Part shown: in pieces, positions 1-64,000 of the stretch
How the letters are laid out: each line of letters begins with the position of its first letter
Numbering within the stretch: position 1 is the first letter of the stretch
Source of the DNA: Erysipelotrichaceae bacterium
GTDB lineage: Bacteria; Bacillota_I; Bacilli_A; Erysipelotrichales; Erysipelotrichaceae
Length of the DNA: 64,000 nt
Assembly: GCA_017431405.1 (NCBI GenBank)
Contig: JAFRLB010000055.1
Span: forward strand, 1 to 64,000
Reading direction: 5' to 3'
Position numbers and translations under genes: made by a program
Notes under the pieces: model-generated
What the model was told of the DNA's origin: nothing
Database searches by the model: none
The model's input: the letters and a program-made list of their open reading frames with translations, nothing else

Positions 1-1320
1 TAACCTGGATATGTTGTTGTTTCAGCGATTGTGTAAACAATTTCTGTTGTTCCATCTGCAGCATATTTAGGCAGGTTAACGAACATTGCCTTCCAAGCTT
101 CACTTTCATATCCGCCAGTTACTGTTGGAGCTGTTGTTTCATCTGTGCCATCTAATGTAACTGTATACTTTGTAGCTTCACCACCTGCGTACAGTGTGTA
201 AACTACTGTTGCGCCCTGTGGAGCTGTTGTTGAACCATCAGCGTTCTTCCATGCCTTTAAGGCATTAGCTGTTGTTGCTTCCTGGCTGTTAGTGATTGTC
301 TGACCACTTGCTACAGGTTCTTCAGTGCTTGCTGTATAACCTGGATATGTTGTTGTTTCAGCGATTGTGTAAACGATGTCTACTGCTGCGCCATCTACGA
401 TCTTGCTCTTTGGCAGATTATTAAATGTTGCAACCCATACTGTTTCTTCGCCGTTTGTATCAACTACTCCATTTAATGTAACAGTCTTATCTGTTGCTGT
501 TCCATCAGCGTAAAGTGTAAATACAACACTTGCGCCTGTTGGAGCTGTTGTTGAACCATCAGCATTCTTCCAAGCCTTTGTAGCACTTGCAGATGTAATA
601 CCCTGCTCATTTGTAATTGTCTGTCCAGGTGTAACTGCTGTTGTTGGATTAGCAGTATAGCCAGGCCAGCTTGTTGTTTCAATTACTGTATAAGCAATTT
701 CTGTTGTTGTTCCAGGCTGATACTTTGGAAGATTCTTCCAATTAGCTGTCCATGCTGGTGTTTCATCAGGTGCATTAACTGTTCCATCTAGTTCTACAGT
801 CTTTGCTGTTTCAATACCATCTGCCAATAATGTGAATGTAACTTTCGCATTTGCTGGAGCTGTTGTTGTTCCATCAGCGTTCTTCCATGCCTTCTTAGCT
901 GATACATCTACAGCTTCCTGTGTATTGGTGATTGTTGAACCACTTTCTACAGGAGTTGTTGGGGTAGCATTATATCCACCATATCCTGTTGTTTCAGCAA
1001 TTGTGTAGACAATTTCAACACGTTGACCGTCTACCATCTTGTATTTTTCAAGGTTAACAAATTCAGCCTTCCAAGCTTCACTTTCATATCCACCTGCTGT
1101 TGTTGGAACTGTTGTATCTACAGTACCATCTAATGTAACTGTATATTCTGTAGCTGTTCCATCTTTATACAGAGTAAATACTACTGATGCATTTGCTGGA
1201 GCTGTTGTTGAATCATCGGCATTCTTCCATTCCTTGGTAGCATTTGCTGTTGCCAATGGCAGGTTCTTTATAGTGACTTCATTTCCACTTGCACTGGCAT
1301 CCAAATATGTCTTTTCTTCA
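1..1320 (-). repeat. Four tandem Cna_B-type repeats of about 105-112 codons
   Basis: Equivalent points (the YPGY-like segment after the IAETT motif) fall at about 1, 337, 658 and 973, giving spacings of 336, 321 and 315 bp. Each unit carries a KAWKNADGSTTAP-like start and a YTxAETT segment, which hold the Lys and Glu expected for an internal isopeptide bond. The units are very similar at DNA level, so copy number may vary by recombination. More copies may lie beyond the left edge. Confidence 0.85.
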
Positions 1321-4300
1321 CCTGTTTCATCAGTCAGTGAAACTGTGGTAGTATTACCGCTTGTTACTACTTCGAAGTAAACTGTTTCGGTATTTCCATA
1401 ACCTGTTGGTGCTGTTGTTTCTTCTAATTTGTACAATCCATGACCGACCTTGATTGTTTCACCTGCATCAGCCTTTGATGTGAATGTTGCAATTTCTTTC
1501 CATCCATCAGCAGCAAGCTTAGACAGTTTGAAGTCAGCACCTGCAAGTTTTGCTCCGTTTTCATCTACCTTGATGACTACGATTTCATTATTAGGATTCC
1601 AGTTGTTTGTATATTCTGTACTGAAAACATTGTTTGGCTGATCTATTGTGCCTGTTACAGTGTTTCCACTTACAGTACCTGGAGTTGCCTTGTATTTATC
1701 AGCATATTCAGGAGCTGTGACTTCTGCAGAAGTCTCGGCCTTAACAAATTCATAGCCGTCAACCATTCCTGTTTCCTGAATGCTATATGTTGTTCCTGTT
1801 GGGAGGTTGAAGAAACGTACATTCCAACCAGCTTTAATACTGATCGTGAACTGTGCACCAGATGGGACAGAGTAGCTTCCTGTTGGTTGTTCATTTCTTA
1901 TTTCAGGAGTTACATTTGATGAATATGATTCGATTATAACTGTTGCTCCACTTTCGTCCTGTGCGCCGAACCAAACATCATCACCATTGACATCTGTAAC
2001 AGTGATAGTGTAAGTAAATACATCATCTGGATCTGGTACATTATCTACAGCCTGTGTATTTGCTGTTACTAACTTCTTAAGGTTCAGGTTACTACGACGG
2101 TCATTCTGGGCAACTAATTGTGGGTGAGTTGTACTGCTTACCTGATATGAACTTCCGTTAATAACAAAGTAATCTGTTCCTTCAGTGCCTGTTGGACTGT
2201 CTGTCTTGATCAACAAATTCAGAGTCCCGTCAATTACCATTGGACGGTAGACATCAGCTGTAAGATCCCAATAATATGAGAATGAAGCAGGTTCTGTTAC
2301 GGTATAATCATGACCTGTTTCACGAACATTGTAACGTCCGTCAGCAGTCTTTGTGATAAAACCGGCAGAAATATACTCTTCATCAGAAGTCCAACTGTTA
2401 TCTGGATTAAGAGTTACATTATTCAGATAAACAGCACCATCTTTTGTGACTGTGAGAGTAATTCCACTTTCAACACGGGTATCCAGTGCATTATGCCATT
2501 CCTTCTTGATAGTGATATAGTCAGAATCAAGCTCCATATTATCTAATTTGCCCTGGTGATAAGTTGCTTTTATATCAGTCTGATCGGAAATAGTTACGGT
2601 ATCACCGCTCTTTGTTGTCTTGTTATATGTAGCATTTACCTGATCTGTATTAGTCTTCAGTGCATATGTTCCTGTTGTTGTTTCTGTAGGAGGTGTAACT
2701 TCTACTACCTGTGCCTTTTCTGCAGCAGTAAGAGAAGCATATGTTTTAAGACCATTATTCAAATCAGCAACAAGGTCATATGCTGCCTGGCTTGGCCATA
2801 CTACGAATTCAACAACATAGGTAACGCCATCTTCCAACTGGAAGGCTTCACCCATATCCCAATGTACTGCGCCATCTCCTGAGTTGTATGATGCAGCAGC
2901 ACAGCCATCTGCTTCACGGGTTGTCCATTCCTGCTTATTAGCATAACCATTACCATACTTATTGTTAGCGCCACCATAACGGTAGTACTTAAAACTGGCT
3001 GGATCTACGCTCTGCATAACTTTCATTTCTGCATTTGTCAGAGCAGTGATTCCATCAGTGATCTGAACATCACCGAAACCTAAAGTTGACTTAATAGATT
3101 CAGTGATTGATTTGAATGCAGCTTCCATTGCAGCACTGTCAGATGCGATAAATGCATGGTTGGCAGCTACGCCACCTTCAGTTGTAAGAGTACGAACCTT
3201 TGTTACATCGTTTGAAATACCAATTGCGTAGAAGTTCTTGTTATTTCCTGCAATTGCCTCAACCTGGTCAACTGCATAATCAAAGTTATAACCACTACTG
3301 TCATTATTACCTTGACCAAATACATGGTTATTTCTGTAATACTGATAAGTAGTATTACTATTATATGTATCACTTTCAAGATTATTATTTGTAACATCGC
3401 CTCTGCTTACACGGAATGTTGGGTCACCGTCTGTAACGAATACAACGAAAGTTGCTGCATCTGATCTAACGCTCATTTCATTCGCGAGCTTCAGTGCCTG
3501 CTCCCAGTTGGTGCCACCGCTAGCAGTTAAACTATTTACCGCACTAGAAAAATTAGCATAGCTAGAAGTAAAGCCATTGGTAGCTCCTGTAATATTCACC
3601 TGCTGAGCTGTGGTTGAGAATGAAATCAACGCCATTCTGACACCATCGTTATCGCCATTCAGCAATGTGTTAGCCATATTATTTACAGCAGTTTTTGCGG
3701 TATTCAAACGCCAAATATTATCTCCACCCATTGATCCTGATACGTCAAAAATAACGATGACATCAGCTGGAGTAGCTTTTGATACTGGCTTTTCACCAGC
3801 TTCAATACTCAGACTGATTGTATTTGTACCATTTCCATTATTTGTTGATGACTTACCAAACTGTGGGGCATCATCTCCTGCTGGCCAGGTTTCTTCAATA
3901 TCAGTACTTGGAGTACCGCCTGTTGTAGGCGTTGCATCTTTAGTATAAACGACATAGATGTTATCATTATTTGACATCTCATGCCAGTCAACATTGCCTG
4001 TACCAGTATAACGCCAATAGTTATTGTTATTCTTGGTTAATAAAGGTGCAATTCTGTTCTGGTTATTATTTGTGTTTCTATAAGTATATGAATACGTATA
4101 TCCTTCAATGTCATAGATCAGGAATGCTGGTGATGAAGACTGTGCAGTCAAATTACCATGTGTATTAGCTGGATTTTTAATTGTCAGTTCATTTCCGTTT
4201 GTATCAACATAATGAACTGTTACCGTTCTATTACCATAATGATTCCATGTAATGGTAAATGTTGAGAAGCTGTCAACGTCAAAACTTGCATCAACTGATT

Positions 4301-5290
4301 CTACCTTTTCTTCTGTTGCACTAACTTCAACAGTACCGGCAGTTTCATCTGATACATCTGCTACTTTCTCAACTTTATTATCATCAGTAATGTGAGTAAC
4401 ATTTACGGTTTCTACATCTACATCAGCGCCGATCTGATTAAGTGCCCTTTCATTCAGGGACATTTCTACGCTGACGCCATCAACAGGTTCGATCTTTTCA
4501 CCTGTTGCTACAGACTTAAAGTAGATGTCGAACGCCAGCATTCCATCAAACTCAGCACCGTCGTCCTTTAAGGTTTCTTCTGCTTCCTTATAAGCCCAGG
4601 TATTGCTGTAGATTGGTGTAACTACGAGTTCAACCTCTTCATTAAATGTTCCTTCAGCTACAGTTGCTGTTACGGTTATTTCATCTAACTCAACAGTATA
4701 TACAGTTGGCTGTACAACAGGAGCTTCTTCTACTGCAGATGTTTCTTCTGCAATAGGAGCTTCCTCAACTGCTGGTGCTTCTTCTGCAACCGGAGCCTCT
4801 TCAACAGCAGGTGTTTCCTCAACTACAGGTGCTTCTTCAGCAACTGGTGTTTCAGCAACTTCTTCCTGTTCTGCTGCAGGTTCTTCTACTATTACCGCCG
4901 GTTCTTCTTCAACCGGGTCTGCAACTGTTGTTTCTTCAGCCACTGCTTCTTCAGCAACCGGAGTTTCTTCTGCTGCAGGTGCTTCTTCAGCAACTGGAGC
5001 TTCTTCAACTTCAGATGTCTCTTCAACAGTGACTGCTTCGTCGCCTGTTTCGTCAACTACGGCAACTTCTTCTGTCGTGTCTACTATGACAGTTTCCTCA
5101 TTCTCTACTTCAACAACTGCTTCTTCTTGTTCTTCGACAGTTGTTTCAGTATCGATTGTGGTTGTTTCAGGTGTCTCATCTGTTGTAGCGTATACAGATG
5201 TTGGATCCAGTGCCGGCAAATGCAGAACACTGAACATCATGACAACTGATAAAACTATCTTAGTAAACCTGTTAATAGTTTTACCCATAT
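1..5290 (-). CDS. Large vWA/Cna_B-repeat surface adhesin (pilus-tip-like), 3' end outside window, start out of frame at an A6 tract
   Basis: Probable secreted, cell-wall-anchored adhesin of over 1,750 residues. In order: a signal peptide ending near SVYA, a Glu/Val/Ala/Pro-rich stalk (about 4720-5180), a MucBP-like stretch (about 3950-4230), a vWA domain with MIDAS motif DVSGS (about 3744-3758) and TDGDP (about 3430), a SpaA-like prealbumin domain with LEETTAPTGY (about 1395-1430), then Cna_B repeats running off the left edge. Any LPxTG signal would lie beyond base 1. The start with a good ribosome site (GGGGAG) is ATG 5290, but the reading frame from there stops after 11 codons. The long frame (codons in phase with 5240..5238) is open from 5282 to base 1. 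One more A in the A6 run at 5279-5284 would join the two. The first in-frame ATG is 5240, inside the signal peptide. Family call is firm; expression state is unknown. Confidence 0.8.
4720..5180 (-). repeat. Low-complexity VEEAP/AEETP-type coding repeats
   Basis: Degenerate 15-30 bp units encode a Glu/Ala/Val/Pro-rich stalk just behind the signal peptide of the adhesin. Such acidic stalks usually project a binding domain from the wall. The DNA repeats are liable to length change. Confidence 0.75.
5279..5284 (-). other. A6 homopolymer separating the start codon from the adhesin reading frame
   Basis: On the minus strand the start reads ATG GGT followed by six A and then CTATT. With six A the frame closes at TAG (5257-5255). 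With seven (or four) A it enters the adhesin frame and gives a classical N-terminus beginning MGKK followed by a hydrophobic core. The sequence AAAAAAC also fits a -1 slippery heptamer. Phase variation, programmed slippage, a fixed null mutation and a sequencing error cannot be told apart here. Confidence 0.75.
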
Positions 5291-5327
5291 GCTTCTCCCC
5301 TTTCATTCCATACAAAAAGCGTATAGT

Positions 5328-5348
5328 GTATCACCTATATAGATACAC
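5328..5348 (-). promoter_or_regulatory. 7-bp inverted repeat in the adhesin 5' leader
   Basis: GTGTATC and GATACAC (5328-5334 and 5342-5348) face each other across 7 bases, about 40 bases upstream of ATG 5290. A TATAAT lies at 5383-5378 on the minus strand, with no convincing -35. The repeat could be an operator or an mRNA hairpin in the leader. Confidence 0.4.
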
Positions 5349-5390
5349 GTATACACTCCTCTTCCCCCCTTAAAAAAATTATAATTACAC

Positions 5391-5414
5391 AAAAAAGGCT
5401 GAATTTTGATTCAG
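5391..5414 (-). terminator. Intrinsic terminator of the 7518-5417 operon
   Basis: AAGGCTGAAT and its exact complement flank a 4-base loop just past the stop codon at 5417, followed on the minus strand by a run of T. It separates the upstream operon from the adhesin gene. Confidence 0.85.
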
Positions 5415-5416
5415 CC

Positions 5417-6997
5417 TTAGTTTATTAATGAAAAGACAGTTCCATCAGTTTTGATCCTGACAGTCTGACCAGCTTCAATCAGTAACATTTCTGCTTCAAA
5501 TTCACTGTGGTAAATGTTGTTGTCAGCATCGACAATATATACCATTGTGTTGCCGTCAGTAGTGATCAATTCAATTCTCTTTATGACTATTTCCTTCTCT
5601 TCCATGTCACCGGTAATTACATTACCCTTGGTAAATGTTGAAAGAGCCTTATCAAGAGAATCATCAACTACCATGTGAGAATACTGAGCAGCGTCAACAA
5701 TAGCGTACATCTTAACCAAGCCCAGATTATCCTTTAAAACCATTACATAGGCTGGTGTGCCGTTAATGTTAATGAGGCTTGGGAATGAAGCACGGTAACC
5801 TTTTTCCTGAACTTCACCTTCAGCAGCTCTCATTACGCTGTCTTCATCAGTTGATTCAAAGTAAGATACCTTTATTTCACCGGTACGTTCATTAGCCATT
5901 AAGTAACCAATGTTACTTTCATCATTTGTTACAGCGGTAACACCTGTATAAACCAATACGTCATTGTTTTCAACGATATAACCGAAGTCGTTTGTTCTGT
6001 ATGATTCGCCATCACTGTCATAAAGTGTTGTGGTTGTGGATTCAATTAAGCCCTTCTGACCAAACAGACTGTTCCAGAAACCGTTGATCAGCTTGCCATA
6101 GATGTCAAAGTACTTGGCAATGTAATTACCGTTATAGACAATGTCTACCCATTGCGGTAAATCATTAACACCATATCTGTTTGTTTCACCGCTTACCGGA
6201 TCTACAACAATTGCCCCGGTTATCTTCTTACCACCAAATAAACCAATGGTATAGTCATATGTTGAAGCTACATAGTATGGTTTCCCACTTTCATCTATTT
6301 CAAAATGAATGTCATCATAGAATACTGTTGGATACTTAAAATAAATATGTCTGGCCAGGTCTTCAGACAGGAAGGCACTTGGCACATACTTCATGCCCTC
6401 ACTGGTTTCAACATATTCGGCCGTCAGTTTATTAGGCTCTACCATTACATAGCCTGGTACGCCATTCTTTCTGTTGGCGTTCCATTTCCAGAAGCCGGCA
6501 TACTTTAATGGAGAAACCTTTACTGGAGCATCCTTGTAAGCGATTGTCATGTAGTCTTCAGAAACTTCAAACTGGCTGACGATTTCATTCAAGGCACCGA
6601 TCTTACGGTTACCCAATACCTTGCTGCTTTCAGTATCCATTAATGGAATCTTATTTAACTTATCAACACCGGGTAATTCAACGTGTTCTACAGTTTCAAT
6701 GTTCAGTATCTTTGAATAGGCCTTAGCATTGATCATCTGTGAAGATACCAAAGCCCCAATCAGAACTGCCAATACTAATGCAATATTGATAACAGCCGTT
6801 GCTTTTAATGTTTTCTTACCGTTTGGCTTATTATAAGCATAGCCATAAACTAATAAGCTTACCGCAAGGACATCAAGCAGAATGATAAACCATAAACCGA
6901 TGTTATGAATGCTCAGGGTTGGTAATGTTACATACACAATCAGAGCGTTTAAAATCAATAATAATATAAGACATATAATTAACCATTTTTTCTTCAT
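5417..6997 (-). CDS. Membrane-anchored protein of unknown function, 526 aa
   Basis: I do not recognise the family. Three hydrophobic segments occupy about residues 5-26, 36-55 and 67-87, followed by a soluble domain of about 440 residues that probably faces outward. It contains conserved-looking stretches such as VVDPVSGE and LPQWVDIV. The start is ATG 6997, seven bases behind GGAGGTG; a GTG three codons upstream overlaps that ribosome site and is unlikely. It sits 14 bases downstream of the YxjI-like gene and ends at a strong terminator, so the two form an operon, apparently under the riboswitch-like leader at 7586-7714. A role in envelope or metal homeostasis is only a guess. Confidence 0.85.
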   Translation of the reverse strand: MKKKWLIICLILLLILNALIVYVTLPTLSIHNIGLWFIILLDVLAVSLLVYGYAYNKPNGKKTLKATAVINIALVLAVLIGALVSSQMINAKAYSKILNIETVEHVELPGVDKLNKIPLMDTESSKVLGNRKIGALNEIVSQFEVSEDYMTIAYKDAPVKVSPLKYAGFWKWNANRKNGVPGYVMVEPNKLTAEYVETSEGMKYVPSAFLSEDLARHIYFKYPTVFYDDIHFEIDESGKPYYVASTYDYTIGLFGGKKITGAIVVDPVSGETNRYGVNDLPQWVDIVYNGNYIAKYFDIYGKLINGFWNSLFGQKGLIESTTTTLYDSDGESYRTNDFGYIVENNDVLVYTGVTAVTNDESNIGYLMANERTGEIKVSYFESTDEDSVMRAAEGEVQEKGYRASFPSLININGTPAYVMVLKDNLGLVKMYAIVDAAQYSHMVVDDSLDKALSTFTKGNVITGDMEEKEIVIKRIELITTDGNTMVYIVDADNNIYHSEFEAEMLLIEAGQTVRIKTDGTVFSLIN

Positions 6998-7011
6998 GTG
7001 AAACACCTCCG

Positions 7012-7518
7012 TTAATGATTACTACTTGCACTTGCAGCTGCTGCTGAAGAATCAGAATCCTTATCATACTGGTTAATGGCCAGCATAAGCAAAATTATGA
7101 GCTGCTCGTGATCTTCATCGTAAATGTTAATGTAATACCTCTTGGTTAACCTGAACAGTTCCTGATTAATTTCGGCGACAAGATCATCATTTTCATCATA
7201 GATCTCATAGTCAAGAGCGAAGATGTCACCCTTGATGGTCCAGCCTAATTTATCAAGACTAAGTTCATGATGAAAGAAAGTAAACTGCTGGTTGAGAGAA
7301 TCAACGAATTCATCCCCCAGATAAATGTCATACTGTCTGAGAAACAGGGTAAAGTTCTTACAGACCTTACCGACATATTCCCCATAATGTCTCAATTTTA
7401 TTTCCGGTAATATCAGCGTCTTGTTTTCATAGGTATACACCGGAACATCGTTAGAGTCGTACAATTGGCCATCTGCATAGAACAGATGGAAGTTTTCTTT
7501 AAAATAATACTTAATCAT
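7012..7518 (-). CDS. LURP-one-related / YxjI-like protein
   Basis: 168-residue protein that looks like the LURP-one-related (YxjI, tubby/scramblase-like fold) family: an N-terminal KYYFKENF-type strand, a GWTIKGDIFALDYEIYD segment around residues 90-110, and a YYINIYDEDHEQLIILLMLAI segment near the end. The C-terminus is a short Ser/Ala-rich tail. Biochemical function is not established for bacterial members. It is the first gene after the riboswitch-like leader and has an AGGAGG ribosome site. The assignment rests on motif pattern only. Confidence 0.65.
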   Translation of the reverse strand: MIKYYFKENFHLFYADGQLYDSNDVPVYTYENKTLILPEIKLRHYGEYVGKVCKNFTLFLRQYDIYLGDEFVDSLNQQFTFFHHELSLDKLGWTIKGDIFALDYEIYDENDDLVAEINQELFRLTKRYYINIYDEDHEQLIILLMLAINQYDKDSDSSAAAASASSNH

Positions 7519-7585
7519 AATAGCCTCCTTTACTAATCAACGCTGGCCAACAGGTGACCGAAACATGCTTTGCCGTAAATGTGGA

Positions 7586-7714
7586 GATTATATAAATAAA
7601 GACCCATATACAGCCTTGCATATGAGTCTCACAGTCTATAGTTTGCCGGGTTGCCCGATTGACGACATAACTGCACTTTCGTGCCTGTTACTCCCTCAGT
7701 AAGCATATATTATC
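7586..7714 (-). ncRNA. Probable yybP-ykoY (Mn2+-type) riboswitch leader
   Basis: On the minus strand, in order: GGGAGTAAC (7695-7687), a GAAA-capped hairpin (about 7685-7673), CGTCAAT (7664-758), a CGGG/CCCG hairpin running into CCGGC, CTGTGAGAC (7634-7626), and a stem whose 3' side ends GGGTCTTT (7605-7598). These match the yybP-ykoY layout of GGGAGUA, CGUCAAU, CCGGC and GAGAC/GUCUUU. The closing P1 helix is not clear, which lowers confidence. A possible promoter (TTTACA 7734-7729, 16-base spacer, TAATAT 7712-7707) lies just upstream. It precedes the YxjI-like gene. Confidence 0.5.
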
Positions 7715-7739
7715 ATATTCTACAAAATTGTAAATATAT

Positions 7740-8156
7740 TTAATAATGATTCTTATTAATTGCATAGAAAGCCCTGTGCAGAACATCCTTGCTGTTTCTG
7801 TACTGCAGAACCTTTAAGGCCTCTTCATAACTCATTAAGGAAATGCTCTTGATCTCCTCAGGCTGGCATTCTGGGGTCTGCTCATCATATCTGGCCAGGA
7901 AATAAACAACCTTCTTTAAATGGCCGTTACCGGGGATAATGTATTCTGTGATCTGCCTGAAACCGGGAAGGATCTTAACATCCAGACCCGTCTCTTCCTT
8001 TATTTCCCTGACGGCTGTCTGCCTTTCAGTTTCATATTTTTTCATGTGGCCCTTAGGAAAACCGTAAGTACCTTCAAGTGACTGAATGATCACAAAACGA
8101 TGCTCACCGTCAACAACTGTAAATACAACTGCACCACACGATCTTTCTATTTCCAT
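7740..8156 (-). CDS. Nudix hydrolase, Ap4A-hydrolase type
   Basis: 138 residues with the full Nudix box GHMKKYE...REIKEETG (about residues 36-58), preceded by YGFPKG, typical of bis(5'-nucleosyl)-tetraphosphatases and related (di)nucleoside polyphosphate hydrolases. Such enzymes cleave alarmone-like dinucleotides or damaged nucleotides in the cytoplasm. The gene stands alone, divergent from the GtrA-like gene, with TACAAT upstream. The exact substrate cannot be read from sequence. Confidence 0.85.
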   Translation of the reverse strand: MEIERSCGAVVFTVVDGEHRFVIIQSLEGTYGFPKGHMKKYETERQTAVREIKEETGLDVKILPGFRQITEYIIPGNGHLKKVVYFLARYDEQTPECQPEEIKSISLMSYEEALKVLQYRNSKDVLHRAFYAINKNHY

Positions 8157-8211
8157 TGTTGCTACTTCCCCGATTAAATTGTATCATATTTTTATTCCAG
8201 GAGGATTTATT

Positions 8212-8607
8212 ATGTCAGAATCAAAACAGACATTTTTACAGGTAGTAAAATATACCCTCATAGCAGCCAGTGCCGGACCTATTCAGGTAGGAAGCTTTTC
8301 TCTTTTTGAAGAAGTACTTCATTTACCATACTGGCCAAGCTATCTGATAGCTTTAACACTGTCCGTATTATGGAACTTTACCTTTAACAGAAAATATACT
8401 TTCAAGTCAGCCAACAATGTTCCTAAGGCCATGTTTTTAGTATTCCTGTATTACCTGGTATTTACCCCTCTTTCAACCTGGTGGGGTCACGCAATGACTA
8501 ATGCCGGAATCAATGACTACATTGTCCTGGCCTTTACAATGATTGTTAACTTCATTACTGAATTCCTGTTCCAGAAGTTCATTGTCTTCAAACCTGAGAC
8601 AAAATAG
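8212..8607 (+). CDS. GtrA-like membrane protein
   Basis: 131 residues with four predicted membrane segments, and the family-typical WNFTFNRKYTF (about residues 60-70) and FLFQKFIVF near the end. GtrA-like proteins are thought to help move lipid-linked sugars across the membrane for envelope glycosylation. The start is ATG 8212, behind CAGGAGG; longer upstream starts lack a ribosome site and read through the divergent promoter region. It is a single gene followed by the lysine-riboswitch unit. Confidence 0.8.
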   Translation: MSESKQTFLQVVKYTLIAASAGPIQVGSFSLFEEVLHLPYWPSYLIALTLSVLWNFTFNRKYTFKSANNVPKAMFLVFLYYLVFTPLSTWWGHAMTNAGINDYIVLAFTMIVNFITEFLFQKFIVFKPETK

Positions 8608-8615
8608 CATAATTG

Positions 8616-8644
8616 TTGACAATACTTTCTTCATATGTTTTAAT
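8616..8644 (+). promoter_or_regulatory. Promoter of the lysine-riboswitch transporter operon
   Basis: TTGACA (8616-8621), a 17-base spacer and TTTAAT (8639-8644) give a near-consensus housekeeping promoter starting transcription about 8651, just before the riboswitch. Confidence 0.7.
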
Positions 8645-8654
8645 AGCAACTATA

Positions 8655-8830
8655 AAAATCAAAGTAGAGGTAGCGATGCAGATGAGTAACATCAGGAGCG
8701 GGTACGCTGAGAATGATGCGAAAGGTAATCATCGCCGAGTGGAACTGATCGACGGGTCAATTCCATGGGGTTACAGGAAATACCTGTAACACTCCCACCG
8801 TACAACCTGGTGGAGGCGCTATAACATGTG
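8655..8830 (+). ncRNA. Lysine riboswitch (L box)
   Basis: Matches the lysine aptamer: AGAGGTAGCGA near the 5' end, AAAGGTAATCATCGCCGAG with the conserved internal loop, CATGGGG plus a long GGTTACAG/CTGTAAC stem, and TGGTGGAGGCGCTAT at the 3' end. It lies directly upstream of a polar amino-acid ABC transporter and is followed by a terminator, as expected of an OFF switch in Firmicutes. Confidence 0.9.
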
Positions 8831-8875
8831 AAATTTCTCTGTAATCATATGTTCTAGCATATGATTTTTATTTTT
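8823..8875 (+). terminator. Riboswitch-controlled terminator with overlapping antiterminator
   Basis: Terminator stem AATCATATG/CATATGATT (8843-8851, 8858-8866) is followed by a T-rich tract. CATATGTT (8846-8853), part of the left arm and loop, can instead pair with AACATGTG (8823-8830) at the edge of the aptamer. Lysine binding would lock the aptamer closing helix and free the terminator; without lysine the antiterminator can form. Confidence 0.8.
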
Positions 8876-8893
8876 ACACAAGGAGGAAATCAC

Positions 8894-9718
8894 ATGAAGA
8901 AAGTATTATGCATTTTTGCGGCAGCTTTACTGCTGCTGAGCGGCTGTGGCAGTAACACACCTGCCTCAGAAGAAACAGAGGATAACGTATTTACAGTAGG
9001 CATGGAAGTAAACTATGCCCCGTTCAACTATGAACTGGCCAGCCCAACAGACACCAGTGTTCAGATCTCAGGTGGCTACGCTGACGGTTATGACGTAATG
9101 ATCGCCAGGAACATTGCTGATCAGTTAGGTATGGAACTGGAAATTAAGAAGATTGCCTGGAACGGTTTAGGCCTGGCACTTGAAAGCGGCGAAATCGATG
9201 CCATCATTGCCGGCATGACCGCTAATGAAGAAAGAGAAGCAGGCATCGACTTTACAACACCTTACTATGATTCTCACGGCATGATCATCATTGTCAGAAA
9301 AGGTTCTGAAGTTGAATCATTCACTAACATTCAGCAGTTTGCCGGACATACCGTAGTAGGCCAGCTCAATACCTCATATGATGAAGTAATTGATCAGATC
9401 AACGGCGTAATTCACGCTACACCTAAGACAGCTTATCCTGAAATGATCGTTGCCTTACAGCAGGGTGAAGTAGATGGCATTACTGCTGAAATGGCTGTAG
9501 CTGTTGGCATTCTTGCCAGTAACAGTGATCTGACAGTGGTACATTTTGATGAGGGCAAGGGCTTCGATGTAGATACAACCGTATCAATCGGCTTAAGTGA
9601 AGGCAGCAGAGGAACTGACTTCTTCAACAAGGTACAGGCAGCTCTTGACAACATTTCTGAAGAAACCAGAGAAAACTACATGGTAGACAGTATCGCAAAG
9701 CAGCCGGCAGAAAACTAA
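8894..9718 (+). CDS. Amino-acid ABC transporter substrate-binding lipoprotein (lysine predicted)
   Basis: 274-residue family 3 periplasmic-binding-type protein. The signal peptide ends in the lipobox LLSGC, so it should be lipid-anchored outside the membrane. Typical features are VGMEVNYAPFNY near the start of the mature domain, GLALESGEIDAIIAGMTANEER, DFTTPYYDSHGMIIIV and the Q/E-rich GEVDGITAEM segment. The start is ATG 8894, behind AGGAGG; the upstream in-frame ATG lies in the terminator hairpin. One base separates it from the permease. Lysine specificity is inferred from the L box. Confidence 0.92.
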   Translation: MKKVLCIFAAALLLLSGCGSNTPASEETEDNVFTVGMEVNYAPFNYELASPTDTSVQISGGYADGYDVMIARNIADQLGMELEIKKIAWNGLGLALESGEIDAIIAGMTANEEREAGIDFTTPYYDSHGMIIIVRKGSEVESFTNIQQFAGHTVVGQLNTSYDEVIDQINGVIHATPKTAYPEMIVALQQGEVDGITAEMAVAVGILASNSDLTVVHFDEGKGFDVDTTVSIGLSEGSRGTDFFNKVQAALDNISEETRENYMVDSIAKQPAEN

Positions 9719-9719
9719 T

Positions 9720-10448
9720 ATGACGATTGATTTTACTATATTAGTCAGTGTATTTAAGCGTAACTGGCCATTATTTGAGCATGGCATAAAGATAACCTGC
9801 ATCTTCGCCGTCATTGGAACGGTATGCGGTTTACTGATTGGCATAATTACCGGCGCCATCAGAACAATGAAAACGGATGAAGATGACAGTATGCTTAAGA
9901 AGATTCTGGTCACTTTCGGAATCCTGTTTACCCGTTTCTACATCTGGGTTTTCAGAGGAACCCCGATGGTAGTACAGGCTACTTTCATTTATTACCTTTT
10001 AAGACCGGTTTTCCATTGGAATACCACAACAGCAAGTTTGATCATTATTTCGGTTAATACCGGAGCCTACATGGCTGAAATTGTCAGAGCAGGCATTCAA
10101 TCCGTAAATGAAGGTCAGCTTGAGGCCAGCAGAGCTCTTGGGATGTCCTATGGTCAGGCATTATTTCACATCATAATGCCGCAAGCCATAAAGAATACCT
10201 TTCCATCAATTGGAAACCAGTTGATCGTAAATATCAAGGACAGTTCAATGTTAAATGTTCTGTCCGTTACGGAATTATTCTTCCAGACTTACAGCATTGC
10301 CGGAAGTAACTTCCGTTACATTGAGACATATTTCATCTCAGCCATTATTTATCTTCTTCTGACTTCAGTAGCTTCATTCATTCTCAACAGAATGGAAAAG
10401 CGCATGGATATTGAAAACAACGCTAAAATCATGGAGTACGCTAGCTGA
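9720..10448 (+). CDS. Amino-acid ABC transporter permease (HisM/GlnP type)
   Basis: 242-residue inner-membrane permease. The coupling motif region [25 protein letters not shown] is present at about residues 138-160, with several membrane helices and the [10 protein letters not shown] entry motif at about 80-89. It pairs with the upstream binding protein and the downstream ATPase; the stop codon overlaps the ATPase start (TGATG), so translation is coupled. As a single permease gene it would work as a homodimer. Predicted substrate is lysine, from the riboswitch. Confidence 0.92.
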
Positions 10449-11176
10449 TGAACATACTTGAAGTAAGAAACCTAAGCAAGAGCTTTGATACTCAGGATGT
10501 CTTAAAGGGCATCAATTTCGAACTGAGTCAGAATGAAGTAATAACCATCATTGGTTCATCGGGCTGTGGAAAATCAACAACCCTCAGATGCATTAACCTT
10601 CTGGAAAGACCATATGATGGCCAGATCCTGTTCCATGGTACGGACATTACCGATAAGAGTGTTAACCGCAATGAATACCGTTCAAAGGTTGGCATGGTAT
10701 TTCAGAACTTCAATTTATTTGATAACCTGACAGTTCTGGAAAACTGTACAATTGCTCAGAGAACCGTATTAAGAAAGAACCGTCAGGATGCTGAAGAAAC
10801 AGCCAGACTGTATCTGAAAAAGGTTGGCATGGAGAATTATATTAATCATCCGGTAACCAAACTCTCAGGCGGCCAGAAGCAGCGTGTAGCCATTGCCAGA
10901 ACATTATGCATGAATCCTGAAATAGTTCTGTTTGATGAACCTACCAGTGCCCTTGACCCGGAAATGGTTGGTGAAGTTCTGGAAGTCATCAGATCCTTAG
11001 CCAAAGAAGGAGTAACAATGATCATCGTTACTCATGAAATGGCCTTTGCTAAGGAAGTAAGTGACAGAGTAATATTCATGGATGAAGGTTTGATTGTTGA
11101 AGCAGGAAGCCCGGAAGAAATATTCAATAACCCAAAAGAAGAAAGAACAAAACAGTTTTTAAGAAGATTTGTTTAG
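10448..11176 (+). CDS. Amino-acid ABC transporter ATP-binding protein (GlnQ type)
   Basis: 242 residues with Walker [10 protein letters not shown] (about 37-45), the Q-loop VFQNFNLF, signature [13 protein letters not shown] (about 139-151), Walker [14 protein letters not shown] and the switch His in IIVTHEM. It energises the importer encoded upstream. The operon ends at a strong terminator right after the stop codon. Confidence 0.94.
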
Positions 11177-11206
11177 AGATTGCGAACATAACGCAATCTC
11201 TTTTTT
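11176..11206 (+). terminator. Intrinsic terminator of the transporter operon
   Basis: GAGATTGCG and CGCAATCTC (11176-11184, 11192-11200) flank a 7-base loop, followed by six T. The stem begins at the last base of the stop codon. Confidence 0.9.
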
Positions 11207-11207
11207 G

Positions 11208-11216
11208 TGTTATACT
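11208..11216 (+). promoter_or_regulatory. Extended -10 element for a leaderless TraX-like mRNA
   Basis: TG-T-TATACT ends six bases before ATG 11223, so transcription should begin at or next to the A of the start codon. There is no Shine-Dalgarno sequence and no clear -35 at 17 bases. Confidence 0.55.
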
Positions 11217-11222
11217 GTTTTC

Positions 11223-11963
11223 ATGAGTGCATTCATTCTTAAGATCATCGCAATGTTAACAATGACAATCGATCACATAGGTGAAGTCTTTTCCATGCCT
11301 TTGACCTATCGTATCATCGGCAGAATTGCCTTTCCATTGTATGCGATGATGGTTATTGACGGTTACCTGCACTTAAGAAATGACAAGAAGAGATTAATGA
11401 AATACATGTTTTTCCTCCTGGTTTCTTCCATCGTTTCCGAACCGTTGTTTGACTTATGTTTCTCCGGTACACCTTTTACCATGGAAACCCAAAATCAGGT
11501 ATTACAGTTTCTGACCTTCGTCATTGGCTGTTACATGTGTGATCTATTTAATAATAAGATAATCAGTGTTGTGATCTGGATATGCATTACCTACCTGAAC
11601 TATGAGCTTGCCATTGGTTATTACGCAACCGGGATCCTTTTCATGTTACTGCTTATGTTTGCCATGAAAAAAAGAGGCAACGACTATTATCCATTGCTTC
11701 TTCTGGCAGCTGTCAGTTTACTGACCTTTGGTGAACTGTTTGAACAGTTATACATTCAGTTATATGATTTCAGTAAGACCATGTACTATTTCCAATATTA
11801 CATCAAACATGGCACCGTTGTTCTCTATACCTTTTTAGCTTACCCGTTCATGGTGAGCTATAACGGTTCATATGGTCCGGTTTCAAAGTCTTTCAAGATT
11901 TTCTACAGATGGTTTTATCCTCTGCACTTATTTGCCTTGTATATTATTAATAGATATATATAA
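11223..11963 (+). CDS. TraX family membrane protein
   Basis: 246 residues, highly hydrophobic, with about seven or eight membrane segments. The N-terminal KIIAMLTMTIDHIGEVF followed by YRIIGRIAFPLYAMMV is diagnostic of the TraX family (acyltransferase-like; F-plasmid TraX acetylates pilin). Chromosomal Firmicute members have no settled substrate. The start is ATG 11223; the earlier in-frame ATG at 11169 lies inside the ABC ATPase gene. Translation from a leaderless mRNA is likely. It converges on the VanX-like gene with a 6-base gap and no visible terminator. Confidence 0.85.
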   Translation: MSAFILKIIAMLTMTIDHIGEVFSMPLTYRIIGRIAFPLYAMMVIDGYLHLRNDKKRLMKYMFFLLVSSIVSEPLFDLCFSGTPFTMETQNQVLQFLTFVIGCYMCDLFNNKIISVVIWICITYLNYELAIGYYATGILFMLLLMFAMKKRGNDYYPLLLLAAVSLLTFGELFEQLYIQLYDFSKTMYYFQYYIKHGTVVLYTFLAYPFMVSYNGSYGPVSKSFKIFYRWFYPLHLFALYIINRYI

Positions 11964-11969
11964 TCTAAT

Positions 11970-12629
11970 CTACTTTTTCAATGATTCTTCACTAACCGGA
12001 AAATCAAAATAAACATCCGGGAATGGTTCATCCTTTAACTTAAAATGCCACCATTCACAATCTATTGGTTCAAAGCCATGTTTAAGCATGGCTTTTCTTA
12101 ATATCATTCTATTGTTAAACTGCCCTTCCGTTATGTCCTTATAATCAGGGTGAGATACTTCAGAAAACAGATCAAAAGGACTGCCCATGTCTAATTCCTT
12201 ACCTGTTTCCATGTCCAGTAATGTAAGGTCAATGGCACTGCCCCTGCTATGGGATGACTGGGAAGCGATGTAGCCCTTGGCAAATAGTTCCTGCTTATCA
12301 AGATCAGGATAAAAATATGGCTTCATTCTCAGATCAAGATCTTCTATTCCCCATAACACAAAATGTCTTACCGCCGTAGCCGGTCTGTAGGCATCAAACA
12401 CCTTTAAACGGTAGCCACGTACATTAAGTTCATTACTGACAGCTTTCAGGGCTCTGGCAGCTTCCTTTGTTAAAAGGGCTATTGGTTGCTCATAGCCATC
12501 TATTCTGTCTCCTATGAAGTTATAGGTTGTGTAATAACGGATCTCCTGAACAATCTGCGGCACATAGTCGGCCAGCAAGACAAAGTCAGATGAATCCATT
12601 GTTACTTTCTTAATCAGTTCTTTATCCAT
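11970..12629 (-). CDS. D-alanyl-D-alanine dipeptidase, VanX/DdpX family
   Basis: 219 residues, normal for the M15D family. The zinc and catalytic motifs are intact: SSHSRGSAIDLTL (SxHxxGxAxD, about residues 124-136) and ECEWWHF-like CEWWHFKL near residue 191 (ExxWH with an extra W). The enzyme hydrolyses D-Ala-D-Ala. No vanH, vanA or vanRS genes are nearby, so a role in cell-wall dipeptide recycling is more likely than glycopeptide resistance. It is the last gene of the zinc-uptake operon, nine bases after the methylase, which fits its zinc dependence. Confidence 0.85.
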   Translation of the reverse strand: MDKELIKKVTMDSSDFVLLADYVPQIVQEIRYYTTYNFIGDRIDGYEQPIALLTKEAARALKAVSNELNVRGYRLKVFDAYRPATAVRHFVLWGIEDLDLRMKPYFYPDLDKQELFAKGYIASQSSHSRGSAIDLTLLDMETGKELDMGSPFDLFSEVSHPDYKDITEGQFNNRMILRKAMLKHGFEPIDCEWWHFKLKDEPFPDVYFDFPVSEESLKK

Positions 12630-12638
12630 ATCAGTTCT

Positions 12639-13202
12639 CTAATCTATTTTTCTGGTTATTAACAGTATTTCCGGAGGATTGTTTTTCTGGTTGATGGTGT
12701 TAATGTAAACACTGTGGAAAACCTTACTGTCCAAACTTCTGGCATATTCCAATAAGGCTTCTCTTTCATGCTTGCCTTCTTCATGACCCCAGTAAATCAT
12801 GATGCTTAACAAACCGTCTTTTCTTAACAGCCGTAAGCTTTTTTCAACTGCCTTTATGGTTGTATCTGTTCTAGTCGTAACACTCTTAATGCCATCAGGT
12901 AAATATCCTAAGTTAAAGACGATCAGATCAGCCTTTTCATTTATGCACTCATCCATTTCTGAATGAGATCTTTCAAATAATTCAAAGTTATCCAGACCAT
13001 GGTTTTTAAGAAGGTCTTTGGTATTATCTATGGCTTCCTTCTGGATGTCAAAGCCATAAACAAACTTACAGTTCTGTGCTAAGAACAAGGTGTCATTACC
13101 ATTGCCAACCGTTGCATCAATAGCAACACAGTCACTGTTAAGATAATCCTTCCATATTTCCTTGGCAAAGGAAGTTGTCTTGGTAATCAGATTCATACTC
13201 AT
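12639..13202 (-). CDS. mnmM: MnmM/YtqB-type tRNA methyltransferase
   Basis: 187-residue class I SAM methyltransferase: motif I AIDATVGNGNDTLFLA (about residues 27-42), GFDIQKEAI, and NLGYLPDG at about 97-104, a signature of the YtqB family (old name rRNA_methylase). B. subtilis YtqB has been reported as MnmM, which makes the final methyl transfer to nm5(s2)U34 in tRNA. It overlaps the lipoprotein stop codon by four bases (ATGA). Symbol by family resemblance. Confidence 0.75.
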   Translation of the reverse strand: MSMNLITKTTSFAKEIWKDYLNSDCVAIDATVGNGNDTLFLAQNCKFVYGFDIQKEAIDNTKDLLKNHGLDNFELFERSHSEMDECINEKADLIVFNLGYLPDGIKSVTTRTDTTIKAVEKSLRLLRKDGLLSIMIYWGHEEGKHEREALLEYARSLDSKVFHSVYINTINQKNNPPEILLITRKID

Positions 13203-13678
13203 TTAACGCTTATCGCAGCGTCCTTCAATACTACCATTACCAGGTATTCATTCTCGGTAAAGGTAAATGTACCTTCCAGTACTATTTCCGTACCAGGCGT
13301 TGGATATTCATCAGGATACTGTCTGGCTTCAGCCAGTTCAAATCCCAGACCCTGCTGGCAACAGGCTAAGGCATCAGGAACGATACAGCCGAAAATCGTA
13401 TTGCCATTATCATCCTGGCCGGTCGCAAAGTAACCTACCACCTTTATATGCTTACCTACATAGTCTTCAGGATTTAATGTCATGTTATAGATTTCACTGT
13501 AAATGGCATTGCTGTTCATGAAGGTAAGATCTATCACATCACCGTCAACGACAGGATTCTGTTCTTCCTCGGTTTTCTTTTCAGGAACAATGACAATAGA
13601 AGGCTCTTCCTCCTTTTTCTTGGAAGAACAGCCAATTAACATGAACAGTATTAGTATTAATAATAATGCTTTCTTCAT
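13199..13678 (-). CDS. Lipoprotein of unknown function in the zinc operon
   Basis: 159 residues. Signal peptide with lipobox LIGCSS, then a Lys/Glu-rich linker and a compact domain with VVGYFATG, FGCIVPDALACCQQGLGF and VLEGTFTF. The CIVPDALACC segment and the position next to a zinc transporter suggest metal binding or a metallochaperone role; a resemblance to the C-terminal domain of the YcgQ/TIGR03943 group is possible but unproven. The start is ATG 13678 behind AGGTGAG; a longer in-frame ORF runs back into the permease gene without a ribosome site. Confidence 0.75.
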   Translation of the reverse strand: MKKALLLILILFMLIGCSSKKKEEEPSIVIVPEKKTEEEQNPVVDGDVIDLTFMNSNAIYSEIYNMTLNPEDYVGKHIKVVGYFATGQDDNGNTIFGCIVPDALACCQQGLGFELAEARQYPDEYPTPGTEIVLEGTFTFTENEYLVMVVLKDAAISVK

Positions 13679-13683
13679 TGTTC

Positions 13684-14529
13684 TCACCTGTTTCTTATAA
13701 TACTTATGACATAGACTGCCACAAAGGCAACCAGGTCTGCCGCAACGATCGTTGAGCCTACCGGTGTACCGTATAATATCGCAATTAATAATCCAATTGC
13801 GGCACATAATACTGATATTACTGCTGATGAGATGGTAACCATCTTAAAGCTCTTGAACAGCTGCATTGATGTAACTGCCGGGAAGATAACCAGAGCAGAT
13901 ATCAGTAATGAACCGACAAGGTTCATCGCTAATACTATTATAACAGCTATTACCGTAGCTAAGCCAAGATTATATAACTCGGTATTCATGCCGGTTGACT
14001 TGGCAAAAGTCTCATCAAAAGTTATCGCAAAGATGCGGTTATACATTAATACGAATATGACTACTACCAGTAATGACAGTATGACACATAGCCATACTTC
14101 TCCCTTGGTAAGAGTTAAAATTGAAGTTGAGCCAAATAAGGTCGTACATACATCGGCTGAAATGTTGGCTGAAACAGAGGTTACATTTAACAGAAGATAA
14201 CCCAATGCCAGTGAACCAACCGATATCATGGCTATTTTAGCATCCCCGTTTATCTTACTGCCTTGTCCCTGCTTTAATAATAAAATTGCTGAAATGATGG
14301 TGACAGGTAAGATGATGATCATCTTTTCTTTTATGAGGTTTAATACCATGGCAACACACATGCCGCCAAAAGCCACATGTGATAAGCCATCACCGATATA
14401 TGAGAATCTCTTTAAAACCAGTGTTACACCTAACAGGGAAGAACATAAGGCAATCAATATGCCGACAATGAAGGCATACTGAACAAATGGGTACTTAAAG
14501 TACATGGCTAAAGTAGTAAAGATATTCAT
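13684..14529 (-). CDS. Zinc/manganese-type ABC transporter permease (ZnuB/AdcB family)
   Basis: 281 residues and about eight membrane segments. The N-terminal QYAFIVGILIALCSSLLGVTLVLKR-type segment and SYIGDGLSHVAFGG (about residues 44-57) are hallmarks of the ABC-3 metal permease family. Its start shares one base with the ATPase stop. With the His-rich binding protein and the Fur-family regulator, this points to zinc uptake. Confidence 0.9.
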   Translation of the reverse strand: MNIFTTLAMYFKYPFVQYAFIVGILIALCSSLLGVTLVLKRFSYIGDGLSHVAFGGMCVAMVLNLIKEKMIIILPVTIISAILLLKQGQGSKINGDAKIAMISVGSLALGYLLLNVTSVSANISADVCTTLFGSTSILTLTKGEVWLCVILSLLVVVIFVLMYNRIFAITFDETFAKSTGMNTELYNLGLATVIAVIIVLAMNLVGSLLISALVIFPAVTSMQLFKSFKMVTISSAVISVLCAAIGLLIAILYGTPVGSTIVAADLVAFVAVYVISIIRNR

Positions 14530-15212
14530 TATAAATTACCACCTTTCCATTCCTTATATTCGCTTACTGTTCCATAGAAGTTCTCATGGTCATTCAACAT
14601 TAAGACATGTTTTGACTCAGTCAAGGCTGTTTCTATGTCATGAGAAATCATGACAATGGCTGTTCCTTCATGGTTCAGCTTGCGGATGATGCTGTACATT
14701 TCCTTGGTTGTTTCACGGTCCAAAGAAGCAGATGGTTCATCAAGAACGATTAGTTTCTTGGTAGCACAAAGACAGCGGGCAAAAAGAACACGCTGCTGCT
14801 GGCCACCTGATAATTCTCTGTAACTCTTATCAGCCAGTTCATAAATGTTCATTCTCTTCATGCTCTCTTCAGCCAGCTTTTTATGCTCAGCCTTATAGAA
14901 GAACCCTTTCCCTAAGGAACCCTGACAACCTGAGAGTACGATTTCCCTTACTGTTGCCGGAAAGTCTTTCTGTACAAGGGTCTGTTGAGCCAGGTAACCT
15001 GTTTCATGCGGTTTTAAACCATCACCAAATTCTATGGTTCCACTGTAAGGTTTCTTTAACCCTAACAGAACTTTTATTAAGGTTGATTTACCAACACCGT
15101 TTTCACCTATGACACAAAGATAGTCTCCTTCATCAACCTTAAAGGAGAGCTTCTTTATTATCTCAACATTGTCATAACCGAAAGACAGTTCTTTCACATC
15201 AATAAGTGCCAT
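14529..15212 (-). CDS. Zinc ABC transporter ATP-binding protein (ZnuC/AdcC family)
   Basis: 227 residues: Walker A GENGVGKST (about 36-44), signature LSGGQQQRVLFAR (about 135-147), Walker B LIVLDEPSASLD and MISHD. It powers import by the ABC-3 permease. One-base overlaps with the genes on both sides indicate tight translational coupling. Confidence 0.92.
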   Translation of the reverse strand: MALIDVKELSFGYDNVEIIKKLSFKVDEGDYLCVIGENGVGKSTLIKVLLGLKKPYSGTIEFGDGLKPHETGYLAQQTLVQKDFPATVREIVLSGCQGSLGKGFFYKAEHKKLAEESMKRMNIYELADKSYRELSGGQQQRVLFARCLCATKKLIVLDEPSASLDRETTKEMYSIIRKLNHEGTAIVMISHDIETALTESKHVLMLNDHENFYGTVSEYKEWKGGNL

Positions 15213-16153
15213 TAATTCAATACCTTCTTCAATACTTCCAGATTACTGCTCATTACATCGAGATAACTCCTGTTATCTGCTAGTGTTGTTGACTGTAATG
15301 AGTCAAGCGATTCAATTGTCTGATTCTTGTTTACAGTACTGTTAATTACCGCATTGGCAATCTTTTCCTCACTGTTCTCCAGAATCATTACATACTTAAG
15401 ATTTAATTCATCAGTCTTCTCGGCCAGGAACTTTATGGTTTCAAAGCTGGCTTCAGACTCAGCTGAGCAACCTTTAAAGGCTGCGTAGTAGTCAATACCA
15501 TAGTCGTCAACAAGATATCTGAACGGGAATCGGTCCGCAAATAACAGTACCTTCTTACTGCTGCTTGAAACAGCTTTTTCATATTCAGCATCAAGCTTGT
15601 CCAATTCATTAATATATCTGTCATAGTTAGCCTGATACTTATCCTTATTATCAGGATCTAACTTTACCAGTTCATTAAGAATATTCTCACATGAAGCTTT
15701 TGCGTTTTTCAAAGACAGCCAGATGTGTTCATCAAACTCTCCTTCTTCATGTTCGTGCTCGTGCTCATCTTCCTGCATGCCTTCCTTTTCTTCTTCCTGT
15801 TTCAGAAGGTCTTCAATGCTTTCCATGACACTGAAGGAATTAAGCTTCTTATTCTCCTTTAATATGTCTTCGATCCATTCATCGGACTCGCCACCATTAT
15901 ATATAAACAGATCACTGTCAGTTGTCTTAATGATATCAGAAGCAGAAGCCTGGTAGTTATGCAGATCTACACCCTTATTCATTAACAGAGTCAGCTCAAT
16001 GCCTTCGCTGTCACCAACAATTTCTCTTACCCAGTCGTATAATGGGAAGATGGTTACCACAACTGATTTCTTGTCGTTTTTAGCTGGTTCCTGAGAAGTG
16101 CAGCCACTTAGTATTAACATTAACGCCGTAAGCAGGCACACTATTCTTTTCAT
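15212..16153 (-). CDS. Zinc-binding ABC transporter lipoprotein (ZnuA/AdcA family)
   Basis: 313 residues from ATG 16153 (ribosome site AAGGAG). Lipobox LILSGC. A mature cluster A-I metal-binding protein: DLHNY near residue 82, the acidic His-rich loop with DEHEHEHEEGE (about 137-147) followed by DEHIW, then FPFRYLVDDYGIDYYAAF. The His-rich loop is typical of zinc rather than manganese binders. Its start overlaps the regulator stop by four bases (ATGA), and its own stop overlaps the ATPase start. Confidence 0.92.
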   Translation of the reverse strand: MKRIVCLLTALMLILSGCTSQEPAKNDKKSVVVTIFPLYDWVREIVGDSEGIELTLLMNKGVDLHNYQASASDIIKTTDSDLFIYNGGESDEWIEDILKENKKLNSFSVMESIEDLLKQEEEKEGMQEDEHEHEHEEGEFDEHIWLSLKNAKASCENILNELVKLDPDNKDKYQANYDRYINELDKLDAEYEKAVSSSSKKVLLFADRFPFRYLVDDYGIDYYAAFKGCSAESEASFETIKFLAEKTDELNLKYVMILENSEEKIANAVINSTVNKNQTIESLDSLQSTTLADNRSYLDVMSSNLEVLKKVLN

Positions 16154-16569
16154 AAAGCATTCTCCTTTGCCATGCATTCTTCACAGATACCGTAAAAAAC
16201 AGTCATTTTCGGAACGATAGTGAAATGATGGTCATTGCTGATGTGATTTTCCAAACTGGTTATTTCATCACAATGCAAATGAATTAATTTACCGCATCTG
16301 ATGCACTTGCAATGATAACATTGACTGTGATCACAGTCAGCATACTCATAACATGCCGGAGTATTCTCATCAATAATTGACTTAACTACCGTACCTTCCT
16401 TAACCAATGACTCAAGATGACGATAAACCGTAGTTAACCCTATCTTTTCGTTATTTGCCTTTAAATGCTCATAGATATCCTTTACAGTAAGGTGTTCACC
16501 ATTGCTGTTCTTAAGATAATCCAATACTGTTTCTTTCTGTGCTGTTCTATATATCTTTTTACTGTTCAT
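16150..16569 (-). CDS. zur: Fur-family zinc uptake regulator (Zur)
   Basis: 139 residues: an N-terminal winged helix with GLTTVYRHLESLVKEG (about 50-65), then CYHCKCIRCGKLIHLHC and a C-terminal GICEEC, giving the two CxxC-type pairs of the structural zinc site in Fur/Zur proteins. First gene of the zinc-uptake operon, hence Zur rather than Fur or PerR. A perfect 7-1-7 palindrome sits 5 bases upstream of the start codon, so autoregulation of the whole operon is expected. No Shine-Dalgarno sequence is visible; the operator occupies that space. Confidence 0.85.
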   Translation of the reverse strand: MNSKKIYRTAQKETVLDYLKNSNGEHLTVKDIYEHLKANNEKIGLTTVYRHLESLVKEGTVVKSIIDENTPACYEYADCDHSQCYHCKCIRCGKLIHLHCDEITSLENHISNDHHFTIVPKMTVFYGICEECMAKENAL

Positions 16570-16573
16570 AATT

Positions 16574-16588
16574 TGAAAACCGTTTTCA
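16574..16588 (-). promoter_or_regulatory. Zur/Fur-type operator
   Basis: TGAAAAC-C-GTTTTCA is an exact 7-1-7 inverted repeat, the geometry of Fur, Zur and PerR boxes. It lies between the likely -10 (TATAAT, 16601-16596) and ATG 16569, so a bound repressor would block initiation. TTGACA (16619-16614) is upstream, but only 12 bases from that TATAAT. Confidence 0.75.
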
Positions 16589-16633
16589 TTTTACTATTAT
16601 AATATAACATACCTGTCAATACCACATTATTGT

Positions 16634-16705
16634 AAAAAAAAGAAAGAACTGCCTGAGCAATTCTTTCAGGGGGTAGTATATTAATAAGTCCGAAAACTTA
16701 TTAAC
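16634..16705 (-). ncRNA. Candidate small RNA with two hairpins and a C-rich linker
   Basis: Minus-strand promoter TTGTAA (16741-16736), 18-base spacer, TATACT (16717-16712). The predicted start is about 16705. It is followed by a perfect 9-bp hairpin (16704-16681), the single-stranded linker ACTACCCCCTG, and an 11-bp terminator hairpin (16667-16642) with eight T. The terminator stem is fully paired only on the minus strand (a G-U pair there is C-A on the plus strand). No minus-strand gene lies upstream that this terminator could serve. About 70 nt, no ORF. Confidence 0.55.
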
Positions 16706-16711
16706 AAATCA

Positions 16712-16741
16712 AGTATACGGTCATCCTAGTTCCATTTACAA
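16712..16741 (-). promoter_or_regulatory. Promoter of the candidate small RNA
   Basis: TTGTAA (16741-16736) and TATACT (16717-16712) with an 18-base spacer, directed at the two-hairpin RNA. Confidence 0.5.
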
Positions 16742-16782
16742 TACAAATCATCTAAAATATACACAAAAGGAACATATGTGAC

Positions 16783-17325
16783 ATGTACAATTCATCTACA
16801 CATAAGCAAGTTATTTACTCACTGAACTCATTATCAAATTCATTATTTTATCTCCTGCTTGACAGGGATATCAACGACATTACCATTACTGAAGTCTGCG
16901 CTAATTCAGACATTACCAGAAAGACATTCTACCGTAATTGTGAAGAACTCATTGATCTCATATATTTCCGCATCGATACAGAAATCAATGAATCAATTAT
17001 GAGCGTAAACTGGCAATCTCATGAACCTCACAACATCGTAACATCTTTCTACAGATACTGGCTGAATAAAAAGTCATTCCTTTCAATTCTGTATAAACGT
17101 AACCTATTCCCTCGTTTTTCCGAAAGATTCATTGCCAGACTTTCCGCCAATCAGGATTATCTCGATATCACGAAGACTATTTTTGACCGCCTTGGGCCAG
17201 AAAAAAAGGAATATTACAATTTCTTCATCATGGGTGGTGGCACACAGCTAATGGAAAAATGGACTTCCCGTGATTTCGATTTAACACCGGAAGAACTGTG
17301 TGAAATCTACCTGCATTTCAGATAA
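16783..17325 (+). CDS. TetR/AcrR-family transcriptional regulator
   Basis: 180 residues. The N-terminal helix-turn-helix ITITEVCANSDITRKTFYRN (about residues 33-52) has the TetR pattern ITxxxIxxxAGVSxxTFYxxF. The divergent ligand-binding part resembles the DhaS-like subgroup with an FFIMGGGTQLMEKW-type helix. Its target is not evident; it stands alone, convergent with the NudC-like gene. Confidence 0.85.
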   Translation: MYNSSTHKQVIYSLNSLSNSLFYLLLDRDINDITITEVCANSDITRKTFYRNCEELIDLIYFRIDTEINESIMSVNWQSHEPHNIVTSFYRYWLNKKSFLSILYKRNLFPRFSERFIARLSANQDYLDITKTIFDRLGPEKKEYYNFFIMGGGTQLMEKWTSRDFDLTPEELCEIYLHFR

Positions 17326-17331
17326 GAACAA

Positions 17332-18138
17332 TTATATCTTACCAAGCCTGAAAGCCTCAATCATGGTGGCAGTCAGGCTTTTTAATTCTGAACTGTATTC
17401 TATGTCTTCTCTTTTTACCCAGACAGCCTTGGCCAGTTCATTTTCATCCAGAACAATTGGATCATCGCCATCAGCTTCAACAACATAACCTAATAAGAGA
17501 TTTGAATCTATGCCCCAAGGCTGCGAGCCGAAATATCTGATGTTCTTTATTCTTAAACCTACTTCTTCCATAACTTCTCTTTTGCAGGTTTCTTCTGGTG
17601 TTTCCCCTATTTCACAGAAACCTGCCAATAAGGCTCTGCCCTTATATGATCTGTGGGCATATTGTGACATCAGGATACTGTCGCCTTTTATCAGGGCAAT
17701 TATTACTGCCGGAGCGATTACTGGATAAACTACATTGCCGCATTTCTGGCAATGCATTGCCCTTTCTCTATGATATGGAATCATTTTATTGCCACATGTT
17801 CCACAGTACTGATGTGTTCTGTACCAATAATTGAGATGATAGCCTGTTGAAGCCGCAAAGGCCTCTTTATTATCAACAAGCGGAAAAAGTCTTCTTACCG
17901 CCATGTAGTCATTACTTTCTACATCTTCAAAAACTGTAAAGTATCGATCATTTCCAATGGAAAAGAGATATTGAGGTTTCTCATTGATCAGGTGTTTTAC
18001 CTCTTTATAACACGGTATCTTACCGTTAATGACAATTATCTGTTTACGCAAGTCACCGATTATGATGAAGTCATCATCCCTTATTTCTTCACTTCTGTAA
18101 GTAAGATCATAAACCTCCGCTAAAATGTCCTGTAACAT
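17332..18138 (-). CDS. nudC: NADH pyrophosphatase / NAD-cap hydrolase NudC-like
   Basis: 268 residues, the normal NudC length. It has a four-Cys zinc ribbon (CGTCGNKM and CQKCGNVVYP, about residues 111-140), a Nudix box GFCEIGETPEETCKREVMEE (about 170-190) and the NudC-specific SQPWGIDSNLLLGY. The family hydrolyses NAD(H) and removes NAD caps from RNA 5' ends. It is monocistronic; six bases separate its stop from the converging regulator. Confidence 0.9.
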   Translation of the reverse strand: MLQDILAEVYDLTYRSEEIRDDDFIIIGDLRKQIIVINGKIPCYKEVKHLINEKPQYLFSIGNDRYFTVFEDVESNDYMAVRRLFPLVDNKEAFAASTGYHLNYWYRTHQYCGTCGNKMIPYHRERAMHCQKCGNVVYPVIAPAVIIALIKGDSILMSQYAHRSYKGRALLAGFCEIGETPEETCKREVMEEVGLRIKNIRYFGSQPWGIDSNLLLGYVVEADGDDPIVLDENELAKAVWVKREDIEYSSELKSLTATMIEAFRLGKI

Positions 18139-18182
18139 GCAAACACCCCTTTTCTAACAAGATTATATCAAACCGATTTTCA

Positions 18183-18212
18183 TTGACAATTATTATGATT
18201 CTTTAATATATT
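18183..18212 (+). promoter_or_regulatory. Promoter for the 104-residue small protein
   Basis: TTGACA (18183-18188), 18-base spacer, TATATT (18207-18212), followed by AAAGGAG and ATG 18236. Confidence 0.6.
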
Positions 18213-18235
18213 TTATGTACAAAGGAGTCTGGTTT

Positions 18236-18550
18236 ATGTATATTCAGCAGTCAGTCATCCATGAAAAAGATAATTTCATAAAAGGCACCTATGTTGTTTC
18301 CAGCAATGATCCTGAATACAAGGCTGAATTAAAGAGAGACAACAAGCGGATCGGTTATGTAAACTTTTACTATGACGCAGTTAACAACAAGCTCGACTTT
18401 GATTTTAAATACTGTAAGGAATATGTATCCCGTAACTATCAGGAACTGGTAGAAACGATCTGGAATAAGATACGTCTCATAAAATCATTCTGGAACTCAA
18501 GTGAATTTGATTACCGGGCACAGATCATAGAGAATCAGTTATCTCAATGA
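18236..18550 (+). CDS. Small protein of unknown function, 104 aa
   Basis: Unrecognised soluble protein without a signal peptide or membrane segment. It is rich in Tyr, Asn, Lys and Asp, with YVNFYYDAVNNKLDFDFKY in the middle. The start is ATG 18236, nine bases after AAAGGAG; the ATG at 18215 lies ahead of that ribosome site. It has its own near-consensus promoter and terminator, so it is a real transcription unit. Confidence 0.75.
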   Translation: MYIQQSVIHEKDNFIKGTYVVSSNDPEYKAELKRDNKRIGYVNFYYDAVNNKLDFDFKYCKEYVSRNYQELVETIWNKIRLIKSFWNSSEFDYRAQIIENQLSQ

Positions 18551-18566
18551 TTAGTATAGTTTTAAG

Positions 18567-18594
18567 AAGTGATATGATATCATATCGCTTTTTT
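18567..18594 (+). terminator. Intrinsic terminator
   Basis: A near-palindrome of AAGTGATATGAT and ATCATATCGCTT (one G-U pair), followed by six T, 17 bases after the 104-residue gene. Confidence 0.8.
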
Positions 18595-18622
18595 AATAAT
18601 GACATGTGAAATAGAAAACTTG

Positions 18623-18651
18623 TTGTTTAAGGTAACTGAATCGTTTACAAT
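18623..18651 (+). promoter_or_regulatory. Promoter of the XRE-histidine kinase operon
   Basis: TTGTTT (18623-18628), 17-base spacer, TACAAT (18646-18651), then AAAAGGAG and ATG 18676. Confidence 0.5.
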
Positions 18652-18675
18652 GATAGTGATAAAAGGAGTATTTTC

Positions 18676-18915
18676 ATGGACACATCAAACGCTGTGAAAG
18701 CCGCCTGCAAACTGCAGGGTGTTTCTCTGTCCGAACTTGCCGCAAGATTGGGGCAGTCCCGTCAGAATCTATATAATAAACTTCGTAGAAACAAACTTTC
18801 CGGTCAGGAACTTCAGCAGATAGCTGAAGCCCTCGGAATCAGTTTTCAACAGGCATTTATTCTTTCAAATGGTACGACAATACAAATTAATAATAGTAAA
18901 GAGGTGGATTCCTAA
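18676..18915 (+). CDS. Small XRE-family helix-turn-helix protein
   Basis: 79 residues, almost entirely one Cro/C1-type HTH: GVSLSELAARLGQSRQNLYNKL (helices 2-3, about residues 15-36) and a following ELQQIAEALGISFQQAFIL. Its stop overlaps the start of the hybrid histidine kinase by one base (TAATG), so the pair is co-translated. It is a plausible partner or regulator of the kinase, which has no DNA-binding output domain of its own. Confidence 0.85.
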   Translation: MDTSNAVKAACKLQGVSLSELAARLGQSRQNLYNKLRRNKLSGQELQQIAEALGISFQQAFILSNGTTIQINNSKEVDS

Positions 18916-21900
18916 TGAGTAACGGAAGAAATAATCACCAGACAAGAATCGTAATTATCGGAAGTCTGGTTCTGGCCATAATACTTGTGGCTGGAACAAT
19001 GTGGATGGGCGATAATGCCCGAAAAGACACCGAAGAGGCTGTCAGATCTGTAAGCTTGCTTTACCTGGATGAGCTCGCCGGAAGAAGAGAGCAGGTTGTT
19101 GAAAACAACCTTCAGGAAAAGATCGAGACAATTCGTGTTGCCATTAATCTCATGACCGAAGAAGACCTCAGTGACAAGGCGCATCTTGAAGCATATCAGA
19201 CGCGTATGAAACAGCTTTATCACCTGGATAAGTTCGCCTTCGTAGATAAGGATGGCTTAATATATACTTCTACCGGAACTCAGGATAACATTAATGAATA
19301 CGACTTTGATTACAAGACGCTTTCTGAACCTGAGATCTCCCTGTTCCAGCAGGCTGGTTCAGACAGACGTGTCATCATCGCCGTACCGGTGAATATTCAA
19401 TTCCATGGGGAGACTTTGTCAGTATGTTTCATGGCCATTGACATGCAGGAAATGTTATCAGGAGTTTCCCTTACAACAAACACTAACAATGCCACATTCT
19501 GTAACATATACACTCAGTCAGGTGTTGCCCTTACAGACTCAGTATTAGGCGGTCTGGCAAAAGAGGACAACCTGCTCGACGCCATGAAGATCGCTGTATT
19601 TGAGAAACCGTATTCCAATGAAAGATTCGCTCAGGAATTCCAGTCAGGATCTCGAGGAGTAGTTTCATTTACTTTCAACGGCATCAGAGAAACCCTGACA
19701 TACATACCTGTAGTTGGAACTGACTGGCAGCTTACCTATCTGATCAGAGAAAGCGTCATCAGCGACCGTATCAGTTCAATTTCCGAGGGTGCCATAACAC
19801 GTAGCATAATCCAGTCCGCAATGACAGTTGTTGCGATGCTGGTAATGTTCAGTTTCATAATCAGCCAGACAAAAAGAAACAATAAGCTTCTGTTACAACA
19901 GGAAACTGCTGAAGCTGAAAACCGCATAAAGCAGGAAGAACTCGAGCGCCGACTGGCCTTACAGGAAAAACTTCTGGAAGAAGAAAGACAGCGTGAACAG
20001 CAGGATAAGATGATCACTGCTTTAGCGGCAGACTATTGGAGCGTATATTACATTGAATTAGATAAAGATGAAGGCGTGTGTTACCAGGCTCATACCGACT
20101 TGGATACTCCTGGTTTCAGTGTTGGAGAACATTTCAAATATCTCCCTTCAGTTACCGCTTATGCCAACCAGTACATCACCGAACCATACCGTGAAGAATT
20201 CCTGAAGTTCATTCAGCCTGATGCCGTCCGTGAAGGTCTGAAACAGCATCGTGTTATTTCACATACTTACATGGTAAAGCGTCACGGCAAAGAGAGTTAC
20301 GAAACCGTCCGTTTTGCCCGTGTCAGTCTTGCAAACGGTCAGGATGATCAGCACATTGACAGTGTTGGCGCCTGCTTCGTGGATGTTGACGCGAATACCA
20401 GAAGTGCCATGGAACAGCAGCAGGCCCTCAGCGATGCCCTTACAGCTGCTGAAGAAGCCAGCAAGGCAAAGACAACCTTCCTGTCTCACATGAGCCATGA
20501 GATCCGTACACCTATGAATGCCATCATTGGTCTGGACAGTATAGCCTTAAACGATCCTGATGTGCCGGAAAAAACCAGAGAGTATCTGGAAAAAATCGGT
20601 TCATCTGCCGATCACCTGTTAGGACTCATTAACGACATTCTGGACATGTCGCGTATTGAATCAGGAAGATTAACACTCAAGAATGAAGAATTCTCCTTCC
20701 AGAAACTATTGGAAGCAATCAATACAATATTCAGTGGTCAATGCCAGGATAAAGGTCTGGATTACCACTGCCGCATCAATTCTGAAATTGATGAATACTA
20801 CATCGGCGACAACATGAAGTTGAGACAGATACTGATCAACATTCTCGGTAACGCAGTTAAGTTTACTCCTAGTGGCGGAAAGGTAGAACTCCAGGTAGAA
20901 AGAACAGCTAAATATGATGGAAAGTCAACCATGCGTTTTACTATTTCTGATACCGGCATCGGTATGAGTAAGGAATACTTACCTCATTTATTTGATACCT
21001 TCTCACAGGAGGATTCCTCTTCAACAACAAAATTTGGCAGTACAGGTTTAGGCATGGCCATAACCAAGAGCATTGTTGAACTGATGAACGGCCATATTGA
21101 AGTAGAAAGTGAAAAAGGTGTTGGTACGACATTCGTTGTTACGGTAACCTTATCTGACTCTGAAAGAACAGACTTGCAGGAAGAGGAAGAGATACATCCA
21201 AGCGACTTGACCGTCTTGATCGTTGATGATGACCCGATTGCCTGCCAGCACGCTCAGCTAGTACTGGAAAAGGCCGGAATTTCCTCAGAAATGGCAAATT
21301 CAGGAAAACAGGCCATTGAAATGGTCAAATTGCGTCATGCAAGAATGGAGCCTTATAATCTGATTCTTGTAGACTGGAAAATGCCGGAAATGGATGGTGT
21401 AGAAACCACAAGACAGATCAGAGCAGAGATTGGCAATGAATCAGCCATAATAATTCTTACAGCATACCGTTGGGATGATGTCTTAGAAGAAGCACTTAAG
21501 GCTGGTGTAGACAGTTTCTTACCAAAACCGTTATTCGCAACAGCTGTTTTAGAGGAGTTCAAGTCCGCATTAAAGCGCAAGGATATTGCCTCCATGAAAC
21601 AGCAGTCTAAGGCTGACTTAGCAGGCAAACACATTCTTCTGGCAGAAGACATAGATGTAAATGCCGAAATAATCCGAATGGTTCTGCAGATGAGAAAGAT
21701 GGAAGTCGACAGAGTTGAAAACGGAAAAAAAGCAGTAGAATTATTCTCTGAACATCCTGAAGGCTACTATGACGCAATCCTGATGGATATGAGAATGCCG
21801 GAAATGGACGGTCTGGAAGCTACACGCACGATCCGTGCCATGGAACGCAGTGACGCTGCATCAACACCGATCATTGCTCTTACCGCCAATGCATTCGACG

Positions 21901-22004
21901 AAGATGTACAGCGAAGCATGCAGGCTGGTCTGAATGCTCATTTATCAAAGCCGGTACAGCCGGAACTGCTGTTTGAAACGTTGGAAAGTCTGATTAAAAA
22001 CTAA
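18915..22004 (+). CDS. Membrane hybrid sensor histidine kinase with two receiver domains
   Basis: 1,029 residues. TM1 (about 12-31), an extracytoplasmic sensor of about 260 residues (Cache-like in size), TM2 (about 295-316), a Glu/Gln-rich coiled coil, a PAS-like region, HisKA with the phospho-acceptor in FLSHMSHEIRTPMNAI, HATPase_c with NAVKFTP, DTGIGM and GSTGLGMAI. Two receiver domains follow, with phospho-Asp in LVDWKMPEMDG and LMDMRMPEMDG. No Hpt or DNA-binding domain is present, so output is through protein contacts or a phosphorelay elsewhere. It is coupled to the XRE protein gene. Confidence 0.93.
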   Translation: MSNGRNNHQTRIVIIGSLVLAIILVAGTMWMGDNARKDTEEAVRSVSLLYLDELAGRREQVVENNLQEKIETIRVAINLMTEEDLSDKAHLEAYQTRMKQLYHLDKFAFVDKDGLIYTSTGTQDNINEYDFDYKTLSEPEISLFQQAGSDRRVIIAVPVNIQFHGETLSVCFMAIDMQEMLSGVSLTTNTNNATFCNIYTQSGVALTDSVLGGLAKEDNLLDAMKIAVFEKPYSNERFAQEFQSGSRGVVSFTFNGIRETLTYIPVVGTDWQLTYLIRESVISDRISSISEGAITRSIIQSAMTVVAMLVMFSFIISQTKRNNKLLLQQETAEAENRIKQEELERRLALQEKLLEEERQREQQDKMITALAADYWSVYYIELDKDEGVCYQAHTDLDTPGFSVGEHFKYLPSVTAYANQYITEPYREEFLKFIQPDAVREGLKQHRVISHTYMVKRHGKESYETVRFARVSLANGQDDQHIDSVGACFVDVDANTRSAMEQQQALSDALTAAEEASKAKTTFLSHMSHEIRTPMNAIIGLDSIALNDPDVPEKTREYLEKIGSSADHLLGLINDILDMSRIESGRLTLKNEEFSFQKLLEAINTIFSGQCQDKGLDYHCRINSEIDEYYIGDNMKLRQILINILGNAVKFTPSGGKVELQVERTAKYDGKSTMRFTISDTGIGMSKEYLPHLFDTFSQEDSSSTTKFGSTGLGMAITKSIVELMNGHIEVESEKGVGTTFVVTVTLSDSERTDLQEEEEIHPSDLTVLIVDDDPIACQHAQLVLEKAGISSEMANSGKQAIEMVKLRHARMEPYNLILVDWKMPEMDGVETTRQIRAEIGNESAIIILTAYRWDDVLEEALKAGVDSFLPKPLFATAVLEEFKSALKRKDIASMKQQSKADLAGKHILLAEDIDVNAEIIRMVLQMRKMEVDRVENGKKAVELFSEHPEGYYDAILMDMRMPEMDGLEATRTIRAMERSDAASTPIIALTANAFDEDVQRSMQAGLNAHLSKPVQPELLFETLESLIKN

Positions 22005-22011
22005 ACCACAT

Positions 22012-22047
22012 AAAAACATTGGGATAACTTAACTCCCAATGTTTTTT
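22012..22047. terminator. Bidirectional terminator between the kinase and acpS-like genes
   Basis: AACATTGGG and CCCAATGTT around an 11-base loop, with a T-run on the right (plus strand) and A-run on the left (minus strand T-run). Confidence 0.85.
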
Positions 22048-22048
22048 A

Positions 22049-22423
22049 TTATTCGCCCTGAGCAATGACAATTGCGCTGGCTAAGTCCCCTTCAGTTGTA
22101 ATTGACACTCTGAAATCTGTGACTCCTGTTCCCTTTAACAGTTTCTTCAGATTACCTGTAATATTGACATAAGGTGCACCGTCTTCATACTCAAGAACTT
22201 CAATGTCGTTCTTTTCAAGTTTTCCGTCAATGAGATGATCAACTGACTTCCATACTGCACTCTTAGCTGCATATCTGCCGGCAAAGAAGTCGATTCTGTC
22301 ACTCTGCTTATCAGCGAGTTCTTCCTCTGCATCTGTAAAAATGTCCTTAGCGTATTCAGGATTATCTAAAAAGCGCTCTACAACACTTATTGTTACTGAA
22401 TCAATACCTACTCCAAAAACCAT
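22049..22423 (-). CDS. AcpS-like 4'-phosphopantetheinyl transferase, catalytic residues altered
   Basis: 124 residues, the usual AcpS length, with the N-terminal GVGIDS (Asp8 kept) and FFAGRYAAKSA. In AcpS enzymes this motif reads (F/L)AGRFAAKEA and its Glu binds Mg2+; here it is Ser (AGT). The C-terminal VSITHT motif reads VSITTE, so the conserved His is Thr. The protein aligns along its full length, has an AAGGAG ribosome site and no frame damage. It is either a divergent transferase or an inactive paralogue; a standard acpS may exist elsewhere. Confidence 0.8.
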   Translation of the reverse strand: MVFGVGIDSVTISVVERFLDNPEYAKDIFTDAEEELADKQSDRIDFFAGRYAAKSAVWKSVDHLIDGKLEKNDIEVLEYEDGAPYVNITGNLKKLLKGTGVTDFRVSITTEGDLASAIVIAQGE

Positions 22424-22482
22424 AATTATGTATCTCCTTTTATATATAATATAGTTTACTAAATAATCAGCTCATTTTAAAC

Positions 22483-22965
22483 TCATTTATTCTTTTTCTT
22501 TTCCATTAATGTAGCCAGTTCAATAAAGATAATACCAACCATTAATCCGGAAATCAGAAATATCTTTCCGTTAATGGTTGTTAATGAAGCAAGTACAAAT
22601 CCGATCATTGGAATATGGAAAGCTACCTTCCCTATATAGAACAACCAGGAAACAGGAATAATGTCTTCCTTCTCGTTGGCGTCTCCCTTGGTAATGAACT
22701 GACGTTTTGCGGTATCAATTTCCAATACTCTGTGGGTAGTCGGAACAGTTGATTCCCTGTTAGCGTAAAACGTAATGATGTCTCCGGTTTTTATGTTTTC
22801 AGGCTTTTCATTGCTTACGTAAATGATACTGCCAACAGGTAAAGTCGGCTCCATACTGCCAGACTGTATGACATATTTTTCAAACGGAAGGACTAACAAA
22901 ACCGAAATAATAATTATTATTCCGATAATTATCATCCCCAGAAATCTCATTATTTTGGCTAACAT
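22483..22965 (-). CDS. Signal peptidase I, SipW/ER type
   Basis: 160 residues, two N-terminal/C-terminal membrane segments. The catalytic Ser is in IQSGSMEPTLPVGS (about residues 34-47). The ER-type His replaces Lys in TTHRVLEI (about 97-104), and ITKGDANEKED follows. SipW-type enzymes often process a limited set of secreted or fibre proteins; the adhesin in this window is a possible client but nothing links them directly. Confidence 0.88.
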   Translation of the reverse strand: MLAKIMRFLGMIIIGIIIIISVLLVLPFEKYVIQSGSMEPTLPVGSIIYVSNEKPENIKTGDIITFYANRESTVPTTHRVLEIDTAKRQFITKGDANEKEDIIPVSWLFYIGKVAFHIPMIGFVLASLTTINGKIFLISGLMVGIIFIELATLMEKKKNK

Positions 22966-22981
22966 ATATTTCTCCTATATC

Positions 22982-23003
22982 AAAAACAGGTTTTAAAACC
23001 TGT
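22982..23003 (-). terminator. Terminator after divIC
   Basis: AAACAGGTTTTAAAACCTGTTT palindrome immediately after the divIC stop codon, with a T-run on the minus strand. Confidence 0.75.
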
Positions 23004-23318
23004 TTAATTACCTGGAAGTCTGTAAATCTCTTCGCCTTCCTGAACCAGAAGGAATTCACCTCTGGCCCATGACTTAACGTATTCATCGTCCATGAGTCTT
23101 TCTTTCTGCAGTAAAAGGTGTTCCTGTTCTTCCTGCAGTTCAGCCAGTTCTTTCTTAGCATCATTTATGTCTGCCAGTAAGGTGAAGGTAGTGCCTACTT
23201 CTTTGGAAATCTGCCATACGAAATAAATGATTCCCCAGATCATGGCAACACAAAGGATTCCCACGATAAAGGAATTCAACGGTTTCTTTTTCTTTTTATT
23301 AACCTTTTTTTCGCTCAT
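23004..23318 (-). CDS. divIC: Septum formation initiator DivIC/FtsL-type protein
   Basis: 104 residues: a Lys-rich cytoplasmic start (KKVNKKKKK), one membrane helix (about 17-37), and a coiled coil with LAELQEEQEHLLLQKERL ending in YVKSWARGEFLLVQEGE, the DivIC consensus. It stabilises the divisome with DivIB and FtsL. Gene order mfd-rqcP-divIC is as in Bacillus and supports the call. Confidence 0.9.
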   Translation of the reverse strand: MSEKKVNKKKKKPLNSFIVGILCVAMIWGIIYFVWQISKEVGTTFTLLADINDAKKELAELQEEQEHLLLQKERLMDDEYVKSWARGEFLLVQEGEEIYRLPGN

Positions 23319-23378
23319 TTCTTTTCCACCCCATCGGTAATTTTAATCATATACAAAAAAATGTGAAATTTCAACTCT

Positions 23379-23651
23379 CTATATTTCACCGTTTTCTTCA
23401 ACGATTCTTTCTTCAATGACTTCATACATTGTATCAGCTTCGTTTTTCTTTACAATGTCCTTTACTTCCAGAACTCTTACAACCAGACAGCGGCTGCCGA
23501 AAGTAACCTCAATTACGTCTCCCGGTTTAATGTCCGTAGAAGGCTTGGCAACTCTGCCATTAACAACAACTCTCTGATTGGCTGCCAGTTCCTTCGAAAC
23601 GGTTCTTCTCTTTAAGATTCTGGCAACCTTTAAGTATTTATCTAATCTCAT
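23379..23651 (-). CDS. rqcP: RqcP (YabO) S4-domain ribosome quality-control protein
   Basis: 90 residues, an S4 RNA-binding domain from the N-terminus: MRLDKYLKVARILKRRTVSKELA and VNGRVAKPSTDIKPGD. RqcP works with RqcH in adding alanine tails to nascent chains on obstructed 50S subunits. It overlaps the mfd stop by four bases. Confidence 0.9.
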   Translation of the reverse strand: MRLDKYLKVARILKRRTVSKELAANQRVVVNGRVAKPSTDIKPGDVIEVTFGSRCLVVRVLEVKDIVKKNEADTMYEVIEERIVEENGEI

Positions 23652-26600
23652 TTTCTTTCACCCATTCTCTCAACTATTTCCATGGCCTTGGTAAGATACT
23701 GCAGCCAGTTCTTTCGCTTAATGAATATCAATGCTATCTTATTATGATTATAACGCAGTTTTATGTCTGATGAGAGATTCATGATTTCCTCAAACAGTTT
23801 GACTCCATCTACGTTCTGACTGAACTCTTCAGATAATACCAGTCTTGATTCCTTTTCCAGTTCATCAAAACGGTCAAAACAGTAATTATTCATCATGACT
23901 TCGACACGTTTCTTTTCAAACAGCAGTTTTACGGCGTTAGGCAGTTTACCATAACGGTCCGTTATTTCTTCTTCAAGATCATTTAACTGCTTGATGGTTT
24001 TTAACTTATCAATGCGCTGATACAGGGTTATTTTTTCATAATCCTGTGGGGCAAAGTTTTCTGGAATGTAGCCGTCTACGCCATCGATCTTCTTCTGAAC
24101 AAGTTCTTCATGGGGAACATAAATACCCTTCTTTTCATTTAAAGCATCCTGTAACATTTCCAGATACATGTCCATGCCTACGGTATTGATGAAACCTGCC
24201 TGCTTCTCACCTAATAAGTCTCCCGCTCCTCTGATCGTCAGATCTCGCATGGCGATCTTATAACCTGAACCTAATTCGGTAAAGTCCTTAATGGCCTGTA
24301 ATCTCTTGGTGGCTACTTCTGACAGCTGTCTTTGTGGGTCATGCATCAGATAGGCATAGGCGATCCTGTCACTTCGGCCAACTCGGCCTCTGATCTGATA
24401 TAACTGTGATAAGCCGAATGTATCAGCCTTATCGATGATGATCGTATTGGCATTGGAAATGTCGATGCCCGTTTCAATAATGGTCGTACATACCAAGACA
24501 TCATAGTCACCGTTAATGAAGTGATACATGACATCTTCTATTTCTTCCCTGTTCATTTGCCCATGAGCTACCCCTATTCTGGCATCCGGTAATTCTATTT
24601 CAAGTTTGGCTGCCAGTTCATATATTGAAGTAGTGTTGTTATGGAGATAGAATACCTGGCCCTTTCTGGCCAGTTCTCTCTGAATGACTTCCTTGATTAG
24701 ATACTCATTTTTTTCAACAACATAGGTCTGAATCGGCATTCTGTTCATTGGCGGGGTATCCAGTTGTGATAATGACATTACCCCGATCAATGACATCTGA
24801 AGAGTTCTTGGAATAGGTGTAGCTGATAAGGACAGTACATCTATCGTTCTCTTTAATTCCTTGATCTTTTCCTTGGCCTGTACGCCAAAACGCTGTTCTT
24901 CATCGATGATCAACAGACCAAGATCTTCAAATTTTACATCTTCACTTAATAATCTGTGTGTACCTATTAAGATGTCGATCTTGCCTTCCTTAACTTCCTG
25001 TAAGATCTTCTTCTGTTCACTTTCCACCACGAAACGGTTGATAAGTGCAATCTTTACCGGGAAGCCCTTGAATCTTTCCACAAAGGTGTTGTAGTGCTGG
25101 CGGGAAAGAATGGTTGTAGGACATAAATAGGCAACCTGCTTGAGGTCATTAATGGCCTTAAAGGCCGCAACCATGGCTACTTCCGTCTTACCGAAGCCAA
25201 CATCACCACATAATAAACGGTCCATTGGCTTACTGCTTTCCATGTCCTGTTTTACTTCTCTGATGGCCTTCTTCTGATCTCTGGTGAGTTCAAATTCAAA
25301 GTTCTTCTCAAACTCCTTTATTCTTTCATCATCCTTTGAGAAGGCAAAACCAATGTTCTTTTCTCTGTCAGAATAAAGCTGGACCAGTCTGGCAGCGATG
25401 CTTTCCACATCTTCCTTCAGCTTTTCCTTGGTCTTGTTCCAGACATTTGAACCTATCTTATTTAATCTGATGCCAACACCTTCGGAACCGACAAACTTTC
25501 TGACAAGTTTAAACTGTTCCAGAGGCACCAGTAATTCATCGTCGTCCTTATACAGTATTCTCAGATAGTCACGGTGGTGTCCTCTGATTTCTCTGGTTAC
25601 GATACCTTGATATCTGCCAATGCCATATTGATTATGAACAACGTAATCTCCCTCATTAAGATCCTGATAGTCATCCAGCTGGATGGCTTCATTGAACTTA
25701 CGGGAATAACGTCCCTTCTTAATGTTTACGCCAAACAGTTCTCTGGCAGTCAATACTATTACATCATCAAAACTGAAGCCTTCTTCAAAGAGCTCCGGCA
25801 TGAATGTAACAACATCTTTGGCGATGATCTCACGGTTGTACATCTCTTCCGTGATCATCTTCTGGTTGTTTTCATTAAGAGCCAGTACGACTTTTCTGAT
25901 CTTGGTATACCTGAGTATTTCATCAACTAACTTGGCAATTGGCAAATTAGGGAAATACATTGGCTTAATGCCACTGGTGATCGGATGCTTGTAATCGGAG
26001 AACAAGCCGATGTTATAAGCATCATGAGCTTCAATTATGCGGTGATAGTCGCCATAGACGCTGTAGTAACATAAACCATTACCGGCTTCGAAGGTTTCCC
26101 TGATGAAATCAGTTGTTTCCTCAGTGAGCTGAGTTACATTCTGTTCTATTTCACTGCCGGTAGATAGGATGATGTCTGGTTCATCAATGTAATCAAGGAA
26201 GTTACTGGTTTCATTGAAGAAGCATCTGTAACGGTAGAGGTAATGTTCAAAGATGTGGTTCTTGAGATAATCAATGTCTCTTTCCACATTGCCTCTTAAT
26301 TCATCAGGATAGTCACATCTCTTAAGATCTCTTTCCAGCTGTGTTCTGATTTTCTTTTCAACTTCCTCAAAGTCTTCGTTATATATGAGGATACTTGCAG
26401 GAACCAGTTCAACACTGTCTACCTTTTTAATCGTTCGCTGATCAGACAGGTTAAAGAATCTGATACTGTCGATCTCATCATCAAAGAATTCTATTCTGAC
26501 AGGATCATTTTCCTGAATGGTAAATACATCTATTACATCACCACGGCTGCTGAAAGTAAGCGGCTGATCTACTCTGTTGGTATAACGGTAGCCGCTTTCG

Positions 26601-27055
26601 ATTAACAGGTTACGCAGTTCAGACATGCTGACGGTATTGCCTACCTGCAGCTTGATGATGTGCTTCTTAAATACGTTAACATCCGGCAGGTATCTTATCA
26701 AGGCTGCCGGGTGGGTTATGATTACCTTTGGTTCATCGTGGAAACAAAGCTGAGCTAAGGTCTCCATCTGACCCGCATACATCGTTGGGGTTGAGGCTAT
26801 GGCCTCTACTCTTAATGATTCTTCCACGCTGAAAAGCAGCACATCGTTCTCTAACAGGGGGGTCAGCTTCCTGTATAACTGCTGTGCTGTATATAAGTTG
26901 TTCTTTACGATGACCATCATTCGTGGATCCTGTTTGAATGAGGCCGCAACCGTAAGCGTTTCTGCTGTTGGTGTTAGAGCGGATAATCCAGGTTCCCTGT
27001 TAGTAAGGGCCCATACGGCTTCATCCCGCTGTAGCACTTTCCATAAATCAATCAT
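23648..27055 (-). CDS. mfd: Transcription-repair coupling factor Mfd
   Basis: 1,135 residues, full length. The N-terminal UvrB-like region has no helicase motifs. The RNA polymerase-interacting domain carries DYVVHNQYGIGRYQG (about residue 475). Translocase motifs follow: GDVGFGKTEVAM (Walker A), DEEQRFGV (DEEQ box), SATPIPRTL and QIRGRVGRSDR. It removes stalled polymerase and recruits UvrA. Its start overlaps the pth stop by four bases. Confidence 0.97.
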   Translation of the reverse strand: MIDLWKVLQRDEAVWALTNREPGLSALTPTAETLTVAASFKQDPRMMVIVKNNLYTAQQLYRKLTPLLENDVLLFSVEESLRVEAIASTPTMYAGQMETLAQLCFHDEPKVIITHPAALIRYLPDVNVFKKHIIKLQVGNTVSMSELRNLLIESGYRYTNRVDQPLTFSSRGDVIDVFTIQENDPVRIEFFDDEIDSIRFFNLSDQRTIKKVDSVELVPASILIYNEDFEEVEKKIRTQLERDLKRCDYPDELRGNVERDIDYLKNHIFEHYLYRYRCFFNETSNFLDYIDEPDIILSTGSEIEQNVTQLTEETTDFIRETFEAGNGLCYYSVYGDYHRIIEAHDAYNIGLFSDYKHPITSGIKPMYFPNLPIAKLVDEILRYTKIRKVVLALNENNQKMITEEMYNREIIAKDVVTFMPELFEEGFSFDDVIVLTARELFGVNIKKGRYSRKFNEAIQLDDYQDLNEGDYVVHNQYGIGRYQGIVTREIRGHHRDYLRILYKDDDELLVPLEQFKLVRKFVGSEGVGIRLNKIGSNVWNKTKEKLKEDVESIAARLVQLYSDREKNIGFAFSKDDERIKEFEKNFEFELTRDQKKAIREVKQDMESSKPMDRLLCGDVGFGKTEVAMVAAFKAINDLKQVAYLCPTTILSRQHYNTFVERFKGFPVKIALINRFVVESEQKKILQEVKEGKIDILIGTHRLLSEDVKFEDLGLLIIDEEQRFGVQAKEKIKELKRTIDVLSLSATPIPRTLQMSLIGVMSLSQLDTPPMNRMPIQTYVVEKNEYLIKEVIQRELARKGQVFYLHNNTTSIYELAAKLEIELPDARIGVAHGQMNREEIEDVMYHFINGDYDVLVCTTIIETGIDISNANTIIIDKADTFGLSQLYQIRGRVGRSDRIAYAYLMHDPQRQLSEVATKRLQAIKDFTELGSGYKIAMRDLTIRGAGDLLGEKQAGFINTVGMDMYLEMLQDALNEKKGIYVPHEELVQKKIDGVDGYIPENFAPQDYEKITLYQRIDKLKTIKQLNDLEEEITDRYGKLPNAVKLLFEKKRVEVMMNNYCFDRFDELEKESRLVLSEEFSQNVDGVKLFEEIMNLSSDIKLRYNHNKIALIFIKRKNWLQYLTKAMEIVERMGERK

Positions 27056-27621
27056 TTTTCTCCTCGGTTGTATTTATTCATAACAGACTGGAATGGTTCT
27101 GTCATGTACTCCTTTCCGGCTTGTGCTGCTCTTGAGATTGCTTCAAGCCAGGCTTTCTTTTCCTCACCGCCGCTTGTTCCTAAGACAAAGTCAATGGTGT
27201 CATGCTTGTTTTCACTGCCAATGCCGACTCTGATGCGGCAGAAGCTGTCAGTTCCAAGATGAGCAATGATGCTCTTAATGCCATTATGGCCACCGGCACT
27301 GCCCTTTTCTCTTAATCTTATCTTACCGGCCGGCAAGTCCAGATCATCATAGATGACAAGCACATCCTTTGTCGGGTCAAGGTGGTAATATCTAACGGCC
27401 TTGCCAACTGCCTCACCTGAATTGTTCATGTATGTCTGAGGTTTCATTAATACAATCTGTTCACCTCTGACATTAACCTTTTCCGTTAAGGCATTGAAGG
27501 TCTTCTTCTTTATTGACACATTGAGCAGGGAAGCTAATTCATCCATGGCTAAAAAACCAGTGTTGTGTCTGGTATGTTCATATTCTTTGCCTGGATTTCC
27601 TAAACCTACTATTAACTTCAT
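27052..27621 (-). CDS. pth: Peptidyl-tRNA hydrolase
   Basis: 189 residues. GLGNPGKEYEHTRHNTGF carries the catalytic His; MKPQTYMNNSGEAV and DDLDLPAGKIRLREKGSAGGHNG are also typical. It releases peptides from peptidyl-tRNA. First gene of the pth-mfd-rqcP-divIC operon. Confidence 0.96.
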   Translation of the reverse strand: MKLIVGLGNPGKEYEHTRHNTGFLAMDELASLLNVSIKKKTFNALTEKVNVRGEQIVLMKPQTYMNNSGEAVGKAVRYYHLDPTKDVLVIYDDLDLPAGKIRLREKGSAGGHNGIKSIIAHLGTDSFCRIRVGIGSENKHDTIDFVLGTSGGEEKKAWLEAISRAAQAGKEYMTEPFQSVMNKYNRGEK

Positions 27622-27672
27622 ATTCTCACTCCCGTGCCCTACTATTTTACACTATTTATTCCTAGTTACAAT

Positions 27673-28947
27673 CTAAAGTTGATTTATTACCCCACAGAAC
27701 ATGATCGTATTGCCCATGTATTCTATGAATATGAATGGACGGTCAACTACCATTTTAGTAATGTCCTGTGGACCAGGTCCGCCATACATCATGTCAACGG
27801 TATATGCCGCTGCCTTTATGCCCTCTTCATCAACGACAACCCGGCAGGCATGTTCTATCTGGTCAACTGCCATTGCTGTTTCCGTTAATTCACCAAATGG
27901 CTTCTTCTGACTGTCAAAGACACTGGTGATGCCCAACCTTGGTAAGGCTTCTTCCAATCTGAGTTTACTGTCAGTATCAAACTTTGGCAATGAAAGTTCT
28001 ACTCTGGCAGGTTCAAATATCATGCCTGGAGAACAGATCAGCTCTCCAACCTCACCACTTTCCATTAACTCTGATACACTGACGCCTTCATTAGGCATGA
28101 TGATCGCAAAGCTGCCGCCATCACCGAATATGTCCATGCAGCTGGTAAAGTTGCTGCCTTCATGGTATAAGATGGAAGCTGTCTTATGCATCATTTCAAC
28201 TTTTACATCCTGTTCTGTACCATGGAATACTTCAAGAGCAGTCTTTTCCTTTTCAAACTCGAACTGCCATCTGTTGGTATGGTATACCGTACTTGCCAAC
28301 ATCATTAATGTTGCCGGACTGATGCTAATTTCATTAATATGGTTACCCAGTAATTCACCGGTATTGTCATTCATCCAGGACTTAAAGGCCTTATGATAAT
28401 CCTCACTGGCCATGTCACCGGAAAATACCGGTACATAGAAATAGTCTGATTCCTGTTTCAGAATGTCTTCATTGAAATCGACTGATTGATTTAACCAGAT
28501 GGAATTGGCAAACTGTGTTGTGGTCTTATCTGACTTAACATAGAACCTGTTCCAGATAGCCTGATAATCAAACACCAGTGAATCTTCCTTAACACCTAAG
28601 GTCTTGATTATTTCTTCCCTGGCCTCCCCTTGAGCAAGTCCAGCCAAAGCCGCCAGATTAAAGTAAATGTTAAGCGGTGAAAATACCGTATTCTTCTCAG
28701 TGGTCAGAATGTCTTTCATCAACCTTAAGGAAAAATCAGGCAGTTTTCCTTCAGTGACTGTGCCATTATTCCTGCCACTGGACTTATATGATTCCACACC
28801 TGAAACCAGGTATTGTTCATAATCAAAATCTGCTATTTCTGCCTGTTGTTGCTCGCCCTGATGTACTTCCAGATCAGGTTCCTTCTGACAGCCGCTGATC
28901 AATAACATCATGACGCATAGTAATACACTAATCAGTTTTCTGGTCAC
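27673..28947 (-). CDS. Serpin-family lipoprotein (serine protease inhibitor)
   Basis: 424 residues from a GTG start (GGGAGT ribosome site). Lipobox LLISGCQ followed by a Glu/Gln-rich linker of about 40 residues, then a complete serpin fold: FSPLNIYFNLAALAGLAQGEAREEI, the VYHTNRWQFEF breach-region segment, the hinge VDEEGIKAAAYT and the C-terminal DRPFIFIEYMGNTIMFCGVI. The hinge keeps small residues, so an inhibitory serpin is plausible. The P1 residue falls within MMYGG but cannot be fixed from sequence. It overlaps miaA by 20 bases, so it is transcribed with mutL-miaA. Confidence 0.9.
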   Translation of the reverse strand: MTRKLISVLLCVMMLLISGCQKEPDLEVHQGEQQQAEIADFDYEQYLVSGVESYKSSGRNNGTVTEGKLPDFSLRLMKDILTTEKNTVFSPLNIYFNLAALAGLAQGEAREEIIKTLGVKEDSLVFDYQAIWNRFYVKSDKTTTQFANSIWLNQSVDFNEDILKQESDYFYVPVFSGDMASEDYHKAFKSWMNDNTGELLGNHINEISISPATLMMLASTVYHTNRWQFEFEKEKTALEVFHGTEQDVKVEMMHKTASILYHEGSNFTSCMDIFGDGGSFAIIMPNEGVSVSELMESGEVGELICSPGMIFEPARVELSLPKFDTDSKLRLEEALPRLGITSVFDSQKKPFGELTETAMAVDQIEHACRVVVDEEGIKAAAYTVDMMYGGPGPQDITKMVVDRPFIFIEYMGNTIMFCGVINQL

Positions 28948-29839
28948 AATACCACTCCCTTATGTCTTCTGTGATCTCTTCAAAATAACCATCCTTAAGA
29001 ACATCATACCATTTTACCGGCATCTGATTATTCCACCAGGTATACTGTCGCTTAGCAAATTGTCTGGTATGCGTCTTAATTAATTCCCTTGTGTCTTCCA
29101 GGGTCATATTTCCCAGGAAATAATCCCTGAACTCCTTATATCCTATGCCATGCAGACCATGCATGTCCCAGTCATACTTTTCGTTCAGCTTATTGACTTC
29201 ATCAAGTAAGCCTGCTTCAAACATCAGATCTACTCTCTTATTTATTCTTTCCTTTAACAGAGTTCTGTCCATGGTTAAACCGATGATTTTGGCATCATAG
29301 ATCATCTCATGTTTCTGTTCAGCTTCCTGTTCACTCTTAAGGTTCCCGCTTTCCGCCATCTGTAAGGCTCTAACGATCCTTCTGCGGTTATTAGGATGTA
29401 TTACTTCCGTTGCCTTAGGGTCAAGTTTCAGAAGTCTCTGATACAGTTCTTCCGTATCTTCATCCTCATATTCGTTTAATTCAGTGTCGATCTTTGTAAA
29501 GGCGTAGTCATATAACAATGCCTTAATATATAAGCCGGTACCACCGACTATAATCGGCAGTTTACCTCTTGAAGCTATTTCCTCTATCTTTTTTCTGGCA
29601 TCTTGTTGAAACTGTTGAACAGAGTAGTCATCACCTACATTCTTATAGTCCAGTAAGTGATGAGGTATGCCCTGCATTTCTGCTTCAGTAACCTTGGCAC
29701 TGCCAATGTTTAATTCCTTATAAACCTGAATACTGTCTCCGTTGATAATTTCCCCGTTAAAAAGCTGTGCGAGTCTTACTCCCACATCACTTTTTCCGAC
29801 AGCTGTCGGTCCTACTACCGCAATTACCTTATAAGACAC
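28928..29839 (-). CDS. miaA: tRNA dimethylallyltransferase
   Basis: 303 residues with P-loop GPTAVGKSDVG, NGDSIQVYKELNIGSAK, GGTGLYIKALLYD and HTRQFAKRQYTWW. It adds the dimethylallyl group to A37 of tRNAs reading UNN codons. Overlaps mutL by 11 bases and the serpin gene by 20 bases. Confidence 0.96.
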   Translation of the reverse strand: MSYKVIAVVGPTAVGKSDVGVRLAQLFNGEIINGDSIQVYKELNIGSAKVTEAEMQGIPHHLLDYKNVGDDYSVQQFQQDARKKIEEIASRGKLPIIVGGTGLYIKALLYDYAFTKIDTELNEYEDEDTEELYQRLLKLDPKATEVIHPNNRRRIVRALQMAESGNLKSEQEAEQKHEMIYDAKIIGLTMDRTLLKERINKRVDLMFEAGLLDEVNKLNEKYDWDMHGLHGIGYKEFRDYFLGNMTLEDTRELIKTHTRQFAKRQYTWWNNQMPVKWYDVLKDGYFEEITEDIREWYCDQKTD

Positions 29840-31559
29840 GCTTGAACTCCTTCTGTAGCTGTGTTTCGGAAATGGCCATCATGGTCGGTCTGCCATGAGG
29901 GCAGTTAAACGGCTGAATGCACTGACCTAATCTGCTTAACAGCTTTCTCGCCTCCAAGGCATCCAGACGGTGATTGAACCTGATGGAACTGTGGCAGGCT
30001 AAGGTAGCTATCTTGTCCTTCCTGATTTCCAACATGTTCATTTTCTTTTCATTTAATATTTCATTCACCAGATCCTTGATGAATTCCGTTTCATTTATCT
30101 CGTCAAACCAGATCGGTACCTGTCTGACCAGGGCACTCTTATTGGAGAATGCTTCTAACTTCATGCCGATGCTGGCAAAGACTTCATTGATCTTGTCTAG
30201 TTGCTCAAATTCCGCAGGTGTCAATTCAATGATCAATGGAACTAAAAGTTCCTGCATCATTACATCATTGTTTTCAACCTGCTTCTGAATGTCTTCATAC
30301 ATGCATCTTTCCATGGCTGCGTGCTGGTCAACAATGTAAAGATTCTCGTCGTCACAGGCCAGTATGTAATTGCCATGTAATTGGGCCAGATAGGTAAATC
30401 TTTCTACCAATACGACCGGTTCTTCCTTTTTTTCTGCTACAGGTTCATAGGCTTCAACGGCTTCCTGCAACATGTAATCCTGTTTCTGAACAGGCTGATA
30501 ATTGTATCCGGCCTCAAATAAAGGTGTTTCCTCTACTTTAATGCTCTGCTTTGGCAGCTTTATTTCACCCGGTTTAAACTGTTTCTTTAATATTTCATTG
30601 ATGTTGTTCTGAATGAGGGAACATAACTGTCTTTCCTTTGAAAGTCTGATTTCCCACTTTGAAGGATGAACGTTAACATCAACCAGCTGATAGTCTACGT
30701 CGATGTTTAATACACAGATAGGATAACGGTCAGGCATCATGAATTCCCTGTAGGCATCAATGATGGCCTTCTGAATCAGAAAGCTTCTTACAATACGGCC
30801 GTTAATGAAACAGGTAATGAACTGCTTGCCGGAACGGTTAATGCTAGGGAGTACCAGTACACCTCTTACCTTGAAGTCATAGTCATTGAATTCAACAGGA
30901 ATACTGTTCTTGGCAATTTCCAGACCATAGATATGCATCATGGTCTCATCAAGATTACCATTACCAGGAGTCCGTAATTTCAGTTTATCGTCACTGTATA
31001 ATTCAAAGGCAATACCAGGATTGCCAAGAGCAAATTTCTGCATCAGATCGATGATGGCATTTAACTCAACATTACCGCTTTTTAAATGCTTTAATCTTGC
31101 CGGGGTCTTATGAAACAGATTCTGAACTCTGATCGTTGTTCCCTTACTGCTGGCGGCTGGTCCGGCCTTTACGATCTTACCGAACTCAATGTCTATTCCC
31201 GTAGAACTGTTACCGTCACTGGTTAATAAGGATGTCTTACTTACTGAGGCAATTGAAGGTAAGGCTTCACCTCTGAAACCCATGGTATGAATGTCCCATA
31301 AGTCCTCAGTACGTCTGATCTTACTGGTCGCATGTCTGTTAAAGGCCTTAACGGCATCTTCCTGATCCATGCCTGTGCCATTATCAATAACCTCAATTGA
31401 ATCTCTGCCGCCGTTTTCTACCTTGACAATGATCTTGGTAGCTTCGGCATCAATTGAGTTTTCCACCAGTTCCTTGACTACGCCCATTGGTTTTTCAACC
31501 ACTTCACCGGCCGCAATCATGTTTGTAAGATGTTCATCCAAAACGTGTATTTTACTCAT
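29829..31559 (-). CDS. mutL: DNA mismatch repair protein MutL
   Basis: 576 residues. GHKL ATPase motifs: ELVENSIDA, DNGTGM, TMGFRGEALPSIASV. The C-terminal part contains the endonuclease-type QHAAMERCMYED and ACHSSIRFN plus CPHGRPT, as in Gram-positive MutL. It heads the mutL-miaA-serpin unit. mutS lies 22 kb away in this window, whereas many Firmicutes keep mutS and mutL adjacent. Confidence 0.96.
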   Translation of the reverse strand: MSKIHVLDEHLTNMIAAGEVVEKPMGVVKELVENSIDAEATKIIVKVENGGRDSIEVIDNGTGMDQEDAVKAFNRHATSKIRRTEDLWDIHTMGFRGEALPSIASVSKTSLLTSDGNSSTGIDIEFGKIVKAGPAASSKGTTIRVQNLFHKTPARLKHLKSGNVELNAIIDLMQKFALGNPGIAFELYSDDKLKLRTPGNGNLDETMMHIYGLEIAKNSIPVEFNDYDFKVRGVLVLPSINRSGKQFITCFINGRIVRSFLIQKAIIDAYREFMMPDRYPICVLNIDVDYQLVDVNVHPSKWEIRLSKERQLCSLIQNNINEILKKQFKPGEIKLPKQSIKVEETPLFEAGYNYQPVQKQDYMLQEAVEAYEPVAEKKEEPVVLVERFTYLAQLHGNYILACDDENLYIVDQHAAMERCMYEDIQKQVENNDVMMQELLVPLIIELTPAEFEQLDKINEVFASIGMKLEAFSNKSALVRQVPIWFDEINETEFIKDLVNEILNEKKMNMLEIRKDKIATLACHSSIRFNHRLDALEARKLLSRLGQCIQPFNCPHGRPTMMAISETQLQKEFKRVL

Positions 31560-31606
31560 ATCATCAGTCCCTTATAATCATTATACAATATTTAAAGGCA
31601 TAGACT

Positions 31607-31630
31607 AAGGGAAGTCCTGTGACTTCCCTT
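31607..31630 (-). terminator. Stem-loop after uxuB
   Basis: AAGGGAAGTC and GACTTCCCTT (exact 10-bp stem, 4-base loop) just past the uxuB stop. There is no adjoining T-run, so it may be an mRNA 3'-end hairpin rather than an efficient terminator. Confidence 0.6.
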
Positions 31631-31635
31631 ATTGA

Positions 31636-33150
31636 TTAAACGTATTTTTCCAGTGTCTTTCTGACTGCTCCCTTTTCCCTTAACATTTCATTTAAGTAAG
31701 CAGTTATCTTATCAGCCAGACCCTGTTCTTCAAGATCAACACCGAAGATTCTTTCGTTCTTCAGAATGCTCATGATATCTTTCTTTTCAACCGTAGCACC
31801 TAATTCATAATTCATGATCGGTGTTAACTCACCAAGCATTGGATCACTTGGTAACTCAAATTTTTCACCCAGATCATTAATGCCTGTCAGATATCTTAAC
31901 CAGCCGGCAAATACCAGCGGGATATATGTCAGTTCATTAAGATCCTTACCCTTGGCAACATAGGCCTTAAGTGTTTCACCGAATCTTACCGGTAACTTCT
32001 GAGAAGTATCCATGGCAATACGCTGTGGTGCATCAGGCATGAATGGGTTTGTCAGTCTGACATTGATTACTGTATCCAGGAATTCTCTTGGCTTGATGAT
32101 GCCCGGGTCAGTTACGACAGGTAATCCTTCATCATAGCCAATATGTCTGGCTAACTTATCCAATACTTCATCATTCATTTCTTCATAGATCAGATGATGG
32201 TCTAATAAGCAGCCATAAACAGCTAAGGCTGTATGTACCGGATTCAGACAGGTACATACCTTCATCTTTTCAACCTTATCAACCGTATCACGGTCTGTAA
32301 AGATGATTCCTTCCTTATCCCAGGCTGGCTTGCCATTACGGAAGTCATCCTCAATGATCAGATACTGACTTTCCTCAGCGTTAACGAAACAGTTCATGTA
32401 GTAAGAAGTATCATGCAGATCTTCCAAACCGTCGTTTCTTAACATTTCGGCAACCTTGCCATCCGGTCTAGGAGTGATCTTATCGATCATGGAAATTGGG
32501 AAGCTTACTTCATTATTCAGATATTCAATGAAGCCATTGTCATTCCAACTTTCCGCAAACTTCATGATGCCACTCTTTAGTACATCGCCATTATGTGAAC
32601 AGTTATCATGACTGCTTAAGGTTAATGGGTAAGCACCGTTTTCATAACGGTACCATAACAGTGAAGCAACGACCCCAATGTAGGAATCAGTTTCAAATGG
32701 CTTCTCGCAGGTTTCAGCTACTCTGTAGCCTTTTTCAGTAATGGTATAGCTTACAACCTGTAAGCTCTTCTTAGCGAAGATCTCCTTTAATCTTTCGATT
32801 TCATCAATTCTTACACTTTCAGCGATTGAACCGACAACTCTCTTATTAACATTACCATCACTCTTCAAAGTAACCGCAACGTACAAGTTATCATAGGCTC
32901 TGTAATATGTATCAATGTCACTGCCCTTACGGCCGCTGACAACGATCAGGCCCTTATCAATGATTCCTTTATCTAATAATTTATCGCAATAAACAGCTTC
33001 AAAGGCTCTGAATAAGTTTCCAGAACCAAAGTGAACCCAGACTGGCTCTTCTGTTGTTTCAGCTATCATCTTATTTCTGTCATAGGAATATACTTCATAA
33101 CCCTTATCGAGCCAACTCTGTTTTTCCTGTTGAACATTTATGAGTTTCAT
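31636..33150 (-). CDS. uxuB: Mannonate/fructuronate oxidoreductase (UxuB-like)
   Basis: 504 residues of the polyol-specific long-chain dehydrogenase family: WVHFGSGNLFRAFEAVYCD near the start, YTITEKGYR, SHDNCSHNGDVLK, MIDKITPRPD and the C-terminal domain catalytic region. It interconverts D-fructuronate and D-mannonate with NAD(H). Directly adjoins uxuA (one-base overlap), which makes uronate catabolism the best reading, although tagaturonate reductase is possible by homology. Confidence 0.88.
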   Translation of the reverse strand: MKLINVQQEKQSWLDKGYEVYSYDRNKMIAETTEEPVWVHFGSGNLFRAFEAVYCDKLLDKGIIDKGLIVVSGRKGSDIDTYYRAYDNLYVAVTLKSDGNVNKRVVGSIAESVRIDEIERLKEIFAKKSLQVVSYTITEKGYRVAETCEKPFETDSYIGVVASLLWYRYENGAYPLTLSSHDNCSHNGDVLKSGIMKFAESWNDNGFIEYLNNEVSFPISMIDKITPRPDGKVAEMLRNDGLEDLHDTSYYMNCFVNAEESQYLIIEDDFRNGKPAWDKEGIIFTDRDTVDKVEKMKVCTCLNPVHTALAVYGCLLDHHLIYEEMNDEVLDKLARHIGYDEGLPVVTDPGIIKPREFLDTVINVRLTNPFMPDAPQRIAMDTSQKLPVRFGETLKAYVAKGKDLNELTYIPLVFAGWLRYLTGINDLGEKFELPSDPMLGELTPIMNYELGATVEKKDIMSILKNERIFGVDLEEQGLADKITAYLNEMLREKGAVRKTLEKYV

Positions 33151-34217
33151 TATCTTTCTCCCTTATCAATGGCTTCCCATAAGCCACAGATATATGCAGC
33201 TCCTAATGCTCTGTCATATAATCCATATCCAGGCATTGCCACCTCATCCCATATCATTCTGCCATGGTCTGGTCTGATAGGTCCTGAAAAGCCTATGTCA
33301 TGTAATGCTTTCACTATCTCATACATGTCAAAGCTGCCATCTGAAGATAAATGAGCCGCTTCCTCAAAGTCATCTCTGCTGTTGAACTTCAGGTTTCTGA
33401 CATGAGCAAAGTGGATCCTTCCCTTCAATGACCTTATCATTGCCGGTAAGTCATTATCCAGGTTTGTTCCATAAGAACCTGAACAGAATGTAACACCATT
33501 ATGTTCATCATCTACCATCTTCATCATCCTGTGGATGTTTTCCATGTTGGTGATTATTCTCGGTAAGCCAAATACACTCCAGGCCGGATCATCTGGATGG
33601 ATAGCCATCTTGATGTCATACTTGTTACATACAGGCATTATCTTCTCTAAGAAGTACTTAAGATTATCAAACAGCTTGTCTTCATCTACATCACTGTACA
33701 TCTCAAACAGTTCCTTTACATGAGCCATTCTCTCTGGCTCCCAGCCAGGCATGACTGTTCCGTTCATATCTGAGGAGATCGATTCAAACATCTTCTCAGG
33801 TACTAATTCATCTACGGCCTTCTGAGTATAAGCCAGTACTGTTGAACCATCTGCTCTTCTTCTGGCCAGTTCTGTTCTGGTCCAGTCGAATACCGGCATG
33901 AAGTTATAACATACCAGATGGATGTCTTCCTTGCCTAAGTTCTCTAATGTTTCAATATAGTTCTTTATGTAAAGATCTCTGTTGCCCTTACCGGTCTTGA
34001 TGTCATCGTGGATGTTTACTGATTCTATGCCTGAGATATGAAGTCCTGCTTCTTCTACTTCATTCTTAAGAGCTCTTATTTCTTCTCTTGTCCATACTTC
34101 ACCAGGCTGCTTATCATACAGGGTCGTTATTACACCTGTCACATAGGCTGTCTGTCTTATCTGCTTTAATGTTACGGTATCAAACTTACTGCCGTACCAG
34201 CGCATTGTCATTTCCAT
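33150..34217 (-). CDS. uxuA: Mannonate dehydratase
   Basis: 355 residues. Motifs of UxuA include VTGVITTLYDKQPGEVW, LVCYNFMPVFDWTRT, MAIHPDDPAWSVFGLPRI, FCSGSYG, HFAHVRN and RPDHGRMIW, containing the Cys/His/Asp metal ligands. It dehydrates D-mannonate to 2-keto-3-deoxygluconate. uxaC, kdgK and kdgA are not in the window and would have to be elsewhere. Confidence 0.95.
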   Translation of the reverse strand: MEMTMRWYGSKFDTVTLKQIRQTAYVTGVITTLYDKQPGEVWTREEIRALKNEVEEAGLHISGIESVNIHDDIKTGKGNRDLYIKNYIETLENLGKEDIHLVCYNFMPVFDWTRTELARRRADGSTVLAYTQKAVDELVPEKMFESISSDMNGTVMPGWEPERMAHVKELFEMYSDVDEDKLFDNLKYFLEKIMPVCNKYDIKMAIHPDDPAWSVFGLPRIITNMENIHRMMKMVDDEHNGVTFCSGSYGTNLDNDLPAMIRSLKGRIHFAHVRNLKFNSRDDFEEAAHLSSDGSFDMYEIVKALHDIGFSGPIRPDHGRMIWDEVAMPGYGLYDRALGAAYICGLWEAIDKGER

Positions 34218-34220
34218 AAG

Positions 34221-35642
34221 CTATTCTCCAATCAATACTTTTACTGCCTTTAACAATGTATCGTCATCACCGACGTTACCAGGGAATATTACATAAGGTA
34301 TGTCCGGGAACTTGGAATTCTCGTCAGCTATCCAGACCGGTACACCAGGCTGAATCCGACCGGCAACTCTTGCCTTTCTGATTGATAAACCCTTAGTTCC
34401 AACATCGGCTGAGGTTATGCCACCCTTGGCAACGACAAATGACGGTTCTACATTTAATCTCTTTACTAACTGTAACACACAGTCAGATATTCTGGTACTC
34501 CTTTTCAGAGCTTTTTCCTTTGTATCGTCAGGGAAACTCATTACCTGCCTTTCCGTAAAGGCAACGGCGATCTTTCCGGAATTGATTATTCTTTCCTCTT
34601 CTTCAAGACAGTGCCTTATTTCCCTTTCAATTGTTTCATCATCCTCTAAGATCAGTGATGACTTAAAGGCCACAGGTACTGTATTTTCAAGTGTCAGTAA
34701 CTGGTTGAGCTGTCTGGTTGTCTTATCAGTATGAGAGCCGACAACTACTATGCCACCCTTATTCTCAGAAGTCTTCTTTACCATTTCTTCCTTCTTGAGA
34801 AGCGGTTTTTCACTTATGCCGCCAACACATCTGACAAAGGAAGCTGCACTTCTGTACATGAAGACTTTTCCCTGTGAAATGGCCCTGTATAAGGCCAGAC
34901 AAAATACCTTTACATCGACATAGTCGATCGCATTTACTATTATTCTTCTATGATCAGCTGCCTTAAGCAGTTTATCTGTGATCTTATCTACTTCAGCGTT
35001 TCTTAATTCATCAAGAGTAACACTGATGACATCTTCCTTCTTATAGGTTCCCTGACACTTTTCTTCAATGTATTCCTTAAGATCTGAACTTACATAGCCA
35101 AAGGTCTGGTCCCTGGCAAATTCCGTTTCACCGCACGGTACCATTTCTTTGCCGTATCTTACATAGTGAATGTCATTAAGCGTAAATCTGTTTCCTTCCT
35201 TGAAGAACGGGAACAGAATGTCACCGTCTACCTTGCCATACTGACTCAGTAATCCCCTGCACAGTATGTCTGTTTCCAGAGGATAATGTCCTCTTAAGGT
35301 TGAATCGCCACGTGAAATGAAGAAATACTTTCTGCCTGTCTTTTCAGCAGCTAAGCTTACGTTATTAACTATCTCTTCATGTAAGGTCGTTGTTTCTGCG
35401 ACACTTAAGGCTCTGGAATTTGTCAGAATGAAAAACAGTCTGTCAGTTTTAAAGGCTTCAGTTAATGTTTCAACCTTCCAGTCAGTATAAACATTTACGT
35501 CATGAACTGTCTGAACACCCGTAGGGTCATCATCAAGCACAACGAAAACATGATCGTCCTTTTCAATTTCCCTATTAAGAAGATCATCAATTTCAATATC
35601 AGGATATCTGTATGAATTAAGAATATCGGCTGATATGTTCAT
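34221..35642 (-). CDS. Four-carbon acid sugar kinase family protein (DUF1537)
   Basis: 473 residues: an N-terminal domain with VVLDDDPTGVQTVHDVNVYTDW and ISRGDSTLRGHYPLE, and a C-terminal nucleotide-binding domain with VVAKGGITSADVGTKGL and VIFPGNVGDDDTLL. The family phosphorylates tetronates and 3-oxo-tetronates (OtnK, LtnD-linked kinases), and some members other sugar acids. It follows the racemase-like gene with a one-base overlap and precedes uxuA by three bases. The true substrate here is open. Confidence 0.88.
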   Translation of the reverse strand: MNISADILNSYRYPDIEIDDLLNREIEKDDHVFVVLDDDPTGVQTVHDVNVYTDWKVETLTEAFKTDRLFFILTNSRALSVAETTTLHEEIVNNVSLAAEKTGRKYFFISRGDSTLRGHYPLETDILCRGLLSQYGKVDGDILFPFFKEGNRFTLNDIHYVRYGKEMVPCGETEFARDQTFGYVSSDLKEYIEEKCQGTYKKEDVISVTLDELRNAEVDKITDKLLKAADHRRIIVNAIDYVDVKVFCLALYRAISQGKVFMYRSAASFVRCVGGISEKPLLKKEEMVKKTSENKGGIVVVGSHTDKTTRQLNQLLTLENTVPVAFKSSLILEDDETIEREIRHCLEEEERIINSGKIAVAFTERQVMSFPDDTKEKALKRSTRISDCVLQLVKRLNVEPSFVVAKGGITSADVGTKGLSIRKARVAGRIQPGVPVWIADENSKFPDIPYVIFPGNVGDDDTLLKAVKVLIGE

Positions 35643-36292
35643 TAAAGTCCTAACTCCTTCTTAACTCTTTCAACTGCGAGTCTTGGAGAAGTTAATACCG
35701 GTTTTGTGGTTTCACCTAATAATGGTAAGATGGCAGTCATTGAACCCTGAGCCAGTACTACAACATCATTTTCAGCTTCTGCCTTGCGGATTGCCTTGAT
35801 GACAAGTTCATTATGCTTATCAACATCGCCGCTCATTAAGATGTCCAAAGCACCGTCAACCAGGTATTCAGTTACAGTTACGTCCTTATTAGCTTCCTTA
35901 GCCTTTGTTCTTACTAAGTTACAGCTTGGCTTTACCGTAGAAGCAACTGTAGCTACGACACCGATTCTGGTGCCGAGTTCAACAGCCTTTTCGGCCATTG
36001 CTTCATCAATTTTCAGAGTCTTACAGTCAGCCTGTTTTCTGGCAATGTCGAATGCCTCACCAACTGAAGAACACTGGTTAAAGATCAGATCAGGTTTCAA
36101 GGTCTTGGCAACCTGAACATATGCACACATTCTGCTGATGATGGCTGGATTGATTTGGCCATTCTTCTTTACTTCTTCCAGTAAAGAATCATCAATGATG
36201 TTTACCATTTCTACTTCCGGAACGATTTCCTTAAATAAAGCTTTCAAGTCGTTTAATGAAACTGGACTTGTGTGGATCAATACTACCTTCAT
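35642..36292 (-). CDS. Asp/Glu/hydantoin-racemase superfamily protein
   Basis: 216 residues, resembling the aspartate/glutamate racemase fold: IHTSPVSL near the start, FNQCSSVGEAFDIARK (first active-site Cys-like position), IGVVATVASTVKPSC and VVLAQGSMTAILP. The second Cys usual in two-base racemases is not obvious, so it may not be a racemase. Members of this fold often sit beside DUF1537 kinases in acid-sugar clusters, as here. Confidence 0.75.
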   Translation of the reverse strand: MKVVLIHTSPVSLNDLKALFKEIVPEVEMVNIIDDSLLEEVKKNGQINPAIISRMCAYVQVAKTLKPDLIFNQCSSVGEAFDIARKQADCKTLKIDEAMAEKAVELGTRIGVVATVASTVKPSCNLVRTKAKEANKDVTVTEYLVDGALDILMSGDVDKHNELVIKAIRKAEAENDVVVLAQGSMTAILPLLGETTKPVLTSPRLAVERVKKELGL

Positions 36293-36305
36293 ATCTTATA
36301 ATTCC

Positions 36306-36334
36306 TTTCCAAAAACATATCTCTGTACTATAAT
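36306..36334 (+). promoter_or_regulatory. Promoter for a leaderless small-protein mRNA
   Basis: TTTCCA (36306-36311), 17-base spacer, TATAAT (36329-36334), six bases before ATG 36341. Transcription would begin at the start codon. Confidence 0.6.
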
Positions 36335-36340
36335 ACTGAT

Positions 36341-36565
36341 ATGATTAAAACACTTATTCTTATCAGGGACATCCTGATGTACATCGGCACCTTTGCCGGT
36401 ATCTTCATGATAGGTTATGTCAGAGTTTCTTTCTCTTCAAGACAACAGAAATCTCCAGGCATCGCCTTAGACTACAACGACAGGGAAAAGGCCTTGCGTA
36501 AAGCAGCCATCATAATCCTGGCTATTTCAATTGCCCTTGCCCTGATTCCTACCAAAAACCTTTAG
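36341..36565 (+). CDS. Small two-helix membrane protein inside the sugar-acid island
   Basis: 74 residues with hydrophobic helices at about 5-26 and 54-70 joined by a charged loop (SSRQQKS...DYNDREKALRK). The family is not recognised. It lies on the strand opposite to the surrounding operon, with its own consensus -10 and its own terminator, so it is an independent transcription unit wedged between the racemase-like and dehydrogenase genes. No Shine-Dalgarno sequence precedes the ATG. Confidence 0.7.
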   Translation: MIKTLILIRDILMYIGTFAGIFMIGYVRVSFSSRQQKSPGIALDYNDREKALRKAAIIILAISIALALIPTKNL

Positions 36566-36587
36566 AAGCTTGGCGCTTCTTTTTTTA
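36564..36587 (+). terminator. Terminator of the small membrane protein gene
   Basis: AGAAGC and GCTTCT around a 5-base loop, starting in the stop codon and followed by seven T; the right end touches the stop codon of the converging dehydrogenase. Confidence 0.85.
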
Positions 36588-37649
36588 TCCTTTATATTCC
36601 TCAAGCTTCAGGATGGTTTCTCTGACCATTTCCTTTGTAATTTCATAAGGAATGTGGTTGAGTTCAGGATTAATGATCGTGGCATCAAGAATGTCATCCA
36701 TTGGATCATCCTTTTCCAGATCAAGATCCTTCAGACATACCGGAAGCTTAACCTTCTTATTGAACTGGTATACCTTCTTGAGGTCTTCCATCTGATTGTC
36801 AATTAATAACTGTACTAAAGTACCATAGGAAACGATTTCACCGTGCAGGTGCTTCTGTTCCATCCATTCTCTTACTGTTAAGCCATAGTATAATGCATGA
36901 GCCAAGGCACTGTTATAGTCTGGATTGACGATCAGTGATACCCCACCGGTAGCGATGATGATTGACTTGATGACATCTTCAACTTCAGCAGAAACTACGT
37001 GGTTCTTAACGTCTTCATAGGCCTTTTCACCCTTTTCCAGGATCGGGTCATAACACAACGCTGAAATGGTTCTGCCAAAGTCGCTTTCAAAGTCAACGAC
37101 ATCATTTTTTGAAGAGAAAACACATTCAACGTGTTTAGCCATTGTATCACCCATGCCTGCCCAGAAATACTTGGCCGGTGCGTTAACTACGATCTCAGGG
37201 TCAATGAAACAGTGTACCGGAGGATTCTTCAAACGGTATACTTCCTTAAATGAACCGTCATCATTATGCAATACGGCAATTCTGGTAACTGCGGCACATG
37301 TAGAAGCGATGCTGGCAACGGTAAATACGGGCTTGTTCAGCTTGTCACCTACTACCTTGGCAACGTCAATGCACTTGCCACCGCCTACTGCCAGAATCAG
37401 ATCTGCTTTACTGATTTCTTCTACAGCACTTAACTTATCAATATTGGCATATGAAGCTTCCTTGCCATATACTGCCTGATAAACGATTTCAAAATCCTTT
37501 AAGGCAGGAAGTACCTTATCCTTGGAAGCCTTAAAGGCCTTTTCACCGTATAATAAGGCAACCTTACGGCCATAGAATGACATTACGTTTTCAAAATTAT
37601 CAAATGCATCTGTTCCAATCGTATAACATGGAAGATAATAACTTTTCAT
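36585..37649 (-). CDS. Iron-containing dehydrogenase, glycerol dehydrogenase (GldA) family
   Basis: 354 residues. NAD-binding loop AVGGGKCIDVAKVVGDK (about 88-104), VASIAST, and metal ligands in AGMGDTMAKH (Asp), ALAHALYYGLT (His) and HLHGEIVSYG (His). GldA-type enzymes oxidise glycerol or reduce dihydroxyacetone and other small aldehydes or ketones. In this island it may reduce a short aldehyde product. It is separated from its upstream neighbour by a terminator-like hairpin. Confidence 0.88.
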   Translation of the reverse strand: MKSYYLPCYTIGTDAFDNFENVMSFYGRKVALLYGEKAFKASKDKVLPALKDFEIVYQAVYGKEASYANIDKLSAVEEISKADLILAVGGGKCIDVAKVVGDKLNKPVFTVASIASTCAAVTRIAVLHNDDGSFKEVYRLKNPPVHCFIDPEIVVNAPAKYFWAGMGDTMAKHVECVFSSKNDVVDFESDFGRTISALCYDPILEKGEKAYEDVKNHVVSAEVEDVIKSIIIATGGVSLIVNPDYNSALAHALYYGLTVREWMEQKHLHGEIVSYGTLVQLLIDNQMEDLKKVYQFNKKVKLPVCLKDLDLEKDDPMDDILDATIINPELNHIPYEITKEMVRETILKLEEYKG

Positions 37650-37656
37650 ACTTTAC

Positions 37657-37682
37657 TCCTCTTCAAAAAACGATGTCTTAAA
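37657..37682 (-). terminator. Internal terminator/attenuator between isomerase and dehydrogenase genes
   Basis: On the minus strand AAAACGGTG and CATCGTTTT (one G-U pair) enclose a short loop and run into six T. It would reduce transcription into the downstream part of the island. Confidence 0.65.
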
Positions 37683-37699
37683 ACACCGTTTTATTTACA

Positions 37700-38356
37700 T
37701 TATAAAAGTCCTTCAACAAACTTTCTTAATTCTTCGTCCTTGCAGCCTTCGAAGAAGCATTCCAGGAATCTAGGAGTTAATGACTTCTTAACGATATCCT
37801 GATCCATTGCGCTTAAAGCCTCAACTAATGGCTTGGCAACAGCAGCCTTAACTTCTACTAACTTGGCAGCGTTTCTGTTCTGAGATTCCTTACGGCCTGG
37901 TTCATTTGGATAGCCCATGCCCTTTGGAGAACCGAAAGCGATGTTAAAGATGTTCTTCAGGTTAACGTCAGCGCCCCAGCCAAATCCCTTAGCATATGGG
38001 ATTGATAAAGCGTTACCGTTGTTGATCTGTAAGAACAGATAAGCGTCAGATGGTTCAATGCAGTATCCGCATACTACACCTGGCATCATGTTACATGCCA
38101 TTAAAGCACCCTGACCAGTGCCGCAACCTGTAACAACAAAGTCTACAGCGCCTGAATTTAATAACAGAGCAGCCTGTACACCAATGTTCAGGTATGTTAA
38201 GTAACCAGGTTCACCCAGCTGTAAAGGAGCTTCTGCAGTATTCATGCCTGTGTTGTATACTGTGTGTCCCATTGGTTCTACAACTTCCTTCAGTACGCTT
38301 AAAACGAGTTCGTTCTTAGCTGACTGAGAGAATTCATTAATCATTGCAATTTTCAT
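37700..38356 (-). CDS. RpiB/LacA/LacB-family sugar isomerase
   Basis: 218 residues from ATG 38356 (GGGAG ribosome site). The N-terminal domain has the RpiB-type VVTGCGTGQGALMACNMMPG with the catalytic Cys (about 81) and YCIEPSDAYL. A C-terminal extension of about 70 residues (PNEPGRKESQ onward) distinguishes it from RpiB itself. The extended subgroup includes the streptococcal DhuI isomerase of unsaturated uronate products; the present substrate is not known. Confidence 0.85.
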   Translation of the reverse strand: MKIAMINEFSQSAKNELVLSVLKEVVEPMGHTVYNTGMNTAEAPLQLGEPGYLTYLNIGVQAALLLNSGAVDFVVTGCGTGQGALMACNMMPGVVCGYCIEPSDAYLFLQINNGNALSIPYAKGFGWGADVNLKNIFNIAFGSPKGMGYPNEPGRKESQNRNAAKLVEVKAAVAKPLVEALSAMDQDIVKKSLTPRFLECFFEGCKDEELRKFVEGLL

Positions 38357-38392
38357 ATCTTTTCTCCCTTTTTCTTCCATTGAAGATTAATA

Positions 38393-38414
38393 AAGGGCGG
38401 ATTTCTCCGCCCTT
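38393..38414 (-). terminator. GAAA-capped intercistronic hairpin
   Basis: AAGGGCGGA and TCCGCCCTT with loop GAAA on the transcribed strand, between the aldolase and isomerase genes. There is no long T-run, so mRNA processing or stability control is as likely as termination. Confidence 0.7.
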
Positions 38415-38422
38415 AATTTAAG

Positions 38423-39307
38423 CTATTCGTTACTGCCGTTATCAGCAGCTTCAAATGTGTAACGGTCATTTGAACCAATTAAGCGGATATAATTTCTAAC
38501 AAATTCTTTGACAGCCTTTTCAGCTACCATTTCAATGCCGAGATAATCTGTATTTGGTTCAGCTTCCCACTTAGCCTTCATGGCAACTTCAGCAGCATGG
38601 AAAGCATCTGTGCAAACGTTAATCTTATTGATACCACCAGCTACAGCCTTACGGATGTTCTCATCACCTGAGCCTGAACCGCCGTGCAGTACTAATGGCA
38701 TTTTCAATGCAGCCTTTAATTCAGCAAGTCTTTCGAAGTCCAGCTTTGGAACGAATCCTGCAGGATATTTACCGTGAGCTGTACCGATCGCTACTGCCAA
38801 GGCATCAACACCAGTTTCCTTAACGAACTGAACAGCCTGTTCAACGTTGGTATATAAGTCATCTGTACGGCCATCGCCATCAGCTGCCTGTCCAACATGT
38901 CCAAGTTCTGCTTCAACTGAGATTCCCTTTGCATGTGCTAAGTCAACAACCATGCGTGTACGTCTTACGTTTTCTTCATATGGTAATGAAGAAGCGTCGA
39001 TCATGACATTTGAGAATCCCCATTTGATAGCGTCGATTTCAGCTTCCAGAGATGGACCGTGGTCTAAGTTCAGACATACTGGAACGCTTGCTCTTTCAGC
39101 CATTGCCTTGATCATTGGAACCATTTCTGTTGGGTGAGCCAGCTTTGACATCTGACCAACACCAAACTGAACGATGATTGGAGAATGTTCTTCTTCTGCA
39201 GCTTCGATAACTGCTCTAGCCATTTCCATGTTAACACTGTTGACAGCCATAACTGCATAGCCATCACGATTAGCGTTATCAAGGATATATTTCATGTTTA
39301 CATACAT
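38423..39307 (-). CDS. Class II ketose-bisphosphate aldolase
   Basis: 294 residues: catalytic/zinc motifs CLNLDHGPS (about 79-87), VEAELGHVG, AIGTAHGKYP and LVLHGGSGSGDE, with KINVCTDAF. Members cleave fructose-1,6-bisphosphate, tagatose-bisphosphate or 6-phospho-5-dehydro-2-deoxygluconate (IolJ). The IolB-like isomerase and PTS in the same operon make a non-glycolytic substrate likely. Confidence 0.9.
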   Translation of the reverse strand: MYVNMKYILDNANRDGYAVMAVNSVNMEMARAVIEAAEEEHSPIIVQFGVGQMSKLAHPTEMVPMIKAMAERASVPVCLNLDHGPSLEAEIDAIKWGFSNVMIDASSLPYEENVRRTRMVVDLAHAKGISVEAELGHVGQAADGDGRTDDLYTNVEQAVQFVKETGVDALAVAIGTAHGKYPAGFVPKLDFERLAELKAALKMPLVLHGGSGSGDENIRKAVAGGINKINVCTDAFHAAEVAMKAKWEAEPNTDYLGIEMVAEKAVKEFVRNYIRLIGSNDRYTFEAADNGSNE

Positions 39308-39390
39308 AATAATTCATCCTCTTTCTATATGAAGTTTCAGCCTAATTCAAGTTAAGATCAAATAACCTTTAATTCTTTAATTTCTAATTT

Positions 39391-40506
39391 TTATAAGTCG
39401 ATATCAAGATCAACTACTTCTTCTTCAACAGTTTCTTCTTCTTCTGGAGTCTTCTTCAGAACTGCATACAGAACACCTGTGATGACAGAACCGATGGCAC
39501 AAGCTAATAACCACAGACCAACCTTGTTAGAAAGTGGAGCAACTAAGATACCACCATGAGAAGCAGGAGTACCAACACCCCATACCATAGCTAAGCCAGA
39601 AGCGATTGCAGAACCGATCATTGAAGATGGTACAACTCTTAATGGGTCTTCAGCAACGAATGGTAATACACCTTCAGTGATGAAGCATAAGCCCATTGGG
39701 ATACATGTATAAGCAGCATCCTTCTGCTGACGAGTGAACTTCTTTGGAGCTAAGATTGCAGCTAAGCCAACACCGATTGCAGGTGTCATACCGCCGATGA
39801 TCTTTGCTGTTTCAGCACATTCACCGATTCCGCCAGTCTGTGGGTTGTCTGCGTATAATGCGTTAGCAGCCATTGAAGCAGTCTTGTTGATAGGACCGCC
39901 CATGTCGAAGCCCATGCAAGCACCGATAACAGCACCAACTACGAATAATGAACCTGCAGCTAATGACTGGATCCAGCTCTGGAATGCTAACATGATAGCT
40001 GATAATGGTTTCATTAAGATACCGAAGAATACGAATGTAGCGCAGCAAGTAGCGATTACTGGAATGATTAATACAGGCATTAAACCCTGTAAAGCCTTAG
40101 GCATCTTCCAAGTCTTCATCCACTTTACGAAGTAACCAACTAAGAAGCCCATCAGCATAGCGCCAACGAAACCAGTCTTAGTAGGACCACCAGCATAGTA
40201 GCCAATTGCGAAACCAGGAACGATACCAGGTCTGTCTGAGATTGAGTATGCGATACCAGCACATAAGAATGCATAAGCCCAGTTGAAGCCGTTTCCGTTC
40301 ATTTCACCTAACATATGCATGAAGTCTGAAATCTTAGTGATTGAGTAGCCTGAATATGCTAAACCACCGATAGTTGGATCTGACAGTGGTACGCCACTCC
40401 ATGAATAAGCCTTCTGAATAGCACCTGTAATACCGGCCATAACAACCATAGGAATCAGGAATGAAATACCAGTCATGATGTGCTTTCTAAATTCTGAAAA
40501 TTTCAT
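39391..40506 (-). CDS. PTS fructose-family EIIC permease
   Basis: 371 residues, about nine membrane segments. The fructose EIIC signatures are GYYAGGPTKTGFVGAMLMGFLVGY and GFDMGGPINKTASMAANAL, with ITEGVLPFVAEDPLRV near residue 275. B and A domains are encoded separately just upstream. The acidic C-terminal tail ends in VDLDIDL, almost identical to the end of the separate EIIA. Confidence 0.93.
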   Translation of the reverse strand: MKFSEFRKHIMTGISFLIPMVVMAGITGAIQKAYSWSGVPLSDPTIGGLAYSGYSITKISDFMHMLGEMNGNGFNWAYAFLCAGIAYSISDRPGIVPGFAIGYYAGGPTKTGFVGAMLMGFLVGYFVKWMKTWKMPKALQGLMPVLIIPVIATCCATFVFFGILMKPLSAIMLAFQSWIQSLAAGSLFVVGAVIGACMGFDMGGPINKTASMAANALYADNPQTGGIGECAETAKIIGGMTPAIGVGLAAILAPKKFTRQQKDAAYTCIPMGLCFITEGVLPFVAEDPLRVVPSSMIGSAIASGLAMVWGVGTPASHGGILVAPLSNKVGLWLLACAIGSVITGVLYAVLKKTPEEEETVEEEVVDLDIDL

Positions 40507-40554
40507 ATAATAGTCTTCCCCTCTAATTTTTTAAAAACTAAATATAATTATTCT

Positions 40555-40872
40555 TTACTGTTTTGCTGCCAGTTTCTTTTCAATCGTAGATAATAAGCTC
40601 TTTGGCTGCTTCATTGCGACTGAAATAGGAACGTCAACAATCTTTTTGCCCTTGAAACGATTAGCACCACGGATTGCGATATCGTGAGTGTACAGAACAA
40701 CGTCAGCGTTTCCGATGTCTTCAGCTGTCAGTTCGTTCTCGATACCTGCAGAGCCCTGAGTTTCAACCTTAATATCATAGCCTAATTCTTCTGCAGCCTT
40801 TTGCAGTTTTTCGGCAACGATGTAAGTGTGAGCAATGCCTGCTGTACAAGCTGTAATTGCAACAATTTTCAT
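40555..40872 (-). CDS. PTS fructose-family EIIB
   Basis: 105 residues. Phosphorylation Cys in ITACTAGIAHTYIVAEKL (residue 9), a slight variant of the ACPTGIAHT consensus, then VETQGSAGIEN. It passes phosphate from EIIA to the sugar carried by the EIIC next to it. Confidence 0.93.
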   Translation of the reverse strand: MKIVAITACTAGIAHTYIVAEKLQKAAEELGYDIKVETQGSAGIENELTAEDIGNADVVLYTHDIAIRGANRFKGKKIVDVPISVAMKQPKSLLSTIEKKLAAKQ

Positions 40873-41017
40873 ATAGAAACTCCTTTCATAATCTTGAATT
40901 AGCTTACCTTATTTTATAATAGATTTTTTTCTTCCTCAATATTATTTCAAACAAAAATTATATAAATTTTATCATATTGAGTACTTTTATAACGTTTTTG
41001 ATAATGTTTTGATTATT

Positions 41018-41554
41018 TTAGAAGTCAATATCGAGGTCTACAATCTCTTCTTCGTTTAAAACCTTGTCAACTTCACCTAATTCTTCATCTTCACATAAGA
41101 TCAGGTTGAGTATTTCTTCCTTGCTCTGAGCTTGTGATAATTTGGTGACTCTGACATCATTTCCTAACTTGCCGGCCAGTTCACTTAATAACATCATGTG
41201 GTTTCTGGCGAATTCCTTATCAGCGCTGACGCAGAATAAGAAGATCAGATGTGTATCCTGATAGCCATCATCACTCATGCTGCTTTCCCAGCGAATTGGA
41301 TTAACAGTCTTACCGATCATGATGCCGTTACGTAAGACAGCGTTTGACTTGCCGTGAGGAATTGAAAGGTGTGAACCCATTCCTGTAGGGCCTTCTGCTT
41401 CTCTTTCGTAAATGTCCTTTACAAATACGTCAACATCATTGATATATCCATTCTTTAAAAGAACATTTGCCATGTAGTGCAGTACTTCATCCTTGGTAGT
41501 ACCCTGAACTTCAAGATCAATAATGTCTGTGTTAAGAATATCGATTAATGGCAT
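41018..41554 (-). CDS. PTS fructose/mannitol-family EIIA
   Basis: 178 residues. Phospho-His in GSHLSIPHGKSNAV (about residue 65). The domain is of normal size; beyond it an acidic tail ends in VDLDIDF. The 145-base AT-rich gap to EIIB holds no ORF, and I see no clear terminator in it. Confidence 0.92.
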   Translation of the reverse strand: MPLIDILNTDIIDLEVQGTTKDEVLHYMANVLLKNGYINDVDVFVKDIYEREAEGPTGMGSHLSIPHGKSNAVLRNGIMIGKTVNPIRWESSMSDDGYQDTHLIFLFCVSADKEFARNHMMLLSELAGKLGNDVRVTKLSQAQSKEEILNLILCEDEELGEVDKVLNEEEIVDLDIDF

Positions 41555-41595
41555 ATTAATTGTCCTCCCTTATATGTACCATAATAGTAGCAGAT

Positions 41596-42387
41596 TTAGT
41601 CAAAATTAGCATTATGCAACCACAGATATTTTTCGTCCTCATTTCTGGTTGTCTGTAACCATGGATTGCCATCAAGATGACGGATCATCCAGCAGGTATA
41701 CATCTGGAAGCCAGGAGCTACGGCCTGTGGATGCAGTTCTTCAGGTGTAATGGCTGAGAATGAGTTATCAACACTCTTGAATACCTTGTCACCAATGAAG
41801 CTTGCACCAAAGCCCTCTGGTCTGTCGAACTTGAAGTAGTACAGTTCAGGCTGTGGATGTCTGTGTGGTAAGTAGCCTGACCAGTTACCGCGGTCATTCA
41901 GTACTTCACCTAGTACCATGTTTGAATATGGAGCAATGTCCTTGTCAAAAATGGTATTAACTCTTCTTTTGGCAACGTTGCCAAACTTACCGACACATGA
42001 ATAACCCCATGGGGCATCTTCCGGTGTGTATAACTTTGTTGCGAATTCAGTTTCATTCTTTGTGCACTGTACCAGGAATTCACTTTCACATAATGCCTTT
42101 ACAGTTACTTCCTTGCCTGTGCATAAGTGTAAGGCATATGGTCCTTCGGTAAATACGTCTTTACGGCTTACGGTTTCCTTATTGCCTTCATAAGTTAATT
42201 CCAGTTTGCCTGACAGAATCAGTACGGCTGTTTCTTCGCCTGTTCTCTTGAATGTTCTTTCTTCGTTTTCCTTTAAATGATAAACACGTACGTCCATGAG
42301 CATGTCACTGTACTCATTGTCATAAGTACTTAAGATCTCTTCGCCGTTTTCATCAAAATGTGGGTAACCAAACAGTTTCTTTTCCAT
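41596..42387 (-). CDS. IolB/KduI-family cupin isomerase
   Basis: 263 residues with two cupin halves. The metal-binding stretch GNWSGYLPHRHPQPELYYFKFDRPEGFG (His, His, Glu) is close to 5-deoxy-glucuronate isomerase IolB, and ELHPQAVAPGFQMYTCWMIR supplies the last His. No other iol gene (C, D, E, G) is in the window. It may therefore isomerise a different acidic or C6-modified hexose. Lies between the PTS and the split transketolase genes. Confidence 0.85.
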   Translation of the reverse strand: MEKKLFGYPHFDENGEEILSTYDNEYSDMLMDVRVYHLKENEERTFKRTGEETAVLILSGKLELTYEGNKETVSRKDVFTEGPYALHLCTGKEVTVKALCESEFLVQCTKNETEFATKLYTPEDAPWGYSCVGKFGNVAKRRVNTIFDKDIAPYSNMVLGEVLNDRGNWSGYLPHRHPQPELYYFKFDRPEGFGASFIGDKVFKSVDNSFSAITPEELHPQAVAPGFQMYTCWMIRHLDGNPWLQTTRNEDEKYLWLHNANFD

Positions 42388-42404
42388 ATTACTTCTCCTT
42401 CTTT

Positions 42405-43370
42405 TTATTTTCTGCTGATGGCCTTCTTAGCTGCATCAGCTATGTCTTCTACAGTCATTCCATATTCCTTTTCCAGGAAATCCTGGGAACCTACCTGTCC
42501 ATACCTGTTATGAATTCCTATGAATTCCTGCGGTACAGGACAATTACCGGCTAATACATTGGCTATTGCTGAACCAAGGCCGGTGTTTACTTCATGATTT
42601 TCAGCTGTTACCACAGCGCCTGTCTTACCGGCTGATTTCAATAATATCTCCTCATCAAGAGGTTTCCAGGTATGCATGTCTATTACTTCAGCCTCAATTC
42701 CTTCTTCTTTTATTAATTCAGAAGCCTTTAAGGCATTATATACCATGACACCTGAGGCAATTATCGTTACATCCTTGCCTTCCCTTAACAATACACCCTT
42801 GCCTATTTCAAAGTCTGAACCGTCTTCATATATTGTCTTAAAGCTTCTTCTGATTAAACGCATGTAAGTGAGAGAATCAGTTTCAGCCGACCTTTTTGTC
42901 AAGGCATAGGTCTGGGCATAATCACATGGATCCATGATTATGGCATTCGGCACATTGAGGTATATACCGCAATCTTCCAGAGGCATGTGTGTTGCGCCGT
43001 TGAATGCGGCCGTAATGCCAGGGTCAGAACCGATGATGTGTATTGGTCTTTCACCATATCCGGCTGATAAGAACACCTGGTCAAATGCTCTTCTTGAAGC
43101 AAATACGCCAAAGGTGTGCACAAACGGTATTATTCCCGTCGCACTTAAGCCACAGGCAACGCATATCGCATTAGCCTCAGCTATGCCGGCATTGAAGAAT
43201 CTTTCCGGATATTCCTTCTTTATTCTTGTGGCATTGATGCATCCGGCTAGGTCACAGTCAATGTGAACGATCTTCTCATTGACTTTCATCATGTCCAGCA
43301 TTGCATCATCATAGGCATCGCGGTTGTTTCTCTTGTCAATGGTATGTTCCTTAGCTAGTTTATACATCAT
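42405..43370 (-). CDS. Transketolase, C-terminal subunit
   Basis: 321 residues covering the pyrimidine-binding and C-terminal domains: HIDCDLAGCINATRI, NAGIAEANAICVACGLSATG (Glu that activates TPP), TAENHEVNTGLGSAIA. Its start overlaps the N-terminal subunit stop by four bases, so the two make one enzyme. Confidence 0.92.
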   Translation of the reverse strand: MMYKLAKEHTIDKRNNRDAYDDAMLDMMKVNEKIVHIDCDLAGCINATRIKKEYPERFFNAGIAEANAICVACGLSATGIIPFVHTFGVFASRRAFDQVFLSAGYGERPIHIIGSDPGITAAFNGATHMPLEDCGIYLNVPNAIIMDPCDYAQTYALTKRSAETDSLTYMRLIRRSFKTIYEDGSDFEIGKGVLLREGKDVTIIASGVMVYNALKASELIKEEGIEAEVIDMHTWKPLDEEILLKSAGKTGAVVTAENHEVNTGLGSAIANVLAGNCPVPQEFIGIHNRYGQVGSQDFLEKEYGMTVEDIADAAKKAISRK

Positions 43371-44221
43371 GACAATTCCTCCTTTAATGCCTCATATTTT
43401 CTTTCGGCTTCAGCGATTACTTCTTCCCATTGTTCAGCGTTTAACGTTGATGAATGTTCACCGCTTGTTTCCGCAAAGTCTATTCCCTTGCCCTTAACCG
43501 TATTTAATATGATCATTGTCGGCTTATCCTTTATTTCATAAGCCCTGTGGATTGCTTCAAGTATTTCCTTGACGTCGTTACCGTCCTTTACGTCAATTAC
43601 TTCCCAGCCAAAGGCATCAAACTTAGCGCCTATGCCCTTGCCATGAGACATGACTTCTTCAACGGTACCGTCAAGCTGTCTGCCATTATTGTCAACAAAG
43701 CCGATCAGGTTATCCAGATGATAATGAGCGGCGAACTGAGCAGCTTCCCATACCTGGCCTTCATCACATTCACCATCACCACATATGACAAAGACATGTG
43801 AATCAATGCACTGCATCTTATTGCCAAGTGCAGCACCTACTGCCTGGGAAATGCCCTGACCTAATGAACCGGTTGTTAAGTCAACGCCCTTGGTCTTACT
43901 GTGGTCAGTATGTGATGGGAAATCTGATCCTGCTTCATTAAGATGATAGGCGTCTTCCTTTTGGTAATAACCAACTATGCCCAAGGCCGCATACATTGCC
44001 GGACCGGCATGACCTTTTGATAATACCAGCCAGTCCCTTTCCTTCCAGTCAGGATCTTCAGGCTTATAGCGCATTACTTCGCCATAAAGTACTGCCAGTA
44101 CATCGGCAATCGATAAAGAACCCCCTACGTGACCATTGCCCTTTGAAGCGATGATTTTCATGGTTTCCAGTCTGATTTCCGAAGCTAACAGTTTCAGTCT
44201 GTTCAGAGTTTCATTCTTCAT
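43367..44221 (-). CDS. Transketolase, N-terminal subunit
   Basis: 284 residues from ATG 44221 (CAGGAG ribosome site). The TPP-binding motif is GDGECDEGQVWEAAQFAAHYHLDNLIGFVDNN, here about residues 145-176; SKGHAGPAMYAALG and GSLGQGISQAVGAALG are also present. Split transketolases are common in Firmicute accessory sugar pathways. First gene of the large minus-strand operon, behind the promoter at 44284-44312. Confidence 0.92.
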   Translation of the reverse strand: MKNETLNRLKLLASEIRLETMKIIASKGNGHVGGSLSIADVLAVLYGEVMRYKPEDPDWKERDWLVLSKGHAGPAMYAALGIVGYYQKEDAYHLNEAGSDFPSHTDHSKTKGVDLTTGSLGQGISQAVGAALGNKMQCIDSHVFVICGDGECDEGQVWEAAQFAAHYHLDNLIGFVDNNGRQLDGTVEEVMSHGKGIGAKFDAFGWEVIDVKDGNDVKEILEAIHRAYEIKDKPTMIILNTVKGKGIDFAETSGEHSSTLNAEQWEEVIAEAERKYEALKEELS

Positions 44222-44283
44222 AGCTTTCTCCTGTTTCAAGGACATATTTGCCCCATTATTAAAGCAATTTTATTCACGAGACG

Positions 44284-44312
44284 ATTATATCATACGAAAA
44301 AAGCAATTTCCA
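44284..44312 (-). promoter_or_regulatory. Promoter of the transketolase-PTS operon
   Basis: Extended -10 TGATATAAT (TATAAT at 44289-44284) with TGGAAA (44312-44307) 17 bases upstream. The -35 lies within the deoR terminator hairpin. Confidence 0.6.
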
Positions 44313-44323
44313 TAGAAATTGCT
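44297..44323 (-). terminator. Terminator of the deoR gene
   Basis: AGCAATTTC and GAAATTGCT around loop CATA, with six T following on the minus strand. Confidence 0.8.
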
Positions 44324-44326
44324 CAT

Positions 44327-44339
44327 AATTTAATCAAAT
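44327..44339. promoter_or_regulatory. Putative DeoR operator, copy 1
   Basis: AATTTAATCAAAT, identical to 45194-45206. It lies 15 bases upstream of the -35 of the transketolase operon. Confidence 0.5.
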
Positions 44340-44400
44340 TTATCATAACTTTACCATTGACAAGTTATCAATGTGCATATTAATATTGTAATGTATGAAA

Positions 44401-45156
44401 TCAATAGATCAGCTTTATGTTGTTATTCTCAAAGAAGCTGACAAACTTCTCGTCAGGGCATCTGTCAGTAATGATGCCGTCGATCTTTGAAAAGTCTGCG
44501 AAACGGTTATAGGCTATTACATCAAACTTGGAATGATCAGCTACGATGTAATTTACGGCACTGTGACTCATGACGGCTGCCTTTATGGCTCCCTCATTAA
44601 GTACTGTGTTTGTCAGATTACGGGAAACTGAGATACCAACCGTAGAGATGAAAGCCTTATTACAGTTATAGGTATATAAGGATGTATCCATTAAGAATGA
44701 GCCGGTGTTGTGATCAATTACACCACCAACGCCAATTCCTACGATATTGTTCATTCCTCTGATTTCCTGAAGAACATCAATTGAATGAGATATTACGGTA
44801 ACATTCTTTAAATACTGCATATAATGAAGCATGCGGTAGGCAGTTGAGCCGGAATCGATGAATATTACATCGCCATCCTGGACCATGCCTGCAGCAAGTC
44901 TGCCAACATACTCCTTTTCTTCATTGTTGGCGGTCGAACGTTCCTTCATAGAAGAAACGGAACTTATGGATTCTCTGGTTTCATTGAAAACCACGCCACC
45001 ATAGACCTTTGAAACGACACCCTGTTCCTCAAGCTTATTGAGATCACGTCTTAAGGTCTGAATTGATACGTTAAACTTCTGGAGAAGTTCTTCATTCTTA
45101 ACTGTTTTCTTTTCACGGATATACGAAAGCATATCTTTCTGTCTGTTGTATTTCAT
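44401..45156 (-). CDS. DeoR-family sugar regulator
   Basis: 251 residues from ATG 45156. N-terminal HTH VKNEELLQKFNVSIQTLRRDLNKLEEQGVVSKVYGG (about residues 18-53), then the DeoR sensor domain with VIFIDSGSTAYRML and ADHSKFDV. DeoR proteins respond to sugar phosphates; here the effector should be an intermediate of the flanking sugar pathway. Its promoter (TTGATT, 17 bases, TATAAT) overlaps the shared 13-bp motif, which suggests autoregulation. Confidence 0.9.
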   Translation of the reverse strand: MKYNRQKDMLSYIREKKTVKNEELLQKFNVSIQTLRRDLNKLEEQGVVSKVYGGVVFNETRESISSVSSMKERSTANNEEKEYVGRLAAGMVQDGDVIFIDSGSTAYRMLHYMQYLKNVTVISHSIDVLQEIRGMNNIVGIGVGGVIDHNTGSFLMDTSLYTYNCNKAFISTVGISVSRNLTNTVLNEGAIKAAVMSHSAVNYIVADHSKFDVIAYNRFADFSKIDGIITDRCPDEKFVSFFENNNIKLIY

Positions 45157-45175
45157 ATATGGATCACCCAAATCA

Positions 45176-45206
45176 ATTATAAAGAGTTAACAAAATTTAA
45201 TCAAAT
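45176..45206 (-). promoter_or_regulatory. deoR promoter overlapped by operator copy 2
   Basis: TTGATT (45204-45199) and TATAAT (45181-45176), 17-base spacer. The 13-mer AATTTAATCAAAT (45194-45206) covers the -35 and lies 14 bases before the transaldolase start on the other strand. Confidence 0.6.
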
Positions 45207-45220
45207 ACAAAGGAGAAATT

Positions 45221-46273
45221 ATGAGCAAATTAGCAGAAATGACCAAAACTTACCCACAAACAGAACTGTGGAATGACTCTTGTTCTTATAAGGAACTGTC
45301 TTATTCAGTTGAAAGAGGCGCTACCGGTGCTACAACCAACCCGGTTATCGTCTTTAACGTATTAAAGAAAGAACTTCCTGAATGGGAAGACACAATCAGA
45401 AAGCTGGTTGATGAAAATCCTGAATGCACGGAAGACGAACTTGCCTGGATGGTAATCAAGGCATTGGGTGCTAACGCTTCTAAATTATTATTAGATAAGT
45501 ACAAGGCTTCAAACGGTCAGTTAGGCAGAATCTCATTCCAGACTAATGCCAAGTTCTATCAGAACTGTGAAAAGATGGTTGAACAGGCCTGTGACTTAGC
45601 CGCAACTGTTGAAAACTCACAGATCAAGGTTCCTGCTTCAAAGGCCGGCATCAAAGCCATTGAAGAGCTGACATACAGAGGTGTTTCTGTTAATGCGACT
45701 GTATCATTTACCGTTGCCCAGGCCTTAGCCGTAGCTGAAGCTGTTGAAAGAGGCTTGAAGAGAAGAAGTGAAGAAGGTCTTGATTCTTCAACAATGCATC
45801 CAGTATGCACGATCATGGTTGGCAGAGTTGATGACTATCTGAAGAACTTCTATGGTGCTACAGATACACTAGTTTCAAGTGAAGCTTATGAACTGGCTGG
45901 CGTAGCCGTAATGAAGAAAGCTTACAAGTTATACAAGGAAAGAGGCTACCGCACAAAGTTATTAGTAGCTGCCTTCCGTAACCGTCATCATTTCGAAGAA
46001 TTCCTTGGTGGAGACATCATTCTGACTATTCCTTATGGCTGGCAGAAGAAATATGATTCTTCAACCGTAGAAATGAACGATAACATGTCAAAGGACGTTG
46101 ATGAAGCAATCATCAATGAATTACTGACCCTGGAAGAATTCAGAAAGGCCTATGATGAACACTTCCCTGTTGAACAGTTCCAGTACTATGGCGCCTTCAA
46201 GGCAACCATTAACCAGTTCTTAAACGGTTATGACGGCTTAGTACAGTTATTAAGAAAGTACATGGTGAAATAA
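45221..46273 (+). CDS. Transaldolase-family protein
   Basis: 350 residues. A (beta/alpha)8 transaldolase with ELWNDSC, TGATTNPVIVFNVLK, the Schiff-base Lys in SQIKVPASKAGI (about residue 138) and VSVNATVSFTVAQALAVAEAV. It is longer than TalC-type enzymes and belongs to the TalA/B-like side. It should transfer a dihydroxyacetone unit between a ketose and an aldose phosphate. Divergent from deoR and directly followed (no gap) by an alcohol dehydrogenase gene. Confidence 0.85.
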   Translation: MSKLAEMTKTYPQTELWNDSCSYKELSYSVERGATGATTNPVIVFNVLKKELPEWEDTIRKLVDENPECTEDELAWMVIKALGANASKLLLDKYKASNGQLGRISFQTNAKFYQNCEKMVEQACDLAATVENSQIKVPASKAGIKAIEELTYRGVSVNATVSFTVAQALAVAEAVERGLKRRSEEGLDSSTMHPVCTIMVGRVDDYLKNFYGATDTLVSSEAYELAGVAVMKKAYKLYKERGYRTKLLVAAFRNRHHFEEFLGGDIILTIPYGWQKKYDSSTVEMNDNMSKDVDEAIINELLTLEEFRKAYDEHFPVEQFQYYGAFKATINQFLNGYDGLVQLLRKYMVK

Positions 46274-47425
46274 ATGGCTAACACGTTCTTAACACCTAAA
46301 ACCATTGTTTCAGGCAATAACGCTTTAGATGCCGCAAGCTCACAGTTAAGCAGCTTCGGTAAGAAGGCCTTCGTTGTTACTGATGCAACAATGGTTAAAT
46401 TAGGCAACGCCGATTCATTATTAAAGGTTCTCGATAAGGAAGGAATTGAATATTCAGTATTCCCTGAAGTCAACTTTGAACCTAATGACCTTATCGTAAA
46501 GCAGGGCGCTGAAGCTTATAAGGCTTCAGGCTGTGATTTCCTAATCGCCTTAGGCGGCGGCTCACCAATTGACACAGCCAAGGCAATTTCGATCCTGTTA
46601 GCTTCTGACGCTGCTTTGTCTTCTTACATGGGTAAGATCATTGACATTGCCAGACCTGGTTTAGTAGCCATCCCGACAACAGCCGGAACCGGTTCTGAAG
46701 CTACCAAGTTTACGATCATCAACGATACTGAAACAAAGGTTAAGATGTTACTTACCGGACCATGCCTGATTCCTGATCTGGCAATAATCGATCCGATGTT
46801 TACCATCAGTGCTCCTAAGTCAGTTACTGCTCATACGGGCATCGATGCATTATGCCATGCCTTGGAATCATATACTTCCAGAAAGGCTCAGCCATTATCT
46901 GACACCTTTGCCTTAAGTGCCATCAAGAGAATCTTCGGCAACTTGAGAACCTGTTATAACGAAGGAAACAATACTGAAGCCAGAATTCAGATGTCATTAG
47001 CTGCACTTGAAGCCGGCATTTCCTTCAATAACTCTTCAGTTACAATTGTTCACGGCATGTCCAGACCAATGGGCGCCTTATTCCATGTGCCTCATGGCTT
47101 AAGCAATGCCATGTTGCTTAAGGAATGCATGGACTTCGCAGTCAAGGGAGCTTATGACAGATTCGCTGATGTATCAAGATATCTTGGTTTATCAGACAGC
47201 ACTGATGATAAGGAAGCCGCTGAACTCTTCCTTAAGGAATTAAGCTCACTGTTAAGCGACCTGCATGTTCCGACAATGTCTGAATATGGCATCGATAAGG
47301 AAGAATACTTCAATAACATTGATAAGATGGCTCACGATGCCTTCGCATCAGGTTCTCCTTCCAATACCATCAGAGAAACATCTGTTGAGGACATGAAGGA
47401 ATTATACAAACAGATTTACAGGTAA
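46274..47425 (+). CDS. Iron-containing alcohol dehydrogenase
   Basis: 383 residues of the 1,3-propanediol/lactaldehyde-type family: LGGGSPIDTAKAISIL (NAD loop, about 95-110), TTAGTGSEATKF, and the iron ligands in HTGIDALCHALESYTS and VHGMSRPMGALFHVPHGLSNAM. It starts one base after the transaldolase stop, so the two act together; the dehydrogenase probably reduces the short aldehyde that the transaldolase releases. Confidence 0.92.
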   Translation: MANTFLTPKTIVSGNNALDAASSQLSSFGKKAFVVTDATMVKLGNADSLLKVLDKEGIEYSVFPEVNFEPNDLIVKQGAEAYKASGCDFLIALGGGSPIDTAKAISILLASDAALSSYMGKIIDIARPGLVAIPTTAGTGSEATKFTIINDTETKVKMLLTGPCLIPDLAIIDPMFTISAPKSVTAHTGIDALCHALESYTSRKAQPLSDTFALSAIKRIFGNLRTCYNEGNNTEARIQMSLAALEAGISFNNSSVTIVHGMSRPMGALFHVPHGLSNAMLLKECMDFAVKGAYDRFADVSRYLGLSDSTDDKEAAELFLKELSSLLSDLHVPTMSEYGIDKEEYFNNIDKMAHDAFASGSPSNTIRETSVEDMKELYKQIYR

Positions 47426-47451
47426 CATTATTAAACAATGTTACCTTTTTT
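47420..47451 (+). terminator. Terminator of the transaldolase-dehydrogenase operon
   Basis: AGGTAACATT and AATGTTACCT around a 7-base loop, then six T. Confidence 0.9.
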
Positions 47452-47486
47452 CCTTTATAATAGTAGTAATTCAAAGGAGTTTAGCT

Positions 47487-48158
47487 ATGTATACACTATT
47501 CAATGCAACAACTGAAAACTCAAACATGTCATTACTGTTTTATGTAATATTCGGCTTCATGGCCTTAATGTTCTTATTCAGAGCAGCCTTAGGCTATAAG
47601 CGTTATAAGAATTCAATCTACCCGCACATCTATGATAACTATCTGATAGATTACTTCTATAAGGTCAACGTATTCAGAGACGGTTCAAAATCAGGCATGT
47701 TGAAGAAGCTGGTTGGCTATCACCGCTTAAACTATGCCAATATCACAAACACTGAAGGAAAGCTGGTTACTCAGATCATCACACTCATTCATACCAAAGG
47801 CATTCTTTCCATCGCTTACCTGACTTCTGAAGGCAAGTACAGCGGCAGCGATAATGGTAACTGGTATATTAAGAGAAATGAAGCTGACGGTGAAAAGAAG
47901 TTCAAGATTGAAAACCCGACAATATATCTGAAGGAATACAATCTGCATTTGTCCCAGGCTCTTGAGAACAGGAAGACTCAAAGCCTCATAGCTGTTCCTG
48001 ATAATACCGACATTACAAACCTGCATCCTACCTGCAAGGTAATCAAATATTCAGAATTGCCTGAAGCCTTCAAGGAAGCCGATTGCGGCTATGGTCTCAA
48101 CGATGCTGAAATCGATGAGATCTATGAAAAGCTCGGTGGAAAAGTAGATCACAAGTAG
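47487..48158 (+). CDS. Membrane-anchored NERD-like protein
   Basis: 223 residues: one N-terminal membrane helix (about 16-36) and a cytoplasmic domain in which LIHTKGILSIAYLTSEGKYSG and NWYIKR resemble the core of the NERD (nuclease-related) domain. The usual GxxxIExK nuclease core reads GILSIAYLT, so the catalytic residues appear lost. Own promoter (TATAAT 47456-47461), AAAGGAG ribosome site and terminator. Function unknown; family call is tentative. Confidence 0.65.
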   Translation: MYTLFNATTENSNMSLLFYVIFGFMALMFLFRAALGYKRYKNSIYPHIYDNYLIDYFYKVNVFRDGSKSGMLKKLVGYHRLNYANITNTEGKLVTQIITLIHTKGILSIAYLTSEGKYSGSDNGNWYIKRNEADGEKKFKIENPTIYLKEYNLHLSQALENRKTQSLIAVPDNTDITNLHPTCKVIKYSELPEAFKEADCGYGLNDAEIDEIYEKLGGKVDHK

Positions 48159-48175
48159 TAACTTAATTAACAGAG

Positions 48176-48199
48176 CACTGCCCATTTGGGCAGTGTTTT
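48176..48199 (+). terminator. Terminator after the NERD-like gene
   Basis: CACTGCCC and GGGCAGTG around ATTT, followed by four T. Confidence 0.85.
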
Positions 48200-48362
48200 C
48201 ATATGCATCAGACATGGTGATATTACTTCATTTCATCCGTTATTTCCCGGGTAATATAACGTTTTACTGTTAAAAAAATCATTATATTTTAACCAAATGG
48301 CCTTTTTATATATCAATTTTTATTCTTTTATATTTTTTTATAATTTTTAAGGGCTTATTTAA

Positions 48363-48391
48363 TTAACTATTTATTTAAAACGTGATAAAAT
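48363..48391 (+). promoter_or_regulatory. pckA promoter
   Basis: TTAACT (48363-48368), 17-base spacer, TAAAAT (48386-48391) with an upstream TG (extended -10). GGAGG precedes ATG 48424. The AT-rich 130 bases upstream carry an interrupted CGTTAT/ATAACG inverted repeat (about 48239-48262) around CCCGGG that may be an operator. Confidence 0.6.
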
Positions 48392-48423
48392 GGCTTTGAT
48401 TTTGGATTTTTGGAGGTAAGAAA

Positions 48424-50028
48424 ATGAGTACTATTGATTTAAGCAAGTATGGTGTTAAAGAAACTACCGAAATCATATACAATCCATCATATGAAACATT
48501 GTTTGAAGAAGAAACAAAACCTGAATTAGAAGGTTATGAAAAGGGTACTGTTACAGAGTTAAACGCAGTTAACGTCATGACCGGTATTTATACAGGCAGA
48601 TCTCCTAAGGACAAGTACATTGTCATGGATGAGAATTCAAAGGACACTGTCTGGTGGACCAGCAAGGAATATCCAAATGACAACCACCCAATGAGCGAAG
48701 AAACATGGAAGGTTGTTAAGGAAAAGGCCTTAAAACAGTTAAGCGGTAAGAGACTGTTCGTAGTAGACGGTTTCTGCGGCGCTAACAAGGATACCAGAAT
48801 GGCTGTCAGATTCATCATGGAAGTTGCATGGCAGGCTCACTTCGTACGCAACATGTTCATTAAGCCAACCGCTGAAGAACAGGCAAACTTTGAACCTGAC
48901 TTCGTAGTATACTGCGCTTCTAAGGCAAAGGTTGACAACTTCGAAGAATTAGGTCTGAATTCAGCAACATGCATCGCTTTCAACATCTCAAGCAAGGAAC
49001 AGGTAATCTTAAATACCTGGTATGGCGGCGAAATGAAGAAGGGCATGTTCTCAATGATGAACTACTATCTGCCATTAAAGGGCATCGCCAGCATGCACTG
49101 CAGTGCCAATACTGACATGAATAAGGAACACACTGCAATCTTCTTCGGTTTATCAGGAACTGGTAAGACAACCTTATCAACTGATCCTAAGAGATTATTA
49201 ATCGGTGATGATGAACACGGTTGGGATGACAACGGTGTATTCAACCTGGAAGGCGGCTGTTATGCCAAGGTAATCAACCTTGATAAGGAAGCTGAACCAG
49301 ATATTTACAATGCCATCAGAAGAGATGCATTATTGGAAAACGTTACCGTAAGAGAAGACGGTTCATTGGATTTCGCTGATAAGAGCGTTACCGAAAATAC
49401 CCGTGTATCTTACCCAATCAACCACATTGAAAAGATCGTTACTCCTGTATCAAGCGGTCCGGCTGCTGAAAACGTAATCTTCTTATCAGCAGATGCATTT
49501 GGTGTATTACCACCTGTATCAATCCTGACTCCTGAACAGACAAAGTATTACTTCTTAAGCGGCTTCACAGCTAAGTTAGCCGGTACAGAAAGAGGCATTA
49601 CTGAACCTACACCAACATTCAGTGCCTGCTTCGGTCAGCCATTCCTGGAATTACATCCAACTAAGTACGCTGAAGAACTGGTTAAGAAGATGGAAAAGAA
49701 CGGTGCCAAGGCTTACCTGATCAACACAGGCTGGAACGGCACAGGCAAGAGAATCTCAATCAAGGATACCAGAGGAATCGTTGATGCCGTATTATCAGGT
49801 GCCATCAACAAGTGTGAAACAAAGGTCATCCCATTCTTCAACTTTGAAGTACCTGTTGAATTAGAAGGCGTAGCTACCGAAATTCTTGATCCAAGAGACA
49901 CATACGCAAACGCCGAAGAATGGAACACAAAGGCCAAGGATCTGGCAGAAAGATTCATTAAGAATTTCCACAAGTATGAAACAAATGAAGCTGGCAAGGC
50001 TTTAGTAGCTGCCGGCCCACAGTTATAA
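48424..50028 (+). CDS. pckA: Phosphoenolpyruvate carboxykinase (ATP)
   Basis: 534 residues. Kinase loop [13 protein letters not shown] (about 242-254), metal-binding [24 protein letters not shown] and [17 protein letters not shown] are all intact. In fermenters the enzyme usually runs toward oxaloacetate: PEP + CO2 + ADP to oxaloacetate + ATP. It is followed after 15 bases by the oxaloacetate decarboxylase genes, which argues for a shared route. Confidence 0.97.
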
Positions 50029-50043
50029 AAAATAAGAGGTTTT

Positions 50044-51417
50044 ATGGTTAAATTAGTTGAAACTTCTCTCCGTGACGGTCATCAGTCGCTGTTTGCGACC
50101 CGTATGACTACGGAAGAGGTTGTGAAACTGGCTAAGATCTATGACAATGCCGGTTTCTATGCCCTGGAAGTCTGGGGTGGAGCAACCTTTGACTCAGCCA
50201 TGCGTTTCTTAAACGAAGACCCATGGGAGAGATTAAGAGCAGATAGAAAAGCATGTCCTAAGACAAAACAGCAGATGCTGTTCAGAGGACAGAACATTCT
50301 GGGTTACCGTCATTATTCTGATGACGTTGTCGACATGTTTGTTAAGAAATCAATTGAAAACGGCATCGACATCATCCGTGTATTTGACGCCTTAAACGAC
50401 ATCCGTAACCTGCGTCAGGCTGTTGAATCAACCAAGAAATACGGCGGTGAATGTCAGATTGCCTTATCTTACACTACATCACCGGTTCATACCATTAACT
50501 ACTATGTATCCCTGGCTAAGGAAGTTCAGCAGTTAGGCGCTGACTCATTATGCATCAAGGACATGGCTGGTGTATTGGTACCGGAAGATGCTACTAAACT
50601 GATAAAGGCCATCAAGAAGGAAATCAGCATTCCACTGGAACTGCATTCCCATTGTACGGCCGGTGTCTGTGAAATGACCTACATGGCTGCCATCAAGGCC
50701 GGCGTTGACATTGTTGATACATCAGTATCACCATTATCAAACGGTACAGCTCAGCCATCAACTCAGGCATTATGCACAGCTTTAAAGGGAACTAAGTTTG
50801 ATCCACAGATCAACTTGTCTGTAATTCATGAAGCAGAACCAATCGTTACTGACATCGTCAACAAGTACGTTAAGAACGGACTGTTAAATCCTAAGTCATT
50901 ACAGATCAACCCTAACATTCTGACTTACCAGGTACCTGGCGGAATGTTAAGTAACATGATCAAGCAACTTACTGATCAGAACGCAATGGACCGCTATGAA
51001 GAAGTATTAAGAGAGATCCCTGCCGTTCGTAAGGATCTTGGTTATCCGCCATTAGTAACTCCTATGAGCCAGATGGTTGGTACTCAGGCAGTATTGAACG
51101 TATTAAACGGTGAAAGATACAAGATGGTTCTTAAGGAAGTTAAGGACTACCTGCATGGTCATTACGGTAAGAGCCCTGCTCCTGTAAATGAGGAAGTCAG
51201 AAAGAAGATCATCGGTGATGATGAAATCATTACCTGCCGTCCGGCTGACTTACTGGAACCTGAGTTTGAAAAGCTTAAGGAACAGTATAAGGATCTGGCC
51301 AGAAGTGATGAAGACGTTCTGTCACTGGCATTATTCGAATCTGTCGCAACAGCTTTCCTGAAGAAGAAATATCAGGAAGACACTGTTGAAACAGAAGAAT
51401 TCGAAATGTTCATTTAA
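50044..51417 (+). CDS. oadA: Oxaloacetate decarboxylase alpha subunit (carboxyltransferase, no biotin domain)
   Basis: 457 residues: SLRDGHQSLFATRM, RVFDALNDIRN, the carboxylated Lys in LCIKDMAGVL (about residue 178) and the metal His pair in ELHSHCTAG. The sequence ends after the PYC_OADA domain, and the biotin carrier is a separate gene downstream. It transfers CO2 from oxaloacetate to biotin, leaving pyruvate. Pyruvate carboxylase subunit B is excluded by the membrane subunits alongside. Confidence 0.93.
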   Translation: MVKLVETSLRDGHQSLFATRMTTEEVVKLAKIYDNAGFYALEVWGGATFDSAMRFLNEDPWERLRADRKACPKTKQQMLFRGQNILGYRHYSDDVVDMFVKKSIENGIDIIRVFDALNDIRNLRQAVESTKKYGGECQIALSYTTSPVHTINYYVSLAKEVQQLGADSLCIKDMAGVLVPEDATKLIKAIKKEISIPLELHSHCTAGVCEMTYMAAIKAGVDIVDTSVSPLSNGTAQPSTQALCTALKGTKFDPQINLSVIHEAEPIVTDIVNKYVKNGLLNPKSLQINPNILTYQVPGGMLSNMIKQLTDQNAMDRYEEVLREIPAVRKDLGYPPLVTPMSQMVGTQAVLNVLNGERYKMVLKEVKDYLHGHYGKSPAPVNEEVRKKIIGDDEIITCRPADLLEPEFEKLKEQYKDLARSDEDVLSLALFESVATAFLKKKYQEDTVETEEFEMFI

Positions 51418-51428
51418 GGAGGCTGACC

Positions 51429-51698
51429 ATGGAATTATTAGCAAGATATTCAGGCATTACAGCCATCATCGTATATCTGTTCATCTTCTGGGTTTACTTA
51501 CAGATCAAAAAGAACAGAAAGCCAAGCGTTGAAGCTGAAGAACCAGCTGTTAAGTCTGCACCGGTTGTTGCTGAGGAAAGATATCCTCTGGACATCAACG
51601 ATGAAGACGCAACAGTCGCAGCTTTGATCGCAAGTATTGAATACAGACAGGAAAAAGGAACTGACGTAAGAGTATTATCAGTTAGAGAGGTAAGATAA
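51429..51698 (+). CDS. OadG-like gamma subunit of the Na+ pump
   Basis: 89 residues: one N-terminal membrane helix (about 8-25), a charged Glu/Ala/Pro/Val linker and a small C-terminal domain (INDEDATVAALIASIEYRQEKG). This is the architecture of gamma subunits that hold alpha to the membrane beta subunit. Its stop overlaps the biotin carrier start by one base. Confidence 0.82.
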   Translation: MELLARYSGITAIIVYLFIFWVYLQIKKNRKPSVEAEEPAVKSAPVVAEERYPLDINDEDATVAALIASIEYRQEKGTDVRVLSVREVR

Positions 51699-52039
51699 TG
51701 AAGGTATATAAGGTTAAGGTAAACGGCCGTGTATTTGAAGTAGAAGTTGAAGCCGTTGACGAAAAAGCAGGTCATATTGAAACTGCAGAAAAGAAAGAAG
51801 AACCTGTTAAGGAAGTTAAGGCTACAGGATCTGAAATTCTGGCTCCTATCGCCGGCAAGGTTACTGACATCAAGGTAAGTGTTGGTGATGTTGTTAAGGA
51901 AGGCCAGACTGTAATGATCATTGAAGCCATGAAGCTGGAAAACGAGATCCAGTCAGCTTATGCAGGTACTGTTAAGCAGATTCTGGTCAAGAGCGGTGAT
52001 GATGTCAGAAATAAGGACGTCCTCATTGTCTTAGGCTAA
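51698..52039 (+). CDS. Biotin carboxyl carrier protein of the decarboxylase
   Basis: 113 residues: an N-terminal strand region, a Glu/Lys linker, and a biotinyl domain with EAMKLEN; the biotinylated Lys is residue 79. It shuttles carboxyl groups between the alpha subunit and the beta subunit in the membrane. The biotin ligase that would modify it is the next gene, one base away. Confidence 0.93.
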   Translation: MKVYKVKVNGRVFEVEVEAVDEKAGHIETAEKKEEPVKEVKATGSEILAPIAGKVTDIKVSVGDVVKEGQTVMIIEAMKLENEIQSAYAGTVKQILVKSGDDVRNKDVLIVLG

Positions 52040-52040
52040 G

Positions 52041-52742
52041 ATGAAGGAAATACATTTCAGAGAAATTGATTCCACAAATACCTACCTTAAGGAAAACTAT
52101 GCATCAGTAAGTGATCTGACAATTGTCAGCGCTGACTATCAGAGTTCCGGCAAGGGCAGAAACCAACGTGTATGGGACAGTAAGCCTGGCGAGAACCTGT
52201 TGTTCTCCCTGCTTATTAAGGACAGTGACTATTTCCCTTTATACAAGGCAATTTCCATTGTTTCAGCCTATTCGGTAATGAAGACACTGAATGAATATGG
52301 AATTGAAGATACCATGATCAAGTGGCCTAATGATATATATGTCAGAGGGCAGAAGATCTGCGGCATCTTACTTGAGTCCGTTAGCCGAAATGAAATTGAA
52401 TGTCTTATCATCGGCATCGGCATAAATGTTAATCAGCAGGCATTCGGTACTGATTACATTCATCCGCCTGTTTCCATGAGAAACATTCTTAATAAGGAAA
52501 CAGACATGAATGAATTCAAGGTTACCTGTTTCTCAAATCTGTTATCAGATCTTGAGAAATTGAAAGACGGATATGATTATTATCCGGAAATCAGCAGATA
52601 TGATTATCTGAGAGGTCAGAAAGTCTTCCATGAAGGTAAGGAATATACAGTTGAGGGAATCAACGAAGACTATACATTAAAACTGTCCCATGACGGGCAG
52701 GAAAGAAATGTTGAAGCTGGAGAAATCAGCTTTCACAGTTAA
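52041..52742 (+). CDS. birA: Biotin-[acetyl-CoA-carboxylase] ligase (no DNA-binding domain)
   Basis: 233 residues. DSTNTYLK, SSGKGRNQRVWDSKPGENLLFS (biotin and ATP loop), IKWPNDIYVRGQKICGILLES and IGIGINVN are all typical. It lacks the N-terminal HTH of bifunctional BirA, so it should be purely catalytic. Its position inside the decarboxylase operon fits local biotinylation of the carrier protein. Confidence 0.94.
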   Translation: MKEIHFREIDSTNTYLKENYASVSDLTIVSADYQSSGKGRNQRVWDSKPGENLLFSLLIKDSDYFPLYKAISIVSAYSVMKTLNEYGIEDTMIKWPNDIYVRGQKICGILLESVSRNEIECLIIGIGINVNQQAFGTDYIHPPVSMRNILNKETDMNEFKVTCFSNLLSDLEKLKDGYDYYPEISRYDYLRGQKVFHEGKEYTVEGINEDYTLKLSHDGQERNVEAGEISFHS

Positions 52743-52754
52743 CAGGAGAGTTAT

Positions 52755-53873
52755 ATGAGTTTTTTATACGAGAATTTACTGGCTCTTACCTGGCAACAGG
52801 TAACCATGTGGGTAATCGGTGGCATATTGATTTACCTGGCAATCGCCAAGGAAATGGAACCGTCACTGTTACTTCCAATCGGATTTGGAGCCATTCTGGT
52901 AAACATGCCTTTTTCCGGGGCTGTTAACCAGTTCATCAACGGAATCTTACAGGAAGGTCCATTGACATCCTTATATGAAGCAGGCATTGCCAATGAATTA
53001 TTCCCGTTACTGTTATTCATCGGTATCGGTGCAATGTGTGACTTCGGTCCATTACTGAGCAATCCGGTACTCATGATATTCGGTGCAGCCGCACAGTTCG
53101 GTATCTTCTTTACCTTCTGTATCGGTTCAATGTTCTTCCCGGTCAATGACGCTGCTTCAATCGCAACCATCGGCGCTGCCGACGGTCCGACAGCTATCGT
53201 TGTTGCTCAGGTATTAAAGTCAAATTATTTAGGACCTATCATGGTAGCCGCATACTCATACATGGCCTTAGTTCCAATCATTCAGCCTCCGGTCATCAGA
53301 TTATTAACGACCAGAAGAGAAAGAATGATCAGAATGGACTATGAACCAAAGGAAGTATCAAAGCTGACCCGTATCTTATTCCCAATCATCATTACAGTAA
53401 TCGCCGGTTTGATTTCACCTGCAGCTGTATCACTGGTTGGCTTCCTGATGTTTGGTAACTTATTAAAGGAATGTGGCGTATTAAAAGGCTTATCTGATAC
53501 AGCACAGGATGCATTAGCTAATATCATTACACTGATCCTTGGCATTACCATTGCTTCTCAGATGCAGGCAGAAAGCTTCTTAAGATTAGATACATTAATG
53601 ATTCTTGGCTTAGGCTTATTCGCCTTCATATTCGATACAGCAGGCGGCGTATTATTTGCCAAGTTCCTGAACCTCTTCTTAAAGAAGAAGGTCAACCCGA
53701 TGATTGGTGCAGCCGGTATTTCCGCCTTCCCAATGTCAGGCAGAATCATTCATAAGATGGGTCTTGAAGAAGACAATCAGAACTTCTTATTAATGCACTC
53801 AATGGGTGTTAACGTTTCAGGCCAGATTGCCAGTGTTATTGCCGGCGGTCTGATCATGAGTTTCTTCATGTAG
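52755..53873 (+). CDS. oadB: Na+-translocating decarboxylase beta subunit
   Basis: 372 residues and about nine or ten membrane helices. Na+/carboxybiotin motifs GAADGPTAIVVAQVL (about 138-152) and, near the end, GISAFPMSGRIIHKMG with NFLLMHSMGVNVSGQIASVIAGG are conserved in OadB, GcdB and MmdB. It decarboxylates carboxybiotin and exports Na+. The preceding oadA identifies the substrate as oxaloacetate. Confidence 0.95.
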   Translation: MSFLYENLLALTWQQVTMWVIGGILIYLAIAKEMEPSLLLPIGFGAILVNMPFSGAVNQFINGILQEGPLTSLYEAGIANELFPLLLFIGIGAMCDFGPLLSNPVLMIFGAAAQFGIFFTFCIGSMFFPVNDAASIATIGAADGPTAIVVAQVLKSNYLGPIMVAAYSYMALVPIIQPPVIRLLTTRRERMIRMDYEPKEVSKLTRILFPIIITVIAGLISPAAVSLVGFLMFGNLLKECGVLKGLSDTAQDALANIITLILGITIASQMQAESFLRLDTLMILGLGLFAFIFDTAGGVLFAKFLNLFLKKKVNPMIGAAGISAFPMSGRIIHKMGLEEDNQNFLLMHSMGVNVSGQIASVIAGGLIMSFFM

Positions 53874-53882
53874 GAGGTAACT

Positions 53883-54014
53883 ATGAATTTTACACCAGCT
53901 AATTTTGTGGCAAATCTGCAATACCTTTTAAAAGGTGAACTGGGCTTATTCTTCGCTTTGGGAATCATTGCCCTTTCAACAATTGTTTTAAATAAGATAT
54001 CTGAAAAGAAGTAG
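53883..54014 (+). CDS. 43-residue membrane protein of the Na+ decarboxylase operon
   Basis: ATG 53883 follows TAGGAGGT, a near-perfect ribosome site, nine bases after oadB. The product starts MNFTPANFVANLQYLLKG, has one helix (GLFFALGIIALSTIVL, about 21-36) and ends KISEKK. It reads straight into the operon terminator. I infer a small accessory subunit, comparable to the extra small subunits seen in some Firmicute oxaloacetate decarboxylases. Confidence 0.75.
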   Translation: MNFTPANFVANLQYLLKGELGLFFALGIIALSTIVLNKISEKK

Positions 54015-54041
54015 TTCGAATGAACTACTTCTCTTTTTTTT
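54007..54041 (+). terminator. Terminator of the pckA-oad operon
   Basis: AGAAGTAGTTC and GAACTACTTCT around GAAT, then eight T. The hairpin includes both the last codons of the 43-residue gene and the stop of the converging mutS. Confidence 0.92.
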
Positions 54042-56559
54042 CTGTCTTTTTCTTTAATTCCGCTACCAGCTGTAAGGCTTCAATAGGTGTCATGTTATTA
54101 GGATCAGCCTTGGTGAGGACATCTTCTATTTCCTTTAATTCCTTAGGAACCTTTTCAACCATTACCATCTGTGTCTGATCGTTATGGTGTTTCTTGGTTG
54201 TTTCAAAGTCCTTTAACAGATCCTTGGCTCTGTCTATGACACTGTCAGGCAGCTTGGCTAATGAAGCAACATGGATACCATATGACTTATTGGCCTTACC
54301 GTCCTTTACCTTATATAAGAAGGTTATCTTGTCATTTTCCTCATGAACGTCAACGTGCTTGTTCTTGATGCCGTTCATGTTATTCTCCAGACTGGTCAGT
54401 TCATGATAATGCGTTGAGAATAATGTCTTGGCACCTATTACGGCGTCAATGTATTCCAGCATTGCCTGAGCTAAGGCCATGCCATCATAGGTAGAAGTAC
54501 CTCTGCCTATTTCATCAAAGATGATCAGAGAATCCTTTGTGGCGTTCTGTAAGGCGTTATTGGCTTCATTCATTTCCACCATGAATGTTGACTGGCCGGC
54601 TAAGATATCATCGGTAGAACCGATTCTGGTAAATATCTGGTCAAATATTGGCATCTCAGCGCTCTTGGCAGGTACATAACAGCCGATCTGAGCCATTAAT
54701 ACGATTAAGGCACACTGTCTCATGTATGTACTCTTACCGCCCATGTTAGGACCTGTAATAATCTGTATCGGCTGATTACTGTCAATGTAAATGTCATTTG
54801 GGATGTACTGATCCTTGTCTATTGATTCTAATATCGGGTGTCTGCCCTGTTTAACGCTTAATATGCCTGTATCGTTAAATGAAGGTCTGACAAAGGCATT
54901 GTTACTGCTGACAACGCTTAAGGCATAGACACTGTCAATTACTGCCAGGCATGTTGCCAAGCGCTGTAAGGCAGGCAGATACTGCTTTATTTCACTTATT
55001 AACTGTTCAAACAGTTCACTTTCCAGTCTTATGGCTCTTTCTTCGGCGTGTAAGATGGCGTCTTCCTGTTCCTTCAGTTCAGCGGTAATGTATCTTTCTC
55101 CAGTCGTTAAGGTCTGTTTACGCTGGTAGCCCCATTCTTCCTTAACCTGAGAAACTGCGCCTCTTGATACTTCAATGTAATAACCGAAAACCTTATTGTA
55201 GCCGACCTTTAAGGTCTTGATTCCGGTTCTTTCCTTTTCCTTCTGTTCCAGTTCAACGATCCAGTTCTGACCCTGACGCTGAATCTTACGGTATTCATCA
55301 AGCTGCTGGTTATAACCGTCCTTGAATATGCCACCCTGATGAGTAGATACAGGCGGTTCATCAACAATGCTGTTCTGAAGTCTTGCTCTTAAGCTGTCAC
55401 ACTGATCGATGTCATCGTATTCAGGGTAGATCTTACTGTTCTTAACGATTTCCAGAATGCCCGGAACCTGATCCAAAGACTTCTGTAATCTCAAGCAGTC
55501 TCTGCCGTTGGCACTGCCATAGGCAACTCTTGAAATCAGTCTTTCAATGTCATATAACTGGCTCAGATACTCTTTTAAAGTCTCTCTCTTAATGAAATTC
55601 TTCTTAAGATAGGCAATCATGTCCAGACGCTGATTGATCTTATCCAGGTCTCTTAACGGCTTCTGGATCCACTTCTTCAGCATACGTGAACCGGCCGCAG
55701 ACTGGGCCTTATCAAGGTAATTCCATAAGGTTATGGCCTTGCTGTTCTGCTTGTTGGCTTCAACCAGTTCCAGATTCTGCAAGGTGGAATAATCCATCTT
55801 GAGATACTCATCATTGTTCTCTAAAGCAAATGGCATCAGATGAGTCATTGACCTCTTTTGAGTTGTTTCCAGATAGTTTAATATTCTGCCAATTGCTTCT
55901 AATAAATGGACGTCTTCCGTGTCTGCACACAGATTTCTGTACATAGGCTGAATGTCTGAAAGGTCACATACAGATACCGTAACCAGATCCATGTTATTTA
56001 TGCTCTTCAGATTCTTCTGGTTATAATCGCTCTTAACTACTATTTCCTTAATGTCATTGCTTAGAATGACCTGTTTTAATCTGATGTTATCGTGTTCAAT
56101 GTTTATTAACTTTGTTTCACCTGTCGTTATGTCACAGACAGCCAGGGCATAGCCATAGCCATAATCACATAAGGCTGCCAGGTTTATAGTAGCCTTTTCA
56201 TCCATGACTTCATCAATGGCCGTACCAGGTGTAATGATTCTTATTACATCTCTCTTAACCAGGCCTACTGCTTCGGCAGGATCTTCCAATTGTTCAACAA
56301 TGGCTACCTTATAGCCCTTGTTTATTAATCTCTGAACATAACTGGTTACGGCGTGATGAGGTACGCCACACATTGGTACCCTTTCTTCAACGCCGGCATT
56401 TCTGCCGGTTAATACCAGGTCCAGTTCATGAGAAGCGGTCTTGGCATCATCAAAGAACATTTCATAGAAGTCACCCAGACGATAAAAAATCAAACAATCA
56501 GGATTGTTCTTCTTTATTTCCAGATAATGAGTCATCATAGGTGTATACTGTTGTGTCAT
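54025..56559 (-). CDS. mutS: DNA mismatch repair protein MutS
   Basis: 844 residues. Mismatch-recognition RLGDFYEMFFDDAK (Phe-Tyr-Glu), Walker A GPNMGGKSTYMRQ, Walker B IIFDEIGRGTSTYDG and LFSTHYHELT. Monocistronic here, with a GAGG ribosome site and TATAAT upstream. Confidence 0.97.
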   Translation of the reverse strand: MTQQYTPMMTHYLEIKKNNPDCLIFYRLGDFYEMFFDDAKTASHELDLVLTGRNAGVEERVPMCGVPHHAVTSYVQRLINKGYKVAIVEQLEDPAEAVGLVKRDVIRIITPGTAIDEVMDEKATINLAALCDYGYGYALAVCDITTGETKLINIEHDNIRLKQVILSNDIKEIVVKSDYNQKNLKSINNMDLVTVSVCDLSDIQPMYRNLCADTEDVHLLEAIGRILNYLETTQKRSMTHLMPFALENNDEYLKMDYSTLQNLELVEANKQNSKAITLWNYLDKAQSAAGSRMLKKWIQKPLRDLDKINQRLDMIAYLKKNFIKRETLKEYLSQLYDIERLISRVAYGSANGRDCLRLQKSLDQVPGILEIVKNSKIYPEYDDIDQCDSLRARLQNSIVDEPPVSTHQGGIFKDGYNQQLDEYRKIQRQGQNWIVELEQKEKERTGIKTLKVGYNKVFGYYIEVSRGAVSQVKEEWGYQRKQTLTTGERYITAELKEQEDAILHAEERAIRLESELFEQLISEIKQYLPALQRLATCLAVIDSVYALSVVSSNNAFVRPSFNDTGILSVKQGRHPILESIDKDQYIPNDIYIDSNQPIQIITGPNMGGKSTYMRQCALIVLMAQIGCYVPAKSAEMPIFDQIFTRIGSTDDILAGQSTFMVEMNEANNALQNATKDSLIIFDEIGRGTSTYDGMALAQAMLEYIDAVIGAKTLFSTHYHELTSLENNMNGIKNKHVDVHEENDKITFLYKVKDGKANKSYGIHVASLAKLPDSVIDRAKDLLKDFETTKKHHNDQTQMVMVEKVPKELKEIEDVLTKADPNNMTPIEALQLVAELKKKTEKKEK

Positions 56560-56674
56560 TGATTAATACCTCGGCTTATTTATTATAGCATTTTTAGTAA
56601 GCTGTATTCTCAAAAAATATTGAGTGTATATTATCAACAATATATCTATAATATTAATATAAGGAGATGAAAAT

Positions 56675-57076
56675 ATGGATAATGTTAACAGAGTATGTGC
56701 ATTTTTAAAGGAATGTGGAACTTACTATCTGGCAACCGTTGATGGTGATCAGCCAAGAGTTCGTCCATTTGGAACAGTCAATGTCTTTGAAGGCAAGCTT
56801 TACATTCAGACCGGTAAGGTAAAGGATGTTTCAAAGCAGCTGGCCATTAACCCTAAGGCTGAAATATGCGGCTTTGTGAATGGCAAGTGGATCAGAGTAT
56901 GTGGAAAACTCATCAATGATGACAGAGTAGAAGCCAAGAAGACAATGTTGGATAATTATCCTTCATTAAGAAACATGTATGATGAGAACGATGACAACAC
57001 TCAGGTTCTCTACTTCTCAGAAGCTGTTGCCACAATATCAAGCTTCACTGCTCCTGCTGAAACGATCAAATTATAA
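56675..57076 (+). CDS. Pyridoxamine 5'-phosphate oxidase-fold flavoprotein
   Basis: 133 residues with the split-barrel pattern: YYLATVDGDQPRVRPFG near the start, KLYIQTGKVKDVSKQLAINPKAEICGF and WIRVCGKL. Such proteins bind FMN or similar cofactors; the substrate is not known. Single gene with AAGGAG ribosome site, divergent from mutS. Confidence 0.85.
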   Translation: MDNVNRVCAFLKECGTYYLATVDGDQPRVRPFGTVNVFEGKLYIQTGKVKDVSKQLAINPKAEICGFVNGKWIRVCGKLINDDRVEAKKTMLDNYPSLRNMYDENDDNTQVLYFSEAVATISSFTAPAETIKL

Positions 57077-57083
57077 GACATTT

Positions 57084-57111
57084 AAAAAGCGGATATGTAA
57101 ATCCGCTTTTA
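57084..57111. terminator. Bidirectional terminator
   Basis: AAAAGCGGAT and ATCCGCTTTT around a 6-base loop between converging genes, with T/A runs on the two sides. Confidence 0.85.
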
Positions 57112-58635
57112 CTATGCCTGCTGGTCAATGTATTTCTTAATGTTCTTATAGGCCTTTAGTTCTTTCTTGATCTGGCGGTACATTGAAACACTTCCAGGTC
57201 CAAATTCAACAATGTACTTGAAGTATGTTTCTACTACCTTTGAAGCTCCCAGATTCAGGATCTCTTCCTTGTTTACCAGACTGTTGTCATAGGTTGTAAC
57301 ACTGAAGGAAGTAGGACTGCCGTCAACAATTCTGATGTTCTTGATGCCGCCGAATGCTCTGATCATGTCCTTTCTGTTCTGCTTTTTCTTATCAGGTTCC
57401 AAGAAGTCGAGAGCGAGTATTCTGTAGTATACCCAGACTTCCAGTAAGCCTATGGCAAAGAACAATAATCCAAATACCCCAAGAGTAATGATCGTATTCT
57501 GACCTAAACGCGGGAAGATCTCAATTAATCCCGGTAATGTGCCCGGCGTTGCATATAGTAATGGTCCGGTAAAGTTATAACCGATGCACACCTTGATGGC
57601 ACTGAATAAGCCGTATATCAGACTGGATACTACAACGTTACTGAACAGTAATGCCGGAGAAATGATGAACAGATAATACTGTAACGGCAATATCGTTCCT
57701 GAGAACATTGAAGTAATGATCACAATGATAAGTAAGCCAAGCTGTCTCATTCTGTCGAGCTTATTTGAATACTGGGTATATATACCGATAACCAGTCCCG
57801 GTATGTATAACATGTTGATAATGTAATATGGTGTAATGTACTTACCTACACCCGGCTGTAAGCTGCCCTGTGCCAGCTGTGCTGTCCAGATGTTTACGTC
57901 ACCGACATAGCTGTTTCCCGTAGCGTCCATCCAGCTGCCGCCAAAACCGGCAAACCAGAAATTACGGTGGATGATATCCTGTAACCCTACTATTTCATGA
58001 ACTCTCTCCGTTATTCCATAAAGGAACATGCAGGCTGGATTTGTTGAGTTATCACTTAAGAAGTTCATTGCTCTTTCCAGTATGTTCACATAGAAAGGAT
58101 ATACATATGCCGTAACAAAGCCTAATGCGGCACTTACAAGTACGGTCAGAATCAAGAACCAGGCATCGTTATCAATGAATCTCATGATGCCGTAATTCAA
58201 TCTCTGACGGGACATCTTATAGATAAGTACGACCGTAATGATCGCCATCATGCTGCAGATGATACCCATGTTATAAGGATATCTGTTTACCGTTACCCCA
58301 AAGAAATTCCCTAATGGGGAGAATGAATAATAGTATACCGGTAAGGTCTGATTACCAAAAAACATGGTAATGATCTGAATTGTAAAATATGAAATTAACC
58401 CGCCAATGATAGGTACTGAATCCTCATGTCTCTTGCCAATGACATTAATGACCAGAAACAAAGGGAAAAAAGCCTTTATTACGGCACCTGCGTATTGGCA
58501 GATTCCCAATAACAAAGACACTAGTTCATTATTGCTTGTAAATGTATTACCTATCCCCAGTAGAATAATCGCAACAAAGTACATTATCAAAGGGGCTTTT
58601 AATCCATTATGAGTAGAATACCATAACTTCTTCAT
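57112..58635 (-). CDS. Glucose-family PTS EIIC with a degenerate EIIB-like tail
   Basis: 507 residues. The EIIC part (about 1-420) has LLGIGNTF, FLYGITERVHE (the GITE sugar-binding motif) and IIHRNFWFAGFGGSW. The C-terminal 80 residues read like EIIB (AFGGIKNIRIVDGSPTSFSV, then EEILNLGASKVVE) but the VDACxTRLR phosphorylation Cys is missing; the segment is VDGSPTSFS. Transport would need another EIIB, or the protein may be a sensor. Standing alone, no other PTS component adjoins it. Confidence 0.8.
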   Translation of the reverse strand: MKKLWYSTHNGLKAPLIMYFVAIILLGIGNTFTSNNELVSLLLGICQYAGAVIKAFFPLFLVINVIGKRHEDSVPIIGGLISYFTIQIITMFFGNQTLPVYYYSFSPLGNFFGVTVNRYPYNMGIICSMMAIITVVLIYKMSRQRLNYGIMRFIDNDAWFLILTVLVSAALGFVTAYVYPFYVNILERAMNFLSDNSTNPACMFLYGITERVHEIVGLQDIIHRNFWFAGFGGSWMDATGNSYVGDVNIWTAQLAQGSLQPGVGKYITPYYIINMLYIPGLVIGIYTQYSNKLDRMRQLGLLIIVIITSMFSGTILPLQYYLFIISPALLFSNVVVSSLIYGLFSAIKVCIGYNFTGPLLYATPGTLPGLIEIFPRLGQNTIITLGVFGLLFFAIGLLEVWVYYRILALDFLEPDKKKQNRKDMIRAFGGIKNIRIVDGSPTSFSVTTYDNSLVNKEEILNLGASKVVETYFKYIVEFGPGSVSMYRQIKKELKAYKNIKKYIDQQA

Positions 58636-58683
58636 CGGCTCACCTCAACTATTATCATACCATTTACTCAATGCTGATTCAAA

Positions 58684-59469
58684 TCAGGTAAAGAGGTGGT
58701 ACAGATGCTCAATGTATTCTATATCTTTATATCTGGCTACCTGGAACTCCTTGTCAGAAAGAGTTACTTCAACTGAAGTTGAGCCCTTTAAGTTTATCGC
58801 ATATCTGTCAAAGCACAGTAATGCGGTATCATCATAATCACTGTACAGCTTAATGACATTTCTGCCATCCATGATCAGCGGTACACCTAATGAACGGTAA
58901 TGAACATGGTGAATACCTGTGATTTCGGTAAATTCCATAATGTTATCAAGACCTGATTCAACAACAGCTCCTCTTAAGGATCTGTTATAAGCCGTTGAGC
59001 CAACCTGAGTACATACACATACACCTGTTCCTCTGTATGTTTCAAGCTTCTTATCATTAATGATAACATCAATGGTCTGAGTCTTTATGACGTTTTCTAT
59101 TCTCATTTCGTTAACTGCCAGATAGTTCTTAACATCATCACCCTTGACAGTTATCTTTAACATTTTCTTCTTTTCAATTTTCGGAGTCTTATTCACAATG
59201 TCACTGACATACTGATCAAGTTCATCGACTGTATAGTCGGCAAAAAAGCCCAGGGTTCCGGTATTAACAGCCGCAAAGATGGTCGTGTCGAGTTTCTTTA
59301 TGTATTTGTGAATTGCCGACAGAAAAGTTCCGTCTCCGCCAATTACACAAACCAGATCAGGGTCCCTGTCAGCATATGAAAGACCACTGTTAAACAAAGA
59401 CTTCTGTACTTCTTTTGATATTTTTATGGAATCTGCATCATCCTTAGATACAATGGCAAATTTTTTCAT
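58684..59469 (-). CDS. nadK: NAD kinase
   Basis: 261 residues from ATG 59469 (AGGAAG ribosome site; the GTG three codons earlier overlaps it). GGDGTFLSAIHKY (Asp-rich ATP site), NTGTLGFFADYT and GSTAYNRSLRGAVV are typical, the last being a variant of GSTAYxxSAGG. It makes NADP+ from NAD+. Confidence 0.93.
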   Translation of the reverse strand: MKKFAIVSKDDADSIKISKEVQKSLFNSGLSYADRDPDLVCVIGGDGTFLSAIHKYIKKLDTTIFAAVNTGTLGFFADYTVDELDQYVSDIVNKTPKIEKKKMLKITVKGDDVKNYLAVNEMRIENVIKTQTIDVIINDKKLETYRGTGVCVCTQVGSTAYNRSLRGAVVESGLDNIMEFTEITGIHHVHYRSLGVPLIMDGRNVIKLYSDYDDTALLCFDRYAINLKGSTSVEVTLSDKEFQVARYKDIEYIEHLYHLFT

Positions 59470-59522
59470 TTGTTTCACTTCCTGTTTTGATTATTGTATC
59501 ATAATTATGAGAGGTTTTATAT

Positions 59523-60053
59523 ATGCAACACGCCATTGAAACTGAATTAAAGATGATACTGACCCGTGAACAGTTCAATAAGCTGTTAAGCTTTTATCAG
59601 CCAATAAGATTTGTCAAACAGGTCAACACATACTATAAGAACAACAATTCCAGCCACTACGCCTTCAGAATCAGAGAAAAGGAAGGAAGAACGCTCTTTA
59701 CCCTGAAACAGAAGACTGATGATGGCGTTATGGAATACGAAAAGTACCTTAACTGCCCGATTGAAGAAGATGAAGACGTTGTAAGAACCTTAAATGATTT
59801 CAATGTACATCAGCCGTATGAAATACTGGGTACTCTTGTAACTTACAGAGCAATGTACTGTGATGAACTCGCTGAGTTGTGTTTTGACATTAACCTCTAT
59901 AACGGTATCACTGATTATGAAGTAGAATATGAAATAAAAAAGGAACATGACTATGAATCGGCCTTCATCAGCATATTGAATAAGGCAGACATCAAGTATG
60001 TTCCTAATAAGATTTCAAAATATAAGAGATTTGCCAACAGCGTTAATTATTAG
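59523..60053 (+). CDS. CYTH-domain protein (triphosphate tunnel family)
   Basis: 176 residues. The N-terminal IETELK gives the ExExK motif, followed by YYKNN...YAFRIREKEG, TLKQK and VEYEIK, which line the triphosphate tunnel. Activity may be inorganic triphosphatase or thiamine-triphosphatase; unknown here. Its divergent neighbour is nadK, the usual pairing in Firmicutes. Confidence 0.88.
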   Translation: MQHAIETELKMILTREQFNKLLSFYQPIRFVKQVNTYYKNNNSSHYAFRIREKEGRTLFTLKQKTDDGVMEYEKYLNCPIEEDEDVVRTLNDFNVHQPYEILGTLVTYRAMYCDELAELCFDINLYNGITDYEVEYEIKKEHDYESAFISILNKADIKYVPNKISKYKRFANSVNY

Positions 60054-60063
60054 CGCTGTTTTT
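60036..60063 (+). terminator. Terminator after the CYTH gene
   Basis: AACAGCG and CGCTGTT around an 11-base loop containing the stop codon, followed by T. Confidence 0.75.
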
Positions 60064-61189
60064 AATTCTTGGCAATTCTCGGTAATAATACTTCGTTGTA
60101 TAAAAGTGTAACGATTCCGGCAAATGGAATTGCCAGTAAGATACCAACTACGCCAAACAGTTTTCCACCAACGACAATGGCAATCAGTACTATTACTGCA
60201 GGTATGCCTAATGTATTGCCAAACAGCTTTGGCTTTACAATGTAGCCGTCGATGATCTGCAGAACTACTGTTATGGCGACGAATATCAGAGCATGAATCG
60301 GTTTTACTGATAAGAGGATGAATGCGCCAATTACACCGCCAATGATAGGACCAAATGTCGGTAACATGTTAGTCAAGGCAACAACTACTGAAATCAATGG
60401 TACATATGGCATTCTGAATACTAACATTAATACCGCATTTATTAAACCTACACCAATGGCTTCAAGCAGCGTACACCAGATGTATCTGGTAAGAATATCA
60501 TTACATCTGCGGAAGAACTGTGTTCTTTCGTCAAATTTCTCATCATAGAACAGAATTCTTCTGACATTCATGATTTCTTTCTTGATCTTTTCCTTGTCAT
60601 TCAGGAAGTAAATTGCCAAAATGAAGCCAATTACAAGATTTATCATGCCTGTTCCAAACTGGTATGAAGTTGAAATCAGCTTTGCAATGTAAGATGGAAG
60701 ATTATTGGCAAAATCCTTGATCAGCTGAGTGATTGAATCACCAATCTGGGAAATATCAATGCCAAACCTCATGGCCAGCATCTCCATCTGATAGATAATG
60801 TTATCCTGTGAATTCAGATACTTATTAACGTTAGCGAATATACTGCTGAAACTTTCTACTAACGAAGGTATCAGTAATATTAATAATACGAACAACAGTA
60901 CAAACATTACAAATAATGTTATGAGTATTGCCAGCCAACGCCAGTTGAAATCAGGTTTTATCTTTTTTAACTGTTTTTCAAACAGTTTCATCATTGGGTT
61001 AAGAATATACGCAATGACACAGCCTATTACAACCGAAGAAAATAAGGAATAAATCTTCCCAATGAGTCTGAATACAGCCGGAATGTGATTAAGAGCAAAA
61101 TAAAGCAGCACTCCTGCGCAGATTGCTACTGTATATGATGCCCAGACATGATTCTCCAGGTACTTAATAAATTTACTGTCCTTTTTCAT
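60062..61189 (-). CDS. AI-2E/PerM-family membrane transporter
   Basis: 375 residues with about eight membrane segments. IGCVIAYILNPMMKLFEKQLK near the N-terminus, a large soluble loop after helix 3, and the conserved VPLISVVVALTNMLPTFGPIIGGVIGA are typical of the AI-2E (YdgG/PerM) family. Members export diverse small molecules or Na+; the substrate is not predictable. Confidence 0.9.
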   Translation of the reverse strand: MKKDSKFIKYLENHVWASYTVAICAGVLLYFALNHIPAVFRLIGKIYSLFSSVVIGCVIAYILNPMMKLFEKQLKKIKPDFNWRWLAILITLFVMFVLLFVLLILLIPSLVESFSSIFANVNKYLNSQDNIIYQMEMLAMRFGIDISQIGDSITQLIKDFANNLPSYIAKLISTSYQFGTGMINLVIGFILAIYFLNDKEKIKKEIMNVRRILFYDEKFDERTQFFRRCNDILTRYIWCTLLEAIGVGLINAVLMLVFRMPYVPLISVVVALTNMLPTFGPIIGGVIGAFILLSVKPIHALIFVAITVVLQIIDGYIVKPKLFGNTLGIPAVIVLIAIVVGGKLFGVVGILLAIPFAGIVTLLYNEVLLPRIAKN

Positions 61190-61240
61190 TATTTACCCCT
61201 TCATTAATATAATAACAAACTTTTAAAACATGACAAACAA

Positions 61241-61269
61241 AAAGAATCAAAACGCCTGTTTGATTCTTT
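61241..61269 (-). terminator. Terminator of the dnaX-ybaB-recR operon
   Basis: AAAGAATCAAA and TTTGATTCTTT around a 7-base loop, followed on the minus strand by a T-rich run, 15 bases past the stop at 61284. Confidence 0.85.
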
Positions 61270-61283
61270 ATTGTTCATATTCT

Positions 61284-62204
61284 TTAATCTATTCTTCTGT
61301 ATTCGTACTTACAGTCAAGTAATGTTTCCTTCTGAATATCCAGTAAATCAACATTACTCAGTACAACGATCTTAACTTCCTCGTTGATGGTGTTTTTAAG
61401 GCTGTTATTGATGAAAACAAGCTCGCCCAACATGTTAATGAAGTTTTCCTTATTGTCTCTCTGGCTGCTTGTATATATGTAATATAAGGTCTTAGGTTCC
61501 TTAAATGATATGAAGCCTACATGTTCATTGTTGATCCATTCAACATTCTCTTCCTTATAAAGGTTGTAACAGTGTTTACGGAATGAATCAGCTTTAACTG
61601 TCAGTTCGTTATGCATGCTCTCATATATTGAAGCTATCTGATATCTTAATATCTCGTTATTGAAGCCATTAAGATCTATTTCTCTGTTATTAAGAGCTGC
61701 ACTCCAGGAGTCAATGCCTACTTCCTTTACCTTCTGTAACAGTTCCAGGGTAACATGACCCTCATGAGCATCAAGATAGGTAAAGCTTTCAAGGTTACCA
61801 GGAAGTTTTATGCCTAATTCAGACAGATATATTGGTCCCTGGAAGAAAATTACATCTTTTAAGATCAGACAGCTGATGGTTTCAGGGAGTTCAGCATTCT
61901 TATTTGTTTTCTGAATGGCCGCAACTAAATCTCCCTTGTCGATATAACCTGTCTTATTGCCGTATTTACGCCATAAGTTTCTTATGGACATCTGTTTTTC
62001 GCCAACAAAACAGCCATAACCAACAATTCCCTTTTCCTTATTACGTGACTTCTCATTTCCCTTTGAAAGGAAGAAGAGCAGATCACCGGGCTGGAAAGAA
62101 GAAAACCTTTTTGTTGATAAACGCCAGAAGACAATGTCCTGACCGCCGTTCACACGGTGGTACTCCAGCATTTTCTCATCTGATACATATGCAATTGCGG
62201 CCAT
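61284..62204 (-). CDS. EVE/PUA-like-domain protein downstream of recR
   Basis: 306 residues. The N-terminal half looks like an EVE/PUA-type fold: VFWRLSTKRFSSFQPGDLLFFLSKG and GIVGYGCFVGEKQMSIRNLWRKYGN. The C-terminal half (about 150-306), rich in Asn, Glu and Lys, is not recognised but could be a nuclease-type domain. EVE domains bind modified bases in DNA or RNA. The ribosome site is AGGAGGT and it begins nine bases after recR. Confidence 0.6.
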   Translation of the reverse strand: MAAIAYVSDEKMLEYHRVNGGQDIVFWRLSTKRFSSFQPGDLLFFLSKGNEKSRNKEKGIVGYGCFVGEKQMSIRNLWRKYGNKTGYIDKGDLVAAIQKTNKNAELPETISCLILKDVIFFQGPIYLSELGIKLPGNLESFTYLDAHEGHVTLELLQKVKEVGIDSWSAALNNREIDLNGFNNEILRYQIASIYESMHNELTVKADSFRKHCYNLYKEENVEWINNEHVGFISFKEPKTLYYIYTSSQRDNKENFINMLGELVFINNSLKNTINEEVKIVVLSNVDLLDIQKETLLDCKYEYRRID

Positions 62205-62213
62205 AGGTACCTC

Positions 62214-62807
62214 CTATTGTTTGATTCTGCCCTGGAAAGCCCTCATCAAGGTAACATCATCAGCGTAATCAAGATTACCGCCGCTTGGTAAGCCGCTGGC
62301 TAATCTGGTTACTGAAATGTTTTCATATTCCTTAAGTCTCTTGGTAAGATACAACGCCGTTGTGTCTCCTTCCAAGGTAGAATTTGTTGCGATTATAATT
62401 TCCTTTGTGTTTTCGTCTATTCTTTCAAACAGAGATTCAATGTTGATGTCTTCCGGTAAAACTCCTTTAACAGTAGAAATTGCACCATGAAGAACATGAT
62501 ATAAGCCATTGTACTGTCCCAGCTTTTCCAAAGCCATTACATCCTTAGGCTGCTGAACAACACAGATGGTCGTTCTGTCTCTTTCCTTGCTTGAACAGAC
62601 TTCACACTGCTCATTTTCGGTCAGATTACCACATACAGGGCATCTTTTTATCTTGTGTAACACATCCTGAAGCAGTTCTGCGAAGTTTTCCACCTTTTCC
62701 TCAGGCATTTCAAGAACAGCCATGGCATATCTTTCGGCTGTCTTTCTACCTACTGATGGTAACGATCTGAACTGTTCAATCAGTTTTTCCAGTGAAGAAG
62801 GATACAT
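62214..62807 (-). CDS. recR: Recombination protein RecR
   Basis: 197 residues: N-terminal HhH LPSVGRKTAERYAM, four-Cys zinc finger CPVCGNLTENEQCEVC, and a Toprim domain with IIIATNSTLEGDTTALYL. It loads RecA with RecF and RecO. One base after ybaB. Confidence 0.96.
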   Translation of the reverse strand: MYPSSLEKLIEQFRSLPSVGRKTAERYAMAVLEMPEEKVENFAELLQDVLHKIKRCPVCGNLTENEQCEVCSSKERDRTTICVVQQPKDVMALEKLGQYNGLYHVLHGAISTVKGVLPEDINIESLFERIDENTKEIIIATNSTLEGDTTALYLTKRLKEYENISVTRLASGLPSGGNLDYADDVTLMRAFQGRIKQ

Positions 62808-62808
62808 T

Positions 62809-63129
62809 TTATAACCCCAAACCAGGTATGTTAAGAGATCCGGCCAGATCTCCTACTAATCCTTCCTTATCTTCTGTTACCTTATTTGTAACTTCATTGA
62901 TTGCCAGCATGAGTGCATCTTCAAGAATTTCCCTGTCATCACTTGTGAAATTTTTAGCAAAGTCATCATTGATCTTTACTGATATTAACTCATAATCACC
63001 GTTCATCGTAACTTCTACGATGCTCTTGCTTTTAGTTGATGTATATTCCTTATTCTTAAGCTCAGCATCTTTTCTCTGCATTTCTTCTTGTATCTTCTGA
63101 GCTTCTCTCATTAATGAATTAAAATCCAT
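62809..63129 (-). CDS. ybaB: YbaB/EbfC nucleoid-associated protein
   Basis: 106 residues, with MREAQKIQEEMQRKDAEL, VEVTMNGDYELISVKI and LEDALMLAINEV, as in the YbaB/EbfC family. DNA-binding protein conserved between dnaX and recR, as here. Confidence 0.95.
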   Translation of the reverse strand: MDFNSLMREAQKIQEEMQRKDAELKNKEYTSTKSKSIVEVTMNGDYELISVKINDDFAKNFTSDDREILEDALMLAINEVTNKVTEDKEGLVGDLAGSLNIPGLGL

Positions 63130-63130
63130 G

Positions 63131-64000
63131 TTAATCCTCCACTATGTCAAATCCATTCTGGCCAAATATCTTAGCCAGATTGTCTACGGTACTAGGTTTT
63201 TCCTCTACAACAGTTTCTTCCTGCTTGATAACTGGCTGTACCGGCTGGCTCTTTCTGCTTCTGAAATAATTAATTAAATACTCAGTCTGTTCTCTTGTGA
63301 CAGCTACCACATTCTTGTGAACGCCGAATTCCTTTTCAACTAATTCTTCCAGTAATGCCAGATTGTTCAGTTCGTTTATGTTATCGGCTACTACTCTTTC
63401 TTCAACGGTAACGATAATGTCCTTTGGACTGTCAGCCATGATCTTTGAACCGTTTAACATGCTTGTTACAGCCATGAACTTTCCTTCACGGCAGTTAACA
63501 ACATTCTGCCAGTTAGAATAGTCAGCTTCCTTAATAGCTTTAGTTGCCTTTGTCAGTATGTCATAGAAGTTTTCATCACTGAGATTCTTGATTGCTCTTA
63601 TTACAGGTTTCTTTTCTTCTACAACAGGTGTTTCTATCTGTACCGGAACTTCTTCCGGTTCTTCCTGTACTTCTATTTCAGCCTTTTCTTCCTTAACAGG
63701 CTGAGTTTCAGCAACAACTCTCACAATTGGCTCTGGCTGTGGCATAGTGCCGGCAACATTCATCATCTTTAACAGACAAACTTCCAGATAAGACATACTG
63801 TCTGAAGAATCCTTATATTTGCCTGATGTATCCATCAGGTAGTCAATGCATTTAAGCAGTTCACCACTGCTGTATTCATTTAACAGTTCTCTTACCTGAT
63901 CTACTGTTGCCTTCTCCAGCAGATCCTTGTTTTTTGAATAACTGTATATTACTGCTTCCTTAGCCAGATTGATCAGATCAAGCGTTAATCTCTGTAAATC
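63131..64000 (-). CDS. dnaX: DNA polymerase III gamma/tau subunit, C-terminal part (5' end outside window)
   Basis: The frame is open to the right edge, so only the last 289 residues are visible. They cover domain III (LQRLTLDLINLAKEAV; SYLEVCLLKMMN) and the Glu/Pro/Val-rich tau tail that contacts the replicase, ending with a small C-terminal domain. The ATP-binding N-terminus lies beyond base 64000. Identity follows from the dnaX-ybaB-recR order and domain III. Confidence 0.93.
   Translation of the reverse strand, partial: DLQRLTLDLINLAKEAVIYSYSKNKDLLEKATVDQVRELLNEYSSGELLKCIDYLMDTSGKYKDSSDSMSYLEVCLLKMMNVAGTMPQPEPIVRVVAETQPVKEEKAEIEVQEEPEEVPVQIETPVVEEKKPVIRAIKNLSDENFYDILTKATKAIKEADYSNWQNVVNCREGKFMAVTSMLNGSKIMADSPKDIIVTVEERVVADNINELNNLALLEELVEKEFGVHKNVVAVTREQTEYLINYFRSRKSQPVQPVIKQEETVVEEKPSTVDNLAKIFGQNGFDIVED

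Follow-up and report, generated by a model that had tools for sequence, protein, structure and literature searches.

The window analysed here is a 64,000-nucleotide stretch of DNA from an Erysipelotrichaceae bacterium (assembly GCA_017431405.1, contig JAFRLB010000055.1, positions 1 to 64,000 of the forward strand). On its minus strand lie two operon genes preceded by a structured leader (Table 1). Both genes are as the initial annotation had described them, the first encoding a LURP-one-related (LOR), YxjI-like protein and the second a membrane protein. Inspection of the leader also recovered the ordered yybP-ykoY signature that the annotation had reported (GGGAGUA, GUCGUCA, CCGGC and GAGAC, minus strand, 7621-7699). 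Elsewhere in the window, we noted a lysine riboswitch (RF00168, 79.4 bits) at 8657-8829 (+), ahead of an apparent amino-acid ABC transporter operon (8861-11176). The minus-strand genes at 13684-16177, some 6 kb away from the switch, appear to encode a His-rich binding lipoprotein, an ATPase and a permease, and presumably form a metal-uptake operon of the ZnuABC/AdcABC type.

Table 1. Features of the leader and of the operon that it precedes, in window coordinates.
Feature	Position	Strand	Details
Promoter-like site	7707..7734	-	TTTACA - 16 nt - TAATAT; TG before the second hexamer (extended -10)
Aptamer, yybP-ykoY (Mn2+ riboswitch) class, three-way-junction form	7621..7699	-	Model R1 and covariation
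Helix P1.1	7695-7698/7623-7626	-	UGAG/CUCA; four-pair switch helix
L1 loop	7689..7694 (5' strand); 7627-7630 (3' strand)	-	GGAGUA; GAGA
Helix P1.2	7685-7688/7631-7634	-	
Helix P2	7681-7684/7673-7676	-	
Helix P3	7664-7672/7640-7647	-	
L3 loop	7657..7663	-	GUCAAUC
Helix P3.1	7655-7656/7649-7650	-	With GCAA loop
Intrinsic terminator hairpin	7599..7630	-	14 bp, T-rich tail; scan and fold
168-aa LURP-one-related/tubby-C-like (YxjI-like) protein	7012..7518	-	First operon gene
529-aa membrane protein	5417..7006	-	Second operon gene; three N-terminal helices, large beta-rich part

The promoter-like site matches the consensus at 9 of 12 positions; the consensus scan found two such sites where 1.0 was expected, which is weak on its own. 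A transcript from this site would start just upstream of the aptamer. At the other end of the leader, a single terminator-like hairpin (7630-7599) was found, versus 0.1 ± 0.4 in shuffled sequences. By both scan and fold, the 5' arm of this terminator includes the P1.1 3' strand, and the two hairpins are mutually exclusive. The folding energy of the region 7560-7715 was below that of all 200 shuffles (200/200, z = -3.78). Folded on its own, the aptamer has a minimum-energy structure other than that of the model (-20.9 vs -15.3 kcal/mol), hence the structure given in Table 1 rests on covariation.

The initial annotation had looked to a match with the Rfam yybP-ykoY model (RF00080) above its gathering cut-off at 7586-7714. 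None was found, either at the gathering score in a scan of the window or up to an E value of 10 in a 401-base scan of the leader. In a search of the window's own genome there was nothing at the leader, the best weak match (15.7 bits) being another element before a P-type ATPase gene. The missing match is not a refutation, because control leaders also score below the cut-off of 45: that of E. coli mntP (41.6), Bacillus velezensis (39.0), B. atrophaeus (39.3) and Lactococcus taiwanensis (37.6), the last a relative of the crystallised aptamer. RF00080 was dropped as arbiter after these controls fell below its cut-off. The extent of this blind spot of the standard Mn2+-riboswitch model can be seen from its matches above cut-off (0 of 120 class genomes; 2 of 14 named control genomes), set beside those of a second model, R2, which is partly trained on the window's lineage and matched elements in 80 of 392 phylum-sample genomes.

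Of 60 relatives searched at the DNA level, 12 carried the leader. We laid out the structure by hand on six sequences of the window's genus and built from them a covariance model (R1), which gave matches in 43 of 145 family-sample and 26 of 247 class-sample genomes. The window aptamer, itself one of the six training sequences, scored 92.6 bits. Independent loci were also matched, among them one before a P-type ATPase gene (L001, E = 1.4 × 10–8) and one before an mntP gene (L016, E = 2.1 × 10–8), as were streptococcal elements before P-type ATPases (best, S. marimammalium L214, 57.3 bits, E = 3.1 × 10–12). Among 81 named loci, R1 reached an E value of 1 in 40; neither Lactococcus nor E. coli mntP belonged to these, and R2 matched both weakly (24.4 and 19.1 bits, respectively).

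The relatives were collected in an aligned set of 78 elements, 76 of them distinct, and in an enlarged set of 174 elements from 123 genomes and 68 genera. Across the 76 distinct elements all six helices covary, with 95.2% of cells paired and 22 of 24 pairs changed on both sides. The covariation score was 0.694, versus 0.236 in shuffles (0/500 as high) and at most 0.118 in slid versions, in an alignment whose fit to the model structure favours such a result. The P1 helix that had been called weak has four pairs, serves as the switch helix and covaries in the 76 distinct relatives. The letters of the metal site are conserved: GGAGUA of L1 in 76 of the 78 aligned elements, (G/A)AGA on its other strand in 78/78, and the CA of L3 that ends in the Mn-sensing adenosine in 77/78 (173/174 in the enlarged set, where the sole exception has no residues at that place). 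A terminator overlapping P1.1 was present in 50 of 78 relatives, as against a mean of 4.5 and a maximum of 8 in 30 shuffles.

The joint between P3 and P1.2 (J3/1) consists of 5 nt in the window (AUAGA, in place of P4) and of 5-6 nt in 77 of 78 relatives; P4 is therefore absent and the junction is three-way. Since the streptococcal elements also lack P4, we treat this helix as a variable, not a defining, part of the class. The missing helix explains the unusual spacing remarked on initially, and the hint of a variant class was well placed, the P4-less three-way-junction form being common to the streptococcal elements. An artefact of chance or composition was ruled out by the relatives found by DNA search and with R1, together with the covariation. 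Judged by its sequence, the leader belongs to the yybP-ykoY riboswitch class as a genuine member lacking P4. The class, orientation and target genes first proposed for it stand, given the covariation, the near-invariant adenosine and the relatives that R1 matched ahead of MntP, CaCA and P-type ATPase genes.

In a permissive scan, the sole RNA family near significance on the window leader was SSRC10 (RF02617), at 21.9 bits (E = 0.06), short of its gathering score of 56. Streptococcal elements were caught by SSRC10 and not by RF00080; those of this family found before P-type ATPases include L214 4695-4804, L200 6760-6870 and L165 3608-3712. In S. pyogenes, SSRC10 is flanked by a hypothetical gene and, downstream, by a putative calcium transporter, and it was detected on Northern blots with its own terminator (PMC3675131). 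S. pneumoniae mgtA has a Mn/Ca-sensing riboswitch of the yybP-ykoY family (PMC11434433). SSRC10, filed in Rfam as an sRNA, probably represents a yybP-ykoY-type riboswitch leader that has been terminated. The Rfam entry and the Northern-blot transcript could also be taken to mean that the conserved RNA serves mainly as a small transcript ending at its terminator, or as an attenuator bound by a protein, and not as a metal sensor. This is very improbable: in dozens of genera the elements are immediately followed by metal-transport genes, their metal-site letters are invariant and the terminator overlaps P1.1. Moreover, an ON switch without its ligand yields a terminated leader anyway.

The published mechanism in L. 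lactis is that Mn2+-stabilised P1.1 prevents the terminator from forming (PMC11087558, PMC9190785). The L3 letters are UCA41AU43UC in L. lactis and ACA48U49ACU52 in X. oryzae (PMC6754395); the window has UCAAUC, of which UCAAU are the same letters as UCA41AU43, and by this letter comparison A at 7660 is the equivalent of the Mn-sensing A41. By analogy, we infer both ligand and sign of regulation: the window riboswitch is most likely Mn2+-responsive and ON, and Mn2+/Ca2+ as its ligand is possible. Without metal, the GAGACUCA segment of the nascent RNA would become part of the terminator hairpin, ending transcription near 7598. Metal, most likely Mn2+, would dock L1 (GGAGUA/GAGA) onto L3 (GUCA...), and this docking would stabilise P1.1 and block the terminator, whereupon RNA polymerase could read into the LOR-type and 529-aa membrane-protein genes.

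Genes next to the relatives of the switch were assigned to classes by BLAST against seeds drawn from these same loci; the seeds were named by eye, and only the SPFH and PiT ones were also compared with Pfam. The names MntP, P-type ATPase, CaCA, NaPi, TerC and ArsB-like were given from the appearance of the sequences and are our assumption. Behind the 78 elements, the first gene that could be classified was MntP in 28, P-type ATPase in 23, SPFH in 9, NaPi in 5, PiT in 4, LOR and CaCA in 2 each, and the 529-aa family (MEM529) and ArsB-like in 1 each, with none in 3. Hence the remark that the genes behind the leader are not the usual exporters holds for the window copy but fails for its relatives, where the same RNA precedes MntP, P-type ATPases and CaCA exchangers. 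Further unusual targets are presumably CorC/CNNM-like genes (after elements of L323, L334 and L339) and a TrkH-like gene (after that of L371). Two more class elements were noted in the window genome, one U-type (see below) before PiT (L079 1981-2069, G000:C20) and one A-type before a P-type ATPase (L001 1537-1628, G000:C8). In another genome (G018:C44), two U-type elements (32333-32421 and 33537-33623; L364 and L356) lie 1.2 kb apart on one strand, each before a CaCA exchanger.

We noted that the gene class goes with one base of L3, two positions before the Mn-sensing adenosine, which is A or U; in the window it is U (7662), and the element is therefore U-type. In the first 78 elements, A was found at MntP in 28/28, and U at flotillin, phosphate-transporter, LOR-type and ArsB-like genes in 22/22. 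The out-of-sample elements (R2, phylum sample) gave A at MntP in 24/24 and U at flotillin and Na/Pi genes in 3/3. In the table of 174 elements, which omits a duplicate row (L356:1084, at the position of L364) and G157 (a near copy of G170), all 52 MntP elements (32 genera) have A. All 25 elements before SPFH (11), Na/Pi (6), PiT (4), LOR (2), 529-aa (1) and ArsB-like (1) genes have U. P-type ATPases (56: 32 A, 22 U, 2 other), CaCA exchangers (30: 16 A, 14 U) and unclassified genes (6 A, 4 U, 1 other) occur with both. Since the 174 elements are not independent, coexistence within genomes served as a control: an A-type element before MntP was accompanied by a U-type element before another gene in 9 genomes, and the reverse was seen in none. 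E. coli fits the split as well, with AACA at mntP and GUCA at alx, whose product we take to be a TerC protein. A set of named loci, U-type by construction, gave at least 120 matches listed: at least 67 before TerC (whose seeds include the E. coli alx protein), at least 20 before P-type ATPase, at least 4 before CaCA and at least 29 before unclassified genes, some of these 29 being clear chance matches before LysR genes. No MntP was found among the 91 classifiable loci of this set, among the matches listed.

The split offers a one-base prediction of which yybP-ykoY RNAs serve MntP, and it bears on the remark in a review that some yybP RNAs may have altered metal specificity (PMC7266159). It could be due to function or to descent, and the data do not separate the two. 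Tentatively, yybP-ykoY might comprise two functional subclasses told apart by this base, A-type elements guarding Mn export by MntP, and U-type elements, that of the window included, responding to a signal that is broader or of another kind (Mn2+ with Ca2+), and governing a membrane/phosphate programme of flotillin, LOR/tubby, PiT, Na/Pi and TerC genes; we regard this proposal as possible, with considerable doubt. A related alternative keeps the structural class and gives the U-type L3 subclass another range of ligands, either Mn2+ together with Ca2+ or chiefly Ca2+, with the operon answering calcium or general divalent stress. The perfect split, the lack of MntP among the classifiable U-pattern loci listed and the expectation of altered specificity (PMC7266159) are all consistent with it, as is the Mn/Ca2+-sensing mgtA riboswitch of S. 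pneumoniae (PMC11434433), the streptococcal elements here being U-type. However, L. lactis yoaB is U-type (UCA41) and yet described as an Mn2+-specific ON switch (PMC11087558, PMC6754395). In addition, P-type ATPases and TerC genes, among them E. coli alx, annotated as an Mn2+ exporter, also lie behind U-type elements, and the L3 letter could merely travel with gene lineages. We therefore consider another ligand range unlikely, and a switch that most likely answers to Mn2+ remains our reading of the window.

The 168-aa protein matched Pfam Tubby_C_like (E = 3.4 × 10–4) and LOR (E = 9.3 × 10–4), both under the cut-offs. Its AlphaFold model (pLDDT 80.6) has a barrel and a C-terminal helix, and the top Foldseek match in the PDB was 1zxu (At5g01750; E = 2.1 × 10–4, probability 1.00, TM 0.58), which we take to be a LURP-one-related protein; a tubby-like barrel fold is thus predicted for the window protein. 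The 529-aa protein (model pLDDT 86) matched no Pfam family above cut-off. We rejected any reading of its function from the fold, the Foldseek PDB matches (TM < 0.3) being meaningless. Homologues of it occur in 59 of 247 class genomes, and the window genome carries a paralogue.

In four congeners (G004, G005, G006 and G008), the order is riboswitch, flotillin, LOR, 529-aa protein; in another genus (G167), it is riboswitch, flotillin, LOR. The congener flotillin matched Band_7 (E = 1.9 × 10–20) and Flot (E = 3.8 × 10–9) of Pfam. In G001, the switch has an 85-aa ORF and the 529-aa gene immediately behind it. No SPFH/flotillin gene was found at the locus or in the genome of the window species (83% complete) or of G007 (95% complete). 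This absence, and the lack of the switch at other LOR loci (0/24), might suggest that the switch belonged to a lost flotillin gene and is a non-functional relict in the window species. We judge this very improbable: the leaders of the window genome and of G007 share 99% identity, and the window keeps promoter-like site, aptamer core, terminator and both genes, with core, terminator and genes kept in G007 as well.

The switch was likewise absent at 24/24 loci of 529-aa homologues and was present at 1 of 30 class flotillin loci. A general functional tie of the RNA to the LOR or 529-aa family thus found no support (0/24 and 0/24 loci), nor did one to flotillins in general, a link that still recurs in 5 genera of the 174-element set. 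Since LOR proteins, 529-aa homologues and flotillins mostly occur without the switch, its link to these proteins is lineage-specific. In B. subtilis, the flotillins FloT and FloA are listed among the proteins found with the TerC proteins MeeF and MeeY (PMC10550928). A literature search, confined largely to openly accessible papers, retrieved among the titles and passages covered no paper tying a yybP/Mn riboswitch to flotillin or to phosphate transporters.

Because the operon of close relatives starts with a flotillin-like SPFH gene, we infer a function for the proteins too: the operon may respond to an excess of divalent metal by organising the membrane, and the window species would have lost the flotillin gene from it. 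Collectively, our results make it very probable that a P4-less, transcription-ON metal riboswitch of the yybP-ykoY class controls, as part of such a response, the LOR-type and membrane-protein genes, which follow a flotillin gene in relatives. With them, flotillin, a LURP-one/tubby-fold protein, phosphate transporters and a membrane family outside Pfam would join a metal regulon.

Compared with known systems, the window element shares with the yybP-ykoY aptamers of RF00080 (L. lactis yoaB and X. oryzae yebN) the L1 pair GGAGUA/GAGA, the L3 letters GUCAAU with the invariant A41 equivalent, the GGC closing, a P1.1 switch helix that competes with a terminator, and relatives placed before metal-transport genes. 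Unlike the crystallised aptamers, it has neither P4 nor a four-way junction; it also scores below the RF00080 thresholds, and its targets are LOR and membrane-protein genes. The streptococcal leaders of mgtA-type ATPases (SSRC10, RF02617) have the same P4-less layout, short J3/1 and U-type L3 and are found by R1, whereas they precede a P-type ATPase, differ in loop details and are named as an sRNA in Rfam. Similarly, the 168-aa protein shares its predicted barrel and C-terminal helix with LURP-one-related and tubby-C-like proteins (YxjI, At5g01750); unlike these, it falls under the Pfam cut-offs, stands behind a metal riboswitch and has a flotillin beside it in relatives. By comparison with bacterial flotillins (Band_7 plus Flot), the first operon gene of the congeners has both domains, whereas none was found in the window genome.
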